A DNA stretch of 56,874 bases. It comes from a virus. Every line of letters begins with the position of its first letter. The stretch's first letter is position 1. Of the stretch, positions 1-56,874 are shown one piece after another. The notes under the pieces were generated by a model. That model did no database searches. It had not been told where the DNA came from and saw only the letters and a program-made list of their open reading frames with translations. The stretch spans positions 1-56,874 of IMG/VR virus record IMGVR_UViG_3300045970_000182. One strand, 5' to 3'. A program made the position numbers and the translations under genes.

Positions 1-384
1 AGGTATACCTACAACAAAATCTTCTGTCCTAATAAGCACTATAGAATACATACCGGCGTGTACCGTTGCTATATCACCACCATTAAGTTCTAATGTTATT
101 AATCCTACAGCAGGTCCTAACTTACACAGCTTTTCGATAACAACTGTGTTGTTCTCCGGGTCAATAATGCGAGCATACACCTGTTGGTTACTTTGCACAT
201 TATATGGAATACGGTCTGGGCCTAACACCCTAAATAATAACTTGTTGTCAAGCCCTTTATGGACGCGAAGTGGTGTAGTAGCCATGGGGGAATTATCCTT
301 AAGATAACAGACAACATCATCGACTGCTAACAGTTGGCGAACGTCGTCGTATAGATATAGTTTATTGAAGGTTTTGTCTGACAT
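1..384 (-). CDS. Partial virion-type protein of unknown function (3' end outside window)
   Basis: An open frame of 128 codons starts at ATG 384 (MSDKTFNKLYLYDD) and runs off the left edge without a stop. The visible part looks like a compact beta-rich domain and I do not recognise a family. A GATAAATA late-promoter-like box lies at 391-398, only 6 nt before the ATG, so either the message is nearly leaderless or translation starts at the internal ATG near 287. The late-type promoter suggests a virion gene, but that is inference. Confidence 0.6.
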   Translation of the reverse strand, partial: MSDKTFNKLYLYDDVRQLLAVDDVVCYLKDNSPMATTPLRVHKGLDNKLLFRVLGPDRIPYNVQSNQQVYARIIDPENNTVVIEKLCKLGPAVGLITLELNGGDIATVHAGMYSIVLIRTEDFVVGIP

Positions 385-453
385 ATCACATATTTATCAA
401 ATATATAATCAAAAAAAGTTCTGTTTCATAAAAATCTATATAAATACTTCTAT

Positions 454-825
454 ATGATACATCTTACCGAAATTAAAGAAAAATTCCCGTTTTTGAGCGG
501 TATTAAATGCCAAACTCACGAATATATCTGCATTATTCAAAATTCTGATGATAAAATCATTAGTTTCTATGATTACGAATGTATAAAAACACCAGAAGAA
601 AAGAAAATATTTTTAGAACTCGGTGACACATGGTGGTGGGAGAGCAATCGTATATTACCAATCAACATATTTCTACAAGGGCAAATGCTTCCGTTTAGGT
701 ATTGTATGAAAACTGTTGTCAATAAAGACATAGAGCTAATGTTTGGCACATTAACCAGTCTCAATAACATTATGAAGAAGCGTATTAAGAAACGCCAGAT
801 ACAGTTAATCAGACGTACTGATTAA
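454..825 (+). CDS. Hypothetical protein, 123 aa
   Basis: A plus-strand ORF in a mostly minus-strand region, convergent with the next gene (the last 4 nt overlap). The product is rich in aromatic and Ile/Lys residues with a basic C-terminus. I see no known motif. No strong Shine-Dalgarno precedes ATG 454. Its lone orientation is shared with the homing endonucleases here, but it lacks any nuclease motif. It could be a small early or moron gene. Confidence 0.5.
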   Translation: MIHLTEIKEKFPFLSGIKCQTHEYICIIQNSDDKIISFYDYECIKTPEEKKIFLELGDTWWWESNRILPINIFLQGQMLPFRYCMKTVVNKDIELMFGTLTSLNNIMKKRIKKRQIQLIRRTD

Positions 826-1409
826 TCTTTCGATAGTTGTTCAACAAGTAAGTTTAGATTCACAATAACTGCCAGCGAATAGGCGACAGAATGGCACCTT
901 TTGAAATGGTACGCGGTTTTATCTAAATCTTTGTCCCACACTTCCTGTCTAATCTTATCCCATCCATGTGATTGTAAATATGCCTTTGCAGGACGAATGA
1001 TAGCGAGTATCATTGCCAAATCCTCGACAGACGTAGGCCTATACTTCTTCAATAAAGCACTATACCCATTTAAATGAAACAGTTGATCTGTTATTTCTTC
1101 GTATTGGAAGAAATCCCACGGTGGCTCTCTGTCTAACAGTTCCAGTAAATGTGATTCATCCCTTACACCTTCATACATATTAACATTAAGCAGGTCTATC
1201 TTGAAATATCCGTAATCGCCTGCTACCTTATGATCTAATGTGCTTGTATTTGTAAATGGATCTCGTGGAATATTCTGAAAATATACGCCAGTAGGGTGCT
1301 TTTCTAACCCAAACGGGCGATCTATGGCACCATATACACACTCTATGCCTTTTAGTATTTCTTCCCTGTTAAATACGTCGATGTCGACGTCTGTTTCCAC
1401 TTTACTCAT
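822..1409 (-). CDS. Miniature DnaE/PolC-like protein (DNA polymerase III alpha core motifs)
   Basis: The 195-residue product carries, in order, several motifs of bacterial DNA polymerase III alpha subunits. These are an Asp-rich segment TDVDIDVF (about residues 6-13, like the palm P-D-x-D-x-D-F motif), HPTGVYF (about 38-44, like HPAGV), GYFKIDLLNV (about 67-76, like GLLKFDFLGL), an RPTSVEDLAMILAIIRPAK stretch (like FEDLVALNALYRPG) and CHSVAYSLAV near the C-terminus (like KSHSAAYALV). The PHP domain, most of the fingers and the tau- and clamp-binding regions are absent, so it cannot be a normal replicase. It may be a regulatory, decoy or domesticated palm. The assignment rests on motif order read by eye. 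It overlaps the next gene by 8 nt, implying an operon. Confidence 0.55.
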   Translation of the reverse strand: MSKVETDVDIDVFNREEILKGIECVYGAIDRPFGLEKHPTGVYFQNIPRDPFTNTSTLDHKVAGDYGYFKIDLLNVNMYEGVRDESHLLELLDREPPWDFFQYEEITDQLFHLNGYSALLKKYRPTSVEDLAMILAIIRPAKAYLQSHGWDKIRQEVWDKDLDKTAYHFKRCHSVAYSLAVIVNLNLLVEQLSKD

Positions 1410-1623
1410 TTGAACCTCGTAACATTTGTTCTACTTTAGTGTAACATCTGCTGCCGCCGAATGTAAGCATGAATGCAATGGCGTCTTCCTCGTGTTCAAA
1501 GCATAGTTCCTTGGTTTGCCATGTATATGATACATCTTTTATCAAATCCCTATGCAATAACCAGTCTGCCACCTTAACAGAATCGCGCCTGGTAGGCAAT
1601 CTAATAGTGATAGGTATATTCAT
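1402..1623 (-). CDS. Small hypothetical protein with EEDAIAFMLTFGG motif
   Basis: A 73-residue product starting MNIPITIRLP. Its second half has a stretch (LCFEHEEDAIAFMLTFGG) that recurs in modified form in the proteins at 46517-46921 (NEEDALAFKLKFG) and 46918-47154 (DEEDLIMLCLLSG), so the window holds a dispersed family of small proteins. The function is unknown. It touches both neighbours (one-base overlap upstream, 8 nt overlap downstream), consistent with translational coupling. Confidence 0.6.
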   Translation of the reverse strand: MNIPITIRLPTRRDSVKVADWLLHRDLIKDVSYTWQTKELCFEHEEDAIAFMLTFGGSRCYTKVEQMLRGSNE

Positions 1624-2336
1624 TATAATCCGGCCTGTTGCAGCATATTTTTTATAAAATCTACATCATCGGAATTCTTTTTAAATCGTTTTATCCAGAA
1701 ACCTGCGTCTATAATGCTTCCTATTATTTTTGCATGGTCTTGATTAAATCTTCCCATTAAATCCCCGGCAGAATTGCACAAATACAATATCCACGGGCTA
1801 ATCTTACCTGTTCTGATCAGGTGCGATGCTTCATTTGCCGAAATCTGGCGAAAAAACTCGTTAAAATCTACATTATTAAGCTCAGACCAAGTCATGATTT
1901 CTGTTATAGATCTCTCTGTTGCTGCTACAGCCGGTTCTTTCTTTATTAAGTCATCTATGTATGTTTCAAATACGAAATCTTTGGTCCAATCCTTTAGTTT
2001 TACACTATTTTTAATAACAAACTCAACAAACTGTTCCGGATATATCGGTTTAAGATTAGAAATGTGATTTCCAAACTTTACAAAGTCTATATAGTATGGA
2101 CTTTCTATAAAATCCTGTGTTGTTTTTGGCTTCTTGGAAGACATAGTGATTTCATAGAATCTCTTATACGCTATAAAACCAAAGCGAGATGCCATTGTGT
2201 CTATTTCCATATGTCTGCGCTTTTTAACGCACATATGAGCTGATAAAGTTTTCTCTCGTTGAAATGCTTTACCGCAATATTTGCATGAATACTGTTGAAC
2301 TTTCGCAGTTGCCATAAAGTTGTTAGTGTGTTTCAC
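1623..2336 (-). CDS. C2H2 zinc-finger protein, 237 aa
   Basis: The N-terminus holds one classical zinc-binding motif, CKYCGKAFQREKTLSAHMC (about residues 18-36), in which C-x2-C is followed by His and Cys ligands. The rest (about 50-237) is a charged alpha-helical domain I do not recognise. Similar single-finger proteins occur beside replication genes in T4-like phages, so a DNA- or protein-binding role is likely but unproven. It is packed tightly in a minus-strand operon. The internal M8 (MATAKVQQ) is an alternative start. Confidence 0.6.
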   Translation of the reverse strand: MKHTNNFMATAKVQQYSCKYCGKAFQREKTLSAHMCVKKRRHMEIDTMASRFGFIAYKRFYEITMSSKKPKTTQDFIESPYYIDFVKFGNHISNLKPIYPEQFVEFVIKNSVKLKDWTKDFVFETYIDDLIKKEPAVAATERSITEIMTWSELNNVDFNEFFRQISANEASHLIRTGKISPWILYLCNSAGDLMGRFNQDHAKIIGSIIDAGFWIKRFKKNSDDVDFIKNMLQQAGL

Positions 2337-2338
2337 AC

Positions 2339-2890
2339 CTATGCTCCCACATTTCCCTTAAGAATGTCTTTTATTGCTTTATCATCCATTGCATTCTCCT
2401 TTAGAAAGGCAGCAAGATCTTCTGCTGTGTTGATTTGCAGTAACAGTTCTACTTCGTCCCGTTTCATTAATGGAAACATAGTGTAAAGTAGCTCTTCCAA
2501 CTTGTTCTTCTTTGTTTTCTTATGCGGTGGTATCCATTGATGCATTTGCTTTTTTCTTGTACCACACACAGTTAATAGCTTCCACTGTAGTTCCGGGTGT
2601 TTATTTAACACGCTAAAGTTATAGTTGACGAAGGAGTTTACATAGAGTAAATGTCGTTCTGCGCTATTTGCAGATGAACTCATGTATCGCATAAGGACCC
2701 ATAAGCTGATTTCTTTTTTATGCACATCTGATAAGTTAGAATAGAACTCTCTATCACATAAATCCATTGCGTTGAGCTCTGAAGAAAGCGATAATGTATT
2801 TTCTTTCTTCCCTGACGATACATTTTCGTCGTCCGTATCGGGATTTAATGAAAAGAACTCATTGCGCCACTGTTCTATGTCTTCACTCAT
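2339..2890 (-). CDS. Hypothetical protein, 183 aa
   Basis: The protein has an acidic N-terminus (residues 1-45) and a helical, Lys-rich C-terminal half. No motif is recognised. It ends with TAG two bases before the next gene starts and overlaps the upstream gene by 4 nt (ATGA type), so it belongs to a conserved-looking cassette with the zinc-finger gene. A clamp-loader accessory role (gp62-like) crossed my mind from its size and context, but no sequence feature supports it. Confidence 0.55.
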   Translation of the reverse strand: MSEDIEQWRNEFFSLNPDTDDENVSSGKKENTLSLSSELNAMDLCDREFYSNLSDVHKKEISLWVLMRYMSSSANSAERHLLYVNSFVNYNFSVLNKHPELQWKLLTVCGTRKKQMHQWIPPHKKTKKNKLEELLYTMFPLMKRDEVELLLQINTAEDLAAFLKENAMDDKAIKDILKGNVGA

Positions 2891-3390
2891 TCGAATAACC
2901 CGCCTATGTCAATAACTTCCGGCAACTTATTTATTTCTTTAACAAACAATGCACACGGTGGATGGGGTGTATCGTCTAACGGTACAACTAAAATATTTCC
3001 ATGCTTTAGTTTAGGGAAGAACCATTTCACTTCAGAGTATACATTTACTATGGTAATAGGTTGAGGGCGAGGCACCATATGCCTAAGCGGATTAAATGCC
3101 ATTGTATAAAATCCGCGATCATTTAAACTGGTAAGAGACATGATTTCTAAATCACTATAGTTATCGTCACATACAAGTATAGACCAGTCTAATGGCATCT
3201 GAATCTTATGGTCTCCGATCTGTAATACAACAGCGGGTGCATAAAAACTCTCAAGAAAAATAAGTGGTATAAAGAAATAATCTACATTCTTAGGATCAGT
3301 ATAATCTAATATACAATATCGTATGTCTTCGACCTCGTTAGGTACCTTATCAAGCTCATATGCTTTATTTTCTGTTGTTAAGATTCGCAA
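2887..3390 (-). CDS. Hypothetical protein, 167 aa
   Basis: A globular beta-rich sequence with several Pro-aromatic motifs (FFIPLIFLESFYAP, QMPLDWSI, DDTPHPPCALFV). It starts at ATG 3390 and ends overlapping the next start by 4 nt. The composition suggests a folded enzyme-like or structural domain, but I cannot name a family. Similar length and position occur next to recombination genes in T4-like phages, which is context only. Confidence 0.55.
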   Translation of the reverse strand: MRILTTENKAYELDKVPNEVEDIRYCILDYTDPKNVDYFFIPLIFLESFYAPAVVLQIGDHKIQMPLDWSILVCDDNYSDLEIMSLTSLNDRGFYTMAFNPLRHMVPRPQPITIVNVYSEVKWFFPKLKHGNILVVPLDDTPHPPCALFVKEINKLPEVIDIGGLFE

Positions 3391-3455
3391 AGTTCACCTC
3401 ATTAGTTAATATAACATATTATAACATAATATACGCAATATACAAGAGTTTCATA

Positions 3456-3809
3456 TTACATTGTCCAACCTGTTTTTCGGCGCCTTGACTTCCTATATTC
3501 TTCATACTCTTCGTCTGTCGCGGATTTAGTAGGAGCCTTACCACAACTAATCATATATCCGTCCACCCCACATCTCATGAGATAATCGTGCAACATATTA
3601 TCTACACTGCAATGTTTTAAGGCCAAAAATGCCAATGTATTTGCCGACTCGGAGTTCTCATCATACGATATTGTTATCTTAGGTATCTCAATGTGGTTAA
3701 ACTTATCTGTTTTGGCGGTATCTATTACAGCGACTATATCATTTGCCTTACAGAATATCTCTATCAATGATATATACCCATCGGAAATGCCAGTTTGTAT
3801 TGTTTTCAT
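3456..3809 (-). CDS. Hypothetical protein, 117 aa
   Basis: A small protein with a mixed alpha/beta N-terminal domain and a highly charged C-terminal tail (EEYEEYRKSRRRKTG). No known motif was found. It lies 8 nt downstream of the uvsW C-terminal half in the same orientation and probably shares its transcript. The 65 bp after its stop is AT-rich without a clear hairpin. Confidence 0.5.
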   Translation of the reverse strand: MKTIQTGISDGYISLIEIFCKANDIVAVIDTAKTDKFNHIEIPKITISYDENSESANTLAFLALKHCSVDNMLHDYLMRCGVDGYMISCGKAPTKSATDEEYEEYRKSRRRKTGWTM

Positions 3810-3816
3810 ATTGCAT

Positions 3817-4659
3817 TTAATAGTTTATTTTTTCTATAGAGAAGGGGTATTCCGCTTCCTTATAAAACTTCTTTCTTTTTGTAAGATGAGTCTTGCTATA
3901 TTTACAGTTGGAACATATATCATACACATTAACGAAATCTTTGTCTTCGGCAACTCGTATTCCTCTACCAATACTTTGTATCACCCTAACAAAACTCTTT
4001 CCAGCCTCAAATAGTATCATGTTAAATATGCGAACAATGTTGATACCCGTTGATGCAACACCGTATGTTGCTATAATAACCTTCCCATCCACTTCCTGAA
4101 CTTCTTTATATTCCGACTTACGATCTTTAGACTTCATTTGTCCAGAAACAAACACAGATTCCGGAATAAGTGACTGTAATAGCTTACCTGTCTCTATACG
4201 ATCCACCAATATAAGCGTATTACCGGTTTCGGATATTTCTTCTATCTTACCTGCTATGTATTTTAGTCGTTTTTCGTTTGTTGTAAGCCACTTTAGTTCT
4301 GTTTGATAGTTACCGGAGGCCGCTGATCCTACATCTTGCAGTTGCCATACGTTTACATGCAGTTGCGCTAATATACCTTTATCCTGCAAGTCTTTTGTAT
4401 TGATTTTGCCTAACATGGGTCCTATACATGCTTTCACTGCAATCTTATCACCCTCTTCTTCCGGCATAGTGCCCGTCAGTCCCCACCTAATAGGTGCGTT
4501 TGACAATGGACCACTAAGTATTTTACGAAGCACATCCGCCTTTGCCTTATGGCAGTTTTCTACTACAGCACCGTCGACTATATAGTTGTGATCATTTTTT
4601 ATACCTAGTGTATAAATTTCTGCAGGTTTATCTATCTCTTTTCTTGTTATAAGCTTCAT
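3817..4659 (-). CDS. uvsW: Split-intein C-part fused to C-terminal half of UvsW helicase
   Basis: Residues 1-35 are an intein C-terminal fragment: a short leader, then block F/G residues GIKNDHNYIVDGAVVEN ending in the conserved His..Asn. Residue 36 is the +1 Cys, and CHKAKADVL continues the helicase. The remaining ~245 residues hold superfamily 2 helicase motifs, including WGLTGTMP (motif III-like), TLILVDRIETG, and QSIGRGIRV (motif VI). Joined to the upstream N-part the exteins give about 486 aa, a normal size for phage UvsW. The splice junction falls inside the DECH Walker B box, so neither half can be an active helicase alone. The start is supported by AAAGG about 8 nt upstream, inside the end of the nuclease ORF. 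Confidence 0.9.
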   Translation of the reverse strand: MKLITRKEIDKPAEIYTLGIKNDHNYIVDGAVVENCHKAKADVLRKILSGPLSNAPIRWGLTGTMPEEEGDKIAVKACIGPMLGKINTKDLQDKGILAQLHVNVWQLQDVGSAASGNYQTELKWLTTNEKRLKYIAGKIEEISETGNTLILVDRIETGKLLQSLIPESVFVSGQMKSKDRKSEYKEVQEVDGKVIIATYGVASTGINIVRIFNMILFEAGKSFVRVIQSIGRGIRVAEDKDFVNVYDICSNCKYSKTHLTKRKKFYKEAEYPFSIEKINY

Positions 4660-5554
4660 TTAGTGCCTTTATCTTTTTTTGAGTATTAGGATCAAAGTCT
4701 TCAATACGGACCATTGTGGACATTTGTTGTATATCTTCTTGGGTGATAATATTCATTTTATAATCATTATTTTTACACCATAATGATAATGATTCTATTT
4801 TTGATTTTTCCTTATCACGAGATAAGAGCTCTTCGGGTTTTATTTCCGTGGATATCTTTGTATTATGATTTATAAAATCCACTATGTAGATATATTCTTT
4901 ATTATCATAGATATATTTTATTCTCAATGATTCATATAAATCATCCTTATTCAATGAATAATATATTGCTTCCCACGAAGATCTAAACTTTTTATCTCTA
5001 TAATAACTATCCCAGTGTGTATTCCTATTATTAGAATTCGGAGTAAAACATCCATCGAGAATCTTCTGTTTCATTATGATAGATTTCTGATCTTTATCCT
5101 TCTGCGGCATTTCTGTGCCGAACATAGGATTACCTTGTCCTGTTCTATTATTAGATAATGTCTCTAATCTTTTATCTGTATCCTTCGTAAGACCTTTACA
5201 CCAACTCGAATATGGATAGTCACCCTTTGTGTTTTTGTTCCAAGGAATACCTGTATTTAGATTCTTCTTTATGTTCTTGCCGTGAATAGATTGACATGCT
5301 TTTCCACCTTTTTTAGATATAAGAGATTTTATTTTCTTTTCGATCTCTACTTCAAATGTAAGATATATTTTATCAAAGTTCTTTATCCAGTGTTCGTCGC
5401 CATTTATGCGTCTAATAATCCGCAGTGCCGAATTATCAAAATATTCGATATTATTCAAAATAACTTTTTTTGGGCTAGCTGAATAAAAAGATATTTTCGA
5501 TATCTGGTTATATTCTATCAATTTATTATTGAGATTATCTATATTGAGTTGCAT
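4628..5554 (-). CDS. Homing endonuclease embedded between the uvsW split-intein halves
   Basis: A 308-residue ORF lies between the two uvsW halves and overlaps the start of the C-half by 32 nt. A NUMOD3-like DNA-binding segment (GQGNPMFGTEMP, about residues 139-150) precedes a nuclease-like core with RSSWE (191-195), IVDF (224-227) and EIKP (237-240), the layout of PD-(D/E)XK enzymes. The same R-S-S-W-E / D-F / E-x-K-P order occurs in the gp4-like nuclease of this phage at 16435-16869. Free-standing nuclease genes between split-intein halves are known from fractured phage genes (the I-Bth0305I / EDxHD type). A CATAAATA late-type box lies near 5568-5576, and the frame is separate from both uvsW halves. 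Confidence 0.75.
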   Translation of the reverse strand: MQLNIDNLNNKLIEYNQISKISFYSASPKKVILNNIEYFDNSALRIIRRINGDEHWIKNFDKIYLTFEVEIEKKIKSLISKKGGKACQSIHGKNIKKNLNTGIPWNKNTKGDYPYSSWCKGLTKDTDKRLETLSNNRTGQGNPMFGTEMPQKDKDQKSIIMKQKILDGCFTPNSNNRNTHWDSYYRDKKFRSSWEAIYYSLNKDDLYESLRIKYIYDNKEYIYIVDFINHNTKISTEIKPEELLSRDKEKSKIESLSLWCKNNDYKMNIITQEDIQQMSTMVRIEDFDPNTQKKIKALNEAYNKKRDR

Positions 5555-5572
5555 AATACATCTGCCTTTGTT

Positions 5573-6592
5573 TTATGTATTTATGCTTTTTATATCATCT
5601 TCCTCGGTTATCCGATCTGCTCTAACCCACCCTCTTTGTGTCAAAAATCGATGATTCCCTGTAACTTTTATTTTTTTACTATTATCGAATTCTAACTCAT
5701 ACATTTTTTCATTTGAAGATTTTGTTAGATTTGTATGTACATATTCGACGATATCTTCCTTGAATATATTTTCATTTTCTGAATAATTGATTACGACATC
5801 ACCCACTTTTATATCACTTATCTTCATATAACCGCAAGATGTCAGCACTAATGCATCTGGGTGGAAGCACTCGTCCACAATAACGCAAACCACCCCCTCG
5901 AAGAAAGCGTTTATATCTATCTCTAAATCGTGTTCTTTTGATTTCTTTGCTAGGCTTTCTAAACTTTGCCATGTGCATATAGTATGGGTTTTACCATATT
6001 CCTTTCTATCACCGAAGAAAACACCAACATCTAATCCCATATTGATATAATCTTCTTCGGTTTGCGTCACTAAGTCTTTTGTAGGAACAATAACTATACT
6101 ACGGCCATACGGTTGCACCTTATGACTAAGAATAGCCGTGATTAATGTCTTTCCACTGCCCGTAGGTGCTATATTAACACCCGTTATATTATTTAAGTAT
6201 GAGTTTATTACTTCTGTCTGGTGATCTTTAAGCATTATAGGCTGACCGGCGATAGGATGCCCTTCGGGCCAGCAAATATGACTATAACTGTCTTCTGTTA
6301 CTTCTTCAAACTCAAACTCTTCTGATGCTTGTCGTTTATCGTCGATTTCTACCTCATAACCTGCATTTTGCACTATAGGTAATAGAATATCGAGCAAGTT
6401 TAGATATGATCTACCACCTATATCGCAGAAACTCATCTTTCCAGACCAACGACCTAACTTAAATGCTGGCGTATGTCGTGCATATGGAAGCATAAACTCC
6501 AACGATGTCACCATTTTGCGTCTGCATTCTGGTGATAAGTCGTGGAATCGTATGTTTACTTCATCTATTATTTCTAATCTTGTTTTTGCCAT
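5573..6592 (-). CDS. uvsW: N-terminal half of UvsW helicase fused to split-intein N-part
   Basis: UvsW is the T4 superfamily 2 DNA/RNA helicase that unwinds D-loops and R-loops and drives replication fork regression. Residues 1-241 are helicase: Walker A PTGSGKTL (143-150), IVPTKDLV (motif Ia), and the truncated Walker B VIVDE. Cys242 starts an intein: block A (CFHPDALVLTSCGYM) and block B (KIKVTGNHRFL, with the conserved N-H), then the frame stops after 98 intein residues. IntN of 98 aa plus IntC of 35 aa matches the size split of known phage split inteins such as gp41-1. It follows uvsY directly (one-base overlap). Confidence 0.92.
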   Translation of the reverse strand: MAKTRLEIIDEVNIRFHDLSPECRRKMVTSLEFMLPYARHTPAFKLGRWSGKMSFCDIGGRSYLNLLDILLPIVQNAGYEVEIDDKRQASEEFEFEEVTEDSYSHICWPEGHPIAGQPIMLKDHQTEVINSYLNNITGVNIAPTGSGKTLITAILSHKVQPYGRSIVIVPTKDLVTQTEEDYINMGLDVGVFFGDRKEYGKTHTICTWQSLESLAKKSKEHDLEIDINAFFEGVVCVIVDECFHPDALVLTSCGYMKISDIKVGDVVINYSENENIFKEDIVEYVHTNLTKSSNEKMYELEFDNSKKIKVTGNHRFLTQRGWVRADRITEEDDIKSINT

Positions 6593-7050
6593 TAAATACT
6601 CGCATCGTCTAACCCGGCCGCCCGTAGTTTCACAATATGTCCTAACATAAAATTCTTTGCCTCCATTGCCTTGCTGATTGCTAAGAATTTATTCCTCAAC
6701 AGTGCTACTTCGTTAATAAGAACGGTTGTGTCGACTATGCTGGCAACGCCATCTACATACTTTTCAGCATCTCGCGAACTCAATGCCTTGTTATATGCTT
6801 CTAAAAACTTCTTGAATTCAATAGATCTATCTTTTCTTAACTGTATATTAAGAAATTCCAGGACTGCCTCTATTTCCTGCAACTGAGAAAATCTTTGCTC
6901 AACAAGGCCGGGCAGCTCGGCGGCATGTTTCTCTAATGTCTTACCCTTTAATGATAATTCGATACGGGCTTGAATAAGCTCAGTCTCGTAAAAATCAATA
7001 AAATCAGGTATATTAGATAAGTCTGCCGTTACTTTGTAATACCATTTCAC
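6592..7050 (-). CDS. uvsY: UvsY recombination mediator
   Basis: UvsY loads the UvsX recombinase on gp32-coated single-stranded DNA. The 152-residue product is close to T4 UvsY (137 aa) in size, is highly charged and helical, and has the typical order: an N-terminal helix pair, then an RKDRSIEFKKFLEAYNKAL segment and SSRDAEKYVDGV. It sits between uvsX and uvsW as in T4-like genomes and overlaps both neighbours by 1-4 nt, so expression is probably coupled. Confidence 0.85.
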   Translation of the reverse strand: MKWYYKVTADLSNIPDFIDFYETELIQARIELSLKGKTLEKHAAELPGLVEQRFSQLQEIEAVLEFLNIQLRKDRSIEFKKFLEAYNKALSSRDAEKYVDGVASIVDTTVLINEVALLRNKFLAISKAMEAKNFMLGHIVKLRAAGLDDASI

Positions 7051-7358
7051 AGGTTATGCACTCTTTTAATACCAAGTTCCATTGCTTGCACTAATAATAC
7101 AGCCTTTTGCGTTCTGTTCATTGAAGACCGTCTAATAGCAAGTAATCTGGGAGGGACATTTAAGTCTTCCGCTAAAGTCTTTTGTACCTTAGTCAGGTTT
7201 ACTGGCTCAGTAATCCACATAACAAAGTTAGCACCTACAGTTGCATCTCTCATTTTTTCTTTGAACTGTTGAACTTCTGTTAAGGACCGCTGAACATCCT
7301 TACTGCTAATAGCGTTTAATAACGCATCACCTATATCATTCGTCATCGTATTCCTCAT
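7047..7358 (-). CDS. Small hypothetical protein between uvsX and uvsY
   Basis: A 103-residue product without a recognised motif. The sequence is helical with a basic C-terminus. It overlaps uvsY by 4 nt and the upstream acidic gene by 23 nt. ATG 7358 gives MRNTMTNDIG, and the internal M5 is an equally good start. Its location inside the recombination operon suggests a DNA-metabolism accessory role, which is inference. Confidence 0.55.
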   Translation of the reverse strand: MRNTMTNDIGDALLNAISSKDVQRSLTEVQQFKEKMRDATVGANFVMWITEPVNLTKVQKTLAEDLNVPPRLLAIRRSSMNRTQKAVLLVQAMELGIKRVHNL

Positions 7359-7569
7359 CTGGTTCGTCTAATGGATCGCCGATATGACTTCGCACTGCTG
7401 CACGAAGTGGCTTATCTAAATCCTCATCCATTAAATCATCATCTACTTTACCGAACTCGTCAAAAACAACAACAAGTATGTCTGCTACTTCTAAACGATC
7501 CTTTGGTGGAATATGAGATTTTATTCTTGCCCATAACTCCATAATCAATTCATTATTTTCATTTACCAT
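7336..7569 (-). CDS. Small acidic hypothetical protein
   Basis: A 77-residue product with a strongly acidic C-terminus (DPLDEPDEEYDDE), a feature of proteins that mimic DNA or bind basic partners, but also of many linkers. It lies between uvsX and a second small gene. No domain is recognised. Confidence 0.5.
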   Translation of the reverse strand: MVNENNELIMELWARIKSHIPPKDRLEVADILVVVFDEFGKVDDDLMDEDLDKPLRAAVRSHIGDPLDEPDEEYDDE

Positions 7570-7579
7570 TTTATTATTC

Positions 7580-8671
7580 TCACTCCTCTATAAAAGCTAC
7601 CGTAGGGATTTCTGCAGGACTATCTGCTATAACCACCTTAAAGTCATTATCTGTGAACTCATCCATCACTATCTTCATTTTAGCAAGATCGTTCCACTCT
7701 TTTCTAAAATATTTCATTTCCTCACCGGTGCGTTTTGATACATATTTATATCTGTTGCCTTCTTTGATAAGGACTCCAGATTTTTCAAATAAATCAAACA
7801 AACCCGATACAGGATTCATACCAGTTTCCCAAGGAATATCTAACTTAATAGATTCAAACGGTTTAGCATATCGTGTTTTAACAACTTTGCAAGTTGCCCT
7901 GATACCTGTCACTTCTGTGATCTTGTTGCCGTCTTCATCTTCTTTTAGTTTATACTTTTTCATAGCAACTATGATGCTAGAAGCGAACATGAAACCTGAT
8001 CCACCCGATATCTTATCATCCGGGTCAAACATATCTTGACTTGCATATGTGTGGTTAGTAACAACCATACCTATGTTTAAATCGCCAAACATATTGACAC
8101 AGTTCGATACAAATGCCTTAAGCTGCTTTGCTTTTCGACCCATATCGCCCTTCATATCGCCTGCTTCGAATTGTTTTACTTCTGTTGGTGTCAATAACAT
8201 ACCAATCGAGTCAATAACAAACAGAATCTTCGGGCGTTCTGCCTTAGGTAAATCTAAATAGTTTGCTTTGTATTCTGATACGAAATCATGAACAATCTTA
8301 GCTACCTCGTCAATCATAGATGCACTGATACGAAGCATTTTATCCTCGCCAGTCTCTACTCCTAAGTTTGCCAGCCACTTTTCATCCAATGCATTCTCAG
8401 TGTCAATCATAACTACGAAAATGTTTTGCTCTTGCGCTGCTTTTGCAATATTGCCAGAAACAATGTAAGATTTACCTGCTCCAGACTCCCCTGCAAATAC
8501 TGTTACCTTACCCATCGGAACACCTTTATAAAAGTCTCCGCTGATAAGATAGTTTAATCCATAAGATCCTGTACTTACCCAAATATCCGGGTCGTTGAAT
8601 CCTGTTGAAATGCCTGTAATACTTTTTGTTAAGTTCTTGCGGAACTTACTTATGTCAAATGGTCGAGTCAT
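7580..8671 (-). CDS. uvsX: UvsX RecA-like recombinase
   Basis: UvsX forms ATP-dependent filaments on single-stranded DNA and drives strand exchange and recombination-dependent replication. The 363-residue protein has Walker A GESGAGKS (61-68), a Walker B-like ILFVIDSIGML, and the RecA-type VVTNHTYAS loop, followed by SGGSGFMFASS. The length is normal (T4: 391 aa). A GIY-YIG gene overlaps its start by 4 nt (8668-8671), so the endonuclease is wedged directly upstream in the same operon. Confidence 0.95.
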   Translation of the reverse strand: MTRPFDISKFRKNLTKSITGISTGFNDPDIWVSTGSYGLNYLISGDFYKGVPMGKVTVFAGESGAGKSYIVSGNIAKAAQEQNIFVVMIDTENALDEKWLANLGVETGEDKMLRISASMIDEVAKIVHDFVSEYKANYLDLPKAERPKILFVIDSIGMLLTPTEVKQFEAGDMKGDMGRKAKQLKAFVSNCVNMFGDLNIGMVVTNHTYASQDMFDPDDKISGGSGFMFASSIIVAMKKYKLKEDEDGNKITEVTGIRATCKVVKTRYAKPFESIKLDIPWETGMNPVSGLFDLFEKSGVLIKEGNRYKYVSKRTGEEMKYFRKEWNDLAKMKIVMDEFTDNDFKVVIADSPAEIPTVAFIEE

Positions 8672-9315
8672 TTTTTATTTTCCTTATATCTACAATTATC
8701 TCCGTGGTGCTTTTTCATATTACCCGGATCTACCATTTTTTTACAATGTAGGCACTCGGTTTTAGATGATACTACGCCTTTATTCCACGCTATTTTACCT
8801 TTATACATAGCTGACAAGTTATCTTTAAAATCTTGCGATCTAACTTTTCCTATGTTCTTATGTGGTTCTGTTTTCTTCATCGGGTTGGGTTTACCTTTCC
8901 TGCCGGTAGGTATTCCTTTTCTTGCGTCGCTATTTACTTTAATTTGTTCAGCCGTACGTTTTATTCCTTTATTTGCCTTACCTATCTTCAATCTTGTATC
9001 TTCGGATGGATTTGATACGCCATCGCCACCATCTGTTAAATTTAATAACGGGCCTTTTCCTAAATCTTTTCTGCCTATTTCAGAAATTAATTCTTCTTCA
9101 AGAAACAATGCAAATTCTTCATCGTATCCCGAATATAAACCTATTATAGGTTTAATTTTATGCTCCTTCATATATTGCAATCTCTGGATAAATGGATGTC
9201 TTTTACGTTTTGTAAGATGCTGCCACGCCCTGGTCCCGTGACCTTTTCCTACGTAGATAGGTTCGTTGTCACGGGACGGATCATAATAAATATAAGTATA
9301 AAAATTATCTTCCAT
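8668..9315 (-). CDS. GIY-YIG homing endonuclease with NUMOD3 repeats
   Basis: The N-terminus YTYIYYDPSRDNEPIYVGKG (residues 7-26) is a GIY-YIG nuclease motif followed by GTRAWQHL with the catalytic Arg. A conserved Glu lies in LFLEEELISEIG. The middle holds NUMOD3-like DNA-binding repeats (EDTRLKIGKANKG, KGKPNPMKKTE) and the C-terminus a CxxC..H..C zinc motif (ECLHCKKM..HHGDNC). It lies between gp32 and uvsX, both common homing targets in T4-like phages, and probably spreads to phages lacking it. Confidence 0.88.
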   Translation of the reverse strand: MEDNFYTYIYYDPSRDNEPIYVGKGHGTRAWQHLTKRKRHPFIQRLQYMKEHKIKPIIGLYSGYDEEFALFLEEELISEIGRKDLGKGPLLNLTDGGDGVSNPSEDTRLKIGKANKGIKRTAEQIKVNSDARKGIPTGRKGKPNPMKKTEPHKNIGKVRSQDFKDNLSAMYKGKIAWNKGVVSSKTECLHCKKMVDPGNMKKHHGDNCRYKENKK

Positions 9316-9345
9316 AAATAGGGTAACTACTTACCCTTGCGCTGA

Positions 9346-10404
9346 TTAAGATTGCTTATTTCTTGAGCGGAGCATCTGCAAAATCTCTTGCGGACTCTTA
9401 CCTGCCGGTGCAGATGTTTCGCCTACCAGTTCTTTAGTTGGTGCGGTTGTCACTACAGGTGCTTCGGCTTCTGCAAGATCTTCTTCAAGTTCTTTCTGTG
9501 CCACTACTGTAGCAGGCTTTGCAATAGCTGCCTGTGTTGTGCGTTGTACGAATGCAGGACGCGGTGTTCTTACGCCTTCGCCGCCATCGTCGTCGCCTGT
9601 TGGAGCAGAATCAAAGCCAAACGGTTTGTAATATTGACTCCATTGTGCTGGATCATACAGCTCTCCGTCCAACGATGCCTGGAACATTTCAAACATTGCG
9701 TTTGTTTGTTCGGCTGTTGGTCTCTTAGGTAAGTAATCGCTTAACTTCACTAAACCGTATTGATTGATTGCTGCCAACTGTGATTCTGTAAGACTCGATT
9801 CCTTACGTGCCCACTTAGATGTACCATAATCAGCAAAACCGCCTTTGCTTGTCTTTGCAACAATAAAGTCTGTTCCGTTGATATAATCTACTGGATTGTT
9901 TTCCATATCTGGATCCATTAATGCAGCTTGGATAATCTTAAAGATTTGCGGGCCGATAATGAATTTGCGGATTGGATTTTCTGGAGGATCTTGCTCACCT
10001 AATGCGTCTTGCTTGACAAAACCTTGTGTGTAATACGTTTTCTTTACCCAATATTTACGGGCAGTTGCTTCTAATGAAGCATCTTTCCACATAGGACGAA
10101 CTTCGTTTAAGATAGGGCAAGTCATTTTACCATCCCACATCTCGATACACGGAACTTGGACAACTACTTCCTTGTGTTCGTCGTGTCCTTTAATACCAGG
10201 GAATGGTAACTTGATTAGTTGCCGTTCAGCCCAGAAAAATGTGTTATCTTCATCACCGTCAGGTAACATTCTAAGGATACACTGTGATCCTTCTGCTATA
10301 TTCCAATGTGGGTAAACTGTTTTGTCATTGCTAAAGTTGGATGATCCACCTTTGCGATCCATTGCTTGCAATTTCTTGCGGATTTCGTCGAGAGTTTTAC
10401 TCAT
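9346..10404 (-). CDS. 32: gp32-like single-stranded DNA-binding protein
   Basis: This is the T4-type SSB that coats single-stranded DNA in replication, recombination and repair. The 352-residue product starts with the basic, self-association-type N-terminus (LDEIRKKLQAMDRKGG) and has an OB-fold region with many aromatic and basic residues (about 25-260) plus Cys residues (VPCIEMWDGKMTCPI) at the place of the zinc site. A low-complexity acidic/proline linker leads to the C-terminal tail. It is longer than T4 gp32 (301 aa) mainly through this linker. A late-type box lies at 10486-10493, leaving an ~80 nt leader. Confidence 0.88.
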   Translation of the reverse strand: MSKTLDEIRKKLQAMDRKGGSSNFSNDKTVYPHWNIAEGSQCILRMLPDGDEDNTFFWAERQLIKLPFPGIKGHDEHKEVVVQVPCIEMWDGKMTCPILNEVRPMWKDASLEATARKYWVKKTYYTQGFVKQDALGEQDPPENPIRKFIIGPQIFKIIQAALMDPDMENNPVDYINGTDFIVAKTSKGGFADYGTSKWARKESSLTESQLAAINQYGLVKLSDYLPKRPTAEQTNAMFEMFQASLDGELYDPAQWSQYYKPFGFDSAPTGDDDGGEGVRTPRPAFVQRTTQAAIAKPATVVAQKELEEDLAEAEAPVVTTAPTKELVGETSAPAGKSPQEILQMLRSRNKQS

Positions 10405-10485
10405 AATATATATTTCCTTATAACGCTGGTTAATGCTTATGCTTTATTTTGACTAAAAAGTGCGTTATTTTTTTAATCAACAAAG

Positions 10486-10493
10486 TATTTATC
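10486..10493 (-). promoter_or_regulatory. Late-promoter-like box GATAAATA upstream of gene 32
   Basis: The minus strand reads GATAAATA, one base from the T4 late promoter TATAAATA and matching the NATAAATA form of other T4-like phages. It leaves an ~80 nt leader before gene 32. The same box recurs before many virion genes here. Confidence 0.6.
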
Positions 10494-10531
10494 TGTTTTA
10501 TTATGATAGTGCCTTTTTATAGGCACAAAGT

Positions 10532-10575
10532 AAAACAGGTCCTCGTATAGTGATTATACGAAGACCTGTTAAGGA
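10532..10575 (-). terminator. Strong hairpin terminator after the 10592-12166 gene
   Basis: The minus strand forms a long stem, AACAGGTCTTCGTATA paired with TATACGAGGACCTGTT, with a 5-nt loop and a following TTTTACTTT tract. It sits between the virion-type gene and gene 32 and may also work on the plus strand. Confidence 0.8.
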
Positions 10576-10591
10576 TGTCAAGAGTTTCTTG

Positions 10592-12166
10592 TTAGAAATT
10601 CAATGTAAATCTATCGAAAAATATTGAGAGGTCGACCGATTCTTTAAGTTCTTTGGCAGAGTTGGGTTTAGCCTCTTCTACCTTAGCATTTTCTAATACT
10701 TGTTTAAGTACAGCACGCTCGAAGTCATTAACTGTACCTTCTTTGCACAGTTTTGTACCTATTTTGTTTACAAACGACGATAATTCATCGTTTTCTGTAA
10801 TACGCAAGGCAAATTCATTCAATCTGAACCCTAAACGAGCATTTTCGCTTGCAAATTCAAACATAGGAGTAGGAGATAACGATTCGCGACGTAAAAATAC
10901 AGCATTACCTGCTGCTTCTTCAATTCTTTTGTGATATGTGTCTTTTTCTTGCACTAACTGCTTAACAATAGGCAATACTTCTTCAAACTTTTCATCAAAC
11001 TTACGAATTGTGAATAAATCTTTCAGCTGAGTGGTGTCATCTTCCGATAATGCTTCTCTCTCAAATGTTTCTAAGCGAGCTTTTGCCGTTTCGTATGTCT
11101 TAGAACCAGTCAATTTCTTCAATTCTGCACGAATTGTTTCAATATTTTCTTTAATCGTGTCTATAATACCCGAACTATCCTCATTTATGAGCTTATTTGT
11201 GGTTACATATCGGTTAAATGACTGAAGTTTTAGTAAATTGCTTGTATTTTCGCTAATATATTGTCCAACTTTGTCAGACATTGTTCCACCGTGTGACATA
11301 TGTTGGGCCATTGCGCGGGCACCAGCTAGATAGTTGTGTTGGAAACGGAATCTTTCACCGTTACATTCTAGGAAAATTGCGCTGATGTGGCGTGATCTTG
11401 CACCGCGAATATTTTCATCGACGGGGACTTTATGTCTTACTAAGATTCTAACATTTTCCAATGTTTGTTGAGATGTTTTTAGAGAACCGAACATCTTGCT
11501 GAAGCTTTCTACAAGTGCATCATCCGACTTATTCTCCACTACAATGTTCAACTTATACATAGGCATCATAGGATTATTTGTTTCTATCTTGTTTATTTTA
11601 TTTTTGCCTTCTTCTTGGCCGGACTTCCATAGTTTGTTTAAGGCATGCTGTATAGACTGCAAGTTGCTACCTTTAAACTGATGTACCAAACCTCCAGCGG
11701 TTACAGGAGAGTTAGTTTTTGTCATAAAATGCATTATCTGACCCATCAAATGGCTGTTTGTATCTGCTTTTATATCTTCGTTCATTGCATTTTCCTTATT
11801 CATCTTTGCTCTGTATGAAAAATCCTTAGGCTGAATAGATTTTCCGAATGTTGATATAGAAAAGTTTAGTGGAGGAACATTATTGCCTGCTAGTTCTCTT
11901 ATAGAATTCTGCAGTTCCGACACTGCTGAATCATCAAATAATTTACCTTTACTAAATTCAACAAATGCCTTTGATTCTGATGTAGCATCGTTAAGTGTGA
12001 TCATTATATTAGGTGCCGGAATAAAGAATCTGCGTCCTTCACCGGGAACTACTGTGTCTTGCCCGCCCGCATCAAATATTGTAAGTTTTAATCCATTACC
12101 TTTCAGCAACGAAAAAACCTTTTTCGCTAAATCATCTAACGGAGATTCTTTTTGTAATTCATCCAT
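10592..12166 (-). CDS. Large conserved-type hypothetical protein, probably virion-associated
   Basis: A 524-residue protein with no motif I can name. Residues 130-215 resemble a winged-helix arrangement (MGQIMHFMTKTNSP..HQFKGSNLQSIQHALNKLW). The middle contains VRILVRHKVPVDENIRGARSRHISAIFLE, and a long helical region (about 330-430) follows. It lies downstream of terL with its own late-type box at 12189-12196 and ends at a strong terminator, so it is a late monocistronic unit. A large internal virion protein is the most likely role. Confidence 0.6.
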   Translation of the reverse strand: MDELQKESPLDDLAKKVFSLLKGNGLKLTIFDAGGQDTVVPGEGRRFFIPAPNIMITLNDATSESKAFVEFSKGKLFDDSAVSELQNSIRELAGNNVPPLNFSISTFGKSIQPKDFSYRAKMNKENAMNEDIKADTNSHLMGQIMHFMTKTNSPVTAGGLVHQFKGSNLQSIQHALNKLWKSGQEEGKNKINKIETNNPMMPMYKLNIVVENKSDDALVESFSKMFGSLKTSQQTLENVRILVRHKVPVDENIRGARSRHISAIFLECNGERFRFQHNYLAGARAMAQHMSHGGTMSDKVGQYISENTSNLLKLQSFNRYVTTNKLINEDSSGIIDTIKENIETIRAELKKLTGSKTYETAKARLETFEREALSEDDTTQLKDLFTIRKFDEKFEEVLPIVKQLVQEKDTYHKRIEEAAGNAVFLRRESLSPTPMFEFASENARLGFRLNEFALRITENDELSSFVNKIGTKLCKEGTVNDFERAVLKQVLENAKVEEAKPNSAKELKESVDLSIFFDRFTLNF

Positions 12167-12188
12167 GTTTATACATTCCCTATTTTAG

Positions 12189-12196
12189 TATTTATC
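12189..12196 (-). promoter_or_regulatory. Late-promoter-like box GATAAATA
   Basis: The minus strand reads GATAAATA 23 nt before ATG 12166. The intervening leader contains AGGGAATG, a usable ribosome binding site. The box lies between terL and the next gene, so this gene can be transcribed late on its own. Confidence 0.6.
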
Positions 12197-12225
12197 TAAT
12201 AAAGTATTTTTAGTTGATATAATAT

Positions 12226-13806
12226 TTATATCATTATAGGCATAGGAGAATCCATAGCTGATTCTTCCGAATCAGAAACATCTATGTTGATTGCTGCCTG
12301 AGACTTATCATCCCATGTTGAAATGTAATCTAGCATACGAACTACCAATATAAGCGCCATGATTAAATCGTCTGTTTGGCCAATACGCGCCTCGTATGTG
12401 TTTCCTCTCGATACAAAAACTTTGAACTCTGACAACAATCCCTTTGAGTTTATTTTCATTTTCGTGGATTCTATCAAGAATTTCAACTTGGCACAACATT
12501 CTAGCTTAGATTTATTTGTTGTGATAAATCCTGCTCGGCGACCTGTCTTACCTTGCAATCTATTCTTAGGATCGTGTAACATCTGCCCTGCGAAGTTTTC
12601 TTCGCCTGTATCCCGTATAACAACTAATGCTGCTTCACCGAGTGTATTACTTTCTACTGACCAATATATTTCTGATTCGCCTTTACTTTCTTCTTTTATT
12701 TCTTGTAATACCTTCTTCAGAGTTCTAACTTGTTCTTCAATAGGAGATCTATTGCTACTCCATTCTGCTACCTGTATAAGCGTAGGTAACTCAAACACCT
12801 GTATAGCAGCATTGTCGCCACCGGTGCCCATTGATGGATCTAATCCCGCAACATATATCATGTTTGGTCTAATAGGAGCAAACCATCTAACCTGACCTGT
12901 CTTCTTAATAGGCTGAATGGATTCCATTTGCCCAAGTTTAATAGGATTAATAAGTGTTTCTTCGAATGTAATAAACTCGCCGCAGTGTTCTCGCAAGAAT
13001 CTATCTTCACCGATTGCAGCTTCTTCCTTATCTGCCCATGCTTGATCTCTATCAGGGTGTTGATGCCATACAGCCTTATAGGATTTAAATCCGTTTCTAC
13101 CTATCTCTGTTTCATTTCCGTTGTTGTCAACTGTTTTCAACGAACCAAACCATATTTCAGCAAACTGATCTTCGTCTGTGTTAGGGGTAGATGTAATAAT
13201 GCACTTACCGCCTGTGGACAGTGTAGGAGATAGCGATGTCCAAAACTCTTTTGCTATACCGGGTTCTACGAATGCAAACTCGTCTAAATACACAAGTGAT
13301 AACGACATACCCCGACCAGTGTTTTCTGTTGTGGTTGTTGCTACAATACGGGAGCCGTTTGCAAAGTCGATAGACCTTTTATTATATGTTTTTACGCCGT
13401 CTCGTATATGGTCAGGTATAGATTCGTATGCATATCTAACCCGTTGCATGATTTCTTGAGCACCGTCATACTTATTTGATGTAATAAGAATGGTAGAATC
13501 ATCATTAAACATTGCATACCATAACAAATACCCTGACGCCACTGTGGTCTTTCCAAGTTGGCGACCTAATAGGTTAACTGATTTTCTATATTTGGTGTAT
13601 GTTTCGAGCAACTCAATCTGAAAATCATATAATGAGATCTTTATCTTACCCCTGGTAGGGTGTTGCACATACATAAAATTCTGTATAAAATATAGAGGAC
13701 CGGTCTCTGGGTCACAGCACTTAGCCAGTTCCTCCATTTGTGCTGGAGTATAGTTTACTTTAGAAAATGCACGTTTTACAAGAGTGGAATCTTGATAAAT
13801 GGCCAT
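12226..13806 (-). CDS. 17: Terminase large subunit (gp17-like)
   Basis: TerL is the ATP-driven DNA packaging motor and headful nuclease. The 526-residue protein has Walker A GRQLGKTT (81-88), Walker B LVYLDEFAF (171-179), a coupling-type ITSTPNT (about 204-210), and an RNase H-like nuclease domain with the first metal Asp in AGLDPSMGTG (D323) and a late acidic pair in QTDDLIMA. The size is close to T4 gp17 (610 aa) without the extra C-terminal segment. It lies downstream of TerS and small genes in packaging order. Confidence 0.95.
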   Translation of the reverse strand: MAIYQDSTLVKRAFSKVNYTPAQMEELAKCCDPETGPLYFIQNFMYVQHPTRGKIKISLYDFQIELLETYTKYRKSVNLLGRQLGKTTVASGYLLWYAMFNDDSTILITSNKYDGAQEIMQRVRYAYESIPDHIRDGVKTYNKRSIDFANGSRIVATTTTENTGRGMSLSLVYLDEFAFVEPGIAKEFWTSLSPTLSTGGKCIITSTPNTDEDQFAEIWFGSLKTVDNNGNETEIGRNGFKSYKAVWHQHPDRDQAWADKEEAAIGEDRFLREHCGEFITFEETLINPIKLGQMESIQPIKKTGQVRWFAPIRPNMIYVAGLDPSMGTGGDNAAIQVFELPTLIQVAEWSSNRSPIEEQVRTLKKVLQEIKEESKGESEIYWSVESNTLGEAALVVIRDTGEENFAGQMLHDPKNRLQGKTGRRAGFITTNKSKLECCAKLKFLIESTKMKINSKGLLSEFKVFVSRGNTYEARIGQTDDLIMALILVVRMLDYISTWDDKSQAAINIDVSDSEESAMDSPMPIMI

Positions 13807-13807
13807 G

Positions 13808-14101
13808 TTATTTGCCTATCTTTGCTCTTTTATTTCTTAAATCATCTAACATTTCTATTGCCTTTTCTTTTAATTTCTTGGATGAGTCGTCATTAGCAAA
13901 ATCAGTATTAATAAGAATTCTCAAGTTGTTATCGGCAGCGTCTAACATACCATTTATTGCACGAATCTCTGATACATCGGTGGCTATAACTAAGTTATCG
14001 AGCAAATAAACAATCCCCGAATATATTCTTATAACTTCTAAATCAATACCGGCAATAGTTGCCCATGCCTTGTCGAGCTCATCTATCTCTAATATTACCA
14101 C
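13808..14101 (-). CDS. Small helical protein upstream of terL
   Basis: A 97-residue, all-helical product ending one base before terL. Position alone could suggest a terminase partner, but a better TerS candidate lies at 15938-16435. No motif is recognised. The start overlaps the end of the upstream gene by 7 nt, so translation is coupled. Confidence 0.55.
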   Translation of the reverse strand: MVILEIDELDKAWATIAGIDLEVIRIYSGIVYLLDNLVIATDVSEIRAINGMLDAADNNLRILINTDFANDDSSKKLKEKAIEMLDDLRNKRAKIGK

Positions 14102-15261
14102 GAATTATTTTTCTTGTTATGCTTATATATTGATATTTGTTTCTCGAGATCATCCGCAGCGTTTTTCATTGTACTATGGAGTTTATTTAATACACCCGAA
14201 TCCGTATTTACTAAAGATTCCTCTAAGAACTTCCTATAGTTATACACTAACTCTTTATGTGTTTCGGCAACCTGTAGTTTTTTCTGTTCAGGATTATCGC
14301 CTTGACGAGCGCCCGAAGGGCCTACAACATCTGTCACAGGACTATCAGCGCCATTAGGGAAGAAATCTTCACCCGACGCAGTCTTAACAGTGTCATAACC
14401 GTTGTTCAGATCGGTTTCTTCTAACGGACCGTCCCATGGTTCTGGTTCATCTGGCGGGTCGAAATCGTCGAAATCACTTTCTCTCGGTTCTTCACCTGTG
14501 CCGCGGCACGAGCTGCATCTGGTGCCGTCGAACATACCTTCGCCCGACCCATTACATGCACCACATATTCGATCTTCTTCATCGTCACCTTCGGCGGGGG
14601 CGGGTTCTTCATCATTGAATAAATCATCAATGCCGGTGCCTTCGTCGACGCTGTCATCGGCGTTCATTTCATACTCATCAAAATCAGTAGGAGAATCCAT
14701 TCCGTCGGTGTCAGGATAATAATCTTCATCAGACCCGTGACCTGCACTAGCAAGTGCAGCGGCATCGTCTGACATGTCGTAAGAGTCGTTGTACCCATCG
14801 CCCGTAGCATTGAAAAGATTATTGTCTTCCATGTACTCCCATACAACATCGGAGTTACAACCTAATGCTCTAGCAACTTCTTCTGCTTCTGCTTCTGAAT
14901 AAGTGCTGTCAGGCGAATATGTGGCAGCTAAATATTCTCGTATGCGATCGTGCAAATCATCTATGCTATGTTGATACATTTCCTGACGTTGATTATACTC
15001 AGAGTCGCTACCGTCACCGTTGAACTTATCTGCATCAGGATGAAACATTGCGCCTTCTTCTACCGGTTTCTTTTCTTCCTTAGCCTTCTTAGCATCGGCG
15101 CGTTCTTTTTCTGCCTTTGCTATTTCAGCATCTTGGCGTACTTTGCTCGGCTTGTTTGCATCAAGATAGTGCTGTGTGTGGGCACCTTCTGTAGCAATAC
15201 CTACACCGGGCACCGATTCCACACCTTCCATAAGATTGATTAGTTTTCTCATATCGTTCAT
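14095..15261 (-). CDS. Acidic protein with DnaJ-type zinc motif and capsid-targeting-like N-terminus
   Basis: The 388-residue product begins MNDMRKLINLMEG, resembling T4 capsid-targeting leaders with a possible gp21-type cut after LME. A Lys/Ala/Glu-rich segment follows, then a very acidic Tyr/Asp-rich region (about 85-215), then a DnaJ-like zinc motif CGACNGSGEGMFDG..CSSCRGTG, then an acidic tail and a helical end. Low complexity and acidity are typical of internal head or scaffold-associated proteins. It overlaps both neighbours by 4-7 nt. The function is unknown. Confidence 0.6.
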   Translation of the reverse strand: MNDMRKLINLMEGVESVPGVGIATEGAHTQHYLDANKPSKVRQDAEIAKAEKERADAKKAKEEKKPVEEGAMFHPDADKFNGDGSDSEYNQRQEMYQHSIDDLHDRIREYLAATYSPDSTYSEAEAEEVARALGCNSDVVWEYMEDNNLFNATGDGYNDSYDMSDDAAALASAGHGSDEDYYPDTDGMDSPTDFDEYEMNADDSVDEGTGIDDLFNDEEPAPAEGDDEEDRICGACNGSGEGMFDGTRCSSCRGTGEEPRESDFDDFDPPDEPEPWDGPLEETDLNNGYDTVKTASGEDFFPNGADSPVTDVVGPSGARQGDNPEQKKLQVAETHKELVYNYRKFLEESLVNTDSGVLNKLHSTMKNAADDLEKQISIYKHNKKNNSW

Positions 15262-15917
15262 TGTAATACTCCTGCTTTTGACAGTTTTGTTTTCTTTACT
15301 CTGCCGAAGAAGCCTGTGTCATCACTCTTTAGGTTTTTCGGATCGTTGAAACTATCGTAATCTTTTCCGACTGCATCTGTCTTTGCTGCCGGAGACAATG
15401 GATTATCAACTGTTGTTATTTTTCTTTCTTTGCTTACTTTTTCAAGTTCCTGCAAGAAACTAATATTATATTCCGCGCCATATGCTGGCTTTTCTGTTGC
15501 TTCGTAATCAGAACCCAATCTTGCCTTATAGTTCTTTTTGTATTCTTCTGAGTTCCTGTCAACATACAAATCTGTCTCTATTTGTCTTGGATCATTCTCG
15601 GAATATACTGCAAGAAACTCGGGGGAAATATGCAAACTGTTGCAAATATATGTTTTAAGAAAATCTAACGATGCAGGATACCCCATAGATATGTTGCATA
15701 TAAACACTGATGTATTTTTTACATTTGGAAAATCTAAAGGATTTGATTGTATTGGTGTTCTCTTAAAGGGAGACGCAGAAATAAGTTCATACTTTTTAAG
15801 GCATTCTTCCAACCCGTCTAGTTTGTCGTCTATACTGTCTACAGCAAACTTCAATACATATTTGTATTCTGTCTTTGTTTCCGCTACATATCGGACGAAT
15901 GTTTTTTTATCTGTCAT
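15258..15917 (-). CDS. Hypothetical late protein, about 219 aa
   Basis: I place the start at ATG 15917 (MTDKKTFVRYVAETK), because ATGGAGTCACAAATG puts a GGAG ribosome site 6 nt before it; an upstream ATG exists at 15929. The N-terminal half looks alpha/beta and the C-terminal third is charged and probably extended (KERKITTVDNPLSPAAK). A GATAAATA box at 15939-15946 precedes it. Position between TerS and TerL-linked genes suggests a head or packaging role. No family is recognised. Confidence 0.55.
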   Translation of the reverse strand: MTDKKTFVRYVAETKTEYKYVLKFAVDSIDDKLDGLEECLKKYELISASPFKRTPIQSNPLDFPNVKNTSVFICNISMGYPASLDFLKTYICNSLHISPEFLAVYSENDPRQIETDLYVDRNSEEYKKNYKARLGSDYEATEKPAYGAEYNISFLQELEKVSKERKITTVDNPLSPAAKTDAVGKDYDSFNDPKNLKSDDTGFFGRVKKTKLSKAGVLQ

Positions 15918-15937
15918 TTGTGACTCCATTAATGTAA

Positions 15938-16435
15938 CTATTTATCAGAATTCTCTGACTTCTTGGAACTTACTATTAATCGAACCAATTCGTTTCTATC
16001 AAATTCATTGCCTACAGCAGGTTTTCCTGCTGCATTGCCTAACTCAAAGTCTATTTGTTCTGCTCTTACCTTCTTAAGTTGTAGTTCAATCATCTTGAGT
16101 TTCTTATCTGCTTTTGCTACTTTTGCATCTAATGCAGTCCTTAACATCTGGCCTGCTACTTCAAATATTTTGCCAGCGTGCATATCAGGCACATTTGCAC
16201 CCAACGAAATTAAATCCTCGAATGTTCTTTCAGCGCGGACAGACAATGCATCCATATCTGATTCAAATGTGTCTAAACCAGTTACTGTTGGTAAAGCATA
16301 ATCGATTTTTTCTGCTGTGGTTAGTGCAGAATATATTTCTTTTGCATCAACCATTAACTCGTCTTTTGTCTTTATGACAGCAGGTGGTTCGGCAGGTGGT
16401 AAGTTAAAAAAGTCTTCAAGTGATGTAGTTGCCAT
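15938..16435 (-). CDS. 16: Terminase small subunit-like protein (gp16-like)
   Basis: TerS recognises phage DNA and regulates TerL. The 165-residue product is the size of T4 gp16 (164 aa). Its central part, ERTFEDLISLGANVPD followed by HAGKIFEVAGQMLRTAL and a Lys-rich helix, mirrors the gp16 pattern of two long helices (the ring-forming core) between disordered ends. It lies next to the head-completion nuclease and upstream of terL. The call is from pattern and context, not an alignment. Confidence 0.6.
   Translation of the reverse strand: MATTSLEDFFNLPPAEPPAVIKTKDELMVDAKEIYSALTTAEKIDYALPTVTGLDTFESDMDALSVRAERTFEDLISLGANVPDMHAGKIFEVAGQMLRTALDAKVAKADKKLKMIELQLKKVRAEQIDFELGNAAGKPAVGNEFDRNELVRLIVSSKKSENSDK
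15939..15946 (-). promoter_or_regulatory. Late-promoter-like box GATAAATA
   Basis: The box reads GATAAATA on the minus strand and overlaps the last codons of the TerS-like gene. It lies about 20 nt before ATG 15917, with GGAG in between. Typical late-promoter placement. Confidence 0.55.
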
Positions 16436-16869
16436 TATTTCCTTCCAGGATGGTGGTATATATGATTTTCATTCATTATTCTAAATGTCATCCCGTGAGC
16501 CTTAGCAAATACGTTTGCTGCTGCCCATTTAAATGTATTCAACGCTACAGCCATTTTCGACCTTTGCGATTTAGCCTGTTCAAGAAATGTTTCATGAGCC
16601 GGCTTAACTTCGATAATTTCCGCTTTTTTCTTCCCATTGGCATCCACATAAGTAACAACAAAATCAGGTATATACACGGTGTATTTACCCGTAAATGGAT
16701 TTTGATAAGGAATTTTAAGGGATTCACTTGCCCAGTTTGTTATATTAGGGTTAGCATCAAACATCTGCATGACCTTGAACTCCCAACTACTGCGGAAGTA
16801 GATAGGATATGTGCCTACATATTTTTCTGGATGGGCGGGTTTATATTGCCCTTGGACATATGAGCTCAT
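16435..16869 (-). CDS. 4: gp4-like head completion nuclease
   Basis: The T4 gp4 family completes filled heads and has a PD-(D/E)XK / TnsA-like nuclease fold. The product (144 aa from ATG 16869; an upstream in-frame ATG at 16920 is less likely) shows IYFRSSWEFKVMQMFD, then YIPDFVV and EIIEVKP, the catalytic E / D / E-x-K order. The chosen ATG overlaps the preceding stop as ATGA, and the length then matches T4 gp4 (150 aa). The neighbouring TerS gene overlaps by one base. Confidence 0.8.
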   Translation of the reverse strand: MSSYVQGQYKPAHPEKYVGTYPIYFRSSWEFKVMQMFDANPNITNWASESLKIPYQNPFTGKYTVYIPDFVVTYVDANGKKKAEIIEVKPAHETFLEQAKSQRSKMAVALNTFKWAAANVFAKAHGMTFRIMNENHIYHHPGRK

Positions 16870-17579
16870 GCTAATGGATCTAGTATAACTAACTGTGGAA
16901 TGGTACCTGTCATCCGCCACATAATATTCCCTTCATGCAGATCTACCATAAAATCTTTATTATTATTTCTTAAAAAACTAATAGCATCTAATGCTTGTTT
17001 AAGTTTCGCATCTTTAATAAAATCATTTGGGTTTCTTACACCTCTAGATAACCGCAGGATAATAAAATCACCGTATAAGGCATATCTATATTCATCTAAC
17101 TTTGGATCATTTTTTACAGACTCATCTAAATCTTTACCAAACATACGCATACATAAAGATGACATTACCGGTTCATTACCTAATATCATTTTCGAAGTAA
17201 ACGTTACCAAGTCTTCCATATTAACACGATAATGTAGTTTATCATCCGGACCTTTCATGATTTTTAAATCATGTATAATCGGAAGATAGGGATTCACATC
17301 ACCAATCTTCGCTCTGTGATTCACTTCACGCAACCAACTTAAATAACCATCATCGCTTATATTATCAGTGGGAATCAAGGCGCCACCTGGCATAGAAGCT
17401 GCTCTACCTAGCTTTGTTATCTGATTTAATCGTTTCGGTGAATTCATGTTGTATGCCACACCGAAAGATCCACTGCCTTTATGGTCCGGCTTGGTTGCGG
17501 TTCTTATACGACGAGAGTGAGTTATAAAGTCTCGATTACTCTTAACTGGTGTAAAGTCGATTAATTCGCGTAGAAGCAT
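16866..17579 (-). CDS. Protein-kinase-fold-like protein with putative capsid-targeting leader
   Basis: A 237-residue protein begins MLLRELIDFTPVKSNRDF. Residues near 36-43 read GSGSFGVAY, a glycine-rich nucleotide loop. The C-terminus has DLHEGNIMWRMTG, resembling the kinase/APH catalytic loop (D-L-H-x-x-N), followed by LVILDPLA at the place of the metal-binding DFG motif. A Lys/Glu pair is less clear. This order (Gly loop, catalytic loop, Asp) supports a kinase-like fold, active or not. It sits in the head/packaging block, so a virion-borne kinase is possible. T4-like phages have no such core gene at this place that I know of. Confidence 0.5.
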   Translation of the reverse strand: MLLRELIDFTPVKSNRDFITHSRRIRTATKPDHKGSGSFGVAYNMNSPKRLNQITKLGRAASMPGGALIPTDNISDDGYLSWLREVNHRAKIGDVNPYLPIIHDLKIMKGPDDKLHYRVNMEDLVTFTSKMILGNEPVMSSLCMRMFGKDLDESVKNDPKLDEYRYALYGDFIILRLSRGVRNPNDFIKDAKLKQALDAISFLRNNNKDFMVDLHEGNIMWRMTGTIPQLVILDPLA

Positions 17580-17580
17580 A

Positions 17581-18045
17581 TTATTCCTTTATTTCTCTTG
17601 CTACTAAGCTGTCTGCATTTATAGCAGTTGTCACAGTGCTTATTTGATGCGATGGATCTCTTAGTTGATTAAATAATGCTATAGAATCATTACTTAGTGA
17701 TAACTTACCTAATATATTTTCAGTATCTAATAAAGTCTGCGGAGTAATGGCTCTTGCTGTGGAAATATCCATTATGATAGATGCCAATGAATCTGCAAAC
17801 GCTGCACTTGCACCACGAGATAAGAAATAGCATCTTGTAAAGTTATAGTTGTCGGGAGAAAAACTTCCTGCAACATTATTTGGATCGTATTGAGAATCTA
17901 CAGGAATATAAGTTGTTGGTCCCATTGCATAGGTAAAAGTATTCTCGGGTTGACCTGTTACATTTTTGACAACTTTCTGAGTTCCTAAATATGTTAATAT
18001 TTGAGAACTGAATCTACCAGTGGAAGCAACATTGGTATTAGACAC
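17581..18045 (-). CDS. Hypothetical late protein, 154 aa
   Basis: The product has Ser/Thr/Asn-rich beta-type sequence in its first half and a helical second half (FADSLASIIMDIS). It overlaps the upstream tube-like gene by 8 nt and lies in the tail/packaging block, so it is probably a virion component. No family is recognised. Confidence 0.55.
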   Translation of the reverse strand: MSNTNVASTGRFSSQILTYLGTQKVVKNVTGQPENTFTYAMGPTTYIPVDSQYDPNNVAGSFSPDNYNFTRCYFLSRGASAAFADSLASIIMDISTARAITPQTLLDTENILGKLSLSNDSIALFNQLRDPSHQISTVTTAINADSLVAREIKE

Positions 18046-19300
18046 TTGATTTACCTACCCTATTTATATCTTTATACTGTGTAGAACTTTGCACAGCGGT
18101 TGATCCAAACGAACGCGACTGTACTGCCGGTGGTGCAGGGCTGGTTGCTGGTTTAGGAGAAATATTTGCCATACCGTTTAGCACGCTTGCGCTAACTGGC
18201 CGCACAACTTTATCCGATAAGAATGATCCTGTTACCTTACCTATGGACGATTGCACGTTCTTACCTACACGCTGCAATATAGGATTGTCAGATTGTAATA
18301 GTGGATTATTAGATTCAACAAAATCCATAAGTGTTGCATTAAATGCAAGGGAGGGTAGTTCTAAAAACTCACCGTGTTCAAATGGTTCTGTAGAAGACCT
18401 ATTATCGGTTGTTGTGCTGCCTAACTTCATATTTTGTATTTCGTAATACGCATATTCATATTCTATAGACATAGTTATTTCTATTGTCTTATCAGTTGAT
18501 GCATAGTTAAGTGTATCGTGGTTGAATGATGCTATACGTGGATTTACTAAAGTTACTTTATTAAATCTACCGCCATGCACCTGAAATATATCTATTGATT
18601 GTATTAAATTGCGGACATCTTTTACTCTATCTAAGTTAAATCCGAAGTTATGATTATCGAGTGTGTCTGTAACAATATTCTGTATGGCACTCTTTTGCCC
18701 CAATGTATTTGTTGGGGTAGGTTTTGCGGCAGGTTGGGTACCATTTATTAAATTCTTTACGCTTGTTGCTAAACTTGTTATATTAGGATTTATGGAAGGT
18801 GTTATATTCTTTATTAACTCTTCAACAGTCATAGGCTTTTTCTTACCAGGTGGTGTAATGGCTTTATTATTTCCCGGTTCTTCACCATCAGAAAAGTAGT
18901 ATCTATAATACATTTCCCAAAATTTTAAAGTCTTTCCATCTGCAACATCATGGAATACCATTTTAATCGGGTTGAATTCTATTTTTGTTTGGCTCAATCT
19001 CTTTCTGTTGTATTGATTTAATGCAGTTGTCTCTATCTTCATAGAGGGCATCTCAATGCTTTTTACAAGTGGTGTAACTTGAGACCACGATGCAGTATTG
19101 AATACAGTAGAAATATAATCTTTTGCGGTGCCTACATTGGCAAGATTTATGTTTATATAAAACTCAAAAGGAAATCTCGGCTGATTTGTATATAACGACT
19201 TACCGTCTTGGTTGAAGTTATATGTAGCGTGCCTCGGACTTTTTTCGTAAAAGAATCCTGCACCTGTTAGTGTCGTGATTAAACTTGAGAATGATGGCAT
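18038..19300 (-). CDS. Tail-tube-fold protein, probable baseplate/tube initiator or sheath-terminator type
   Basis: The 420-residue protein shares hallmarks of the tail-tube fold: RFPFEFYININL near the N-terminus, then LVKSIEMPSMKIETTALNQ and a YNRKRLSQTKIEFNPIKMVF beta pair, and FWEMYYRYYFSDG. A second beta-rich half has QSIDIFQVHGGRFNKVTLVNP and a conserved-looking ASFNHDTLNYAS. In T4, gp48 and gp54 are tube-like baseplate proteins, and this is my best comparison. The C-terminal 80 residues are Ser/Pro-rich. A GATAAATA box ends 4-6 nt before ATG 19300, so the message may be leaderless. Confidence 0.5.
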   Translation of the reverse strand: MPSFSSLITTLTGAGFFYEKSPRHATYNFNQDGKSLYTNQPRFPFEFYININLANVGTAKDYISTVFNTASWSQVTPLVKSIEMPSMKIETTALNQYNRKRLSQTKIEFNPIKMVFHDVADGKTLKFWEMYYRYYFSDGEEPGNNKAITPPGKKKPMTVEELIKNITPSINPNITSLATSVKNLINGTQPAAKPTPTNTLGQKSAIQNIVTDTLDNHNFGFNLDRVKDVRNLIQSIDIFQVHGGRFNKVTLVNPRIASFNHDTLNYASTDKTIEITMSIEYEYAYYEIQNMKLGSTTTDNRSSTEPFEHGEFLELPSLAFNATLMDFVESNNPLLQSDNPILQRVGKNVQSSIGKVTGSFLSDKVVRPVSASVLNGMANISPKPATSPAPPAVQSRSFGSTAVQSSTQYKDINRVGKSSV

Positions 19301-19310
19301 AGTGTGTTAT

Positions 19311-19466
19311 TTATCTTCTTTTGGTTACCATATTCTGCTTCCTAATATATGCGTCCGCAGTTGTTTTTCTAAGCCATTTGACAAGCTCAATTCCTTCTTG
19401 GAGTAGTTTAATCTTTTCTTGTTCTGTTAACTCCTTCTTCAGTTCTGTTATTTTTTCTTTATTCAT
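19311..19466 (-). CDS. Small coiled-coil protein, 51 aa
   Basis: ATG 19466 opens a 51-codon frame, MNKEKITELKKELTEQ onward, ending TAA at 19311. It is almost entirely charged helix with heptad-like Leu/Ile spacing (residues 3-35) and a basic tail. The start overlaps the end of the endonuclease gene as ATGAATAA. It lies where the tail-tube operon continues, so it may be a genuine phage gene displaced by the endonuclease insertion. Confidence 0.6.
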   Translation of the reverse strand: MNKEKITELKKELTEQEKIKLLQEGIELVKWLRKTTADAYIRKQNMVTKRR

Positions 19467-20361
19467 TTATCAGTTCTCCGTCCTTATTAAAAATCATAAA
19501 CTTAAAGTTATAGCCTGCATCGATGCAGGCTTGACGTTTAAGGAGATTTGTGGTATACCATTTCTGCTGACTGCTATACGTCCACAGAGACTTTACCTCT
19601 ATTATGAGATTTTCCTCTGGAATATAAATATCCGGATAATACCTGTGTTTCTTACCATCTACTTCTACATAATATATAGATGGAAGGGAGGGGTTTATCC
19701 ATAATTCATCCTCTGTATATGTTTTTAATAATAGATTTATGCACTTATCTTCATACCCCTGTACCTTAACTATCTTGCCGGATGGCAACACATAATCTTT
19801 CTTTAAATAATATCTATTTTTATCAAATATATCTTTAGATTGCATAACATTTTCCGAACCATATTTTTCAAGGCAGGTATCGATTGATTTCTTTCTTACT
19901 ACTTTATTTTGCTGCGGCGCCGATACACCATATTTTTCCATACATGTATTCTTGGATTTCTCTTTTAACTCTTTTAATCTCTGTGGTTTTTCGACACCAT
20001 ATTTTTCTAAACATGTTTGTTTGGATTTATTTTCAAATTTTTCAAGTAACTGCGGCGTGGCGGTTCCGTGTCTTTCTATGTTTGTGTCTTTTATTTTCTG
20101 TCTGAATTCTGCTATATTCATTGCATTCGTAATACCTTCTCCATATTTTTCAGTAAACGACTCTTTGATACGATCCTTTATTATGTCGGCCTTAGATGGA
20201 TTGGTAACACCGTATCTTAACAACGAAGTTTGTTTTACCTTTTCAGAAACACCTAAACGACGACAGGAAGAACAGCAATATTTTTTATACTGCCCATTCT
20301 TCCTGTGTTCTGTTATTATTATTCTACAATCTTTATTATTACATTTCTCACCATTTGCCAT
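19459..20361 (-). CDS. Repeat-containing homing endonuclease (PD-(D/E)XK / EDxHD type)
   Basis: The N-terminus is a zinc ribbon (CNNKDC..KKYCCSSCR). Five or six repeats follow of the form T-x-L-E-K-Y-G-V/S-x-x-x-P-x2 (residues about 45-175), likely DNA-binding modules. The C-terminal nuclease has VQGYEDKCINLL, HRYYPDIYIP and LIIEVKSLWTY, giving E / D / E-x-K catalytic positions. It is wedged between the tail tube gene and the next late gene. Because the repeats are protein-level with varied DNA, they are not a CRISPR array. Confidence 0.78.
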   Translation of the reverse strand: MANGEKCNNKDCRIIITEHRKNGQYKKYCCSSCRRLGVSEKVKQTSLLRYGVTNPSKADIIKDRIKESFTEKYGEGITNAMNIAEFRQKIKDTNIERHGTATPQLLEKFENKSKQTCLEKYGVEKPQRLKELKEKSKNTCMEKYGVSAPQQNKVVRKKSIDTCLEKYGSENVMQSKDIFDKNRYYLKKDYVLPSGKIVKVQGYEDKCINLLLKTYTEDELWINPSLPSIYYVEVDGKKHRYYPDIYIPEENLIIEVKSLWTYSSQQKWYTTNLLKRQACIDAGYNFKFMIFNKDGELINE

Positions 20362-20410
20362 AAAATACCCTTACTTTGTGTAATGTATTTATGACATATA
20401 TTGGAAATAA

Positions 20411-21025
20411 TCATGCGAAAGTGGTTCCACCGGTGGGTGATGCTATATTCGGGAACGGATTACCGCCCACTGTTGTTCCGTTGTTTGTATTTGGACCAGA
20501 TACGTTTGTTGCATTATCAAATCTAATTGTTAATGTAACTTCATGGATATCACTACTCGAGAAGTCACCATCACTGTACTGTACATCCTTTAACCAGCAT
20601 CCATCTAACACCCAAGATTCTAACTGCTCGTTATCTGTACCGTCCATTGAGTGAATTTCCATTGCAAACTTGTAGTTTATGCCGGCTACAGCACTTGTTT
20701 GTTCGAAGTGATTCATTTGTTTCTGTACCTGAGCACCTACAGACGATATAACTGCATTAGTAATATCATCTCTTAGCTTAATTTCGATAGTTTCAAATGT
20801 ATGTTTTCCAGCAATCCATGCAACAGAATTGTATGAGTGCATTTCTACTTCTGCATATGATATCTTAGGACGAGAGCATGTGATAACATTTTGTGTCATT
20901 TCTCGCAATCCGTTATTCTCGCCAAAATTTTGCCAAACAACCCTGAAACGATATTTCTGTTTTGGGTGTAACATACCAAGTTTGTTTCCATCTAACGGAA
21001 CACCGAATTTGGATAAATTTGCCAT
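20411..21025 (-). CDS. 19: Tail tube protein (gp19-like)
   Basis: The tail tube forms the DNA conduit inside the contractile sheath. The 204-residue product (T4 gp19: 163 aa) has the tube-fold features: YRFRVVWQNFGE near the N-terminus, TCSRPKISYAEVEMHSYNS, a central strand pair (TFETIEIKLRDDIT) and DVQYSDGDFSSSDIHEVTLTIRFD. It lies immediately downstream of the sheath gene, as in all T4-like phages, with its own late-type box at 21054-21061 and AGGAG 9 nt before the ATG. Confidence 0.9.
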   Translation of the reverse strand: MANLSKFGVPLDGNKLGMLHPKQKYRFRVVWQNFGENNGLREMTQNVITCSRPKISYAEVEMHSYNSVAWIAGKHTFETIEIKLRDDITNAVISSVGAQVQKQMNHFEQTSAVAGINYKFAMEIHSMDGTDNEQLESWVLDGCWLKDVQYSDGDFSSSDIHEVTLTIRFDNATNVSGPNTNNGTTVGGNPFPNIASPTGGTTFA

Positions 21026-21053
21026 TTATATTCTCCTGCTTAAAAGCTAATAC

Positions 21054-21061
21054 TATTTATC
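21054..21061 (-). promoter_or_regulatory. Late-promoter-like box GATAAATA before the tail tube gene
   Basis: GATAAATA on the minus strand stands about 28 nt before ATG 21025, with GCAGGAGAAT between as ribosome site. A second GATAAATA lies upstream around 21111-21118. Tandem late promoters would suit a very abundant protein. Confidence 0.65.
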
Positions 21062-21175
21062 AAATTTATGAATTTTTTATCATATGGTATAATAGTGCTT
21101 GTTTATCAAGTATTTATCAAAAAAGAGGATATCTTTTCCTACAGGAAATGTATGTTTATGGAGTTATATCACAAA

Positions 21176-21202
21176 TAAAGGGACCGTCGGTCCCTTTATT
21201 TT
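21176..21202 (-). terminator. Hairpin terminator after the tail sheath gene
   Basis: The minus strand reads AAAGGGACC-GAC-GGTCCCTTT followed by ATTTG, a perfect 9-bp stem. It begins about 15 nt after the sheath stop codon and separates sheath from tube transcription units. Confidence 0.75.
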
Positions 21203-21216
21203 CATTTATTATCTGC

Positions 21217-23796
21217 TTACGCTGATAAAGATGCGCCTGTGTTCTTAATACGCACAGGAATGTAAATAAACTCAACTGCTTTAACAGGCTGAATTGCAAT
21301 ATCAATCCACAACTCGTTCCTATCTATACGAGTAGGTGTATTATTGCTTGTGTCGCATACAACCAAATAGTCATATAAACCACGCAAAGTAATCAACTCT
21401 GATAAGAATCTATCAAATGCATCCTTAGCAGCCTTTCTTGTAACAGAATCATTTGGCTCAAATAAGAATGGTTGAGCTAACAAGTTAAGTTGATAGCGCA
21501 AATAGTTTTCTAAACGAACTACATTGATACGATCTGTTGCACTGGAGTAAAGCTGGCGTGTTTTTTGTCCAAATATTACAACTCCACCCGATGGCATAGT
21601 TCTAATAGGGTTGATATTATTTTGATATAATATATCTCGCTGTCCTTCACTTAGCTTAACAGTTATGTATTGTCCTGTGCTGTTTACATAACCAACTGAT
21701 GTAGCATTATTTACAACACCGCGTTGTAATCCTGCTGGTGCAAACCACGGATACGCCACTTGGTCGTTGTATGCAATAGTACGCAATGCCATGTGTGATG
21801 GTGGAACAACAACGTCTGTGCCATCTACATTGGTTGCCAATCCACTTGGATACCAAGATGCGAAGTATTTACTTGCTGAAGTTAATCCATCTGCTCCGTT
21901 ACCGTATGCACTATTACTATTTGATGCCCATGCCTGCAATGTTGTGCCTGTTGGAGATAAAGTAAATGGAGAGTCACCAACAACGAATGCAGTCATTTGT
22001 CTATCTTCGTTTAATAACAACATTTCATCTATCGCTTCAACATATCCAGGTGCTGCAATCAGGTTAAAATATAAATCTTCTGAACGAACTTCTTCGTTAG
22101 AAGTAATCATTTCTTGGATTGCTCTTACAACACAAATATTTTGTGCTGCTGCGCCCATATAAGGCACACCGCCTACATTGTTACCGGAGTATGTAACCCA
22201 ACGACCTAAAGATTCGCTGTTTGTGTTGTCTGCTGCTGCTGCAACACCACCATAAGAAAATGTAGAATTCCATTGTTTTACATTATTTGTAGAATAACGA
22301 GTATTCCATAATAGGAAACCACGTGGATATAAATCAGCATCGGGACGATCTGGATCTAAGTCCGGTGTTGATGCAACTTCGCCGTTATTAACACCTGTGT
22401 TGGTGCCAAATAATGGGCTCGGACGTGCATCTGCAAAAATAATACCATTTGGTGATGTTTGATCTGTATTATCAACCAATGACCATGCTGTACCAGACCA
22501 ACGTTTAATAACAGGATATGGTGCTAAATCTGTATCAACCCATATATCACCTGCTACCATAGTTGGTGCTGTAGGATTGTCTCTTGGATCACCAGATTGT
22601 GCAAATAAGGTGTATGCATCGCCGGCAATAAGAACATGGCCCACTGCTGGTGGCGCTATTTGTCCAGGTAACACAACATTGTCCCAAGTACCGTTACCCG
22701 TACATACCAATACGTCTACTGTAGAAAATCCTGCACCGTTAATACCTACTTCGGCATTAAACCATAATGTACCTGCTGTAGGACCTGCCATTGGCATAGT
22801 CGAAGATCCGATTATTGTGGTTACAGTGCTGTACGCTTCTGCATATGCTGTTCCTACCTTAATAACAAGCGTATTTCCGGAGGAATAATCAGCAAATAGC
22901 TTACCTGTAGCACCTGTTGTACTTGTTGCATAATATGCATCAGCTGCAACCGAGTCAGCTAACACAGGCACAAGTTGTTGAGCAAACTGCGAAGTTGTTG
23001 CGCTCATTTTAAGCAATACAATATCTACGCCTTGTGCTGCTGCACCAGTCTTAACCCAATATTGTTTAGTGTTGCTTATTAAATCTGGCCATACAGGTGT
23101 AATAATGATACTATCTAAGTTGGTTGCACCGCCTGTACCGCCTGGTGTAACACCTACTGTCGTCATCTTCACCCATGCACCAAGATGTGCAATCCAATAT
23201 GCTAATGTACCTGTTGCAGTTTCAAACGATACCGCAATTTCGCCGTCAACATTAATGATGCCGTTGGATGGTGTATTTCCTGTTCCTGTGGAAAAGTTAA
23301 CCACATAGTTCGGTGTTACCTTAACCCAGGATCCCGATGCTCGACTAAATAATCCAAAATCTGTACCTGTAGTCTGCGATTCATCTAACCAGTATGTTCC
23401 TGCAGGCGATGCACTTGCTGGTTGCACAGATGTAGCAGCAAGTTGGGCCGTGTCAATGTTTGCACGAGCAACTCTTGCTAGGTTTGAGCTGCCTAAATAA
23501 GAATAAGCTGCTAATAATCCATATTCATTTAATGGATAACCATTAACTGACGAACCGCCAATGCTGTAAAACATAGGGTCGCCAAATGTTTGCACTAAAT
23601 CTCTTTGTGATGTGATTGAATAAACTTTTCCTGCATTGGCTGCAAGAGTACCTGCGGCAACTGCTGTTCCGGTAGGATCGCTTTTATTTTCTTGTGTGGC
23701 TATAAAAATCATAGGCACTGTTCCTGGGCCGGCGCCGACATTAACCGACTGGTCTGTAACTGTGATATTTGAGCCTGGGGATACTGAAACTGCCAT
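21217..23796 (-). CDS. 18: Tail sheath protein (gp18-like), extended
   Basis: The sheath contracts to drive the tube through the envelope. At 859 residues it is larger than T4 gp18 (659 aa). The N-terminus (NITVTDQSVNVGAGPGTV) and the C-terminal core (TRIDRNELWIDIAIQPVKAVEF, then IYIPVRI) are typical. A protruding middle region (about 110-460) has several copies of a GDIWVDT / GTLWFNA-type motif with Trp and Gly spacing, probably surface-exposed insertion domains. Late-type box at 23837-23844 and AGGAG before the start. Confidence 0.92.
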   Translation of the reverse strand: MAVSVSPGSNITVTDQSVNVGAGPGTVPMIFIATQENKSDPTGTAVAAGTLAANAGKVYSITSQRDLVQTFGDPMFYSIGGSSVNGYPLNEYGLLAAYSYLGSSNLARVARANIDTAQLAATSVQPASASPAGTYWLDESQTTGTDFGLFSRASGSWVKVTPNYVVNFSTGTGNTPSNGIINVDGEIAVSFETATGTLAYWIAHLGAWVKMTTVGVTPGGTGGATNLDSIIITPVWPDLISNTKQYWVKTGAAAQGVDIVLLKMSATTSQFAQQLVPVLADSVAADAYYATSTTGATGKLFADYSSGNTLVIKVGTAYAEAYSTVTTIIGSSTMPMAGPTAGTLWFNAEVGINGAGFSTVDVLVCTGNGTWDNVVLPGQIAPPAVGHVLIAGDAYTLFAQSGDPRDNPTAPTMVAGDIWVDTDLAPYPVIKRWSGTAWSLVDNTDQTSPNGIIFADARPSPLFGTNTGVNNGEVASTPDLDPDRPDADLYPRGFLLWNTRYSTNNVKQWNSTFSYGGVAAAADNTNSESLGRWVTYSGNNVGGVPYMGAAAQNICVVRAIQEMITSNEEVRSEDLYFNLIAAPGYVEAIDEMLLLNEDRQMTAFVVGDSPFTLSPTGTTLQAWASNSNSAYGNGADGLTSASKYFASWYPSGLATNVDGTDVVVPPSHMALRTIAYNDQVAYPWFAPAGLQRGVVNNATSVGYVNSTGQYITVKLSEGQRDILYQNNINPIRTMPSGGVVIFGQKTRQLYSSATDRINVVRLENYLRYQLNLLAQPFLFEPNDSVTRKAAKDAFDRFLSELITLRGLYDYLVVCDTSNNTPTRIDRNELWIDIAIQPVKAVEFIYIPVRIKNTGASLSA

Positions 23797-23836
23797 ATTA
23801 TTTAACTCCTATTGAAGATATTCTTCTTGTTGCTAG

Positions 23837-23844
23837 TATTTATC
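23837..23844 (-). promoter_or_regulatory. Late-promoter-like box GATAAATA before the tail sheath gene
   Basis: GATAAATACTAG on the minus strand, about 40 nt upstream of ATG 23796 with AATAGGAGTT in between. It resembles the full T4 late promoter context most closely of the copies I checked. Confidence 0.7.
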
Positions 23845-23882
23845 AAGAAGGGTGTTAAACATGCTGCAAATAAAGCACCGAG

Positions 23883-24521
23883 TTATAATATATGCGCTAA
23901 CACTTCCTTCACCTGTGTTTCTAGGGATTCCAATGTGCTATCGTTATTTATCTCATGATCTATTTTGGAACCAACCCACGCCCATTCACTTAGGTGTGCA
24001 GCTGAATAAGTCTTTGCCATTGCTGCTTTAGCAATAGAGTTTCCACGGTTTGCTAATATAGCAGTTTCGTACCAAACCGGTGCTGGGCCACGGTTTACTT
24101 TAATCAATGTCCCACCTTGATCTTGAATGAACTTAATCTCGTTAGGAAATCTAACATCGCTGATAACAACATTTTTATCAGGATTTTTATATATTCTGTT
24201 CCGTAATGTTAGAAACCATAAGTCTTGATGGAAGTTGTTACGCAATGCATCGGTGCCGATTACTTGTAATGCAAGTCTTGGACTAAAGTTAGGCATACCG
24301 AGCTGTTTAGACCACCAAGGATCAACTGCTTCGCGCCATTCTCTTGATTCTTTTGTATCACCTTCCAGCATATTGCGTGGCCAATCAAACATTACCGCAC
24401 ACGCATCTTTCAGACTTGTTGCAAAGCTGTCTTGTCTAAAGTTGTAATCACTTACCAGTTTAGATGCTACAGTACCTTTACCACTATTAATAAATCCCAG
24501 AATACCAACAATTTTAGCCAT
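23883..24521 (-). CDS. 1: Deoxynucleoside monophosphate kinase (gp1-like)
   Basis: T4 gp1 phosphorylates dNMPs to dNDPs to feed DNA synthesis. The 212-residue protein has a P-loop GFINSGKGT (residues 9-17), an SFATSLKDACAVMFDWPRNML segment typical of the family, VVISDVRFPNEI (Walker B-like), and GTLIKVNRG. The length is near T4 gp1 (241 aa). It lies between neck and sheath genes, an unusual but seen location in T4-like phages. Confidence 0.85.
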   Translation of the reverse strand: MAKIVGILGFINSGKGTVASKLVSDYNFRQDSFATSLKDACAVMFDWPRNMLEGDTKESREWREAVDPWWSKQLGMPNFSPRLALQVIGTDALRNNFHQDLWFLTLRNRIYKNPDKNVVISDVRFPNEIKFIQDQGGTLIKVNRGPAPVWYETAILANRGNSIAKAAMAKTYSAAHLSEWAWVGSKIDHEINNDSTLESLETQVKEVLAHIL

Positions 24522-24599
24522 TAAACACCCCTAAGTTAACGTCTATGTAGTTATACATAAACTGCTTAGAGGGCTGCTAATCTTGTTACGGAGCGGACA

Positions 24600-25352
24600 T
24601 TATCCGATTATGAAGCTGTATCCGTCGCCGCTTGTAACCATATTGAGTAACTCTTTTTCAAGTTTATCAATTTCAACTTGTGCCTCAGTCTTTAGTGCAG
24701 CACCGTTTAATGTAACACTGCCATTAGGGCCGGCAAAGCCACTGGAAAACTTATCTCTTGCTTCACCTAACATATACTTTGCTTTTGCTGAAGCATAGGA
24801 AAGTAACCAGAGACCTGTGTATGGATCATTTATAATATCATCTTCCGATTTTTTCACATACACCCTAACAGAAACTTCCTCATCTGCCCTTGGGCGGCGA
24901 ATGATAGTTAGTTTATGTGAATTGACATCCCACGTAAAGTTCATCTGACTTGCAAACATTCTCTCTGCAGTCTCTAAGTATCCATTATACAGGTCCCAGG
25001 TCGCTAATCCACCAGATCTATTTGGTTGTAACATATAGATATTGTAGAATGCAGCATCAACCGGGTCAAAGTTTACCCCGCCGCCGGTATATGCACCGAC
25101 ACCGCGACGGTATAGACGTCTCACTTCTTGCACTTCATCTGGTAGAGTGTACTCTGAAATGTCTCGTGTGATGTGTAGGAAAATATCTTTCTCAAGTAGC
25201 GAACCGTCCGATTGCTGACGCAACTTTAGGAGCCCCACGTTTATTGCAAGATTCAAGTGATCGGGATCTAATTCAACATCGACCATTTGCGAACCGAGTG
25301 TTAACTCGATTTGCCTCATTAATAAAACTCTTGGTGTAACTTGTGCGGACAT
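24600..25352 (-). CDS. 13: Neck protein (gp13-like)
   Basis: T4 gp13 helps form the neck that joins head and tail. The 250-residue product has an N-terminal helical section (LMRQIELTLGSQMVDVELDP, then NLAINVGLLKLRQQSDGS), DISEYTLPDEVQEVRRLYRRG, and a C-terminal helical section starting GLWLLSYASAKAKYMLGEAR. This matches the usual gp13 architecture. It sits upstream of the sheath with a late-type box at 25379-25386 and a GGAG site. Confidence 0.7.
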   Translation of the reverse strand: MSAQVTPRVLLMRQIELTLGSQMVDVELDPDHLNLAINVGLLKLRQQSDGSLLEKDIFLHITRDISEYTLPDEVQEVRRLYRRGVGAYTGGGVNFDPVDAAFYNIYMLQPNRSGGLATWDLYNGYLETAERMFASQMNFTWDVNSHKLTIIRRPRADEEVSVRVYVKKSEDDIINDPYTGLWLLSYASAKAKYMLGEARDKFSSGFAGPNGSVTLNGAALKTEAQVEIDKLEKELLNMVTSGDGYSFIIG

Positions 25353-25384
25353 AACGTATCATCTCTCCAGTGCTACGTTATTTA

Positions 25385-25837
25385 TCAATATCCTAGTGTT
25401 GCCTTCTTCATTACCATTGCATCATCTAACGCATTATGCACATCATACCCGAATTTAACAACAAGTGCTTCTTCGACCAAATCAGATACCCTAACTGGTA
25501 TGCATATTTTTTCTAAGTTGGCAGGCCATAACGGCGATATTAATCTATTTAGATGTGGAATATCCCATCCCGGATTATCAGATGCGATAGTGCATGGACA
25601 GTTTCTATCTTCTATCCAGTTAGCAATAGCAAAAGAACATTCATGATGTGTCATTCTGTTTTTACCACGCAATAGTGGTAATACATCTGTCTTGACAAAA
25701 TCAGAACAATCTTTCAACTCATATGTGTCCGTTAGTTCGGCATAGAAATAGTTCTCATCCTCATCAACCAAAGCAATGCTGATTAGCTTATTGCCCGGTA
25801 TTAGATCAGTGAATTCTGTGTCTAAAAATAATCTCAT
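25385..25837 (-). CDS. DEDD-type 3'-5' exonuclease
   Basis: The 150-residue protein shows the DEDD exonuclease order: LDTEFTDL (D6, E8), a central Asp in SDNPGWDIPHLN, and HNALDDAMVM (His-x4-Asp, DEDDh type). The length and compactness match the RNase T / Rv2179c-like group that acts on DNA or RNA ends, also present in T4-like phages as DexA relatives. Substrate not determinable from sequence. It overlaps the upstream gene by 4 nt. Confidence 0.75.
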   Translation of the reverse strand: MRLFLDTEFTDLIPGNKLISIALVDEDENYFYAELTDTYELKDCSDFVKTDVLPLLRGKNRMTHHECSFAIANWIEDRNCPCTIASDNPGWDIPHLNRLISPLWPANLEKICIPVRVSDLVEEALVVKFGYDVHNALDDAMVMKKATLGY

Positions 25838-26997
25838 TTATCAATTCTTAAAATAATATGGTGTTCGTTTAACTTACCAGAACAAGGAATATCTACTGTT
25901 GTTAAATCCTTTAAAAAAGTGCGAAGTTTAACCTTACTTGCTTTTTTAAAGTCTGCTAACGCTTCTGCGGGCTTCCGTAGTGTTTTTTCTGCAGAATCTG
26001 GCGAATAATTCAACAGGCTTGCACCCTTAACACCCAGGCCGCCAGCGTCTAATGCTTTGTACTGCGCTAACTTGCGAGTTTTAACTGAATACAGCCATAC
26101 TTCCTTGCTGCCGATTATCTGTGTAGGATTTAAGCTAACAAGGCCTAATGCCTTATCATCCTTTTTATATTTCAGTCTTGACACAACTTTATCTGCAGAC
26201 ACCAGTTTCTTTTTACGTGGTGCGCGTTCAATCTTGGCTGATTCTTGCATCATGCTACACGCTTTCAATAAGTTCTTATGAAACGTGTCAAACTTCTTCA
26301 ACTCTGCTTTTGTATAGTTGGAATATGCTTCTACCAAATCCTTATCTTTACCTTGAAATGCTTCTTCTATTTCTTTTGCACGCTTTTCAAATGTATTTTG
26401 CATATACCTCATATGCGGCGCCTTTAGATCAGACGACTTATACAGATTTACAAAATCCTCAACCGTTTTGACAGATATCTTTTTATCCATCATAAAGTCA
26501 TCTATCCACCCTTCCACTTCTCCGGCCACCTCGGCGGCTTTTTCGCGGATGCGATCTTGTATGGAAATAACCGTTTTAACCGGTACAGCAGATTCGTCAA
26601 TACCGTGTTCCTTTCCGATACTGTGCCTCGATTCCTTTTCAACATACGCAAGCCGAGCTTCTTCTTCATATATGACTTTTTCCAGTGCAGGCATTAACTT
26701 AGGCATTATATCATCGGGGATATCACAACCATGATTAAGCAGATACATATACTTACCAACTGTTGCAAATCGGTTTTCGTGCATGTCTATAATCTTTGGT
26801 AATAATGCATGAGCAGGATTTATAGAACGTAGATATTTTATAACTTCCTTTTTCAACTCAGTTGCAGACAACTCGTAATGAGCGTACAACATTGCGCCGT
26901 GAAAGTTTCTTCTAAAATGTTTGTTTGTTTTTACAGTGTATTCAAAGTCTGGTTTAGGCCAACTCACGAATACCCCTGCAGATTTCTTTGCTGCCAT
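25834..26997 (-). CDS. Large helical hypothetical protein, about 387 aa
   Basis: I choose ATG 26997 (MAAKKSAGVFVSWPKPDF) because AAAGGA lies 8-9 nt upstream; an in-frame ATG at 27048 would add 17 unlikely residues. The protein is Lys/Glu-rich and mostly helical (residues 100-290 look coiled-coil-like), with a C-terminal beta-type domain containing GSKEVWLYSVKTRKLAQYKAL. It is similar in character to conserved T4-like phage proteins of unknown function. It overlaps the exonuclease gene by 4 nt. Confidence 0.6.
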   Translation of the reverse strand: MAAKKSAGVFVSWPKPDFEYTVKTNKHFRRNFHGAMLYAHYELSATELKKEVIKYLRSINPAHALLPKIIDMHENRFATVGKYMYLLNHGCDIPDDIMPKLMPALEKVIYEEEARLAYVEKESRHSIGKEHGIDESAVPVKTVISIQDRIREKAAEVAGEVEGWIDDFMMDKKISVKTVEDFVNLYKSSDLKAPHMRYMQNTFEKRAKEIEEAFQGKDKDLVEAYSNYTKAELKKFDTFHKNLLKACSMMQESAKIERAPRKKKLVSADKVVSRLKYKKDDKALGLVSLNPTQIIGSKEVWLYSVKTRKLAQYKALDAGGLGVKGASLLNYSPDSAEKTLRKPAEALADFKKASKVKLRTFLKDLTTVDIPCSGKLNEHHIILRIDK

Positions 26998-27094
26998 TTT
27001 TATCCTTTTGTGATTAACTATTTTAGCATAGGCTAAAAATAATCGCAACTAATATTGGTTAGCTGCTCAGCGGATATTTATACAATGGCTTATT

Positions 27095-27259
27095 TTAATG
27101 GTCGGATACAGGCTTCTTATGTTTCTCTCTGCGAGTAAACTTCTTTTCTGTATGGGCACCTGCACCTGTTTTAGGAGCATTTTTCGCTACGAAATTTCGA
27201 GGTGTGGAGGCTGGTACTTTCTTCTTTGTTTTTGCTTCAAATAATTCAAATAATCTCAT
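27095..27259 (-). CDS. Small basic protein with capsid-targeting-like leader, 54 aa
   Basis: ATG 27259 opens MRLFELFEAKTKKK and runs to TAA at 27095. The leader MRLFELFE|A resembles T4 capsid-targeting sequences (T4 internal protein III MKTYQEFIAE, Alt MELITELFDE). The remainder is Lys/Arg/His-rich (HTEKKFTRREKHKKP), as expected of a DNA-neutralising internal head protein. It is too short for most ORF cut-offs. The C-terminal AGAHTEKK..KHKK pattern is familiar from small T4-like phage proteins. Confidence 0.7.
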   Translation of the reverse strand: MRLFELFEAKTKKKVPASTPRNFVAKNAPKTGAGAHTEKKFTRREKHKKPVSDH

Positions 27260-27326
27260 ATCACACCTTATAAAGATAGGAATCTATCTTAAAATAATCA
27301 TATTTCTATGATTGATAAATAGTTCA

Positions 27327-27983
27327 ATGTATTTATCATATACTTATTATATTTCAAATAATGAAACCGGGCAGTTCTATTACGGATCTAGATTTAAGAA
27401 TGTATCTCTTAAAAGAACTCCGGCAGATGATTTGTGGATTTATTATTTTACTTCATCGAAATATATAAAAGAACAGATCAACGAATACGGTAAAAGCTCA
27501 TTCACTTATAAAGTATTATTAGAATCAGAAAATTATGACCATTGCTACTGGTATGAACAAGATTTAATTAAACTCAACATAGATAACAAACTATGTCTGA
27601 ATAAATTCTATATAGATAATACCACTATGTCTCGCAAATTTTCACCGGCTGGCATACCTAAAACTGAAGCAGATAAGCGTAAAATGTCAATTATTATGGC
27701 CGGAAAATCGCCATCTAACAAAGGAAAGATTACAGGAGAACAAACATCCATTCATAGAACAAATATTTCAAATTCTATGATTAGGCACTATAATACATTA
27801 AGAGAAAACGGTATATCACTAAATAAGAAAACTTCTTTTTTAAGAAAAAGATTAATTCCATATGATGTTATCATAGATACCGTAAATAAAGTTGGATTTA
27901 AATTGGCAGCAATAGAATTAAATGTGCCGGTTGTAAATTTGCGAGCCAGATATCATTATGCAATTAATGTATTGAAAAGGTAA
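27327..27983 (+). CDS. Degenerate GIY-YIG (Seg-type) homing endonuclease
   Basis: From ATG 27327 the protein reads MYLSYTYYISNNETGQFYYG, a GIY-YIG-like fold in which Y-x-I and F-Y-Y-G-S replace the classic motif. Then EQINEYGKSSFTYKVL and a Glu (YEQDLIK) follow as in SegA-type enzymes. A NUMOD-like segment (TEADKRKMSIIMAGKSPSNKG) and a C-terminal helix-turn-helix (FKLAAIELNVPVVNLRARYH) complete it. GATAAATA ends 6 nt before the ATG, so the message may be leaderless. It lies on the opposite strand to its neighbours. Confidence 0.75.
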   Translation: MYLSYTYYISNNETGQFYYGSRFKNVSLKRTPADDLWIYYFTSSKYIKEQINEYGKSSFTYKVLLESENYDHCYWYEQDLIKLNIDNKLCLNKFYIDNTTMSRKFSPAGIPKTEADKRKMSIIMAGKSPSNKGKITGEQTSIHRTNISNSMIRHYNTLRENGISLNKKTSFLRKRLIPYDVIIDTVNKVGFKLAAIELNVPVVNLRARYHYAINVLKR

Positions 27984-28009
27984 AGAGCAGTAGCGAATTG
28001 CTCTTTACC
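27978..28009 (+). terminator. Hairpin after the 27327 endonuclease gene
   Basis: GTAAAGAGCA and TGCTCTTTAC form a perfect 10-bp stem around a 9-nt loop beginning at the stop codon. No T-tract follows, so termination strength is uncertain, but the position fits. Confidence 0.5.
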
Positions 28010-28046
28010 TGACGCCTGCATTTTACAACAGTAATCACAACCGGTC

Positions 28047-28223
28047 CTAAGATAGTTGTTGCTTATATTTATCAAATAGAGCCGTAATTCTTTCTTTCGT
28101 ATTAAATGTCATAACATTCATTTCATATAGCATATATTCTTGCATAGAAAGAAAATATGCCATAGGTGTTTTGGCTTTTAATACTTTAGTCATATGCCAA
28201 TTTCTCATTATTCCTGAACTCAT
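28047..28223 (-). CDS. Small Met-rich hypothetical protein, 58 aa
   Basis: ATG 28223 (MSSGIMRNWHMTKVL) is preceded by GAGGAAAC and leads to TAG at 28047. The product is helical with nine Met residues and an amphipathic middle (YFLSMQEYMLYEMNVMTF). No family is recognised. It is one of a few genes here ending in TAG, notable because the window encodes an amber-reading tRNA. Confidence 0.55.
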   Translation of the reverse strand: MSSGIMRNWHMTKVLKAKTPMAYFLSMQEYMLYEMNVMTFNTKERITALFDKYKQQLS

Positions 28224-28283
28224 TTTGTTTCCTCGTAGTCTATATATTTATCGAGCACTTCTCTTATATTTAATTCAATCAAA

Positions 28284-28314
28284 AAATGGGGTAAGAATTG
28301 CTCCTTACCCCACC
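28284..28314 (-). terminator. Hairpin terminator upstream of the 28047 gene
   Basis: The minus strand forms GGGGTAAG-GAGCAATT-CTTACCCC followed by ATTTTTT, a textbook intrinsic terminator. It closes the transcript coming from rIIB and the two small genes. Confidence 0.85.
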
Positions 28315-28341
28315 ATGTGTTCCTGGACTCCCCAACGGACT

Positions 28342-28518
28342 TTAACATCCTACCCAAGATCCCCATCCTGTATTAGCGTTTCCTCCGCAGTTACATTTCC
28401 CTTGGTAGAAAAAAGTGCTGCTCTGCCTTTTATAAGCACATGTATGCCATGCACGGCATTTAGTACATAGGTGCTGCTTAATGGCTACAGGTGCACGACC
28501 GGCGCTACCACACCACAC
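28342..28518 (-). CDS. Possible Cys-rich small protein, 58 aa, GTG start
   Basis: A frame from GTG 28518 to TAA 28342 gives a product with seven Cys and several His (QHLCTKCRAWHTC and GKCNCGG), which looks like a zinc-binding peptide. It is in the same frame as the upstream secreted protein, directly after that gene's TGA (28525-28527), with no ATG available. Either GTG is the start, or the TGA is sometimes read through to make a fused C-terminal domain. It ends just before the terminator. Coding status is uncertain. Confidence 0.4.
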   Translation of the reverse strand: MWCGSAGRAPVAIKQHLCTKCRAWHTCAYKRQSSTFFYQGKCNCGGNANTGWGSWVGC

Positions 28519-28524
28519 ATTAAC

Positions 28525-28881
28525 TCATTTTAGTATGCCCATATTGTAATATGCTTCACATTGAACATGCGCTAAAACTTCTATCTTCTCATCATACGAA
28601 ACTTCATCAACCGCTTGCTTTTTTCCGTATAACTTTAATAATATATTATCAAAGTTGCGGATTAATCCGTATAGTGTTTCTTTCATTATTTTTGCATACG
28701 GCCTTGACTGTTTTGCAATATAATCTTCCACACATACTTTAATCTTCGCTTCTTTGGCTAAATCCACTTGCACTGTAGGAGGTGTTATTTCTGGAAATAT
28801 ATCGTGTTCTTTTGCTACAGAACTAAACGACATACTTACCAAAAATAACACAGTAACTATGTGGAGGGACAAGCCCCTCAC
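28525..28881 (-). CDS. Secreted small protein with Sec signal peptide
   Basis: The 118-residue product starts MRGLSLHIVTVLFLVSMSFS, a hydrophobic Sec signal with a likely cut after SVA (residues 20-22). The mature part is helical with two Cys (KVCVEDY and HVQCEAYY) that could form a disulfide in the periplasm. The function is unknown. It follows rIIB by 5 bp, so it is probably co-transcribed. Periplasmic superinfection or lysis control is conceivable. Confidence 0.6.
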   Translation of the reverse strand: MRGLSLHIVTVLFLVSMSFSSVAKEHDIFPEITPPTVQVDLAKEAKIKVCVEDYIAKQSRPYAKIMKETLYGLIRNFDNILLKLYGKKQAVDEVSYDEKIEVLAHVQCEAYYNMGILK

Positions 28882-28886
28882 TTAGC

Positions 28887-29921
28887 TTACTCCGCTTCGT
28901 CTTCCGTTCCTGCATACACAATCTTCAGCATTGCTTTCTTTTGTGCAACATTCTTGGCTTGCTGTTCTTTCGCTTCTTCCAGTGTCAGATCAGTATATTC
29001 GACCCAACCACCATAGACACGAACCAAATCATACAACTGGTCATCTTCTTCATCAAAGTCAAAGACGTCTTCGTCGAACGAATCCAGGTCTGCTTCGGGC
29101 ATTTGCGGCATCTTTGCAGCGTCTTCGGTAGGGAATGGCCATGCTGCTTCAGGCTTCAGGGTAGGCTTCGGCGAATATTGTTTGTTAACAACTTCCTTGA
29201 ACTCTTCCTCTGGCTCGCCGCCAACTTGGCCGACCACTTCGTATCTGCAGCAACGGCCTTTGGCGCCGTTGTAGTCAGAAGGAATACTAACCACATCTGC
29301 CGGATTGATCTTCAAGATCATAACTGGCTGGGTTTGACTACCAAAGTGTGTCAAGTAACTTTCGCTACAGAAGTGCAAACCATCCGAACAAGTTTCATCC
29401 GGGTTATCATTTACCTGGTTACGCACCATCTCAACTACCTGCCCGATGCTGTTGTCAAACTTGCCAGAATGTAAATCCATATAGTTGTAGTTTACCTTCT
29501 TAAATGCAAGGAAATAGCCATCTTCTGTGATTGGCAGGCTATTCTTTTCCAAGAAACCATATAACTGCTCCACAGAACGCTTAGACGGATTGTCCATCAA
29601 GTTTTCCATAAATGCAATCATCGGATCAACAGGGAAACCTTCTTGATACATTTCCAACATACGCACAGACAATGCGTTATGGAACGGTTCATCTTTCCAC
29701 ATAACAACGCCGTCTTCCACGGAAACATTGCCTTGGCCAAAGTTGATAATAGCCTTTGTGGGCTCAACCAACTCTCGCAGTTCGTCCCAATCGGACTCTT
29801 TCAAAGCAGCAACAATCTTCTCATAGTTCATATGAGTGTCACGGCTGATAGTGTGACTTTTTCCATCCAATACCAAAATAATGTTTTTGCCTTGCAGCAA
29901 ATAAGCCGGAGTAGAGTTCAT
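28887..29921 (-). CDS. rIIB: rIIB-like protein
   Basis: rIIA and rIIB are T4 membrane-associated proteins that protect against exclusion systems such as RexAB. The 344-residue product contains the characteristic block DGYFLAFKKVNYNYMDLHSG followed by KFDNSIGQVVEM, then CSDGLHFCSESYLTHFG, and NPADVVSIPSDYNGAKGRC. The N-terminal third is similar in layout to T4 rIIB (312 aa). An acidic C-terminal extension (about 245-320) is extra. It is directly downstream of rIIA, as in T4. Confidence 0.88.
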   Translation of the reverse strand: MNSTPAYLLQGKNIILVLDGKSHTISRDTHMNYEKIVAALKESDWDELRELVEPTKAIINFGQGNVSVEDGVVMWKDEPFHNALSVRMLEMYQEGFPVDPMIAFMENLMDNPSKRSVEQLYGFLEKNSLPITEDGYFLAFKKVNYNYMDLHSGKFDNSIGQVVEMVRNQVNDNPDETCSDGLHFCSESYLTHFGSQTQPVMILKINPADVVSIPSDYNGAKGRCCRYEVVGQVGGEPEEEFKEVVNKQYSPKPTLKPEAAWPFPTEDAAKMPQMPEADLDSFDEDVFDFDEEDDQLYDLVRVYGGWVEYTDLTLEEAKEQQAKNVAQKKAMLKIVYAGTEDEAE

Positions 29922-29984
29922 AAAATACCTTTCTGTGTAATGTTATATTATATACTAAAAAATCTGCACTGTCAACTATGGTTG

Positions 29985-32105
29985 TTACTTAGAATCGACC
30001 AAAGTAACATAGTCAGCAATAGCATCATTCGGGGCGCCTGACAAGTGTTGAAGTAACGGATATTTAGCCTTTATTGCTGATACCTCGTCATTTATTGATT
30101 TCTTTATCTTATCAACCTGCACTGTCTTACCATATTTACCGCACAAAGTAACAAGCGAATCTAATCCGTTTGTTGATTTTGCTCCGGCAAACTTATCAGC
30201 AAATACAGCATAAGGTGATTTAGCAGAAACTTTCCTGGCAACTTCCTTACTAATGTATTTCTCATAACTGTAATGAGATAACATTGTTGATGCAACCATT
30301 GTAGAAATAACAGCATCAGATATCTTAGCAGTTTCTTTTGTTATGATATCATCTACCCATTTCCAGTTCTTTAACGGAGTAATGTCTTTAATGCGGCTCT
30401 TTTGCACACCAAAGATTTCAATGGTGGATAAATCTTTAATCTCTGACATATCCATTAAGTTCTTTATGCCTTTAATGTTATAGTCCTTGCCCAATACGTC
30501 AGTACTCGTAACATTACTTAAACATACATAGTTATATGTTTTCTTAGGAGATAACTCTTCCTGATAAGGAATCCATTGATAGTTATCCTCGCCAGAACGA
30601 TATCTATCATGGTCTGTTTTCTTTTTAAGAATCATAATACCGCGATTAGATAATGCTTCGCGCTTAACTGGTTCTCTTTTCGCCATACTACTTGCCATAA
30701 TAACAGTCGGCGGCTTATGCAGTTCCTTTAAGATCTTATCATACTCTTTCTGACGAACTGCTAAATCAGGGTCAGTATGCGATATACAATACACACTATT
30801 ATTGGCTACAGGAGCCTGAGAAAAGTGGTATTGTGCTCTTGTCATTGCACCAGTCTTTAAGTCATTAAGTACAATAACTACTTCTTTTTCGACAGGAATA
30901 AGCATTGCCTGTGTATGTACACCTTTAACGGTTGCATATGTTTCGCCGATTTTATGACTTTTACTAATGCCGATATAACGCGCAGAAATATCAAGGTTAC
31001 GATCTTTCAAGTCTTTAGCAGAAAATATAAATGACTTCTTACCATAATACTGATCTGGATCATATAACGGAAACTTAGTGTCGGCCGCATATTTCTTCAC
31101 TGCGGAAGAATATAGTTTGGAACGTGCTTGTTCTGTCAAATAAAAGGCACGCTCCCATTCATCCTTAATAAGGTCTGCTTTGGTAGCAAGGTGCTTGGCC
31201 AAGTTTGCATTAAGCAAATCTAACTTACGCTTGATACTTGCAATAGTGATAGGAACATAACTAAGTTCTTCACGAGAGGCAGCAAAGTCAAGTTCGCCAA
31301 TATTGAACTCTAACACTAACCCGCAAGATAACAGACTGTATGTATCGGGAAAATGCTTGTCTGGTTCCGAAATATTCAATGGATAGCAAATGTTACCCAT
31401 TAACGCGATAGATTCGCCGTAGTTACTGTTAACAGTGTGGACACCCGGCACAATGTCTTTTTCGGTATATGCCACAGTTGAATGTGTAAACGATGTGCCT
31501 GTAACCTTTGGCTTATTTTTAAAATACCTAAATACCTTTTCTGCTTCGTATTTAAAACTATCGTAGTCGCGTCTATTAACGACGCTGAATTTTACTTCGA
31601 CGCCGTTTCCTTCTGTGGTAGCTTCTGTATTCATTTCTGCAATACTTGGCACACCCATTTCGTTAATAAATGCGCTATAGATGCGTTTGATACCATCTTT
31701 AATAGCAGTGATGGTAAAATTCTCAGTATAACTGAACGGGCTTTTGGCACCGAGGCCAAGGGCGCCCACCAAATCATTCGAGTCTGTTTTTGTTGAAGTA
31801 AAATACGATGCATATATTTGAGATATGTCTTCGCCCGACAATCCTGTGCCAAAATCCTGCACAGAGAACCACGGTTCAAGCATTGTTGGCAAATGCACCT
31901 CAAACGGTATATCTGCCTTGCCGGCCGATATATGTGAATCTAATGCATTTGTTGAAAGTTCTCTTATAATAGCTTTGATTTTGTTGGAATATAAACCGGA
32001 ACTAAGAATCTTAAAACTGTGCGCGGTGGCTTTAATCGTAAATGCTTGTGTGGACACCACATTAGTCAATACAGCATCGTTGATTGGAGCATTGTTAATA
32101 ATCAT
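29985..32105 (-). CDS. rIIA: rIIA-like GHKL ATPase-domain protein
   Basis: I choose ATG 32105 (MIINNAPINDAVLTN); the ORF is open to 32165. The ~706-residue protein has GHKL (Hsp90/histidine kinase) ATP-binding motifs near the N-terminus: RELSTNALDSH (N box), FSVQDFGTGLSGEDI (G1) and GALGLGAKSPFSY (G2). The length is close to T4 rIIA (725 aa). It pairs with rIIB downstream (63 bp gap). A divergent endonuclease gene with a late promoter starts 137 bp away on the other strand. Confidence 0.9.
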   Translation of the reverse strand: MIINNAPINDAVLTNVVSTQAFTIKATAHSFKILSSGLYSNKIKAIIRELSTNALDSHISAGKADIPFEVHLPTMLEPWFSVQDFGTGLSGEDISQIYASYFTSTKTDSNDLVGALGLGAKSPFSYTENFTITAIKDGIKRIYSAFINEMGVPSIAEMNTEATTEGNGVEVKFSVVNRRDYDSFKYEAEKVFRYFKNKPKVTGTSFTHSTVAYTEKDIVPGVHTVNSNYGESIALMGNICYPLNISEPDKHFPDTYSLLSCGLVLEFNIGELDFAASREELSYVPITIASIKRKLDLLNANLAKHLATKADLIKDEWERAFYLTEQARSKLYSSAVKKYAADTKFPLYDPDQYYGKKSFIFSAKDLKDRNLDISARYIGISKSHKIGETYATVKGVHTQAMLIPVEKEVVIVLNDLKTGAMTRAQYHFSQAPVANNSVYCISHTDPDLAVRQKEYDKILKELHKPPTVIMASSMAKREPVKREALSNRGIMILKKKTDHDRYRSGEDNYQWIPYQEELSPKKTYNYVCLSNVTSTDVLGKDYNIKGIKNLMDMSEIKDLSTIEIFGVQKSRIKDITPLKNWKWVDDIITKETAKISDAVISTMVASTMLSHYSYEKYISKEVARKVSAKSPYAVFADKFAGAKSTNGLDSLVTLCGKYGKTVQVDKIKKSINDEVSAIKAKYPLLQHLSGAPNDAIADYVTLVDSK

Positions 32106-32175
32106 TATTTTCTTTCTATAGTTAAATAATATACATATTATATAACAAAATAAACGATCAGTCAACCGGTATGCA

Positions 32176-32241
32176 GATAAATAGTGTAGTTCGCGGAATT
32201 GGCATTCCCAACTACTCTAATGCTTATAAGGAGCAATCAGT
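32176..32241 (+). promoter_or_regulatory. Late promoter plus conserved hairpin leader of GIY-YIG gene (copy A)
   Basis: The leader contains GATAAATA (32176-32183), a hairpin GTAGTT/AACTAC (32186-32215) with inner stem GGAAT/ATTCC, and TTATAAGGAGCA as ribosome site. The same module, with a changed but still paired inner stem, precedes the endonuclease gene at 53139. In T4, homing endonuclease messages are silenced early by a hairpin and expressed from an internal late promoter; this looks analogous. Confidence 0.7.
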
Positions 32242-32973
32242 ATGATTATTTATAAACTGTATGTTAAGACGCACAGGAAAACAGGATTAAAATACCTCGG
32301 TCAAACCAAAAAAGACCCACATATCTATTTAGGATCGGGCGGTGATTGGTTGCAACATCTTTCTCGCAATGGCAATGATGTGCAGACAGAAATATTATTA
32401 GAGACACCTAATACCGGCGAACGGAATTTCTGGGGAAGATATTATAGTACCCTTTGGAGAATAACCACTTCAGTTGACGATTTTGGTAATAGAATATGGG
32501 CAAATCGCATACCCGAGACCGGTGGTGGTGGTGGCAATACATTTATGACGCCCGAATCTGTTAAGAAACGAGCAATGACACAGACCGGCACAAAGAAGCC
32601 GGAAACACACAGAAAAAAGTGTTCGGTTCGTATGTTAAAAGAGCACCGTGATCCAAGTTCAGTATATAATAGCGAAAGTATTAAGTTAAAGAAATCTAAA
32701 TCAATGAAATCTTGTCGGAGTGATAAAACTTCAGTATCAAAATTCAATACGGCCGAATATCATATAAAGATTAGAAAAAGTTGTAAGACCGGGTCAGCAA
32801 AATTTAGGTTGCATTATATAATATGTAATCCGGTTGGCGTAAGATACGACATCATTGGGTTAGTCGATTTCTGTAAAGAACATAATCTAAATAAAGGCGC
32901 AATGGGCGCAGTAACCCGAGGTGAAACTACACACCATAAAGGTTGGACCGGATATAAGGTGAAGTTAATATAG
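32242..32973 (+). CDS. GIY-YIG-like homing endonuclease
   Basis: The N-terminus YKLYVKTHRKTGLKYLGQT followed by YLGSGGDWLQHL is a GIY-YIG-type nuclease fold, with a probable Glu in TPNTGERNFWGRYY. A Gly-rich linker, a NUMOD3-like TPESVKKRAMTQTGTKKPET stretch and a basic DNA-binding region follow, then a C-terminal helix-turn-helix-like GLVDFCKEHNLNKGAMGAVTRG. It lies between divergent rIIA and a virion gene. Strong AAGGAG ribosome site, late promoter upstream. Confidence 0.8.
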   Translation: MIIYKLYVKTHRKTGLKYLGQTKKDPHIYLGSGGDWLQHLSRNGNDVQTEILLETPNTGERNFWGRYYSTLWRITTSVDDFGNRIWANRIPETGGGGGNTFMTPESVKKRAMTQTGTKKPETHRKKCSVRMLKEHRDPSSVYNSESIKLKKSKSMKSCRSDKTSVSKFNTAEYHIKIRKSCKTGSAKFRLHYIICNPVGVRYDIIGLVDFCKEHNLNKGAMGAVTRGETTHHKGWTGYKVKLI

Positions 32974-33062
32974 AATTGATAAATAACATACACTGTGGAA
33001 ATAGTTCTACATTGAATGATGGAGATCCCCTATTTAGGGAGTACCCGTTCAAGGAGATTATC

Positions 33063-33932
33063 ATGGGAAAACCCATTCAAAAGAAATGGTTCGGCGTTGC
33101 AACAACACCCGGATCACAAATCGTAGTTAGCGGCGTTAAATGGGCCGACGGAACTACAGCAACAAGCGATTACATTGTTAAACAAACAGGATCGCACGCT
33201 TATGTCGTAAGCAACGGAACAAAGAGCGAAACTTGTTTCATGGTCAATGCAACAGACGTAACTGGATTAAATCCGGGCGAATGTTTTATTTTAGCAACAC
33301 CGTTTGGCGGATCTGCACGTCCTTGCAAAAAGATTATGCAATATCGTTTAGATTTATATGAGGCTGATGGATCGGTAGGTAACTATAGCTGGTCTGCTAT
33401 TCCTGCAACAGGACTTGGCCAAGCTGACTTGATCGCTGGTGCTGGCGTTGGTGGTGCAATATTAACAGTAAGTGTTGATCCGGGTAGTGCTGGATATTTT
33501 ACAGCGCCGTCTGTAAGCTTCACAGGTGGTGGCACAGGTGCAACAGCTCACGCAACAGTAGTGAATGGTACTGTAACAGCAGTCGTAGTTGATTTACCAG
33601 GAAAAGGCTATACAGCAGGAACAGTTGTATTATCGGCTCCACCTGCTGCTGTAACTGCTACAGCAACAGCACCAGTAAATAATGGTGCCGGTGGCGTAAC
33701 ATTGGGCGCACTTACTATGTTGGTCGGTGGTGGATTTTATAGCGCGATACCAGCTGTTACATTAGGTGGTGGCAATGGTGATGCCGTGGCTACTGCTACA
33801 GTGACAAATGGTGCAGTTACCGGTATTCTTGTTACCGGTGCTGGTACAGGTTTCGCTGGTGCTGTAACTGTTTCTGTTGCTGCACCTGCAGCAGCAGTTC
33901 AGGCTACTGCCACTGCTACATTTACAGTATAA
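33063..33932 (+). CDS. Gly/Ala-rich virion structural protein
   Basis: I start at ATG 33063 (MGKPIQKKWFGVAT), which has AAGGAG 8 nt upstream; the open frame back to 32976 carries a GATAAATA box (32978-32985) and a hairpin instead of protein-like sequence. The first ~125 residues are a compact domain seen in T4-like structural proteins (QIVVSGVKWADGTTATSDYI, CFILATPFGGSARPC). The remaining 165 residues are beta-helix-like repeats of the form G-x-G-Y-T/F-x-A-P-x-V with GGTGATAHATV, typical of fibres and decorations. It is the only virion gene on the plus strand in this window. Confidence 0.7.
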   Translation: MGKPIQKKWFGVATTPGSQIVVSGVKWADGTTATSDYIVKQTGSHAYVVSNGTKSETCFMVNATDVTGLNPGECFILATPFGGSARPCKKIMQYRLDLYEADGSVGNYSWSAIPATGLGQADLIAGAGVGGAILTVSVDPGSAGYFTAPSVSFTGGGTGATAHATVVNGTVTAVVVDLPGKGYTAGTVVLSAPPAAVTATATAPVNNGAGGVTLGALTMLVGGGFYSAIPAVTLGGGNGDAVATATVTNGAVTGILVTGAGTGFAGAVTVSVAAPAAAVQATATATFTV

Positions 33933-33946
33933 GAAACTTAGCTCAA

Positions 33947-33976
33947 AAGAAAGCCCACCTTGTGTGGGCTTTTTAT
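33947..33976 (+). terminator. Intrinsic terminator after the virion gene
   Basis: AAAGCCCACC-TTGT-GTGGGCTTTTTATT is an ideal hairpin with T-tract 15 nt after the stop at 33932. Confidence 0.9.
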
Positions 33977-33977
33977 T

Positions 33978-34013
33978 GGTACCGCTACCAGGAATCTAAC
34001 CCGGATCTAATCT
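33978..34013 (-). pseudogene. tRNA 3'-half remnant
   Basis: The minus strand reads a T-arm-like CCGGGTTAGATTCCTGG followed by TAGCGGTACCA, i.e. a T arm, seven acceptor bases and CCA, but no matching 5' half is found upstream. It lies at the left edge of the inserted HNH gene, while a complete tRNA sits at the right edge. It may be a relic of a tRNA cut by the insertion. Confidence 0.4.
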
Positions 34014-34033
34014 ATATGATGATAAATACATGT

Positions 34034-34687
34034 ATGATTAAATATATAAACTGCTGCCATTGCGGAATACATACAGAATTACCTAAATCAAACCCTTATA
34101 AAAAGTTTTGCTCGATTAAATGTGGAGCATTATTTCAAAATAAAGATAAAATAAATCTGTTAGCGGTCGAATACGAAAAATCACCTAATATATGTTTCAC
34201 ATGCGAATGTAATCTGCCGTACTCGAAAAGACATAATAAATATTGTTCACGATCTTGTTCCGCGAAAACTACAAAAAATAATACTACTCACGGAAAATAC
34301 ATAATAATAGAGAAAGAATGTATTATATGCAAATCTATAACAACCAATAACAAAGTATGTTCGACATCTTGTAGGAAAGTTTTATTATCAAGACCAAGGA
34401 AATATTTTACAGAGGAAGAAAGATTACATGCTAAACGGGCAATACAGCGTGAAGCAAATGCTCGATATTGTGCCAAAAAGAAGTATAATACGCCAGTGGA
34501 TGAAGATTTATCTGCTATAAAACTTTTTTACAGAAATTGTCCGATGGGATATGAAGTAGATCATAAAACACCTATATCTAAAGGTGGTGCCCATTCTTTA
34601 GTAAATATGCAATACCTTACTATCTCTAATAATAGAAAGAAACATGCTAAGTTAGATTGGTGCCCCGAAGACGAATCAAACGTCTGA
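34034..34687 (+). CDS. HNH homing endonuclease with zinc ribbons
   Basis: From ATG 34034 (MIKYINCCHCGIHTELPKS) the protein has two or three Cys-pair zinc ribbons (CCHCG..FCSIKC, CFTCEC..YCSRSC, CIICK..VCSTSC). The HNH nuclease follows: GYEVDHKTPISKGGAHSLVN, then MQYLTISNNRKKH. ATG 34016 and 34019 are alternative starts; GATAAATA at 34020-34027 suggests a leaderless message from 34034. The last 30 nt are antisense to the tRNA-Arg(CCU) gene, so stop and tRNA 3' end share sequence. Confidence 0.8.
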   Translation: MIKYINCCHCGIHTELPKSNPYKKFCSIKCGALFQNKDKINLLAVEYEKSPNICFTCECNLPYSKRHNKYCSRSCSAKTTKNNTTHGKYIIIEKECIICKSITTNNKVCSTSCRKVLLSRPRKYFTEEERLHAKRAIQREANARYCAKKKYNTPVDEDLSAIKLFYRNCPMGYEVDHKTPISKGGAHSLVNMQYLTISNNRKKHAKLDWCPEDESNV

Positions 34688-34733
34688 CCTTATTCTTAGG
34701 AGGAATTTGCTCTATTCACTGAGCTACCGGGGC
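34658..34733 (-). tRNA. tRNA-Arg (anticodon CCU)
   Basis: 76 nt with encoded CCA. Acceptor GCCCCGG/TCGGGGC, D arm TAGCTCAGTGAATAGAGC, anticodon loop CTCCTAA (CCU, reads AGG), T loop TTTGATT. The 3' part is overlapped antisense by the end of the HNH gene. Confidence 0.85.
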
Positions 34734-34760
34734 CTATTCTATACGTTGAACTATAGCGAT

Positions 34761-34979
34761 TTAGTTTTCTATTTGAGTAGTGTAATACTCGGGAGATTCG
34801 CTTATACGGATTAATGCTATCTCTCTTGCTTTGGCTCTATCATTAACTTGCTTTGTTTCAGCCATTATACCCCTTGCCAATTTCACTACTAAGTCCGTAT
34901 ATGTTAAACTATGTTTTTCTTTAACTTGGTCGAAAGATACCGTTGCATAGTCATGTGCTTCGTGCTCTCTTGTACCCAT
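34761..34979 (-). CDS. Small hypothetical protein, 72 aa
   Basis: A helical, charged product (MGTREHEAHDYATVSFDQ onward) starting one base downstream of the glutaredoxin stop. No motif is recognised. It is probably co-translated with glutaredoxin. Confidence 0.5.
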   Translation of the reverse strand: MGTREHEAHDYATVSFDQVKEKHSLTYTDLVVKLARGIMAETKQVNDRAKAREIALIRISESPEYYTTQIEN

Positions 34980-35213
34980 CTACACACCTGCTAACGTCTG
35001 TCGCAAACCCATATATCCACCTGGTACAAAATCACCATTAATAAAAATCTGCGGGATTGTTCTGACTTTGCTTCCGATTCGTCCTTCCAATGTCTGCAAG
35101 TTTTCAGGGGAGCCAACATCTATATAGTTATACTCTATATCACGTGTTTCGCATAGTTGAACTGCCTGTGTGCAATAGTTGCACGAACTTGCCCCATATA
35201 TCTCTACTTTCAT
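34980..35213 (-). CDS. nrdC: Glutaredoxin
   Basis: The 77-residue product is a compact thioredoxin-fold reductant: MKVEIYGASSCNYCTQAV carries the C-N-Y-C active site (residues 11-14), and VRTIPQIFINGDFVPGGYMG has the conserved cis-Pro (TIPQ) and Gly-Gly turn. T4 glutaredoxin (NrdC) supplies electrons to ribonucleotide reductase, and the same role is likely, though no nrdA/B lies in the window. Confidence 0.88.
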   Translation of the reverse strand: MKVEIYGASSCNYCTQAVQLCETRDIEYNYIDVGSPENLQTLEGRIGSKVRTIPQIFINGDFVPGGYMGLRQTLAGV

Positions 35214-35255
35214 ATTTGTTCTCCTTGGTTACTTACTTACCTAAAACTATTCACT

Positions 35256-35465
35256 CTAATCTATAAATGCCATAAATTCTAACCGACCATCCGGGTACTC
35301 AAATAGACCCAAAGAACACCCTGCTGTTTGCTGTCGATGGTGTTTTGGAAACTCTGTTACCTTTATAACAAGCACATTTTTTCTGTATGTTTCTGTTATT
35401 TTTATTACTTCCCCTTTGTATCCTTCGAACTGAAGTTTACTCCCTTCTTTATAATACGATGCCAT
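35256..35465 (-). CDS. Small hypothetical protein, 69 aa
   Basis: Beta-rich, SH3-like pattern (KLQFEGYKGEVIKITETY, VLVIKVTEFPKHH). Overlaps the upstream gene by 17 nt. Unknown function. Confidence 0.5.
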   Translation of the reverse strand: MASYYKEGSKLQFEGYKGEVIKITETYRKNVLVIKVTEFPKHHRQQTAGCSLGLFEYPDGRLEFMAFID

Positions 35466-35715
35466 TATTCCCTTTATTTTGCTGACTTGCAGCTATCATT
35501 TTGTTAGCAATTTCATTTGCTACCTCGTCTGCGGTTCTTCCGCCGCGTTTTGTATATTCTTTTAGTTGGTCTTTAATCCACTGTGGGAAATGAGATCCTG
35601 TTAAAGCATCTATATCAGCATCGGAATAGTTAGCTATATTATCCATCACCTTTTGTAGGTCGGGTTTCTTTTTCATTTTCTTAAAAAAGGTATCTTTACT
35701 TAAATAACTTCTCAT
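35449..35715 (-). CDS. Small hypothetical protein, 88 aa
   Basis: A helical, Lys/Asp-rich product with KRGGRTADEVANEIANKMIA. It overlaps the nuclease-like gene by one base. No family is recognised. Confidence 0.5.
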   Translation of the reverse strand: MRSYLSKDTFFKKMKKKPDLQKVMDNIANYSDADIDALTGSHFPQWIKDQLKEYTKRGGRTADEVANEIANKMIAASQQNKGNNGIVL

Positions 35716-36182
35716 TAATACACTACTTTATCATTGTTATATTCAAAACAATATACATTACCTGTGCTATATTGATTGTTATACGCAGTAACTAAAGAAA
35801 GATCAGAGTCTTTATAGAAATACATCTTACTATTATAGATGAAAATAATAGCCATATAGTCCAGCTTCTTTATTTTTACTACCTGTTGATAATCTTCGAA
35901 CTTTTTATCTACGGTAAAATAGAATTTTCCATCTATTAGGTATGCCCTTTTCTTAACCTTGGCATCAACAGCGAAGTTTTCTCCCAATTCGTTATAAACT
36001 ATAAAGTCTGGAATGACTACAGATCCTTTTGTTCCTATCATACGCGGTCCGCCACCGTCTTTATACTTCTGGCGCCTGCAGTCTTCTACCCAGTCGTTAT
36101 GCTTTGTTAGCCAGGGATAGATCTTGTCTTCACCTGCAATACCCATTGCAAGTTTTTCTTCGAAGTTATTTCTTAATCGCAT
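35715..36182 (-). CDS. Putative PD-(D/E)XK nuclease-like protein
   Basis: The 155-residue product has GIAGEDKIYPWLTKHNDW (a possible helix with catalytic Glu, about residue 18), GSVVIPDFIVYNELGENFAVDAKVKKRAYL (D at about 58 and D-A-K at 73), and a later beta-helix pattern. E..D..(D/E)xK spacing is that of PD-(D/E)XK nucleases such as Holliday-junction resolvases or restriction-like enzymes. A DNA-processing or anti-restriction role is possible. The start overlaps the NADAR gene by 17 nt. Confidence 0.55.
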   Translation of the reverse strand: MRLRNNFEEKLAMGIAGEDKIYPWLTKHNDWVEDCRRQKYKDGGGPRMIGTKGSVVIPDFIVYNELGENFAVDAKVKKRAYLIDGKFYFTVDKKFEDYQQVVKIKKLDYMAIIFIYNSKMYFYKDSDLSLVTAYNNQYSTGNVYCFEYNNDKVVY

Positions 36183-36642
36183 CTCTCACTCTCATTAGTG
36201 TAATACCGAGTAAGTTCTGACCGCGCCAAGTTGACTGGTCTAATGCGCGTGGATCATCTTCTGCTAGCCCTATACCCCATATTCTATCAACAGGACTTGC
36301 TTCTACAATAATAGTATCGCCTGTATTCAGTAATGCTTCTTTCAATAAGGGATTTTGATTAAACTTTTCAAATAATCCCTCAACCATTATATCGACTCGT
36401 TTTTCAGCCCATACTGCTTCGTCGTAGTTTGCAACCATTCTACCTAAATCTTTCTGCTCTTTAGGATTACCGGTTAATAGGATGGCATGAGCAGTATTAA
36501 CATCGCCAAATAGCATAGCTTTTTGATACATCATGTATTGCTCACCTCGGGAAAATGTGATACCGTTGTGTGTAAAAATGCTAGGATACCAGTTGGAGAA
36601 AGGCGACCTATTCTGCCAAAAGAAGGTAAAGTTGTGTGTCAT
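36166..36642 (-). CDS. NADAR-family protein (YbiA/RibX-like)
   Basis: The 158-residue sequence has the family features: FFWQNRSPFSNWYPSIF, GITFSRGEQYMMYQKAMLFGD, RMVANYDEAVWAEKRVDIMV, and the C-terminal DRIWGIGLAEDDPRA followed by GQNLLGITLMRVR. YbiA-like proteins act on riboflavin-pathway intermediates. Related NADAR proteins remove ADP-ribose from guanine in DNA in DarT1-type toxin systems. On a phage the second activity would be a counter-defence. Which one applies cannot be told from sequence. Confidence 0.85.
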   Translation of the reverse strand: MTHNFTFFWQNRSPFSNWYPSIFTHNGITFSRGEQYMMYQKAMLFGDVNTAHAILLTGNPKEQKDLGRMVANYDEAVWAEKRVDIMVEGLFEKFNQNPLLKEALLNTGDTIIVEASPVDRIWGIGLAEDDPRALDQSTWRGQNLLGITLMRVRDAIKK

Positions 36643-36664
36643 TGTTTGCTTTCGTAGTTAATGC

Positions 36665-36739
36665 TGGTCCGGCGTAGTGGAATCGAACCACTGTTTATTC
36701 TTTAGAAGAGAACTGTATTTTCCACTATACTAACGCCAG
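36665..36739 (-). tRNA. tRNA-Arg (anticodon UCU)
   Basis: 75 nt with encoded CCA. Acceptor CTGGCGT/ACGCCGG, anticodon stem GTTCT/AGAAT around CTTCTAA (UCU, reads AGA), T arm GTGG-TTCGATT-CCAC. AGA is a codon favoured in AT-rich genomes and rare in many proteobacterial hosts. Confidence 0.85.
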
Positions 36740-36743
36740 TATA

Positions 36744-36974
36744 TTATTTAATTCTTGTAACTCGGTGACTACCCTTGATGAATAGGTGCCAGTATTTACC
36801 TTTTGATTCTGCGCCCGACCATTTTTCAAATGCAGCGCGAGTAATACCAAATACACTGAATGCCCTACCATTTGATAACTTCATTGTTACCCGTTTGTTT
36901 GGCCGGTTATGTATTAGTTCAGAAATCCAGGTAGATGCTACACGCTTTTCTAATAACAGTTCTATTATTTTCAT
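36744..36974 (-). CDS. KTSC-like small protein with capsid-targeting-like leader
   Basis: The 76-residue product starts MKIIELLLEKRVAS, a T4-CTS-like leader with a possible cut after LLE. The rest, VTMKLSNGRAFSVFGITRAAF then GKYWHLFIKGSHRVTRI, matches the pattern of KTSC domains (short beta domain ending in a G-x-Y-F..I-R-x-x-Y/H-x-x-x-R/K-I block), reported in phage and plasmid proteins that may bind nucleic acid. It overlaps the Tat-motif gene by 4 nt. Confidence 0.55.
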   Translation of the reverse strand: MKIIELLLEKRVASTWISELIHNRPNKRVTMKLSNGRAFSVFGITRAAFEKWSGAESKGKYWHLFIKGSHRVTRIK

Positions 36975-38164
36975 TTCTTCTTTTGCTTTATGCCGGCTAA
37001 GTCTTTCATTCTTTGCAATTCGGGTGTCAACATATCAGGTGTTTTATCAGGGGCGGGTAATGCAAGTGGTTTATCATCGTCTGCATATTGTACAGGGCCC
37101 ATATCTATCGGTTCTTGTTTATCTTGTTCTTTATCAAATGGCTTATTTACATACTGTTTAAGTTTAACAGCGGCAAGTGCGGCAAGTCTAGCAATGGTAG
37201 GCAATATACCGGCTGAACTACCGGCTGTATTAGCAGCCGCTAATACATCTTTAGCTGACTTAACGACTTCGGGCGGAATTCCTGTCGCATTATTTATAAT
37301 ATCTTTGGCAGAAGCCACTATAGATGGTATGCCAGCTGGAATACCGTCTGCTGTGTCCGACGATGCATCTGTTGGTTCATTTGCTAGTTCAGCCGAGCGT
37401 ATATTATTATCGTGTGTTGCTTGTAAATGCCTTTCTTCACGGTCTGCATCATATGCAGATTTTGCACCAGTATACGGAGGGACAGAAGCTGGATTAACGG
37501 TACCTTTGCTGGGCACATAGTTTAGATATTCGTCGACTCGTTTCCCTGCCTTTATCATTTCATCTGCTGTATATGTATCATCTACACCCTGACATAAACT
37601 ATCAGACGGGCTACCCTCTATTGTAATAGGTTTTCCGTTTTTATCAAAAAACGATAAAATACCGTGGTCATTTAAGCACTCTACATTACCTGTATTTGCA
37701 ACCAAAAACGGCACACCATTAGGTGATTTTCCTATATAAAAATGTTTACCCCACGGAGTAAGTCCAGTCTTATTATTATCGGCTATTGAGGTTACATCGT
37801 TTACACCCGGTGACCAATGAGATATATCGTCGTCGTATTCGCGATGATCCCACCCTTTTTCCGCATATTCCTCGGCTTCAGAACTATTCCATGCATCTGC
37901 ATCCTCTTTAGCAGCACCCAAGAACTTACCTGCAGACTGGACTAAGGCAGATGCTATTGCTGACGCTGGCAAACTTCCGGTAGTTGCTGCTACCGCACTG
38001 GCAGGGCTCAACACACTAGCTGCGGTCCCTTTTGCTACAGTTCCCACAGTGCTTGCTAACCCTGGATGAGCTGCAACTGCTGCGGCTGCGCCAACTTTTC
38101 TTAAGAAAGATCTGCGACTAGGATTATCGGGCTCGCCAGCCTCAAGTATTTCTTTTAAGTTCAT
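36971..38164 (-). CDS. Protein with capsid-targeting-like leader followed by twin-arginine motif
   Basis: The 397-residue product begins MNLKEILEAGEPDN (CTS-like, possible cut ILE|A) and continues PSRRSFLRKVGAAAAVAA, a near-perfect Tat signal (S-R-R-x-F-L-R-K plus a hydrophobic stretch to about residue 45). A folded middle region follows (WGKHFYIGKSPNGVPFLVAN; two Cys) and then a disordered Pro/Asp-rich tail with a terminal LTPELQRMKDLAGIKQ helix. If the leader is removed in the capsid, the Tat signal would become N-terminal and could direct export of an injected, folded protein. GATAAATA ends 4 nt before the ATG. Confidence 0.6.
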   Translation of the reverse strand: MNLKEILEAGEPDNPSRRSFLRKVGAAAAVAAHPGLASTVGTVAKGTAASVLSPASAVAATTGSLPASAIASALVQSAGKFLGAAKEDADAWNSSEAEEYAEKGWDHREYDDDISHWSPGVNDVTSIADNNKTGLTPWGKHFYIGKSPNGVPFLVANTGNVECLNDHGILSFFDKNGKPITIEGSPSDSLCQGVDDTYTADEMIKAGKRVDEYLNYVPSKGTVNPASVPPYTGAKSAYDADREERHLQATHDNNIRSAELANEPTDASSDTADGIPAGIPSIVASAKDIINNATGIPPEVVKSAKDVLAAANTAGSSAGILPTIARLAALAAVKLKQYVNKPFDKEQDKQEPIDMGPVQYADDDKPLALPAPDKTPDMLTPELQRMKDLAGIKQKKK

Positions 38165-38181
38165 CCAGTATTTATCAAAAA

Positions 38182-38271
38182 TGGCGGAAGATAATAGAAT
38201 CGAACTATTGCCTATTCATCATAAGCAGGGCGGTTTTCGAGGCCGTTTAACTCCCAGAGTACCTATCTTCC
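38182..38271 (-). tRNA. tRNA-Ser (anticodon CGA)
   Basis: 90 nt with encoded CCA and G discriminator. Acceptor GGAAGAT/ATCTTCC, long variable arm as expected for Ser, anticodon loop CTCGAAA (CGA, reads UCG), T loop TTCGATT. The base pair 31-39 is C.A, as also in the amber tRNA here. Confidence 0.8.
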
Positions 38272-38276
38272 ATTTC

Positions 38277-38372
38277 AGTATAGCTTAATAATGCCTACCA
38301 AGGTCTCAAAGGGAATCGAACCCTCCAGTTTCATTTTCAAGTTGAATTAGTTTTTGTTGCTGAAACTATACT
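38277..38372 (-). ncRNA. Y-RNA-like transcript B (YrlA-like, tRNA-mimic module)
   Basis: The 96-nt segment lies exactly between two tRNAs. Its ends pair (AGTATAGTTT with AAGCTATACT, 10 bp including one G-U). Inside, a T arm GAGGG-TTCGATT-CCCTT is followed, not preceded, by a D-arm-like ACCTTGGTAGG, with AATG/CATT enclosing both. This inverted T-then-D order closed by a long terminal stem is the layout of bacterial Y RNAs. The first single-stranded bases after the stem, CAGCAA, are identical in element A at 41171. It is probably released by tRNA processing on both sides. Confidence 0.6.
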
Positions 38373-38379
38373 TTAAAGT

Positions 38380-38471
38380 TGGTACGAGCGGAGAGGATCG
38401 AACTCTCTCAAGAACGCTAATCTGGCGCTAAAAGGTTTATAAGACCTCTCTGACTTCCAAGTCTCGCTCGC
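38380..38471 (-). tRNA. Type II tRNA, anticodon read as UAU (identity uncertain)
   Basis: 92 nt with encoded CCA. Acceptor GCGAGCG/CGCTCGT, anticodon stem GAGGT/ACCTT around CTTATAA (UAU), a long variable arm (AGCGC/GCGTT stem), T arm GAGAG-TTCGATC-CTCTC. A long variable arm normally marks Leu, Ser or Tyr, so a UAU anticodon (Ile AUA) is odd. The D arm (GACT-TGGA-AGTC) is also short. It may be a Leu-type tRNA with altered decoding. Confidence 0.65.
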
Positions 38472-38488
38472 ATATTCTTTTACTTCTT

Positions 38489-38593
38489 TTACTTCTTGCG
38501 CGAAGCCCACCATGTTTTAACCTGATTCCAGATCATGATCCAAAATGGTGCAAATGCTGCGCCTACTGCTATACCTATAATCAAGTTTAACAT
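38489..38593 (-). CDS. Tiny single-span membrane protein, 34 aa
   Basis: ATG 38593 is preceded by AGGAGATAG. The product MLNLIIGIAVGAAFAPFW then MIWNQVKTWWASRKK is one hydrophobic helix (residues 2-22) and a basic aromatic tail, an inner-membrane orientation with the tail inside. Similar tiny membrane proteins are scattered in T4-like genomes, function unknown. It lies inside the tRNA cluster. Confidence 0.7.
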   Translation of the reverse strand: MLNLIIGIAVGAAFAPFWIMIWNQVKTWWASRKK

Positions 38594-38641
38594 AATCTAT
38601 CTCCTGTGCGTTATACGCAATATTATTTATCTTTACTAAAA

Positions 38642-38715
38642 TGGAGCGGGATGGGAGAATCGAACTCCCGACTTCAGTTTGGAAAACTGAGGTAATGCCA
38701 TTTTACGAATCCCGC
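38642..38715 (-). tRNA. tRNA-Gly (anticodon UCC)
   Basis: 74 nt with encoded CCA. Acceptor GCGGGAT/ATCCCGC, anticodon stem TCAGT/ACTGA around TTTCCAA (UCC), T arm GGGAG-TTCGATT-CTCCC. Confidence 0.88.
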
Positions 38716-38719
38716 GTAT

Positions 38720-38795
38720 TGGTGCCCTTAGTCGGATTCGAACTGACCACCTACTGATTACAAAACAGTTGCTCTGCCAAATGAGCTATAAGGGC
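38720..38795 (-). tRNA. tRNA-Thr (anticodon UGU)
   Basis: 76 nt with encoded CCA. Acceptor GCCCTTA/TAAGGGC, D arm TAGCTCATTTGGCAGAGC, anticodon loop TTTGTAA (UGU, reads ACA), T loop TTCGAAT. Confidence 0.88.
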
Positions 38796-38840
38796 TTAAT
38801 CTTATTTATACGTTTATTATACAACTAAATGTATTATTGG

Positions 38841-39257
38841 TCAACTACACCAATCGGACTTTGGACCTATTCCTGTATATGGCCGAGCAAGACTATTCTT
38901 AAGCAGTTCTGCGCCAACATCTACGTTAGCAATAACCACTATTCCGTCTATGCGGCCGCCATATTTGTCCCATTTAACATTCTTAACTGTCATTGTAGTT
39001 TCTTTACCAACCAACGTTTTAACAAATGCTTTTGCTTCTAACCCCTTAGCTTTCTCGGCAGGGCATTTAGCAAGATAGGAAGTTTCGGGAGTATCTATTC
39101 CCAATATTCTAATCGATACATTACACAAAGGGCAGGGTAATGCAAGGGTGGAACTTATTGTGTCACCATCTACTACAGCCCTGATTGGTAATACCAAGTT
39201 GGCGGCGGAAGCGCATACAGCAGATAAAAATGCAACAGTAACTAAAAACCTTTTCAT
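38841..39257 (-). CDS. Exported staphylococcal-nuclease-like thermonuclease
   Basis: I start at ATG 39257 (MKRFLVTVAFLSAVCASA), which has GAGGAG upstream and gives a clean Sec signal peptide cut after ASA. The mature domain has the SNase pattern: PIRAVVDGDTI, VSIRILGIDTPET, LEAKAFVKTLVG, WDKYGGRIDGIV, and a C-terminal ARPYTG. Such enzymes are Ca-dependent DNA/RNA nucleases. An exported phage nuclease could degrade competing DNA in the periplasm or host DNA after lysis. Late-type box at 39294-39301. Confidence 0.85.
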   Translation of the reverse strand: MKRFLVTVAFLSAVCASAANLVLPIRAVVDGDTISSTLALPCPLCNVSIRILGIDTPETSYLAKCPAEKAKGLEAKAFVKTLVGKETTMTVKNVKWDKYGGRIDGIVVIANVDVGAELLKNSLARPYTGIGPKSDWCS

Positions 39258-39293
39258 AATACTCCTCGGCCAAAAATAAGCCCTCATGATATA

Positions 39294-39301
39294 TATTTAT
39301 C
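39294..39301 (-). promoter_or_regulatory. Late-promoter-like box GATAAATA before the thermonuclease
   Basis: GATAAATATATATC on the minus strand about 37 nt before ATG 39257, followed by a GAGGAG site. Confidence 0.55.
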
Positions 39302-39328
39302 ATAAGGGCGTATTCGGAGTATTTCTAC

Positions 39329-39538
39329 TTACTTTGCAGCAGATGCTTTTACAACTGGAGCGGATGCTTTCTTAGCAACCTTAAGTTCTTTGGCTTTCTT
39401 TGCTGGTGCAGAAGCTTTAACAACTGGTGCGGAAGCTACCACAGCTGGTGCAGATGCCTTAGCGACGGGTGCTGTAACTTGTGCAGATGCGGCAAACGAT
39501 GCGGCCAAAACAGCCAATACTAAAAGAGATTTCTTCAT
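39329..39538 (-). CDS. Secreted Ala/Lys/Val low-complexity peptide, 69 aa
   Basis: MKKSLLVLAVLAASFAASA is a strong Sec signal. The mature ~50 residues consist of degenerate repeats of V-K-A-S-A-P-V/A-V with Lys-Lys clusters. This is like small Ala/Pro-rich periplasmic proteins of betaproteobacteria. The sequence looks host-derived or co-opted. Possible roles are membrane or DNA binding. No domain is recognised. Confidence 0.6.
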   Translation of the reverse strand: MKKSLLVLAVLAASFAASAQVTAPVAKASAPAVVASAPVVKASAPAKKAKELKVAKKASAPVVKASAAK

Positions 39539-39645
39539 AATGTTCCTTGATGTGTTAATGCGAGTAAATCGCGTAGTTATTATTTATGCCTTACATACGA
39601 TTATAACGTAATAATCACGATTGGGCAACCTATCCAATATAGGCC

Positions 39646-39676
39646 CGCATAATGCGGGCCTATATGAACTCAACTT
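39646..39676 (-). terminator. Hairpin terminator after the Ro60-like gene
   Basis: ATATAGGCCCGCAT and ATGCGGGCCTATAT form a near-perfect long stem three bases after the stop region of the Ro60-like gene. Confidence 0.8.
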
Positions 39677-39678
39677 AC

Positions 39679-41115
39679 TTAAAAGTCGTAGCGTTCGACC
39701 ATTACAGTCTTCAACATAATGCTGATCGGTGTCATTTCTTCTCCACCTAACACTGACTTAACAATGCTTGGCGAGAATCCAGACACTAATGCAGCACCTA
39801 CCTTGTTGTAGGTAACCGGGCTGTTTCCAGCACGACCATTCAGATTCCAAAATACCACTTGTGGCACCTTGTAACCAGCTGCGGCATATTCTTGTTCGAT
39901 GAAGTCCATTGCGCTTACGCTAACAGATGAACCACCACTCGACATATATCCACGAACCTTACCTGATCCGCCTGTTGTTACACAAGCGTCGAATTCCATA
40001 TCTGACAAGATCAAGATCTTTGTAGGCATTTCTGCTTCCGAAACCTTGTGCTTTACTGCTGCATTCAAGATTAACTTAAATACCGCACCCAGATCTGTAT
40101 TCATAGACCAGTTGGAACGGGCCATTTGGTCGTAACGTTGTTCCAGCGTACCCTTCAAGTGCAGCATTTCTGGTGCACCAGAGAATGTAACGAACATATC
40201 CTTAAATACGCCGCCCATTCTTTCCGATGTATACAATCCCAAAGAGATCGCAACATCCATGGCAGTTACGCTTCCAGACACTGCTACACCACTCATCGAA
40301 CCCGATACGTCAACAACCGATAGGATGTTTTCGTCCGAACCTTCCAAATAGTTTGGCAATGCTGCCCATTGTGCGTTCGCAACAACCTTATCGCCGTTCT
40401 TCAACGAGCGGATAACGTCATATGGATACGCAACAGATGCGTTGATCTTTGCTTCGCCCGATACCAACTTTTCCTTGTAGACACCATACCCCTTCGGGTC
40501 GTGCTTCAAGAATGCCTTTTGGTAACGGCCAGCTGCTACAGACGGAACATGTGGGTAAACAATGTTTTCCCAATCACGAGCACACATCTTTTGTTCTACA
40601 GTTGTAGACATTCCAACCAATAACTTACGATATTGCTTAGGTGTCATACGCATATAGGCACGGATTTTGTTAGCTTCTGCACCTTGACGGGGCATCCACT
40701 TAGCGCATAAACCATCTTGCACGTCATTCAACGCGAAAGAGATCATACGCAACGCATCACGCTCCAAAGGAGTGCCAAATGTCACAAACAAGTCGTCCCA
40801 ACGACCAAGTTCCGGTACCTTCATCAACAGACGAGCTGCCAACTTTGGTTCAGTCTTAATCAAATGTGTAAACAACTTACGGAACGTATCGCGTTCACCT
40901 GCACCACCACGTGCATCACGTGCCCATTCAAGGACACGAACTGCTACTTCGGGGTCTTCTACCAACGCACCGACAAAGGTAGGTGTAATATCCTTACCAC
41001 GGCTTGCGCCGGCTAAGAAAAATAGGTCCACGTTCTTATTTAACGAGGATGCGTTTGTAACTGCGCCATTGGCTGTTACGGCTGTTGCGTTTACTGCTGC
41101 GAATAATGTGCTCAT
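39679..41115 (-). CDS. Ro60-like protein (TROVE/DUF2828-type alpha-solenoid plus vWA domain)
   Basis: Ro60 proteins are ring-shaped RNA-binding proteins that hold Y RNAs and misfolded RNA. The 478-residue product has helical-repeat signatures of the TROVE/DUF2828 group: VLEWARDARGGAGERDTFRK (62-81), VPELGRWDDLF (100-110), WMPRQG, KMCARDWENIVYPHVPS, and GEAKINASVAYPYDVI. A von Willebrand A domain follows with MIDAS motif DVSGS (269-273), then TDLG and a later Asp (LSDMEFDA). AAGGAG precedes the ATG. A Y-RNA-like element (41171-41279) lies 55 nt upstream on the same strand, which strengthens the assignment. Confidence 0.85.
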   Translation of the reverse strand: MSTLFAAVNATAVTANGAVTNASSLNKNVDLFFLAGASRGKDITPTFVGALVEDPEVAVRVLEWARDARGGAGERDTFRKLFTHLIKTEPKLAARLLMKVPELGRWDDLFVTFGTPLERDALRMISFALNDVQDGLCAKWMPRQGAEANKIRAYMRMTPKQYRKLLVGMSTTVEQKMCARDWENIVYPHVPSVAAGRYQKAFLKHDPKGYGVYKEKLVSGEAKINASVAYPYDVIRSLKNGDKVVANAQWAALPNYLEGSDENILSVVDVSGSMSGVAVSGSVTAMDVAISLGLYTSERMGGVFKDMFVTFSGAPEMLHLKGTLEQRYDQMARSNWSMNTDLGAVFKLILNAAVKHKVSEAEMPTKILILSDMEFDACVTTGGSGKVRGYMSSGGSSVSVSAMDFIEQEYAAAGYKVPQVVFWNLNGRAGNSPVTYNKVGAALVSGFSPSIVKSVLGGEEMTPISIMLKTVMVERYDF

Positions 41116-41170
41116 TTTACTTTCTCCTTCAGAATTGTTAATCTACGTTTTGCTGTTCAAATTCTTTATC

Positions 41171-41279
41171 AAGATCGCTTTTCTCTTTTTGACCTGTGTG
41201 CTACCGTTACACTAATAACCCGGAATCGAACCGGTCCACTGGTTTGGATTTTAAGATTTATTTTTGCTGAAACGATCTT
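41171..41279 (-). ncRNA. Y-RNA-like transcript A upstream of the Ro60-like gene
   Basis: The 109-nt segment has complementary ends AAGATCGTTT / AAGCGATCTT (10 bp with a G-U at the same position as in element B). After the 5' strand comes CAGCAA, as in B. The interior holds a T arm CCGG-TTCGATT-CCGG and then a D arm GTGT-AACGGTA-GCAC with the invariant GG, flanked by ACC/GGT. No acceptor stem or anticodon loop exists, so it is not a tRNA. T-arm-before-D-arm inside a long terminal stem is the permuted tRNA mimic of bacterial YrlA RNAs, and position next to a Ro60-like gene is typical for them. Confidence 0.72.
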
Positions 41280-41288
41280 TTAAATATT

Positions 41289-41396
41289 AAAAACAGACTA
41301 GCTTTTGGCGAGTTTTTACTTTCCCCTCCAGAAAGTTTCGATTAGGTTGCCCCAATCAGTGCTTATTTTATTTTAGGCTGTAACTAGTCTTTACAA
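41289..41396 (-). ncRNA. Candidate small RNA of about 105 nt (RNA3)
   Basis: A consensus promoter ends at 41402. The RNA is closed by AGACTAG (41384-41390) and CTAGTCT (41295-41301), immediately followed by GTTTTT, an intrinsic terminator. Inside are a 7-bp hairpin with a GCAA tetraloop (GATTGGG-GCAA-CCTAATC) and ACTTTC/GAAAGT presenting TGGAGGG in the loop, a Shine-Dalgarno-like sequence. It looks like a free-standing small RNA. Confidence 0.65.
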
Positions 41397-41401
41397 ACTG
41401 T

Positions 41402-41430
41402 AGTATAGTATAACAACATTACACTGTCAA
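41402..41430 (-). promoter_or_regulatory. Sigma-70 promoter for RNA3
   Basis: Minus strand TTGACA (41425-41430), 17-bp spacer, TATACT (41402-41407). It matches the host consensus at 11 of 12 positions, unlike the phage late boxes. Confidence 0.8.
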
Positions 41431-41452
41431 CTATACCACACTTTATTTTAAC

Positions 41453-41707
41453 GGGATGGTGGAAACAAAAGTTTATTTTCTGGTCTACTGTATCCCCTGT
41501 ATAATGGTTCAGCTTCCATAGACCCTATCATCCGATTCGGCGGTGACCTAGTTCACTCTTATTTCTGTTGTGACCCCATATCAGCTTCGGCTGTATATTC
41601 GTTTCCTCTGCGCCTTATATTTCTATAAGGTAAAGTTTACTCAACCACATTCTACGAATTTAAGCAGTATATTTTAATATGCTGTAATCATCCCTCTTAT
41701 CTTACAA
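41453..41707 (-). ncRNA. Candidate structured RNA of about 250 nt (RNA2)
   Basis: No ORF fits. The sequence after the promoter at 41714-41742 is closed by GGGATG (41689-41694) pairing with CATCCC (41453-41458). Inner hairpins include CCTTATA-GAAA-TATAAGG, CAGC-CGAA-GCTG and GGTCTA/TAGACC, with GNRA-type loops. I do not recognise the family. Confidence 0.5.
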
Positions 41708-41713
41708 GCTGCT

Positions 41714-41742
41714 ATTTTACAATAACAACTATAAAATGTCAA
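41714..41742 (-). promoter_or_regulatory. Sigma-70 promoter for RNA2
   Basis: Minus strand TTGACA (41737-41742), 17-bp spacer, TAAAAT (41714-41719). A consensus-like host promoter inside a gene-free region. Confidence 0.75.
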
Positions 41743-41749
41743 ATATATC

Positions 41750-42016
41750 AGTATGGTGTAAGGGACAATATTGCTGTTCCTAAGAACCATATATTGCTAA
41801 CGAGGCCTTACCACCGTTTTGGAATTGTTAGCCACTGTCCGTGTGGTTTGATTGCACGCTAGTTAACTTCATAGCCTTCCTATTGGATAGGCTCCATTAC
41901 TTCGCCAATACTTCGCTTCAACGGGTTGCCCCTCTGCTATGTATCCTGTAAGCAATCACCATAGACATCTTTCGATGTAAGTTGTTTTGCTGCATCCATA
42001 CTTTAATGCTCTACAA
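41750..42016 (-). ncRNA. Candidate structured RNA of about 260 nt (RNA1)
   Basis: The RNA following the promoter at 42022-42050 is closed by AGTATGG (41996-42002) and CCATACT (41750-41756). Inside are ACATC-GAAA-GATGT, CTATG/CATAG, GGTGGTAAGG paired with CCTTACACC, and GTTC/GAAC. Both strands lack convincing ORFs. The size and multi-hairpin design resemble large phage RNAs, but I cannot assign a family. Confidence 0.5.
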
Positions 42017-42021
42017 CGTGT

Positions 42022-42050
42022 ATTGTATAGTGTTTTTATTTATAAGTCAA
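42022..42050 (-). promoter_or_regulatory. Sigma-70 promoter for RNA1
   Basis: Minus strand TTGACT (42045-42050), 17-bp spacer, TACAAT (42022-42027). It is the most upstream of three such promoters in the 900-bp gene-free block. Confidence 0.8.
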
Positions 42051-42084
42051 CCTATTTTCTGTGCGAATATAGGGTAAAAAGAGC

Positions 42085-42816
42085 CTATTTTGTTAAATGA
42101 GCTAACTCTTTATCTATAAAATCAACCGCACGCTTGATAAGACGCCTATAATCGGGTGATTGGGTTCTTTCTGGGAACAAATCTGCAATTTCATATTTAA
42201 GTAGCAAATGATTCAAATCGTGCATAACCTTTGGTCGAGCTTGGTCGGGAGATTGTTTAAGTGCTCGTGGAATGATTGATGTTGATAATACATCCAACAC
42301 TTCTGTAAATCTTGCATTTATCTCGGCTGGTTGAGCACGATACTGGGCTGTACTATAAGGGTCTTCCTTACGATGCTCTTTCTTCCGTGGAGTAAAATAT
42401 CCTTTTGCATCGCCCGGAAAAAATCCCGATTTATATTCATCTAATGCGTGTCTTAGTTCATGAGTAATAGTTGTTCTCATTCTATCTGCATCTAAATAGT
42501 CGAGATTAAGCACTATGGTTTTGATAGATTCGTCCCACATTGCAAGAACTATGCCTTCGTACTTTTTACCGTTTGATTCTTTTGATCTCTCGATAAATGG
42601 TTCACCGCCCTGGAGTTCAAGTCCTACATTGTTTAATACTTCGATAGGTGTGTCAAATAGATCACCTATCTTTCCTAAACTAACTATTTCTTGTTCTTCG
42701 TCTGTATAGTCGGGTTCAGTAACAAAATAGTTCTGCAACTTTGCATAGACGGCAGAGGATAACGACACAAGTGCCCTATCTTCCTCTGTTGTCTCGAATA
42801 ATTCTTGCAGTCTCAT
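42085..42816 (-). CDS. HExxH zinc metalloprotease-like protein with capsid-targeting-like leader
   Basis: The 243-residue product starts MRLQELFETTEED, similar to T4 capsid-targeting leaders (possible cut LFE|T). The catalytic motif is TTITHELRHALDEY (about residues 115-128, H-E-x-x-H) with a candidate third ligand Glu downstream in QPAEINARF. It has no signal peptide. An internal-head protease delivered to the host is plausible. GATAAATA at 42836-42843 and an AAGGAT site precede it; the leader can form GCATAT/ATATGC around the ribosome site. Confidence 0.75.
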   Translation of the reverse strand: MRLQELFETTEEDRALVSLSSAVYAKLQNYFVTEPDYTDEEQEIVSLGKIGDLFDTPIEVLNNVGLELQGGEPFIERSKESNGKKYEGIVLAMWDESIKTIVLNLDYLDADRMRTTITHELRHALDEYKSGFFPGDAKGYFTPRKKEHRKEDPYSTAQYRAQPAEINARFTEVLDVLSTSIIPRALKQSPDQARPKVMHDLNHLLLKYEIADLFPERTQSPDYRRLIKRAVDFIDKELAHLTK

Positions 42817-42835
42817 AGCATATCCTTCAATATGC

Positions 42836-42843
42836 TATTTATC
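42836..42843 (-). promoter_or_regulatory. Late-promoter-like box GATAAATA before the metalloprotease
   Basis: GATAAATAGCATATTG on the minus strand, 20 nt before ATG 42816. Supports late expression with virion proteins. Confidence 0.55.
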
Positions 42844-42847
42844 ACAA

Positions 42848-43228
42848 CTATGCTACTGCGACACCTTTTAAAATGTCAATAACGGATGGACGCAATCTAT
42901 AGCTAATCATAATATCGCGCCGTTCAACACTCGTAAGTTTCATCCAACATTCAACATTTTCTTTATTGCCCCAAGACTGGCGTGGAGCAAAACCATCTAA
43001 CCAACATGCCAAATCACGAAATGTATCTGCTGTAAGCATTCTGTGTGCTCTGGCTACAGCACCAACAAAATCATTTGTCAGCACAGCCATACCAAAGCCG
43101 CCTGGTTCAATACCGTATGCCATATACATCCAAAGAGATTCCCTGAAGTCGATAGGCACTTCCGGATAGTAGTCCGCAAATGTCCTATCAAACCAGGGGT
43201 GCATCTTTCGATACGGTACGCTATCCAT
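42848..43228 (-). CDS. Hypothetical protein, 126 aa
   Basis: A Trp/Arg-rich product (HPWFDRTFADYYPEVP, WMYMAYGIEPGGFGMAVLTN) with a helical second half. Many phages carry similar small proteins upstream of structural genes; I cannot name a family. Confidence 0.5.
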   Translation of the reverse strand: MDSVPYRKMHPWFDRTFADYYPEVPIDFRESLWMYMAYGIEPGGFGMAVLTNDFVGAVARAHRMLTADTFRDLACWLDGFAPRQSWGNKENVECWMKLTSVERRDIMISYRLRPSVIDILKGVAVA

Positions 43229-43236
43229 TTTAGTCC

Positions 43237-43443
43237 TTAAATAATAGTTTCTGTTGCTGTTACTTGTTCAGTAGAGTAATATATAGCATACTCATCGGAT
43301 TTAGCACGATAGGAGTTATCAAACTTTACTTCGGCCTCAGCAACAGAGTCGGCATCCACTAACCGAGTAACGAATTTTTTTTCTTTAGAGAAATCGGACA
43401 TATACTCTTCTTTCTTAATATATCCGGTAACTAAATATAACAT
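43237..43443 (-). CDS. Small hypothetical protein, 68 aa
   Basis: Short alpha/beta sequence (MLYLVTGYIKKEEYMSDF; KFVTRLVDADSVAEAEVKF). This resembles the small DUF-type domains that describe arm-like beta-alpha-beta folds, but the family is not certain. It lies 8 bp upstream of the 43228 gene. Confidence 0.5.
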   Translation of the reverse strand: MLYLVTGYIKKEEYMSDFSKEKKFVTRLVDADSVAEAEVKFDNSYRAKSDEYAIYYSTEQVTATETII

Positions 43444-43539
43444 ATTAGTCCTTTGCTTTTAATAAAAATAGTGTAACATAAAAATAATAATATGTCTATA
43501 ATTATCACGGACATCCATGCCAATTAGGTAAATAATAAT

Positions 43540-44505
43540 ATGAATAATTATCTACTCAAACTTATATCTGTTTCCAAACAAAATAAATATACCAAAATAT
43601 ATCAACTTATTATCGAACGAGCGTTATTAAGAGTGTCTGGTATCGCCTCTAACTCTAATTATGTATTAAGGAAAGAAGCAACCCGAATATTAAACTGTCA
43701 TGTAGAGGGACACCATATTTTCCCAAGGTCGCTGTGTCAAACTCTGCAAGAACAAGATGATATTCATAACTATGCATTTCTTACGTTCAAAGAACATTTG
43801 CTCTGCCATAAACTGTTGGCTACCAAGATGCTCGATAGTACGCCGTTAAATTGTGCATTTTATGCAATGTTTACACGTCGAAATACAAAACAACAGTCCA
43901 GATTAATGACTCTTAGAGAAGCGGAATGGTTCAAACAAAATAGTATGCAGTCGTGGTCCCGCCCTGGAAAAGAAAACGGTATGTTTGGAAGAAAGCAAAC
44001 CGAAGATACAAAATTAAAGATATCGAGAAAGGCAACGGGACGGAAACCAACCAATACTTCACGAAAACTAATGAGTGATTCTCAACTAAAAAGAAGAGAG
44101 GAAAATGCATGGAATCAACTTATTAAAAACCCTGTCTATCAGAAATTTTCCGACTACAAAGATTTCTTATCTAAAATTAGCGAAGTCTATGAATCGTGTT
44201 ATAGACTACCTTTATTGATTTCGAAAACTATAGGAGCCACAGAATGTGGTGTAAAAACTGTACTAAAGGCACAAAAATTAGAATATATCACCGATCAACG
44301 ATTTAGTAAATTAATTAAAAATTATGGTGGCAAGTTTAAGTCATTCAATGAATATGAAGACTTAGTTCTTTACCACCATAATAACGGTCTTAGTTTCTCT
44401 CAAATAGCCGCAGAACTATCAGTTAATATGCATGGAGTATTGTCTGTATTAAATAATAGAGGTATAACCACGCATAAAGCTAAAACAGGGCCTAAGAAGA
44501 AATAG
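43540..44505 (+). CDS. HNH homing endonuclease with NUMOD3 and C-terminal HTH
   Basis: The HNH core is CHVEGHHIFPRSLCQ..HNYAFLTFKEHLLCHKLLATKM (about residues 50-95). A NUMOD3 repeat region follows (GKENGMFGRKQTEDTKLKIS) and then helix-turn-helix-like segments (LISKTIGATECGVKTVLKA; FSQIAAELSVNMHGVLSVL). It is on the plus strand, converging with the RNA ligase gene. It may target the nearby minus-strand genes in related phages. Confidence 0.85.
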   Translation: MNNYLLKLISVSKQNKYTKIYQLIIERALLRVSGIASNSNYVLRKEATRILNCHVEGHHIFPRSLCQTLQEQDDIHNYAFLTFKEHLLCHKLLATKMLDSTPLNCAFYAMFTRRNTKQQSRLMTLREAEWFKQNSMQSWSRPGKENGMFGRKQTEDTKLKISRKATGRKPTNTSRKLMSDSQLKRREENAWNQLIKNPVYQKFSDYKDFLSKISEVYESCYRLPLLISKTIGATECGVKTVLKAQKLEYITDQRFSKLIKNYGGKFKSFNEYEDLVLYHHNNGLSFSQIAAELSVNMHGVLSVLNNRGITTHKAKTGPKKK

Positions 44506-45525
44506 TTATTGCCTTAATAAATATTTGTTAGATACCACCTTAAAACTTGCGTGGCACTCATTACAATTAAATACAAGGCCTTCTCTTTCACACCCGATCA
44601 TTCCCATAACAGATTTACCTTCAGCAAATAATAATAAATCATTAATAGTCTTATCGGATAAATCATATACCGAATTAAGTATAGGGACAGATGTCAACCC
44701 CAAGTGTTCTATTAATAATTTCTTCTCTGCAGGATATAAATATTCTTGTTTATCTATATCATAAATATCAAATACAACCAACATATGATCTTTTAATTGG
44801 TATATATTTCCCTGAATCCCTGGTCCTAAGATTTCTGATTGGATTGCTAAATTCCTGTTTAACGCTAATAATTTATTTTTCAAATCATACTTAATAGCAG
44901 TTTTCCACATTGTATTGTTTTCGTCTTCCTTTAAGTCGAGATTACGGCTGCAAACACCAAACTCACTGTCCATTAGATAAGCTGTAAGCGATGAGCCTTC
45001 ACATTTTTCAGACACCGACCAGGTGAATTTCTTTTCTTTCCAAAATTCAAGTTCTTTTGGTAGATTTTGAATTCTCTCTTGGTCAGTTTTAGGAATTCTC
45101 GACGGAAAGTTTCCGCGCACAAGTCCTGCAAGCTGAGCAGAGATAGGTGCTTCATATTTTTGAATGTTAAGCGGGAAAGATACATCCAATCCTTCAAACA
45201 GCATAGATTCTATGTTAGCGCAAGTTGGTTCGAGCGGTAGTAATAGACCTTGACTAAGCTGCTTTTTTAGCCGAATTGTGCGTAGTTTTTCGCCCTTAAC
45301 CCCGTTATACTCCCGCGGCTCTTTGCCTTTACACAAAAACGGCGCTAATTCGACGGGAATCCAGGAATCAGGTTCAGCATATACTACCAAATCACCGACC
45401 ACATATCTTCCTACCTGGTCAACAACCCACCAACCGTCCACCCGATACGCACAGATTAAATCTGCTTCGGGTATTGCTTGTATTTCTGCTATCTTTCTGA
45501 TAGTAGCCATTTTTCTTTCTGTCAT
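44506..45525 (-). CDS. RNA ligase (Rnl5/DraRnl-like)
   Basis: I choose ATG 45525 (MTERKMATIRKIAEIQ) because it overlaps the upstream stop as ATGA and follows AAAGGGGG; the frame is open to 45615. The N-terminal domain (about 100 aa, KIAEIQAIPEADLI, GDLVVYAEPDSWIP) is OB-like, as in the Deinococcus RNA ligase family. The nucleotidyltransferase follows with motif I SEKCEGSS (K is the adenylated Lys), then QSEILGPGIQGN (motif IIIa), GLVFNC (IV), and FKVVSNKYLL (V). Such ligases repair nicked RNA, often tRNA cleaved by host defence nucleases. Confidence 0.85.
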   Translation of the reverse strand: MTERKMATIRKIAEIQAIPEADLICAYRVDGWWVVDQVGRYVVGDLVVYAEPDSWIPVELAPFLCKGKEPREYNGVKGEKLRTIRLKKQLSQGLLLPLEPTCANIESMLFEGLDVSFPLNIQKYEAPISAQLAGLVRGNFPSRIPKTDQERIQNLPKELEFWKEKKFTWSVSEKCEGSSLTAYLMDSEFGVCSRNLDLKEDENNTMWKTAIKYDLKNKLLALNRNLAIQSEILGPGIQGNIYQLKDHMLVVFDIYDIDKQEYLYPAEKKLLIEHLGLTSVPILNSVYDLSDKTINDLLLFAEGKSVMGMIGCEREGLVFNCNECHASFKVVSNKYLLRQ

Positions 45526-45731
45526 TTTACCCCCTTTAATTTCTTTACTATATGCTCTGCTTCCCACTCTTCGAGTCCGTCGTTTAACCAACGCCGATAA
45601 TCCTCCAACGCCCACACAAATCTATCTGGCGTATATTCCGGTTTGTGTTCAACCAATACATCTAGCGCAGTGAGTGCTTTGCGATGTTGCTTCATTGATC
45701 CTGCAATATATTCTTTGCGGCGTGCAGCCAT
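45522..45731 (-). CDS. Small hypothetical protein, 69 aa
   Basis: Basic, helical product (MAARRKEYIAGSMKQHRK; RWLNDGLEEWEAEHIVKKLK). Overlaps the RNA ligase start by 4 nt. Unknown function. Confidence 0.5.
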   Translation of the reverse strand: MAARRKEYIAGSMKQHRKALTALDVLVEHKPEYTPDRFVWALEDYRRWLNDGLEEWEAEHIVKKLKGVK

Positions 45732-45749
45732 GTCGCCTCATATGAGTCA

Positions 45750-45941
45750 TCATAATGTCCCATTTTTGCCGATCCTTTCTGCTATTTTCCATTTTATATA
45801 TTCCAGATGCTCATTAAACATAATAACATCCGGATACTTTGTATGCGCCTCTTCGAACTGTCGTCTGAGTGCTTCCAGTTCTTTCATTGTCTTTTTAGCA
45901 TACTCTATCTCGACATTATACGTTAGTCCGTTTGTACCCAT
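45750..45941 (-). CDS. Small coiled-coil hypothetical protein, 63 aa
   Basis: ATG 45941 (MGTNGLTYNVEIEYAKKT) has AAAGGA upstream; the frame is open to 45995. Most of the product is one charged helix (KELEALRRQFEEAHTKYP). It overlaps the HNH gene end by 26 nt. Confidence 0.5.
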   Translation of the reverse strand: MGTNGLTYNVEIEYAKKTMKELEALRRQFEEAHTKYPDVIMFNEHLEYIKWKIAERIGKNGTL

Positions 45942-46515
45942 TCTCGTATCCTTTCTTGAATGCGTCTCGTTCAAGTTCTTCGCCGCGCTGATCATATATC
46001 TGTTGAAACGGTTCCTTTCTCAAACCAGAATCATATCCCTGATCATACGGTGTTTTCATGCCTGCATTGGCTGTGCCTCTTGCCGGCTTCTTTGCTACCC
46101 ATAAATGTTTATTCTTATCCATAAATTCTTGGTCCTCTTTATTCATTATGCTCTTACGCTTACCGTTACATGTTTCGCAGCCAGGGCGTAAGTTTTCAAC
46201 ATCATTTAATCCACCTAAACTGACAGGTACAATATGATCCCGTGTCATCATAACAAGCGACTTGCCTGTATGAGCAAATAGCTCTAATACCGGCCGTTTA
46301 TTCCGATCATTCTTGTGATGTTTCACTATAAATCTATCAGCCTCAACACCGCAATGCCAGCATTTTAGCGGAGCATTTGTTTCTCTGCAAGTTTTCCACA
46401 GAGCTACACCACTCGGGGCTGATACTTTTTGTCCATCTACTTCGCGATCTTCCCTGTGAGCTTTAAGGACCTTAAATCCTTCATCCAGCGATAATTCTTT
46501 ATAAAAAATAAACAT
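45916..46515 (-). CDS. HNH endonuclease (McrA-like)
   Basis: From ATG 46515 (MFIFYKELSLDEGFKV) the protein has a zinc knuckle CWHCG and the HNH motif MMTRDHIVPVSLGGLNDV followed by ENLRPGCETCNGKR (C-x2-C). A basic C-terminal region with repeats of YDQGYD / YENGYKR type follows. It is in the same orientation and tightly packed with neighbours, so it may be a regular phage enzyme (packaging-linked or host-DNA-degrading) rather than a free-standing mobile gene. Confidence 0.8.
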   Translation of the reverse strand: MFIFYKELSLDEGFKVLKAHREDREVDGQKVSAPSGVALWKTCRETNAPLKCWHCGVEADRFIVKHHKNDRNKRPVLELFAHTGKSLVMMTRDHIVPVSLGGLNDVENLRPGCETCNGKRKSIMNKEDQEFMDKNKHLWVAKKPARGTANAGMKTPYDQGYDSGLRKEPFQQIYDQRGEELERDAFKKGYENGYKRTNV

Positions 46516-46516
46516 G

Positions 46517-46921
46517 TTAGCTTCTCTTATTTGGACCTTCCGGAACATCTGTTATAAACTCGCCGAACTTTAACTTAAATGCTAATGCATCTTCTTCGTT
46601 GCTAAAATGGAACCTAAGCCAGTATTGATATACCACAGTGCTATGTTCCCAATCAGTTTCATCTTTTCCATAATATCTTCTATACGATCTATCAACCTGA
46701 TCATATATGACTGTTTCAAGCAAGGTTTCTACCCATTTGCGTATTTGTATCTGTGTTACAGATTGTAAGTCATCTTTTTTTATTCCTAACACATACGGAT
46801 ACTGCGGGCTTGGCCAGTCATATTTCCACCTCCCTTGAGCGCTGGTGTTAGACCACCTGGCATCTTCAAAATACCAGGCCGAGTTGTCATTTATTTCATT
46901 TATCGATAGTAAGTTGCTCAT
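46517..46921 (-). CDS. Hypothetical protein of the EEDALAF family, 134 aa
   Basis: The product ends with WLRFHFSNEEDALAFKLKFG, matching the motif in the 1402-1623 gene. The N-terminal half is Trp/Tyr-rich (DARWSNTSAQGRWKYDWPSP). Function unknown. It overlaps the upstream family member by 4 nt. Confidence 0.55.
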   Translation of the reverse strand: MSNLLSINEINDNSAWYFEDARWSNTSAQGRWKYDWPSPQYPYVLGIKKDDLQSVTQIQIRKWVETLLETVIYDQVDRSYRRYYGKDETDWEHSTVVYQYWLRFHFSNEEDALAFKLKFGEFITDVPEGPNKRS

Positions 46922-47154
46922 ACAATATGATTTTCAATTCTTGAGCCGGATAACAAACACAGCATTATTAAATCTTCTTCATCGCACATAATCTCCCAAT
47001 GATGATTCGCATCAGATTTAGAATATGAACCTCGAAGCCATTTACAGTTCTCATATGGTATCCCGGCGCGCCAGAATTTATGACGATGATCTTTTATACT
47101 AGCAATGTGGTGCATTCCGGGAGGAATAGATAACGCAACTGTGTATTTGCTCAT
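46918..47154 (-). CDS. Small protein of the EEDALAF family, 78 aa
   Basis: A 78-residue product with WEIMCDEEDLIMLCLLSG, a degenerate version of the motif shared with the two other members. It precedes its longer relative, suggesting a local duplication. Confidence 0.5.
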   Translation of the reverse strand: MSKYTVALSIPPGMHHIASIKDHRHKFWRAGIPYENCKWLRGSYSKSDANHHWEIMCDEEDLIMLCLLSGSRIENHIV

Positions 47155-47167
47155 ACAGCTATTATAA

Positions 47168-47197
47168 ACGAAGACACCGCTTAAAGCAAGCGGTGTT
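47168..47197 (-). terminator. Hairpin between 47224 and 47154 genes
   Basis: ACACCGCTTG-CTTT-AAGCGGTGT type stem on the minus strand followed by CTTCG. It lies between the small ORF and the EEDALAF genes. T-tract weak, so an attenuator is possible. Confidence 0.55.
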
Positions 47198-47223
47198 ATT
47201 AAGTAAAAGAAACTTACTTCTTT

Positions 47224-47340
47224 TTAGCTACAGGTGCTACCTTTGTAACAGGCAGTTCGTAATATGCCCATTTTTCCCGTATTATCCTCATTCACTGCTG
47301 CCCACTTCTTTACTCTTGCCCGTTGTGCTTCCGTATCCAT
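47224..47340 (-). CDS. Possible small peptide gene, 38 aa (overlapping second frame)
   Basis: ATG 47340 has AGAAAGGA upstream and gives MDTEAQRARVKKWAAVNE then an unlikely Cys-rich end. A second frame starting at an internal ATG (MRIIREKWAYYELPVTK, 25 aa) gives a more natural ending with APVAKKK. The two together look like one short basic protein with a frameshift. Coding status uncertain. Confidence 0.3.
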   Translation of the reverse strand: MDTEAQRARVKKWAAVNEDNTGKMGILRTACYKGSTCS

Positions 47341-47403
47341 ATGTGTCCTTTCTGTGTTAGACAATCGTATTGTATATTGTTGTTTGTGTAAAAACAACCG
47401 AAA

Positions 47404-47796
47404 TCAAAATAGCTTTAGGTGGCCAGTGATTTTGTTGATTTCTTCGTCGTTATCGGGGCCTATTCCTACAGCAGTTAAGGTAGGAACACCGTTAAACTCT
47501 GTTAGGCCTGCATCTTGTATTAGTGAACAAGCTAAACCGGCAGCTTTTGCTGCATTATGTAATGCTATTAGTTCGTCGTCGGTTTCAACATAAGCAGTAA
47601 TCTTAGTAAATCGACCAAGTAACCAATCCTTAACAAACGGGTTAGATAGAGGGATAACAAGTTCATTATTTTTATATTGTCCGAGTGATAGGAAGGCCCC
47701 GAGACTGGCGTGGGCGCCTTGCGAAATGTACTTTCCGGTGCGCATGTTGCGTTCCTTAGGAAACTTTCTCATCACTAATACTTGTTTGCTGCTCAT
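47404..47796 (-). CDS. Peptidyl-tRNA hydrolase 2 (Pth2)-like protein
   Basis: Pth2 releases peptides from stalled peptidyl-tRNAs in archaea and eukaryotes and is rare in bacteria. The 130-residue product has the family order: VLVMRK, MRTGKYISQGAHASLGAF (the K-x-x-x-Q-x-x-H-A motif), FTKITAYVETDDELIALHNAAKAAGL, SLIQDAGLTEF, and AVGIGPDNDEEINKITGHLKL. All match the usual 115-130 aa domain. Together with the tmRNA and the second Pth2-like protein (52208), this suggests rescue of stalled translation is important to this phage. Confidence 0.85.
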   Translation of the reverse strand: MSSKQVLVMRKFPKERNMRTGKYISQGAHASLGAFLSLGQYKNNELVIPLSNPFVKDWLLGRFTKITAYVETDDELIALHNAAKAAGLACSLIQDAGLTEFNGVPTLTAVGIGPDNDEEINKITGHLKLF

Positions 47797-47804
47797 GGTG
47801 TTAT

Positions 47805-48167
47805 TTAATATCCTGCTTTATACGATGCATTAGACATAGTGAAGCGATGTTTCCAATCCCACTCATCTAATACCAGTTGATTGAATACGTCTTCTTCAAC
47901 ATCAATAATATCTTCTACAGATAGTTCAAGCATCCGAATTGCTCTGGCATAGTTGTTTTCGTAAGAGTTAGGCTCCGCCGGAACTGCCTTTATTTTTTTA
48001 ATCTCAACTAAATCACCGGTTTTTGCTAACTTGTTATTAGCTGTGGTTACCTTAATAACGAGCGCCTTGTAATCTACAACAGCTTCATTAAAGTCTTTTA
48101 TATGTTTTTCTTTATTGGATTTAACTATATCCAATAATTCAACTCGAGACATCTTAATAGAGTTCAT
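47805..48167 (-). CDS. Conserved-type phage protein, about 120 aa
   Basis: ATG 48167 (MNSIKMSRVELLDIVKSN) follows AAAGGAATG; the frame is open to 48191. The layout (long helix with KHIKDFNEAVVDYKALVI, then PNSYENNYARAIRMLELSV, then FNQLVLDEWDW) is familiar from many tailed phages, but the function is unknown. Confidence 0.55.
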   Translation of the reverse strand: MNSIKMSRVELLDIVKSNKEKHIKDFNEAVVDYKALVIKVTTANNKLAKTGDLVEIKKIKAVPAEPNSYENNYARAIRMLELSVEDIIDVEEDVFNQLVLDEWDWKHRFTMSNASYKAGY

Positions 48168-48269
48168 AACATTCCTTTTCGTATTTTGCATAAAAATCTT
48201 TCATTAAAAGAGTATGAATACCCTTATAACAACAATATACGCTAATACGAACTAAATGTCAATGGCTTC

Positions 48270-48869
48270 TTATCTCATTTCTTTAAATATTAATTCAGAT
48301 AACTCTTTTATATGCATTCTTATAATAGCCTTTTCCATATCTGTCGGGGGTGTTGATAAGAACAAATGAATGCTGCCGACAAAGTTACCGTACGACGGTG
48401 GTACGCTTGTTGCGCAAATAGTGCTTATATAAGATGCACCTAACGGCATATTTTTATATAACATACTTTCGGAAAAAGGTGTGCACACAAACTCGTGATT
48501 TATAATACTAATCATTCGTGCATTGTTTTCGTCGTTGTTATTTGTAAAGATAGGCATAATCTGTGATACCCTACCTGTTATATAGTTGGTATACATTACC
48601 TGTAACTCATTAGTTTCTAAGTGGCTGAAAACAATATGCCTTGCATTTTTAGATAAATCCATAGACATTACTTGTAAACCCTTATATGTAGGATTGCTAT
48701 GCAAAAACATATCTATCTTAACAATGGTGTCGGGGTTTAAAGTAGTAAACGGTTTCTCATATGCTATTACACTATACAGTATCAAACAAAATACCGATGT
48801 TACTACCGCTACCATAATCGCCAACCATTTTAGTGGCATTCGCGGGGGTGTTCTTTTTCTTTCTTCCAT
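48270..48869 (-). CDS. T4-type holin-like protein, copy 1
   Basis: T4 holin gpT has a short cytoplasmic N-terminus, one membrane span and a periplasmic globular domain. This 199-residue protein shows the same: cytoplasmic basic residues 1-13, a span LAIMVAVVTSVFCLILYSVI (about 16-35) and a periplasmic domain ending in TICATSVPPSYGNFVGSIH then LFLSTPP, matching the gpT end pattern (Cys-x-n-G-x-I-x-x-x). It is homologous to the 49123-49782 gene (shared NNxxxNARMxxxINxEFVCxP block). Periplasmic Cys residues probably form a disulfide. Confidence 0.6.
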   Translation of the reverse strand: MEERKRTPPRMPLKWLAIMVAVVTSVFCLILYSVIAYEKPFTTLNPDTIVKIDMFLHSNPTYKGLQVMSMDLSKNARHIVFSHLETNELQVMYTNYITGRVSQIMPIFTNNNDENNARMISIINHEFVCTPFSESMLYKNMPLGASYISTICATSVPPSYGNFVGSIHLFLSTPPTDMEKAIIRMHIKELSELIFKEMR

Positions 48870-48872
48870 AAT

Positions 48873-49142
48873 CTATCCTATAAGTGCAGCAACTAACAAA
48901 AACTCTTTTACCATTTCTAAATCTTCATTGATTTGTGGTAATAGTTCTTTTGCTGCTCCTGTTTTACCGCGGCGGGCATCAACCTCAGCCTTTGATAATA
49001 ATGTTACCTCTTTTTGCATATTTTTGATAAGGTGTACGACATCTCTACTGTTAGCAAGTTTTCTACTTTTGCTTAAAAGATATGTTTCTATCTCAGCCCA
49101 ATCTGTGCTACTCTTTATCTTTTTATTTAAAATCTCGCTCAT
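48873..49142 (-). CDS. Small helical protein between two holin-like genes, 89 aa
   Basis: A charged helical product without membrane span (MSEILNKKIKSSTDWAEI onward). It overlaps the upstream holin-like gene by 20 nt and ends three bases before the next, so all three form one unit. It could be a holin regulator, which is inference from position. Confidence 0.5.
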   Translation of the reverse strand: MSEILNKKIKSSTDWAEIETYLLSKSRKLANSRDVVHLIKNMQKEVTLLSKAEVDARRGKTGAAKELLPQINEDLEMVKEFLLVAALIG

Positions 49143-49782
49143 AAATCTTTAATGCTAAACTTCGTGTCAATTCTCTAATCTGGGATATTTCTGGAGGAGT
49201 CGGTGCCCTTGATGTAATAACATTTACTACACCGCTGAACATACCATAAAACGGTGGTATGCCATTAGAACAAACAGTATGGGCAAACGGTATTGTAGCA
49301 GGATTTACAATAGCGTCAATAGAGTCGGCATACGGATGGCAAACAAACTCGCCATTTATTAAATCAACCATTCTTGCATTATTAACGGTATCGTTATTGA
49401 ATAACGGTAGTTCTCCGACCACATTTGTATTGCTATTATTATATAAATCTCTTAAGCCTGAGTTGTCTGTATTACGATATAATATATGCCGGGTGTTTCT
49501 ATTAAAATCTACCGTGGCTATAACAACGCCTACTATTAAATCTGATCGAGATACAATCAACTCGATCTCAGCCTTTGTCTCAGTCGATAACGAATACACT
49601 GGCGCTGTATATTGTCCAATCCTAGGATATTTTGTAAATTCGTGTAAATATTCTCTTGTTTCGTATAGTGCAACCGAAACACCTATCAACAATAAGAATA
49701 CAAATAGCTGTGCTATTTTATTCCATGTTAATGCTTTTAAAAATCGCTGAACTAACGATATATTTTCGCCTATACCTGCCAT
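49123..49782 (-). CDS. t: T4-type holin-like protein, copy 2
   Basis: From ATG 49782 (MAGIGENISLVQRFLKAL; GGGGGTAAT upstream) the 219-residue product matches T4 gpT (218 aa) in length and layout: cytoplasmic helix 1-24, span IAQLFVFLLLIGVSVALY (about 25-42), periplasmic domain with AHTVCSNGIPPFYGMFSGV then VNVITSRAPTPPEIS. In T4 this domain senses RI to cause lysis inhibition. Copy 1 is a divergent paralogue, so this phage may have a holin/antiholin or heteromeric pair. A late-type box lies at 49819-49826. Confidence 0.65.
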   Translation of the reverse strand: MAGIGENISLVQRFLKALTWNKIAQLFVFLLLIGVSVALYETREYLHEFTKYPRIGQYTAPVYSLSTETKAEIELIVSRSDLIVGVVIATVDFNRNTRHILYRNTDNSGLRDLYNNSNTNVVGELPLFNNDTVNNARMVDLINGEFVCHPYADSIDAIVNPATIPFAHTVCSNGIPPFYGMFSGVVNVITSRAPTPPEISQIRELTRSLALKIYERDFK

Positions 49783-49818
49783 ATTACCCCCAATGATACA
49801 GCATGTGCTTATCATCAA

Positions 49819-49826
49819 TATTTATC
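49819..49826 (-). promoter_or_regulatory. Late-promoter-like box GATAAATA before the holin gene
   Basis: GATAAATATTGATG on the minus strand about 37 nt before ATG 49782. Late expression fits a holin. Confidence 0.55.
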
Positions 49827-49858
49827 GGGTTATAATGAAACAGTTAGTATGTATTTAA

Positions 49859-49933
49859 TGGTGCCCATTCCGAGAATCGAACTCGGGATCTCCTCTTTAC
49901 CAAAGAGGTGCTTTACCACTGAGCCAAACGGGC
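49859..49933 (-). tRNA. tRNA-Thr (anticodon GGU)
   Basis: 75 nt with encoded CCA. Acceptor GCCCGTT/AATGGGC, D arm TGGCTCAGTGGTAAAGC, anticodon stem CCTCT/AGAGG around TTGGTAA (GGU), T arm CCGAG-TTCGATT-CTCGG. Confidence 0.9.
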
Positions 49934-50018
49934 AAAATAGAGTAGGTATACTGTTTTGATAGTATATCTGGCCGAAGGATCTTGTTCTAAGATACACTCC
50001 CGGCATACTCTGTATTTA

Positions 50019-50219
50019 TTATTCTACCAGAGCAAGTGGGTCTTTATTCCGCAAGTTAGGTGCTTTAGCCTTTAACGATTGCCGGCGGGCTGCTTCTTCT
50101 GCCAACTCGCCCTGGATCATCAACGACTTGTAAAACGACCTATCTTCATTAGACTTACATAACAGTGCAATCTCTGTTTTTGCACGCTTCGAAAGTCTAA
50201 AATTCTTATCTGGGTTCAT
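50019..50219 (-). CDS. Small hypothetical protein, 66 aa
   Basis: Basic helical product (MNPDKNFRLSKRAKTEIALL). The start overlaps the stop of the upstream gene by 4 nt. Unknown function. Confidence 0.5.
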   Translation of the reverse strand: MNPDKNFRLSKRAKTEIALLCKSNEDRSFYKSLMIQGELAEEAARRQSLKAKAPNLRNKDPLALVE

Positions 50220-50584
50220 ATATCTTTTCTTTCATTTGTTTCGCGTCTGTCGCGTTGATTAACATTTCTTCTTACCGAGCCGATTTGCTCTTTAAGCGAC
50301 CTTGATTTTTTATCGTTTGCATCTTGTCTCTTATTAAGCCCTAATATAGCATTTTGCATCTCGTTTAGTCTACCGGTGCCAGATGACGATTGCAAACGAT
50401 TTCTTGTTAGACTTTCTGCTACAATAATAACAATGGTTGCCTCTTTAGGGATAAAAATGCGAGATCTTACAACCCATTCTTCACCTTCTATAATAACTGT
50501 ATCACCGGGTGATGGAGGTATAAGGTCCTCTTCACTATTCCAGTATAGTTTATTTCCATATTCGTCTTCGTAATCTATTTTCAT
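50216..50584 (-). CDS. Hypothetical protein, 122 aa
   Basis: The N-terminal half is beta-rich, SH3-like (LIPPSPGDTVIIEGEEWVVR), and the C-terminal half is a charged coiled-coil with many Arg/Asn. Unknown function. Forms an operon with the 50019 gene. Confidence 0.5.
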   Translation of the reverse strand: MKIDYEDEYGNKLYWNSEEDLIPPSPGDTVIIEGEEWVVRSRIFIPKEATIVIIVAESLTRNRLQSSSGTGRLNEMQNAILGLNKRQDANDKKSRSLKEQIGSVRRNVNQRDRRETNERKDI

Positions 50585-50869
50585 ATTGTATTTATATAAA
50601 AGTTAGGTGAGTGTCTTGCTAACCGGTCATCATAGCTACCAAGCGTGACTCAACCGGTTTGCCAGACCTATCACACTATACGTTATATTTCTCTATATAA
50701 CTTCTCTGTCCATTTTCCCAACACCCGGGAGGAGATAACGTAAGATAGGAAAGCGGCCCTGACAGTTTATCGACCTGCTGCTGCATATCCACCGGCGTAT
50801 CTCTTTCTTGACTGCCCAAATTACCTAATAACCATAAAATAGTGCTATGCTGATAAGGCGATGACCACA
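50585..50869 (-). other. Region without clear gene
   Basis: No convincing CDS. A minus-strand frame (50676-50870) can be read but has no good start or ribosome site, and its product is unlike neighbouring proteins. Inverted repeats around 50625-50660 (AACCGGT and ACCGGTT, 23 bases apart) hint at structure. It may be the 3' part of the structured segment at 50870-51056. Confidence 0.3.
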
Positions 50870-51056
50870 ATGTATTTACAGAGACTTAACTCCAACCCAT
50901 CCGTAATAGATAGGGCGCTACATTCTTCACTAACGGGTATTAAGCGACACCCGGTATGCCTCCATGAGCATACTACCTTCCGCTGTATCGGACGGAATCC
51001 GGCCAGCTACTGCCCCTGGCAGGGATTGAGGCACATAGAAGTGTACCATCCTCAAG
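50870..51056 (-). ncRNA. Candidate structured RNA downstream of the AbrB-like gene
   Basis: Consecutive hairpins on the minus strand: GGTACA/TGTGCC flanked by TTGA/TCAA, CTGCC-AGG-GGCAG, TATGC..GCATA, and CGGGT/ACCCG. Little coding potential on either strand. GC content is visibly higher than in flanking genes. It could be a 3' UTR element or a free RNA; no promoter was found. Confidence 0.35.
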
Positions 51057-51245
51057 TCATTTATGCAACTCTGCTTGTCGTTTCTCCCACGACAGGTTAA
51101 ACACAGTGCATGTATCATTATCACCAACTACAAAGTCGAGCTCGTCGCCTTCCAGCCACCCCACTTGTTCTAGCATTTCTTTAGGAAATGGTAAAACTGA
51201 GTTTCCTTCAGCATCTTCTTCAACTGTAACTGTCCATGTATTCAT
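51057..51245 (-). CDS. AbrB/MazE-type DNA-binding-like small protein
   Basis: The 62-residue product, WTVTVEEDAEGNSVLPFP then EMLEQVGWLEGDELDF, matches the swapped-hairpin AbrB/MazE pattern (beta strand, V-L-x-x-P-x-E, helix, G-W-x-x-G-D-x-L). These are dimeric DNA-binding repressors or antitoxins. No toxin gene is next to it, so it may be a transcription regulator or an antitoxin against a host toxin. Confidence 0.6.
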   Translation of the reverse strand: MNTWTVTVEEDAEGNSVLPFPKEMLEQVGWLEGDELDFVVGDNDTCTVFNLSWEKRQAELHK

Positions 51246-51246
51246 A

Positions 51247-51639
51247 TTATCTTTCTAAAACTGTATATGGTTTCTTTGTTTTTCTTGCGTAGCGTATTGT
51301 TGTCCAGGAACCGCTACGCCACTGTTCTTCATTTGTTAATGGGGCGCCGATTAAATATTCCGAATCGTCGACAATATCTTTATCTCTATTTATATACGAT
51401 CCCGGAACACGATGTTCGTCACCTTGCTTAAATGCTTGTGTATATGGCAACTCTGGCGGGTGTATCACAATATATACATCTGGAAAGAACTCCCGCACTA
51501 TATCATGTGCATCAGAATCAGCGCCTTTGCAATCACCGTGATGAAATTCAGTTAGACCAAGTTCAAACAACTTAAGAACAAACTGCTCTTTTTGGTGTTG
51601 AGTCATCCCCTCGCGTGTGCCTGTAAAACCTATTATCAT
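51247..51639 (-). CDS. SLOG-superfamily Rossmann-fold protein
   Basis: The sequence IGFTGTREGMTQHQKEQF with FHHGDCKGADSDAHDIV is the typical SLOG/DprA-like nucleotide-binding core (G-T-R-x-G..G-D-C-x-G-A-D). Later come YINRDKDIVDDSEYLIGAPL and SGSWTTIRYA. SLOG proteins bind nucleotide second messengers or NAD derivatives in defence systems and in YpsA-like proteins. In a phage it might act as a sponge or processing enzyme for such signals. It overlaps denV by 4 nt. Confidence 0.7.
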   Translation of the reverse strand: MIIGFTGTREGMTQHQKEQFVLKLFELGLTEFHHGDCKGADSDAHDIVREFFPDVYIVIHPPELPYTQAFKQGDEHRVPGSYINRDKDIVDDSEYLIGAPLTNEEQWRSGSWTTIRYARKTKKPYTVLER

Positions 51640-52085
51640 TTGTAGTTTCCGTAAAATTCTTGTGTTAGTTTTTTACCGTTATATTTATACCACCCGGGCT
51701 TCTCACTAATGCGAGTAACGATTCTCTCTACATTAACACTTATTTCTTGTTTGTCTGGTTGCCAACTGCTAATATTAAACATTGGCGGAATATCTTCCAT
51801 AAACTGATAAAACGTACCTGTTTTAGATAGGCTGTATGATCGCTTTAATAGTTCATTAGATAAATCTGCATACCTATCAGTAAGAAACTGCATCTTATTA
51901 TAAAAAAAGGTAACATGCCCTTTGTTCAGTGTATATCTTATAGGAATATTCTTTAAAATATCAGTCGGTGTTCTTGTCCTGAGAGATCTTCTAAGTGCTG
52001 CGGGCACCATCTTGATCTCTCGCCATTCTGCAAATAAATGCTGGTCTGCGAGATTTCCTACAGGGACTAAGTTAATGCGTGTCAT
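51636..52085 (-). CDS. denV: DenV pyrimidine-dimer DNA glycosylase (T4 endonuclease V)
   Basis: T4 D enV-type repair enzyme cleaves the glycosylic bond of UV dimers and nicks the DNA. The N-terminus MTRINLVPVGNLADQHLF is almost identical in layout to the T4 protein, including catalytic Thr2 and Glu23 (AEWRE). It continues NKGHVTFFYNKMQFL, LLKRSYSLSK and GWYKYNGKKL, all equivalent to T4. Length 149 aa (T4: 138). Confidence 0.95.
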   Translation of the reverse strand: MTRINLVPVGNLADQHLFAEWREIKMVPAALRRSLRTRTPTDILKNIPIRYTLNKGHVTFFYNKMQFLTDRYADLSNELLKRSYSLSKTGTFYQFMEDIPPMFNISSWQPDKQEISVNVERIVTRISEKPGWYKYNGKKLTQEFYGNYK

Positions 52086-52097
52086 AATATTATAAGT

Positions 52098-52172
52098 TGG
52101 TGCCCTGTGTCGGAATCGAACCGACGAATAAAAGTTTTAGAGGCTTCGGATCTACCATTGATCTAACAGGGC
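52098..52172 (-). tRNA. Amber-reading tRNA (anticodon CUA)
   Basis: 75 nt with encoded CCA. Acceptor GCCCTGT/ACAGGGC, D arm GATC-AATGGTA-GATC, anticodon stem GAAG/CTTT around CCTCTAAAA, so positions 34-36 are CUA and read UAG. Pair 31-39 is C.A as in the Ser tRNA here. T arm GTCGG-TTCGATT-CCGAC. It is a plausible nonsense-suppressor tRNA. Amino acid identity cannot be told from sequence. Confidence 0.78.
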
Positions 52173-52207
52173 ACGTCTTCATATTATATAAACATTATTG
52201 CTAATCG

Positions 52208-52528
52208 TCAACCGGTGTGTTTATATAAGTTCCATTTAGCAAATACCGCACGCTCTTTATTTGTAAAGATAGGTCGTGTGCATATAGCTGTATGGCCAAG
52301 GTCGTTGTCAGGCTCAAAAAACATGCAAAAATCAATGCCTTTTAGCTCTAATATCCGCGCTTTGCGATACAGGTCTGCCTCATTATATGCGTGTAAAAGA
52401 ATGAGGCTTGCTGTTTTACCCGGATGCTTAAACTTCAATCCAGCCTCATATGTTGCGTGACCAAGCTGCACTATTTTCTGTTCAGGTGTCATGTCGTCCC
52501 TGATGAAAGTGTAAATGTATGGATTCAT
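52208..52528 (-). CDS. Pth2-like protein, second copy
   Basis: The 106-residue product YIYTFIRDDMTPEQKIVQLGHATYEAG keeps the P-x-x-K-x-x-Q-x-x-H-A pattern of peptidyl-tRNA hydrolase 2, and ends with FFEPDNDLGHTAICTRPI and WNLYK, resembling the phage branch of the family. It is diverged from the 47404 protein, so the two may act on different substrates. Its function may be RNA-binding without hydrolysis. It overlaps the next gene by 4 nt. Confidence 0.65.
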   Translation of the reverse strand: MNPYIYTFIRDDMTPEQKIVQLGHATYEAGLKFKHPGKTASLILLHAYNEADLYRKARILELKGIDFCMFFEPDNDLGHTAICTRPIFTNKERAVFAKWNLYKHTG

Positions 52529-52893
52529 GCTAATAGATCTCTCAGTTGTTTCATAAGCTCAGGCGTAAAAGTTATTCCAAACTTTTTGTTTAACCATTTA
52601 ATACGATCCGCCAACTCGAGCGCTCGTGTTGCTATTCTTGTTGCAGATTCACCAGCATAGATGGTAGGTTCGCGCAATGTCCAATAGGCTTCGTGTTTAG
52701 CTTTATCGAATGATTGCCATTCTGTAAAACCGTTTGATAACTTACTTTGTTTTTGTATTGGGCTAAAACCGCGTTTAAGGTCGAATCCCCTGAGCACATT
52801 GTATAAAATGTGATCTTGTGCTGTGCGAGATGGAATAGTTTTCCATGCAGCAGCTAAATTTAAATACTCTTCTTTATTGATAATGAAATTCAT
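52525..52893 (-). CDS. Hypothetical protein, 122 aa
   Basis: A basic helical product (MNFIINKEEYLNLAAAWK; HILYNVLRGFDLKRGF). Similar small proteins lie near lysis genes in T4-like phages; no family is recognised. It forms a unit with the Pth2-like gene. Confidence 0.5.
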   Translation of the reverse strand: MNFIINKEEYLNLAAAWKTIPSRTAQDHILYNVLRGFDLKRGFSPIQKQSKLSNGFTEWQSFDKAKHEAYWTLREPTIYAGESATRIATRALELADRIKWLNKKFGITFTPELMKQLRDLLA

Positions 52894-53071
52894 GATTGTT
52901 GTCCTTTATAAAATATAATCATTTGTTTGTTTTCTAACCTTACATTGATTTATTTTATGGACTTCTGTTTAATACCTACATCATTTTGGCTCTCCTTTAG
53001 TTAAGTTAAGTATTTATACTATATGTATGATTAACTATAGCAGTTTTGATTCGAATTAGCAACCGGATTTA

Positions 53072-53138
53072 GATAAATAAGTGTAGTTCGCGATACTCGA
53101 CATATCCAACTACTCTAACGCTTATAAGGAGCATCAGC
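53072..53138 (+). promoter_or_regulatory. Late promoter plus conserved hairpin leader of GIY-YIG gene (copy B)
   Basis: GATAAATA at 53072-53079, hairpin GTAGTT/AACTAC (53083-53113) with inner stem GATA/TATC, and TTATAAGGAGCA. Nearly identical to copy A at 32176, but the inner stem differs with pairing preserved, which is covariation. It controls the endonuclease at 53139. Confidence 0.72.
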
Positions 53139-53774
53139 ATGTCTATTTATACACAGTCATCTTTTAAACCTACATATCTATATATTAAACAGCATTCTAT
53201 TACAGGCAAACTCTACTTCGGCAAAACTATAAAAAACCATGATAAAATGTTAAGCTATTTAGGATCTGGAAAATATTGGACAAATCATATCACAGAACAC
53301 GGAAAGCAACACACAGAAACACTCTGGTATTGCCTTTATTATGAAGAAGTAGAATGCAGTAATTTTGCCCTGGCATTCTCTAAAAACCAATCTATTGTAG
53401 GATCGTCTGAATGGGCAAACCTTAAAGAAGAAAATGGGGCTACCGGTGGGCATAATGGGAAAGATCAATCAGGTAAAAATAATCATTTCTATGGAAAACA
53501 TCACACAACAGAGACCAAAGGTAAAATTGCAGAATCTATAAGAAATATGCCAGATGATTATAGAAAGAAGTTGTCTGATTCGAGTACGGGCAGAAAACAC
53601 ACCTACGAAACTAAACAGAAGATGTCGGAATCTCACACTGGCCGAACAGGCTACTGGAAGGGTAAAACTAAGTCGGACGACTTTAAAAGTACAGTGAGTG
53701 CTACATTAAAAGGTAGACCAAAGACCGAAGAACATAAGGCAAAAATATCGGCAGCTAAGAAGAAACAGCCATAA
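53139..53774 (+). CDS. GIY-YIG homing endonuclease with NUMOD3 repeats
   Basis: The N-terminus has YLYIKQHSITGKLYFGKT followed by SYLGSGKYWTNHI, a GIY-YIG fold. A candidate Glu lies in WANLKEENG. Three or four NUMOD3-like repeats follow (NNHFYGKHHTTETKGKIAES, STGRKHTYETKQKMSES, GRPKTEEHKAKIS). Related in leader and N-terminus to the 32242 gene, so the two probably stem from one mobile ancestor. Ends at an intrinsic terminator. Confidence 0.85.
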   Translation: MSIYTQSSFKPTYLYIKQHSITGKLYFGKTIKNHDKMLSYLGSGKYWTNHITEHGKQHTETLWYCLYYEEVECSNFALAFSKNQSIVGSSEWANLKEENGATGGHNGKDQSGKNNHFYGKHHTTETKGKIAESIRNMPDDYRKKLSDSSTGRKHTYETKQKMSESHTGRTGYWKGKTKSDDFKSTVSATLKGRPKTEEHKAKISAAKKKQP

Positions 53775-53775
53775 A

Positions 53776-53804
53776 AATAGGGCAGCATTGCCCTATTTAT
53801 TAGC
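53776..53804 (+). terminator. Intrinsic terminator after the 53139 endonuclease gene
   Basis: AAATAGGGCA-GCAT-TGCCCTATTT followed by ATTAG. It lies between convergent genes and could serve both. Confidence 0.8.
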
Positions 53805-53817
53805 TAATATAGGTTAT

Positions 53818-54279
53818 TTAAAAACTATATTTTGCACCAACAGAGACCATATTTCCGTTTAGATACTTAACACGCTCTTGACCCATTTGGTAAGCATAAT
53901 CTGCTACCAAACTAACTTTCTTTGTTAGTGGATAAGATACACCTGCACCAACCAATGCTGCATAACCGTCATCACCGACGCTCGAATCAAGATATGCTGC
54001 GCCAGCTTTACCTGCGAAGGTAAATCCTGCCAACTTCATAACTTCATAAGAACCAACCACGCTGTAACGGTTTAAGTTTGCTACACCATTCGTTGTACGG
54101 TCAAACGCAACTTCTGCACCAACTTTTCCATATTGTTGGCCAAGAGTAACACCGGCGGTATTAAGACCGACGTTTGTTGTATCAACTCCACCAATGCGAC
54201 CACCGCGAATGCCGATGTCCATTGCCGAGGCTGCTGCTACAGATGCTGCCAAAACTGCCATAATTACTAATTTTTTCAT
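53818..54279 (-). CDS. Outer-membrane beta-barrel (OmpX/Opa-like) protein
   Basis: MKKLVIMAVLAASVAAASA is a Sec signal cut after ASA. The mature ~134 residues alternate hydrophobic and polar residues in about eight strands (VGAEVAFDRT, RYSVVGSYEVM, FTFAGKAGAAYL, VSLVADYAYQM) and end VSVGAKYSF, with the C-terminal Phe needed for Bam insertion. An 8-stranded barrel of this size matches OmpX/Opa-like host proteins. In a phage it could mask or replace a receptor to block superinfection. Convergent to the endonuclease. Confidence 0.75.
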   Translation of the reverse strand: MKKLVIMAVLAASVAAASAMDIGIRGGRIGGVDTTNVGLNTAGVTLGQQYGKVGAEVAFDRTTNGVANLNRYSVVGSYEVMKLAGFTFAGKAGAAYLDSSVGDDGYAALVGAGVSYPLTKKVSLVADYAYQMGQERVKYLNGNMVSVGAKYSF

Positions 54280-54374
54280 TGTATTTTCCTTTTATTTAAC
54301 ACTGTTTTACCAGCGAGTATATATTTATCTCAATCTGTATTATATAACACTAATATAGATTTGTCAAGTTTGGT

Positions 54375-54500
54375 TTAAGATAGGCCGAGGCGTTTCCAGT
54401 CTGAACGGATCTTCGTTTTCACACTATCCGGTAGGGTGACATAATCGAGGTCGTCTGCTGATTTGCTGCCAAGAGGATTGCTAATAAGTTTTTCAAATGT
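54375..54500 (-). pseudogene. Possible protein fragment or non-canonical-start ORF
   Basis: An open frame ending TAA at 54375 encodes a natural-looking C-terminal segment (FEKLISNPLGSKSADDLD; KTKIRSDWKRLGLS). AAAGGAG stands near its 5' end but no ATG, GTG or TTG is in frame there; another frame starts TTG with a signal-peptide-like MKNLLAILLAA-type sequence. It may be a decayed gene, a frameshifted small gene, or a gene with a rare start. Confidence 0.35.
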
Positions 54501-54579
54501 TACTCCTTTAAGTAAGCTAATATTTGGCTAACATTTGTTAAAAATATGTTACGGTTTTATTACAAGGTTTTTACAATGT

Positions 54580-54609
54580 AAAAAGAAAGGGGCCGAAGCC
54601 CCCTCTTTG
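54580..54609 (-). terminator. Intrinsic terminator at the end of the tmRNA gene
   Basis: On the minus strand AGAGGGGGC-TTCG-GCCCCTTTCT followed by TTTTACATT. GC-rich, with UUCG tetraloop. It lies about 45 nt after the tag stop codon. Confidence 0.88.
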
Positions 54610-54945
54610 ATTGGTTTGGTTACAAGGTCTTTCTACCTCGCGCTTTGTGTTTCTTAGGCAGCAATAGCGTAGTGAGTATCGTTTGCAGATATTCTGTTTT
54701 GCTTGATTTACAGTCATCGCCTACTGAGTTGCCTTTTTCAATATCTCACGCCATCGATTACCGGAGCAGCCCCATCAGAAACACTCTTTGGTCTATCCGA
54801 ACTTGTCCGTGAATCACGGAGAGTATTCTGGTGTACCAGCCCTGAGAGTTGATGTTATCGTATCTTCAAGAGTGTTTATGGTGGAGCTGGCGGGATTCGA
54901 ACCCGCGTCTGGCTTGCCTTTTCTCCAACGGAATTACAACTATCA
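54607..54945 (-). ncRNA. ssrA: Permuted two-piece tmRNA (ssrA)
   Basis: tmRNA rescues stalled ribosomes and tags the nascent protein for proteolysis. On the minus strand the order is swapped: first the acceptor piece with T arm (GCGGG-TTCGAAT-CCCGC) and CAGCTCCACCA ending at 54879, then a ~105 nt intervening segment, then the coding piece starting GGGGCTG at 54773. GGGGCUG pairs with CAGCUCC and keeps the G3-U70 pair recognised by alanyl-tRNA synthetase. AAACACTCTT and AAGAGTGTTT in the spacer extend the acceptor stem for processing. The tag frame GCA..TAA follows. CAACU/AGUUG can join the two pieces. Confidence 0.92.
54654..54686 (-). CDS. tmRNA proteolysis tag, ANDTHYAIAA
   Basis: Eleven codons from GCA (54684-54686) to TAA (54654-54656) encode ANDTHYAIAA. 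It keeps the E. coli-type A-N-D start and the A-A end needed by ClpXP; the middle differs from host tags such as ANDENYALAA. The resume codon GCA and surrounding CTGCAAACG are standard. No start codon is expected, as translation resumes from alanyl-tmRNA. Confidence 0.9.
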   Translation of the reverse strand, partial: ANDTHYAIAA

Positions 54946-54951
54946 ATCTAT

Positions 54952-54980
54952 ATTATATTATGTCACTAATATAAAATCAA
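54952..54980 (-). promoter_or_regulatory. Sigma-70 promoter for the tmRNA gene
   Basis: Minus strand TTGATT (54975-54980), 17-bp spacer, TATAAT (54952-54957). The predicted start, near 54945, is right at the first base able to pair with the coding piece. Confidence 0.8.
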
Positions 54981-55063
54981 CTATCCACGAATGCCGAGTA
55001 GAGCAGGAGGTGCATACACTCATGTATTTATTTTAATATTGAAATAAGTTAACTATAGCTTAA

Positions 55064-55255
55064 TCATTTTGTTCCAATGTGGCCTGTGCCCCATAATATT
55101 GCGATGACAGGAAGTGCGATATGTTCAAAAATCTCATACAATGCCCACAGAGTTAATCCTATCGCGAACCAGTTGCTTGTTGTTGCCTTCCTACTCAGCC
55201 AACCAAAGAACTGCCCGTGCCACTTACCTATATTTCTTGCGAATCTTACTATCAT
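55064..55255 (-). CDS. Small membrane protein, 63 aa
   Basis: A basic aromatic N-terminus (MIVRFARNIGKWHGQFFG) leads to one hydrophobic span (NWFAIGLTLWALYEIF, then ALPVIAILW). It lies downstream of spanins in the same orientation. Possibly a lysis or membrane-modifying protein. No family is recognised. Confidence 0.6.
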   Translation of the reverse strand: MIVRFARNIGKWHGQFFGWLSRKATTSNWFAIGLTLWALYEIFEHIALPVIAILWGTGHIGTK

Positions 55256-55264
55256 ATGTTTCCT

Positions 55265-55441
55265 TTAATCTATCTTTGTTACCATTTCTGTTGCATTTAT
55301 TGCAACTGAGCCACCGGGCTTATTCTGCTGGTCGAGTTTTACCGCCCATAATCCAAATGTTTTGACCCAAACAACAGGGCCCGAACATGCACGAACGAAC
55401 TTATAACCTACCGGTATTTTGCTGTATTGTATTTTCTTCAT
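55265..55441 (-). CDS. Small basic hypothetical protein, 58 aa
   Basis: ATG 55441 opens MKKIQYSKIPVGYKFVRACS and the frame ends TAA 55265. A short beta-type fold (GPVVWVKTFGLWAVKL) is likely. The weak AATATAGCT upstream makes the ribosome site unclear. It lies in the lysis cassette between the membrane protein and Rz1. Confidence 0.55.
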   Translation of the reverse strand: MKKIQYSKIPVGYKFVRACSGPVVWVKTFGLWAVKLDQQNKPGGSVAINATEMVTKID

Positions 55442-55481
55442 AGCTATATTATGTTATATTTACATCAAAAAATCAACTAAC

Positions 55482-55751
55482 CTATTTACATGCGTTTAGT
55501 TTGGCGAGTAACTCTGTTTGATAACCTTGTCCCAGCTTTCTGTCAGACAATAAGCACCTAACCTGAACATAAATGTCTGTTCCGTCCTGTATTTTTACAA
55601 AGCAGAAATCGGGTGGTGGTGGTGCCTCTTCTTTACACGGAACTGCTACAGGAACTTCAACCTTCTGTGTTACTATCTTTATAACAGGTTCTGGTGTTGC
55701 ACATCCTATTAATAAAACAATAGGTAATAGAAATATTTTATTTACGAGCAT
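55482..55751 (-). CDS. Outer-membrane spanin subunit (Rz1-like lipoprotein)
   Basis: MLVNKIFLLPIVLLIGCATP carries a lipobox (L-I-G-C, lipidated Cys17). The mature part is Pro-rich (VEVPVAVPCKEEAPPPPDF) with further Cys, typical of o-spanins, and it partners the Rz-like protein encoded just upstream (14-nt overlap). Spanins fuse the inner and outer membranes in the last lysis step. Confidence 0.82.
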   Translation of the reverse strand: MLVNKIFLLPIVLLIGCATPEPVIKIVTQKVEVPVAVPCKEEAPPPPDFCFVKIQDGTDIYVQVRCLLSDRKLGQGYQTELLAKLNACK

Positions 55752-56145
55752 TTGCTAACTCCTCATTTATAAGTGCTTCTGCTGCATCACACTTCGACAT
55801 ATCTTGTGGTGGCGGACGATTTAGTAAATCCTCTGCCTGTCTCTTATATGATTGTGCTACAGCTTGCGCTTTCTTAACTTCAACAGCATTTTTTGCTAAT
55901 CTTGCATCAGATTCTGTTTTTAACTTTTCTATAGCGGCATTTTGTGCTACTATATCATTCTTTAACTGTAATAAACTTGCTTGAGATGCATCTAAAGATA
56001 TCTGCAAAACCTGCTTTTCTGCAACTAATGTATCTTTTTGAGATCTTAATACAGTAATATATACTGTTTGCCCTGCTATAACAAGGCCTAATAGTGCTAT
56101 AACTATATAAGTCTTGTTATTTAAGAAAAATGTTAATATTCCCAT
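55738..56145 (-). CDS. Inner-membrane spanin subunit (Rz-like)
   Basis: The 135-residue product has an N-terminal anchor YIVIALLGLVIAGQTVYITV (about 13-32) and a long periplasmic coiled-coil (about 36-110; SQKDTLVAEKQVLQISLD, QLKNDIVAQNAAIEKLK). This is the i-spanin design. The 3' end overlaps the Rz1-like gene, as in most phages. Confidence 0.85.
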   Translation of the reverse strand: MGILTFFLNNKTYIVIALLGLVIAGQTVYITVLRSQKDTLVAEKQVLQISLDASQASLLQLKNDIVAQNAAIEKLKTESDARLAKNAVEVKKAQAVAQSYKRQAEDLLNRPPPQDMSKCDAAEALINEELANARK

Positions 56146-56196
56146 ATACTGTTCTCCATTTATATGGGTATTTATCTTCTAAATCGTGCGGTCGTT

Positions 56197-56223
56197 AAAA
56201 AGCCCTATTAATAGGGCTTTTAT
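56197..56223 (-). terminator. Intrinsic terminator after the cytochrome gene
   Basis: AAAAGCCCTA-TTAA-TAGGGCTTTTT, a symmetric stem immediately after the cytochrome stop codon. It separates the cytochrome gene from the lysis cassette. Confidence 0.9.
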
Positions 56224-56224
56224 A

Positions 56225-56874
56225 TTATGCGAAATATGCTTTGATCTTTGTGAAGACCTTTGCCATGTATTTCATTGCCTCGTCATAAGCCTGAGCGCAC
56301 TTAAATGCTGCGTCAATGCTGTGGCAAGTTTCGCACTGGTCGGATGTAACTGGGTGACCTGGTGTGTAGAATGTCTTGCCTTTGGCGTATGTTCCGTTGT
56401 GACAAGTTACACAACCAGTTGTCACACCTAAGTGAATCTGCGTGTGGCTAACTGTCCAGTTGGCAGTTGTGTGGCAGTTCTTACAATCCACTGTTGTCGC
56501 AATGTGAGTAGTTGATTTCGCCTTGGCATTGTAAATCGTATATGATCCGTTGTGGCAGCTATCGCAGTTGTTTGCTGCAACCGATGGGTGGTTCATAGTG
56601 AAGTTAGTTGTAAAGAGTGTTGTGGTGTGGCACTGAGCGCAATCAATCAGCCCTGTTGGGATGTGCGATAGCGAACGACCTACCGTCAAACGCACTGGAT
56701 CGCCGTTGTGGCATCCAATACAAGTTTTGGGTGTTCCAACGAATACTGCGCTTTTGTGACAGCTGGCACAGGTTCCGCATTTTCCGGTGGATAAGTGAGC
56801 ACCGTCCAATACAAACGATGGGTGTGATTGTTCGTACAGCGTACATTCAGCAGCGGACGCACTTAACGGTGCCA
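56225..56874 (-). CDS. Multihaem c-type cytochrome (partial at window edge)
   Basis: The frame is open to the right edge and ends TAA at 56225. The visible part carries seven C-x-x-C-H haem-binding motifs (CASCH, CIGCH, CAQCH, CDSCH, CKNCH, CVTCH, CETCH) at spacings of about 15-30 residues and further His that could be distal ligands, several as CHNG. The extreme N-terminal visible residues APLSASAAECTL look like the end of a signal peptide cut after ASA, so a periplasmic location is likely. The last 35 residues are a non-haem helix (AFKCAQAYDEAMKYMAKV). An internal TTG at 56809 is not the true start. Such proteins serve extracellular or periplasmic electron transfer and are exceptional in phages. 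Confidence 0.85.
   Translation of the reverse strand, partial: APLSASAAECTLYEQSHPSFVLDGAHLSTGKCGTCASCHKSAVFVGTPKTCIGCHNGDPVRLTVGRSLSHIPTGLIDCAQCHTTTLFTTNFTMNHPSVAANNCDSCHNGSYTIYNAKAKSTTHIATTVDCKNCHTTANWTVSHTQIHLGVTTGCVTCHNGTYAKGKTFYTPGHPVTSDQCETCHSIDAAFKCAQAYDEAMKYMAKVFTKIKAYFA

Follow-up and report, generated by a model that had tools for sequence, protein, structure and literature searches.

The window analysed here, an IMG/VR contig taken in full (56,874 bases), ends in a gene whose product carries a series of haem-binding motifs. Two questions follow: does a multihaem c-type cytochrome belong to a phage genome at all, and, if so, what would a phage do with it? The initial annotation read seven CxxCH motifs in ~195 residues, in a frame running past the window, and both points were borne out. 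The frame stays open up to the contig end, with motifs starting at residues 35, 51, 78, 103, 130, 154, and 180, and no more than three CxxCH motifs arose in 100,000 composition-preserving shuffles of the 215 residues. The translation scored 41.1 bits against Pfam Cytochrome_C7 (PF14522; curated cut-off, 24.8 bits) and, below the curated cut-off of 22.9 bits, 19.9 bits against Class III cytochrome c (PF02085). The window protein is a c7-type cytochrome, listed as MHC-B in Table 1.

An exact-match search past the cytochrome end found no viral contig that extends the window. In alignment with complete homologues, the window start (APLSASA followed by AECTLYEQ) pairs with their signal-peptide c-region, MLKKILLSLALIVAGTLGTATTASA, followed by the same AECTLYEQ. 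Only the beginning of the signal peptide is therefore lost past the contig end, and the mature cytochrome is complete, with 208 residues and seven haems expected; this alignment also gives the total haem count that the initial annotation had left to a longer contig. All seven CxxCH motifs are invariant in 15 of 15 aligned copies, which share exactly seven further invariant histidines (H17, H26, H70, H95, H123, H147, and H173), as seven bis-His haems need. Computable pairs gave dN/dS ratios of 0.04 to 0.14. An AlphaFold model of the cytochrome was unusable (pLDDT, 38.8).

Table 1. Coordinates of the cytochrome, its motifs, and phage marker features in the 56,874-base window
Feature	Coordinates	Strand	Basis or remark
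Multihaem c-type cytochrome MHC-B, 7 CxxCH, 215 codons	56225..56872	-	Translation, Pfam, 15-row alignment; 5' end cut inside signal peptide
Signal peptide, C-terminal part (APLSASA), cleavage before AEC	56852..56872	-	Alignment with complete homologues having a Sec signal peptide; cleavage site inferred
CxxCH haem site 1 (CASCH)	56756..56770	-	Motif and alignment
CxxCH haem site 2 (CIGCH)	56708..56722	-	Motif and alignment
CxxCH haem site 3 (CAQCH)	56627..56641	-	Motif and alignment
CxxCH haem site 4 (CDSCH)	56552..56566	-	Motif and alignment
CxxCH haem site 5 (CKNCH)	56471..56485	-	Motif and alignment
CxxCH haem site 6 (CVTCH)	56399..56413	-	Motif and alignment
CxxCH haem site 7 (CETCH)	56321..56335	-	Motif and alignment
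Terminator-like hairpin AAAAGCCCTATTAATAGGGCTTTT	56198..56221	-	Between cytochrome and spanins; perfect hairpin, -14 kcal/mol, z -3.7
Inner-membrane spanin-like gene	55738..56145	-	PHROG Rz-like match with weak E-value; 42% identity to 369 kb sister phage counterpart
Outer-membrane lipoprotein spanin-like gene	55482..55751	-	Overlaps inner spanin gene; phrog_3580 8e-18; 40% identity to sister phage
tmRNA gene	54584..54989	-	Rfam beta_tmRNA, 132.6 bits
Large terminase subunit	12226..13806	-	Pfam Terminase_6N 5e-17
Tail sheath protein	21217..23796	-	Pfam Phage_sheath_1C 1.5e-14

The cytochrome family was found in 21 IMG/VR contigs (51 to 66% identity), and five of these—contigs of 179, 266, 327, 328, and 369 kb—also carry a terminase and a tail sheath, which upholds the claim that a phage genome encodes this multihaem cytochrome c. 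The window has terminase and sheath on the same contig, along with a tail tube, structural proteins, and tRNAs. Its terminase is 60% identical to those of jumbo phages of the PA5oct group (~287 kb) and 48 to 49% identical to those of phages of 469 to 490 kb; the closest phage by this protein is the 369 kb contig (77% identity). Since these nearest terminases belong to jumbo phages, the window most probably represents part of a jumbo-phage genome, as judged from its genes; all of the phage records are fragments. The initial annotation had named a chimeric join between 56150 and 56225, or a host contig, as the reading that would undo its own. A chimeric assembly or misclassified host contig could be suspected from the position of the cytochrome at the contig end and its higher GC content (48% versus 38.5%), but the 369 kb sister carries a seven-haem cytochrome, inner and outer spanins, and a tmRNA in the order and orientation of the window. 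Because this order is repeated in an independent contig, a chimeric join in the window is very unlikely. Together with the terminase and sheath genes on homologue contigs, the shared order led us to reject host contamination and chimerism, and the formation of a separate clade by the phage porins described below also speaks against host DNA, an origin that we regard as extremely improbable.

Relatives with sequence upstream of the gene indicate that the cytochrome does not stand alone. In all 14 distinguishable phage lineages with upstream sequence, an outer-membrane protein of ~535 to 735 aa heads the cassette, either as the immediate upstream neighbour of the cytochrome or separated from it by one further cytochrome gene, and this constant neighbour rules out a lone cytochrome. 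The additional cytochrome, MHC-A, has four to six CxxCH motifs, often with a terminal CX4CH site, and is missing in three lineages, including the 369 kb sister. The corresponding position in the window is cut off, and from all of the relatives we infer that its porin lies just upstream, past the contig end. The porin carries TPR repeats, with an N-terminal PilQ-type (AMIN-like) segment added in longer forms. An AlphaFold2 model built with 15 aligned rows (pLDDT, 82.5) has periplasmic helices and a 22-strand barrel that aligns to the 22-strand barrels of TonB-dependent receptors with Z up to 20; unlike in those receptors, the model has a TPR domain where the plug would be. Among the structural matches listed for the porin, none was an MtrB-type barrel. 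Porin dN/dS ratios were 0.13 to 0.21 for computable pairs, and by these ratios the cytochrome and porin genes are under purifying selection in phages. A tree of both cytochromes was poorly resolved. A porin pattern scan of viral contigs got no further than the six nearest, so the number of phages counted with the cassette should be read as a minimum. Dense tRNA arrays, of 19 to 29 genes within ~20 kb, surround or adjoin the cassette in four loci (L066, L013, L009, and L010). In the 266 kb phage, a few genes separate the cassette from a peroxiredoxin-like gene on its downstream side (L072:12779-13429).

On the window contig, the cytochrome lies beside a spanin pair. The initial annotation had recognised these spanins, and the overlapping pair is backed by PHROG matches, the Rz-like one weak, and by the homologous pair of the sister phage. 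It had also given the cytochrome its own terminator: the perfect hairpin between the cytochrome and the spanins agrees with this, although a consensus terminator scan made no call there. This arrangement invites a role in lysis, in which the cassette would be expressed with the lysis genes and its barrel or cytochromes would help to disrupt or poise the outer membrane. Such a role would suit the spanins next to the cytochrome here and near it in the 369 kb sister, the GH19 enzyme adjoining the cassette in L071 and L079, and another tetrahaem cytochrome adjoining spanins on a 166 kb contig. On that 166 kb contig, however, the cassette itself sits next to tRNA genes, ~38 kb away from the spanins; in the window the terminator-like hairpin separates cytochrome from spanins, and seven-haem conservation calls for a redox reason. 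We therefore consider a lysis-linked role very improbable. The tetrahaem cytochrome of the 166 kb contig (L025:11669-12310; 51669-52310, + strand) differs from the cassette cytochromes and directly follows a spanin pair homologous to that of the window; cytochrome genes may tend to accumulate at the lysis locus of these phages.

Several further genes of the window were recorded in passing. ARAGORN assigned the tRNA gene at 52098-52172 (- strand), whose anticodon is CTA, to tRNA-Pyl; it may encode an amber suppressor tRNA. The window also has, at 53818-54279 (- strand), a gene for a small OmpA-like outer-membrane barrel; close to its own cassette, the 266 kb phage carries a relative with 34% identity. 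A DUF7788/DUF2828 protein (39679-41115, - strand) is conserved in relatives (49%), and an RNA ligase gene at 44506-45615 was noted with it.

Five phage lineages also encode a membrane protein of 145 to 158 aa with two WX3HX13H motifs and an SGXXG motif. Its gene adjoins the cassette in three lineages and lies >60 kb away in the other two. This motif set is a trait of the inner-membrane protein of PCC3 and PCC4, where it was read as that of a quinone-reactive cytochrome with two b haems (PMC5566968). The protein was not found in the 57 kb of the window or in the 369, 179, 123, and 106 kb relatives, all of which are fragments. Two phages (L188:8262-9297 and L189:1003-2050) have, as partner of the unlinked cytochrome b gene, a gene whose secreted product of ~195 aa may be a small outer-membrane barrel; the OmpA-like barrel gene of the window shows no similarity to this partner. 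Retention of a quinone-type cytochrome b bears on a further alternative, that the cytochromes are periplasmic electron capacitors or haem stores that buffer redox state or sequester haem and iron against oxidative or reductive stress, with no outer-membrane conduit. The peroxiredoxin-like gene of the 266 kb phage is in keeping with this idea, but neither the cytochrome b nor the constant pairing with a dedicated PCC3-family barrel is what it predicts, and we judge it quite improbable. The initial annotation had also offered a surface cytochrome for adsorption or redox stress, a suggestion that found no support.

The nearest cellular counterparts of the phage porins identify the family to which the cassette is related. 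It is that of the outer-membrane wires, built of a porin and multihaem cytochromes and in some cases joined by an inner-membrane partner, through which bacteria trade electrons with minerals and humic matter. The phage porin profile matched 22 of 399 genomes of the order, 23 of 187 of the family, and 42 of 369 of the class of the nearest cellular match, and it retrieved porins of large-cytochrome clusters with E-values (calculated per genome) down to 1e-109. Nearly all of the cellular homologues inspected adjoin one cytochrome with 24 to 27 CxxCH motifs, another with 10 to 74, and an inner-membrane protein of ~300 aa. Clusters of a porin, cytochromes with 24 to 27 and 10 to 74 haems, and a cytochrome b of the inner membrane follow the layout published for PCC3 (PMC5566968); we called the cellular clusters PCC3 from this layout and the inner-membrane motifs rather than by matching them to named PCC3 sequences. 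In a maximum-likelihood tree of 46 porins, built with no outgroup, a fully supported branch separated 14 phage rows plus one from a Methylophilaceae MAG from 31 cellular rows. By sequence, then, the phage porins are strongly diverged from cellular PCC3 porins.

Such divergence might be expected if the porin and cytochromes served to remodel the cell surface, replacing or masking a host PCC or another outer-membrane receptor and so excluding superinfection, with electron transfer incidental or absent. The cassette does put new proteins into the outer membrane, and a glycosyltransferase and a GH19 enzyme adjoin it in one huge-phage group. Masking, however, needs neither invariant haem sites nor seven extra histidines, and it leaves the cytochrome b kept in five lineages unexplained. 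We consider surface remodelling unlikely.

We favour instead, with reasonable though not high confidence, a reading in which the window gene supplies one part, a secreted seven-haem cytochrome, of a PCC3-type porin-cytochrome conduit that is compact and adapted to phages. This reading draws on the porin upstream in all lineages with sequence there, its PCC3 homology and modelled 22-strand barrel; on the invariant haem sites and histidines, the dN/dS ratios of 0.04 to 0.21, and the phage origin of the operon; and on the retention of cytochrome b in five lineages, in two of which it is unlinked from the cassette by >60 kb. Against it stand the inner-membrane protein not found in the window and four relatives, and the truncation that removes the window porin. 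Its main gap is the periplasmic wire: in contigs scanned whole there is no 21- to 27-haem cytochrome, and the cytochromes present are short (4 to 7 haems).

In such a conduit, host Sec would export the cytochrome and host Ccm would presumably load its haems. The phage barrel would provide the path through the outer membrane, with one or both cytochromes occupying or capping it; in several lineages the second cytochrome, with four to six haems, would join the complex. Where a short phage cytochrome b is encoded, it could feed or drain the quinone pool, and elsewhere host donors would have to do so. Electrons would then leave the quinone pool or periplasm for an acceptor outside the cell, for example Fe(III) or humics, or enter from an outside donor such as Fe(II). 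Respiration on Fe(III) or humics, or electron uptake from Fe(II), could thus continue while the host proteome decays, and the infected cell might stay energised during jumbo-phage infection once host respiratory proteins stop being renewed. Of the roles proposed in the initial annotation, the one it favoured, keeping respiratory electron flow running, fits best. That annotation recognised the multihaem phage cytochrome and overlooked the putative PCC3-related conduit of porin and cytochrome, with cytochrome b in some lineages.

The infected cells are probably Gram-negative and beta- or gammaproteobacterial. Methylotrophs and Fe(II) oxidisers of humic and iron-rich waters carry PCC3 and other putative conduits (PMC6344600, PMC5566968), which fits the nearest cellular relative. 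A search for pmoC/amoC as a host hint gave no match, and neither did the control. For a more far-reaching proposal, we see the chances as evenly balanced: that the barrel, compact cytochromes, and minimal quinone cytochrome b form a jumbo-phage conduit lineage of their own, smaller than and distinct from PCC3, which controls the respiration of infected cells on extracellular acceptors or donors and is occasionally passed back to bacteria.

Known auxiliary genes of phages serve photosynthesis and carbon, sulfur, and nucleotide metabolism. No homologue of the cytochrome or porin was found among the 50,697 phage records of INPHARED, and no PHROGs family matched the cassette. Our literature search found no phage-encoded porin-cytochrome module; preprints and most subscription journals lay outside it, so that priority is not certain. 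If the proposal is true, an envelope conduit would extend phage auxiliary genes to respiration outside the cell and tie viruses to iron and humic redox cycling. The cassette may also be among the smallest natural porin-cytochrome wires and, as such, a useful model of how these conduits work.

Several known systems offer points of comparison. Aquatic phages carry tetrapyrrole genes (viral alaS, hemO, and pcyA), and the authors who described them mention cytochrome-rich extracellular electron transfer in peat bogs (PMC11480375); those genes resemble the cassette in being haem-linked auxiliary genes but are biosynthesis genes. No link to phage 5-aminolevulinate synthase was found in 17 records. 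With MtrCAB, MtoAB, and PioAB, the cassette would share the working principle of an outer-membrane barrel combined with multihaem cytochromes, but there is no family-level match and the phage barrel is predicted to have 22 strands. Membership in the MtrC/OmcA family was rejected (OmcA/MtrC decahaem model TIGR03507, 16 bits versus a cut-off of 209.3).

Closer is a compact set of seven-haem cytochrome, porin, and five-haem cytochrome in the Methylophilaceae MAG JABFRO01 (L054:8593-15213), on a bacterial contig of 2.0 Mb where genes for IS200-like and DDE transposases and for an ammonium transporter lie close by. Its seven-haem cytochrome is 54% identical to the window protein; its gene order differs from that of the phage cassettes. 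Because the JABFRO01 porin nests inside the phage porin clade (support, 94/88, in a tree without outgroup), a phage or a shared mobile pool is the probable source of the locus, phage-to-bacterium transfer being the simplest reading of the sequences.

The closest known system is the PCC3 clusters of Proteobacteria, Fe(II) oxidisers among them (He et al. 2017, PMC5566968; Gallionellaceae pangenome, PMC10734462), for which electron transfer across the outer membrane was deduced from genomes in the PCC3 papers. Like these clusters, the phage cassettes have a homologous porin, related repeated c7-type cytochromes, and adjacent porin and cytochrome genes, and some phage lineages have a homologous inner-membrane cytochrome b with the same motifs. 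The differences lie mainly in size. Cassette cytochromes have 4 to 7 haems versus 10 to 74 in PCC3, so no extracellular cytochrome with at least 10 haems was found. Nor was a periplasmic cytochrome of ~21 to 27 haems: frames with >7 CxxCH motifs were absent from six relatives scanned whole, with genes counted by simple frame calling, and from the loci of the remaining relatives, all of them fragments. By inspection, the phage cytochromes resemble the two termini of a large PCC3 cytochrome from which most repeats have been removed. The phage inner-membrane protein has ~150 aa and lacks the soluble insert of its ~300-aa cellular counterpart, and the phage-encoded porins form a separate clade. 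Since both large cytochromes were looked for and not found, we do not file the cassette as PCC3; it is a compact, phage-borne, PCC3-like variant.
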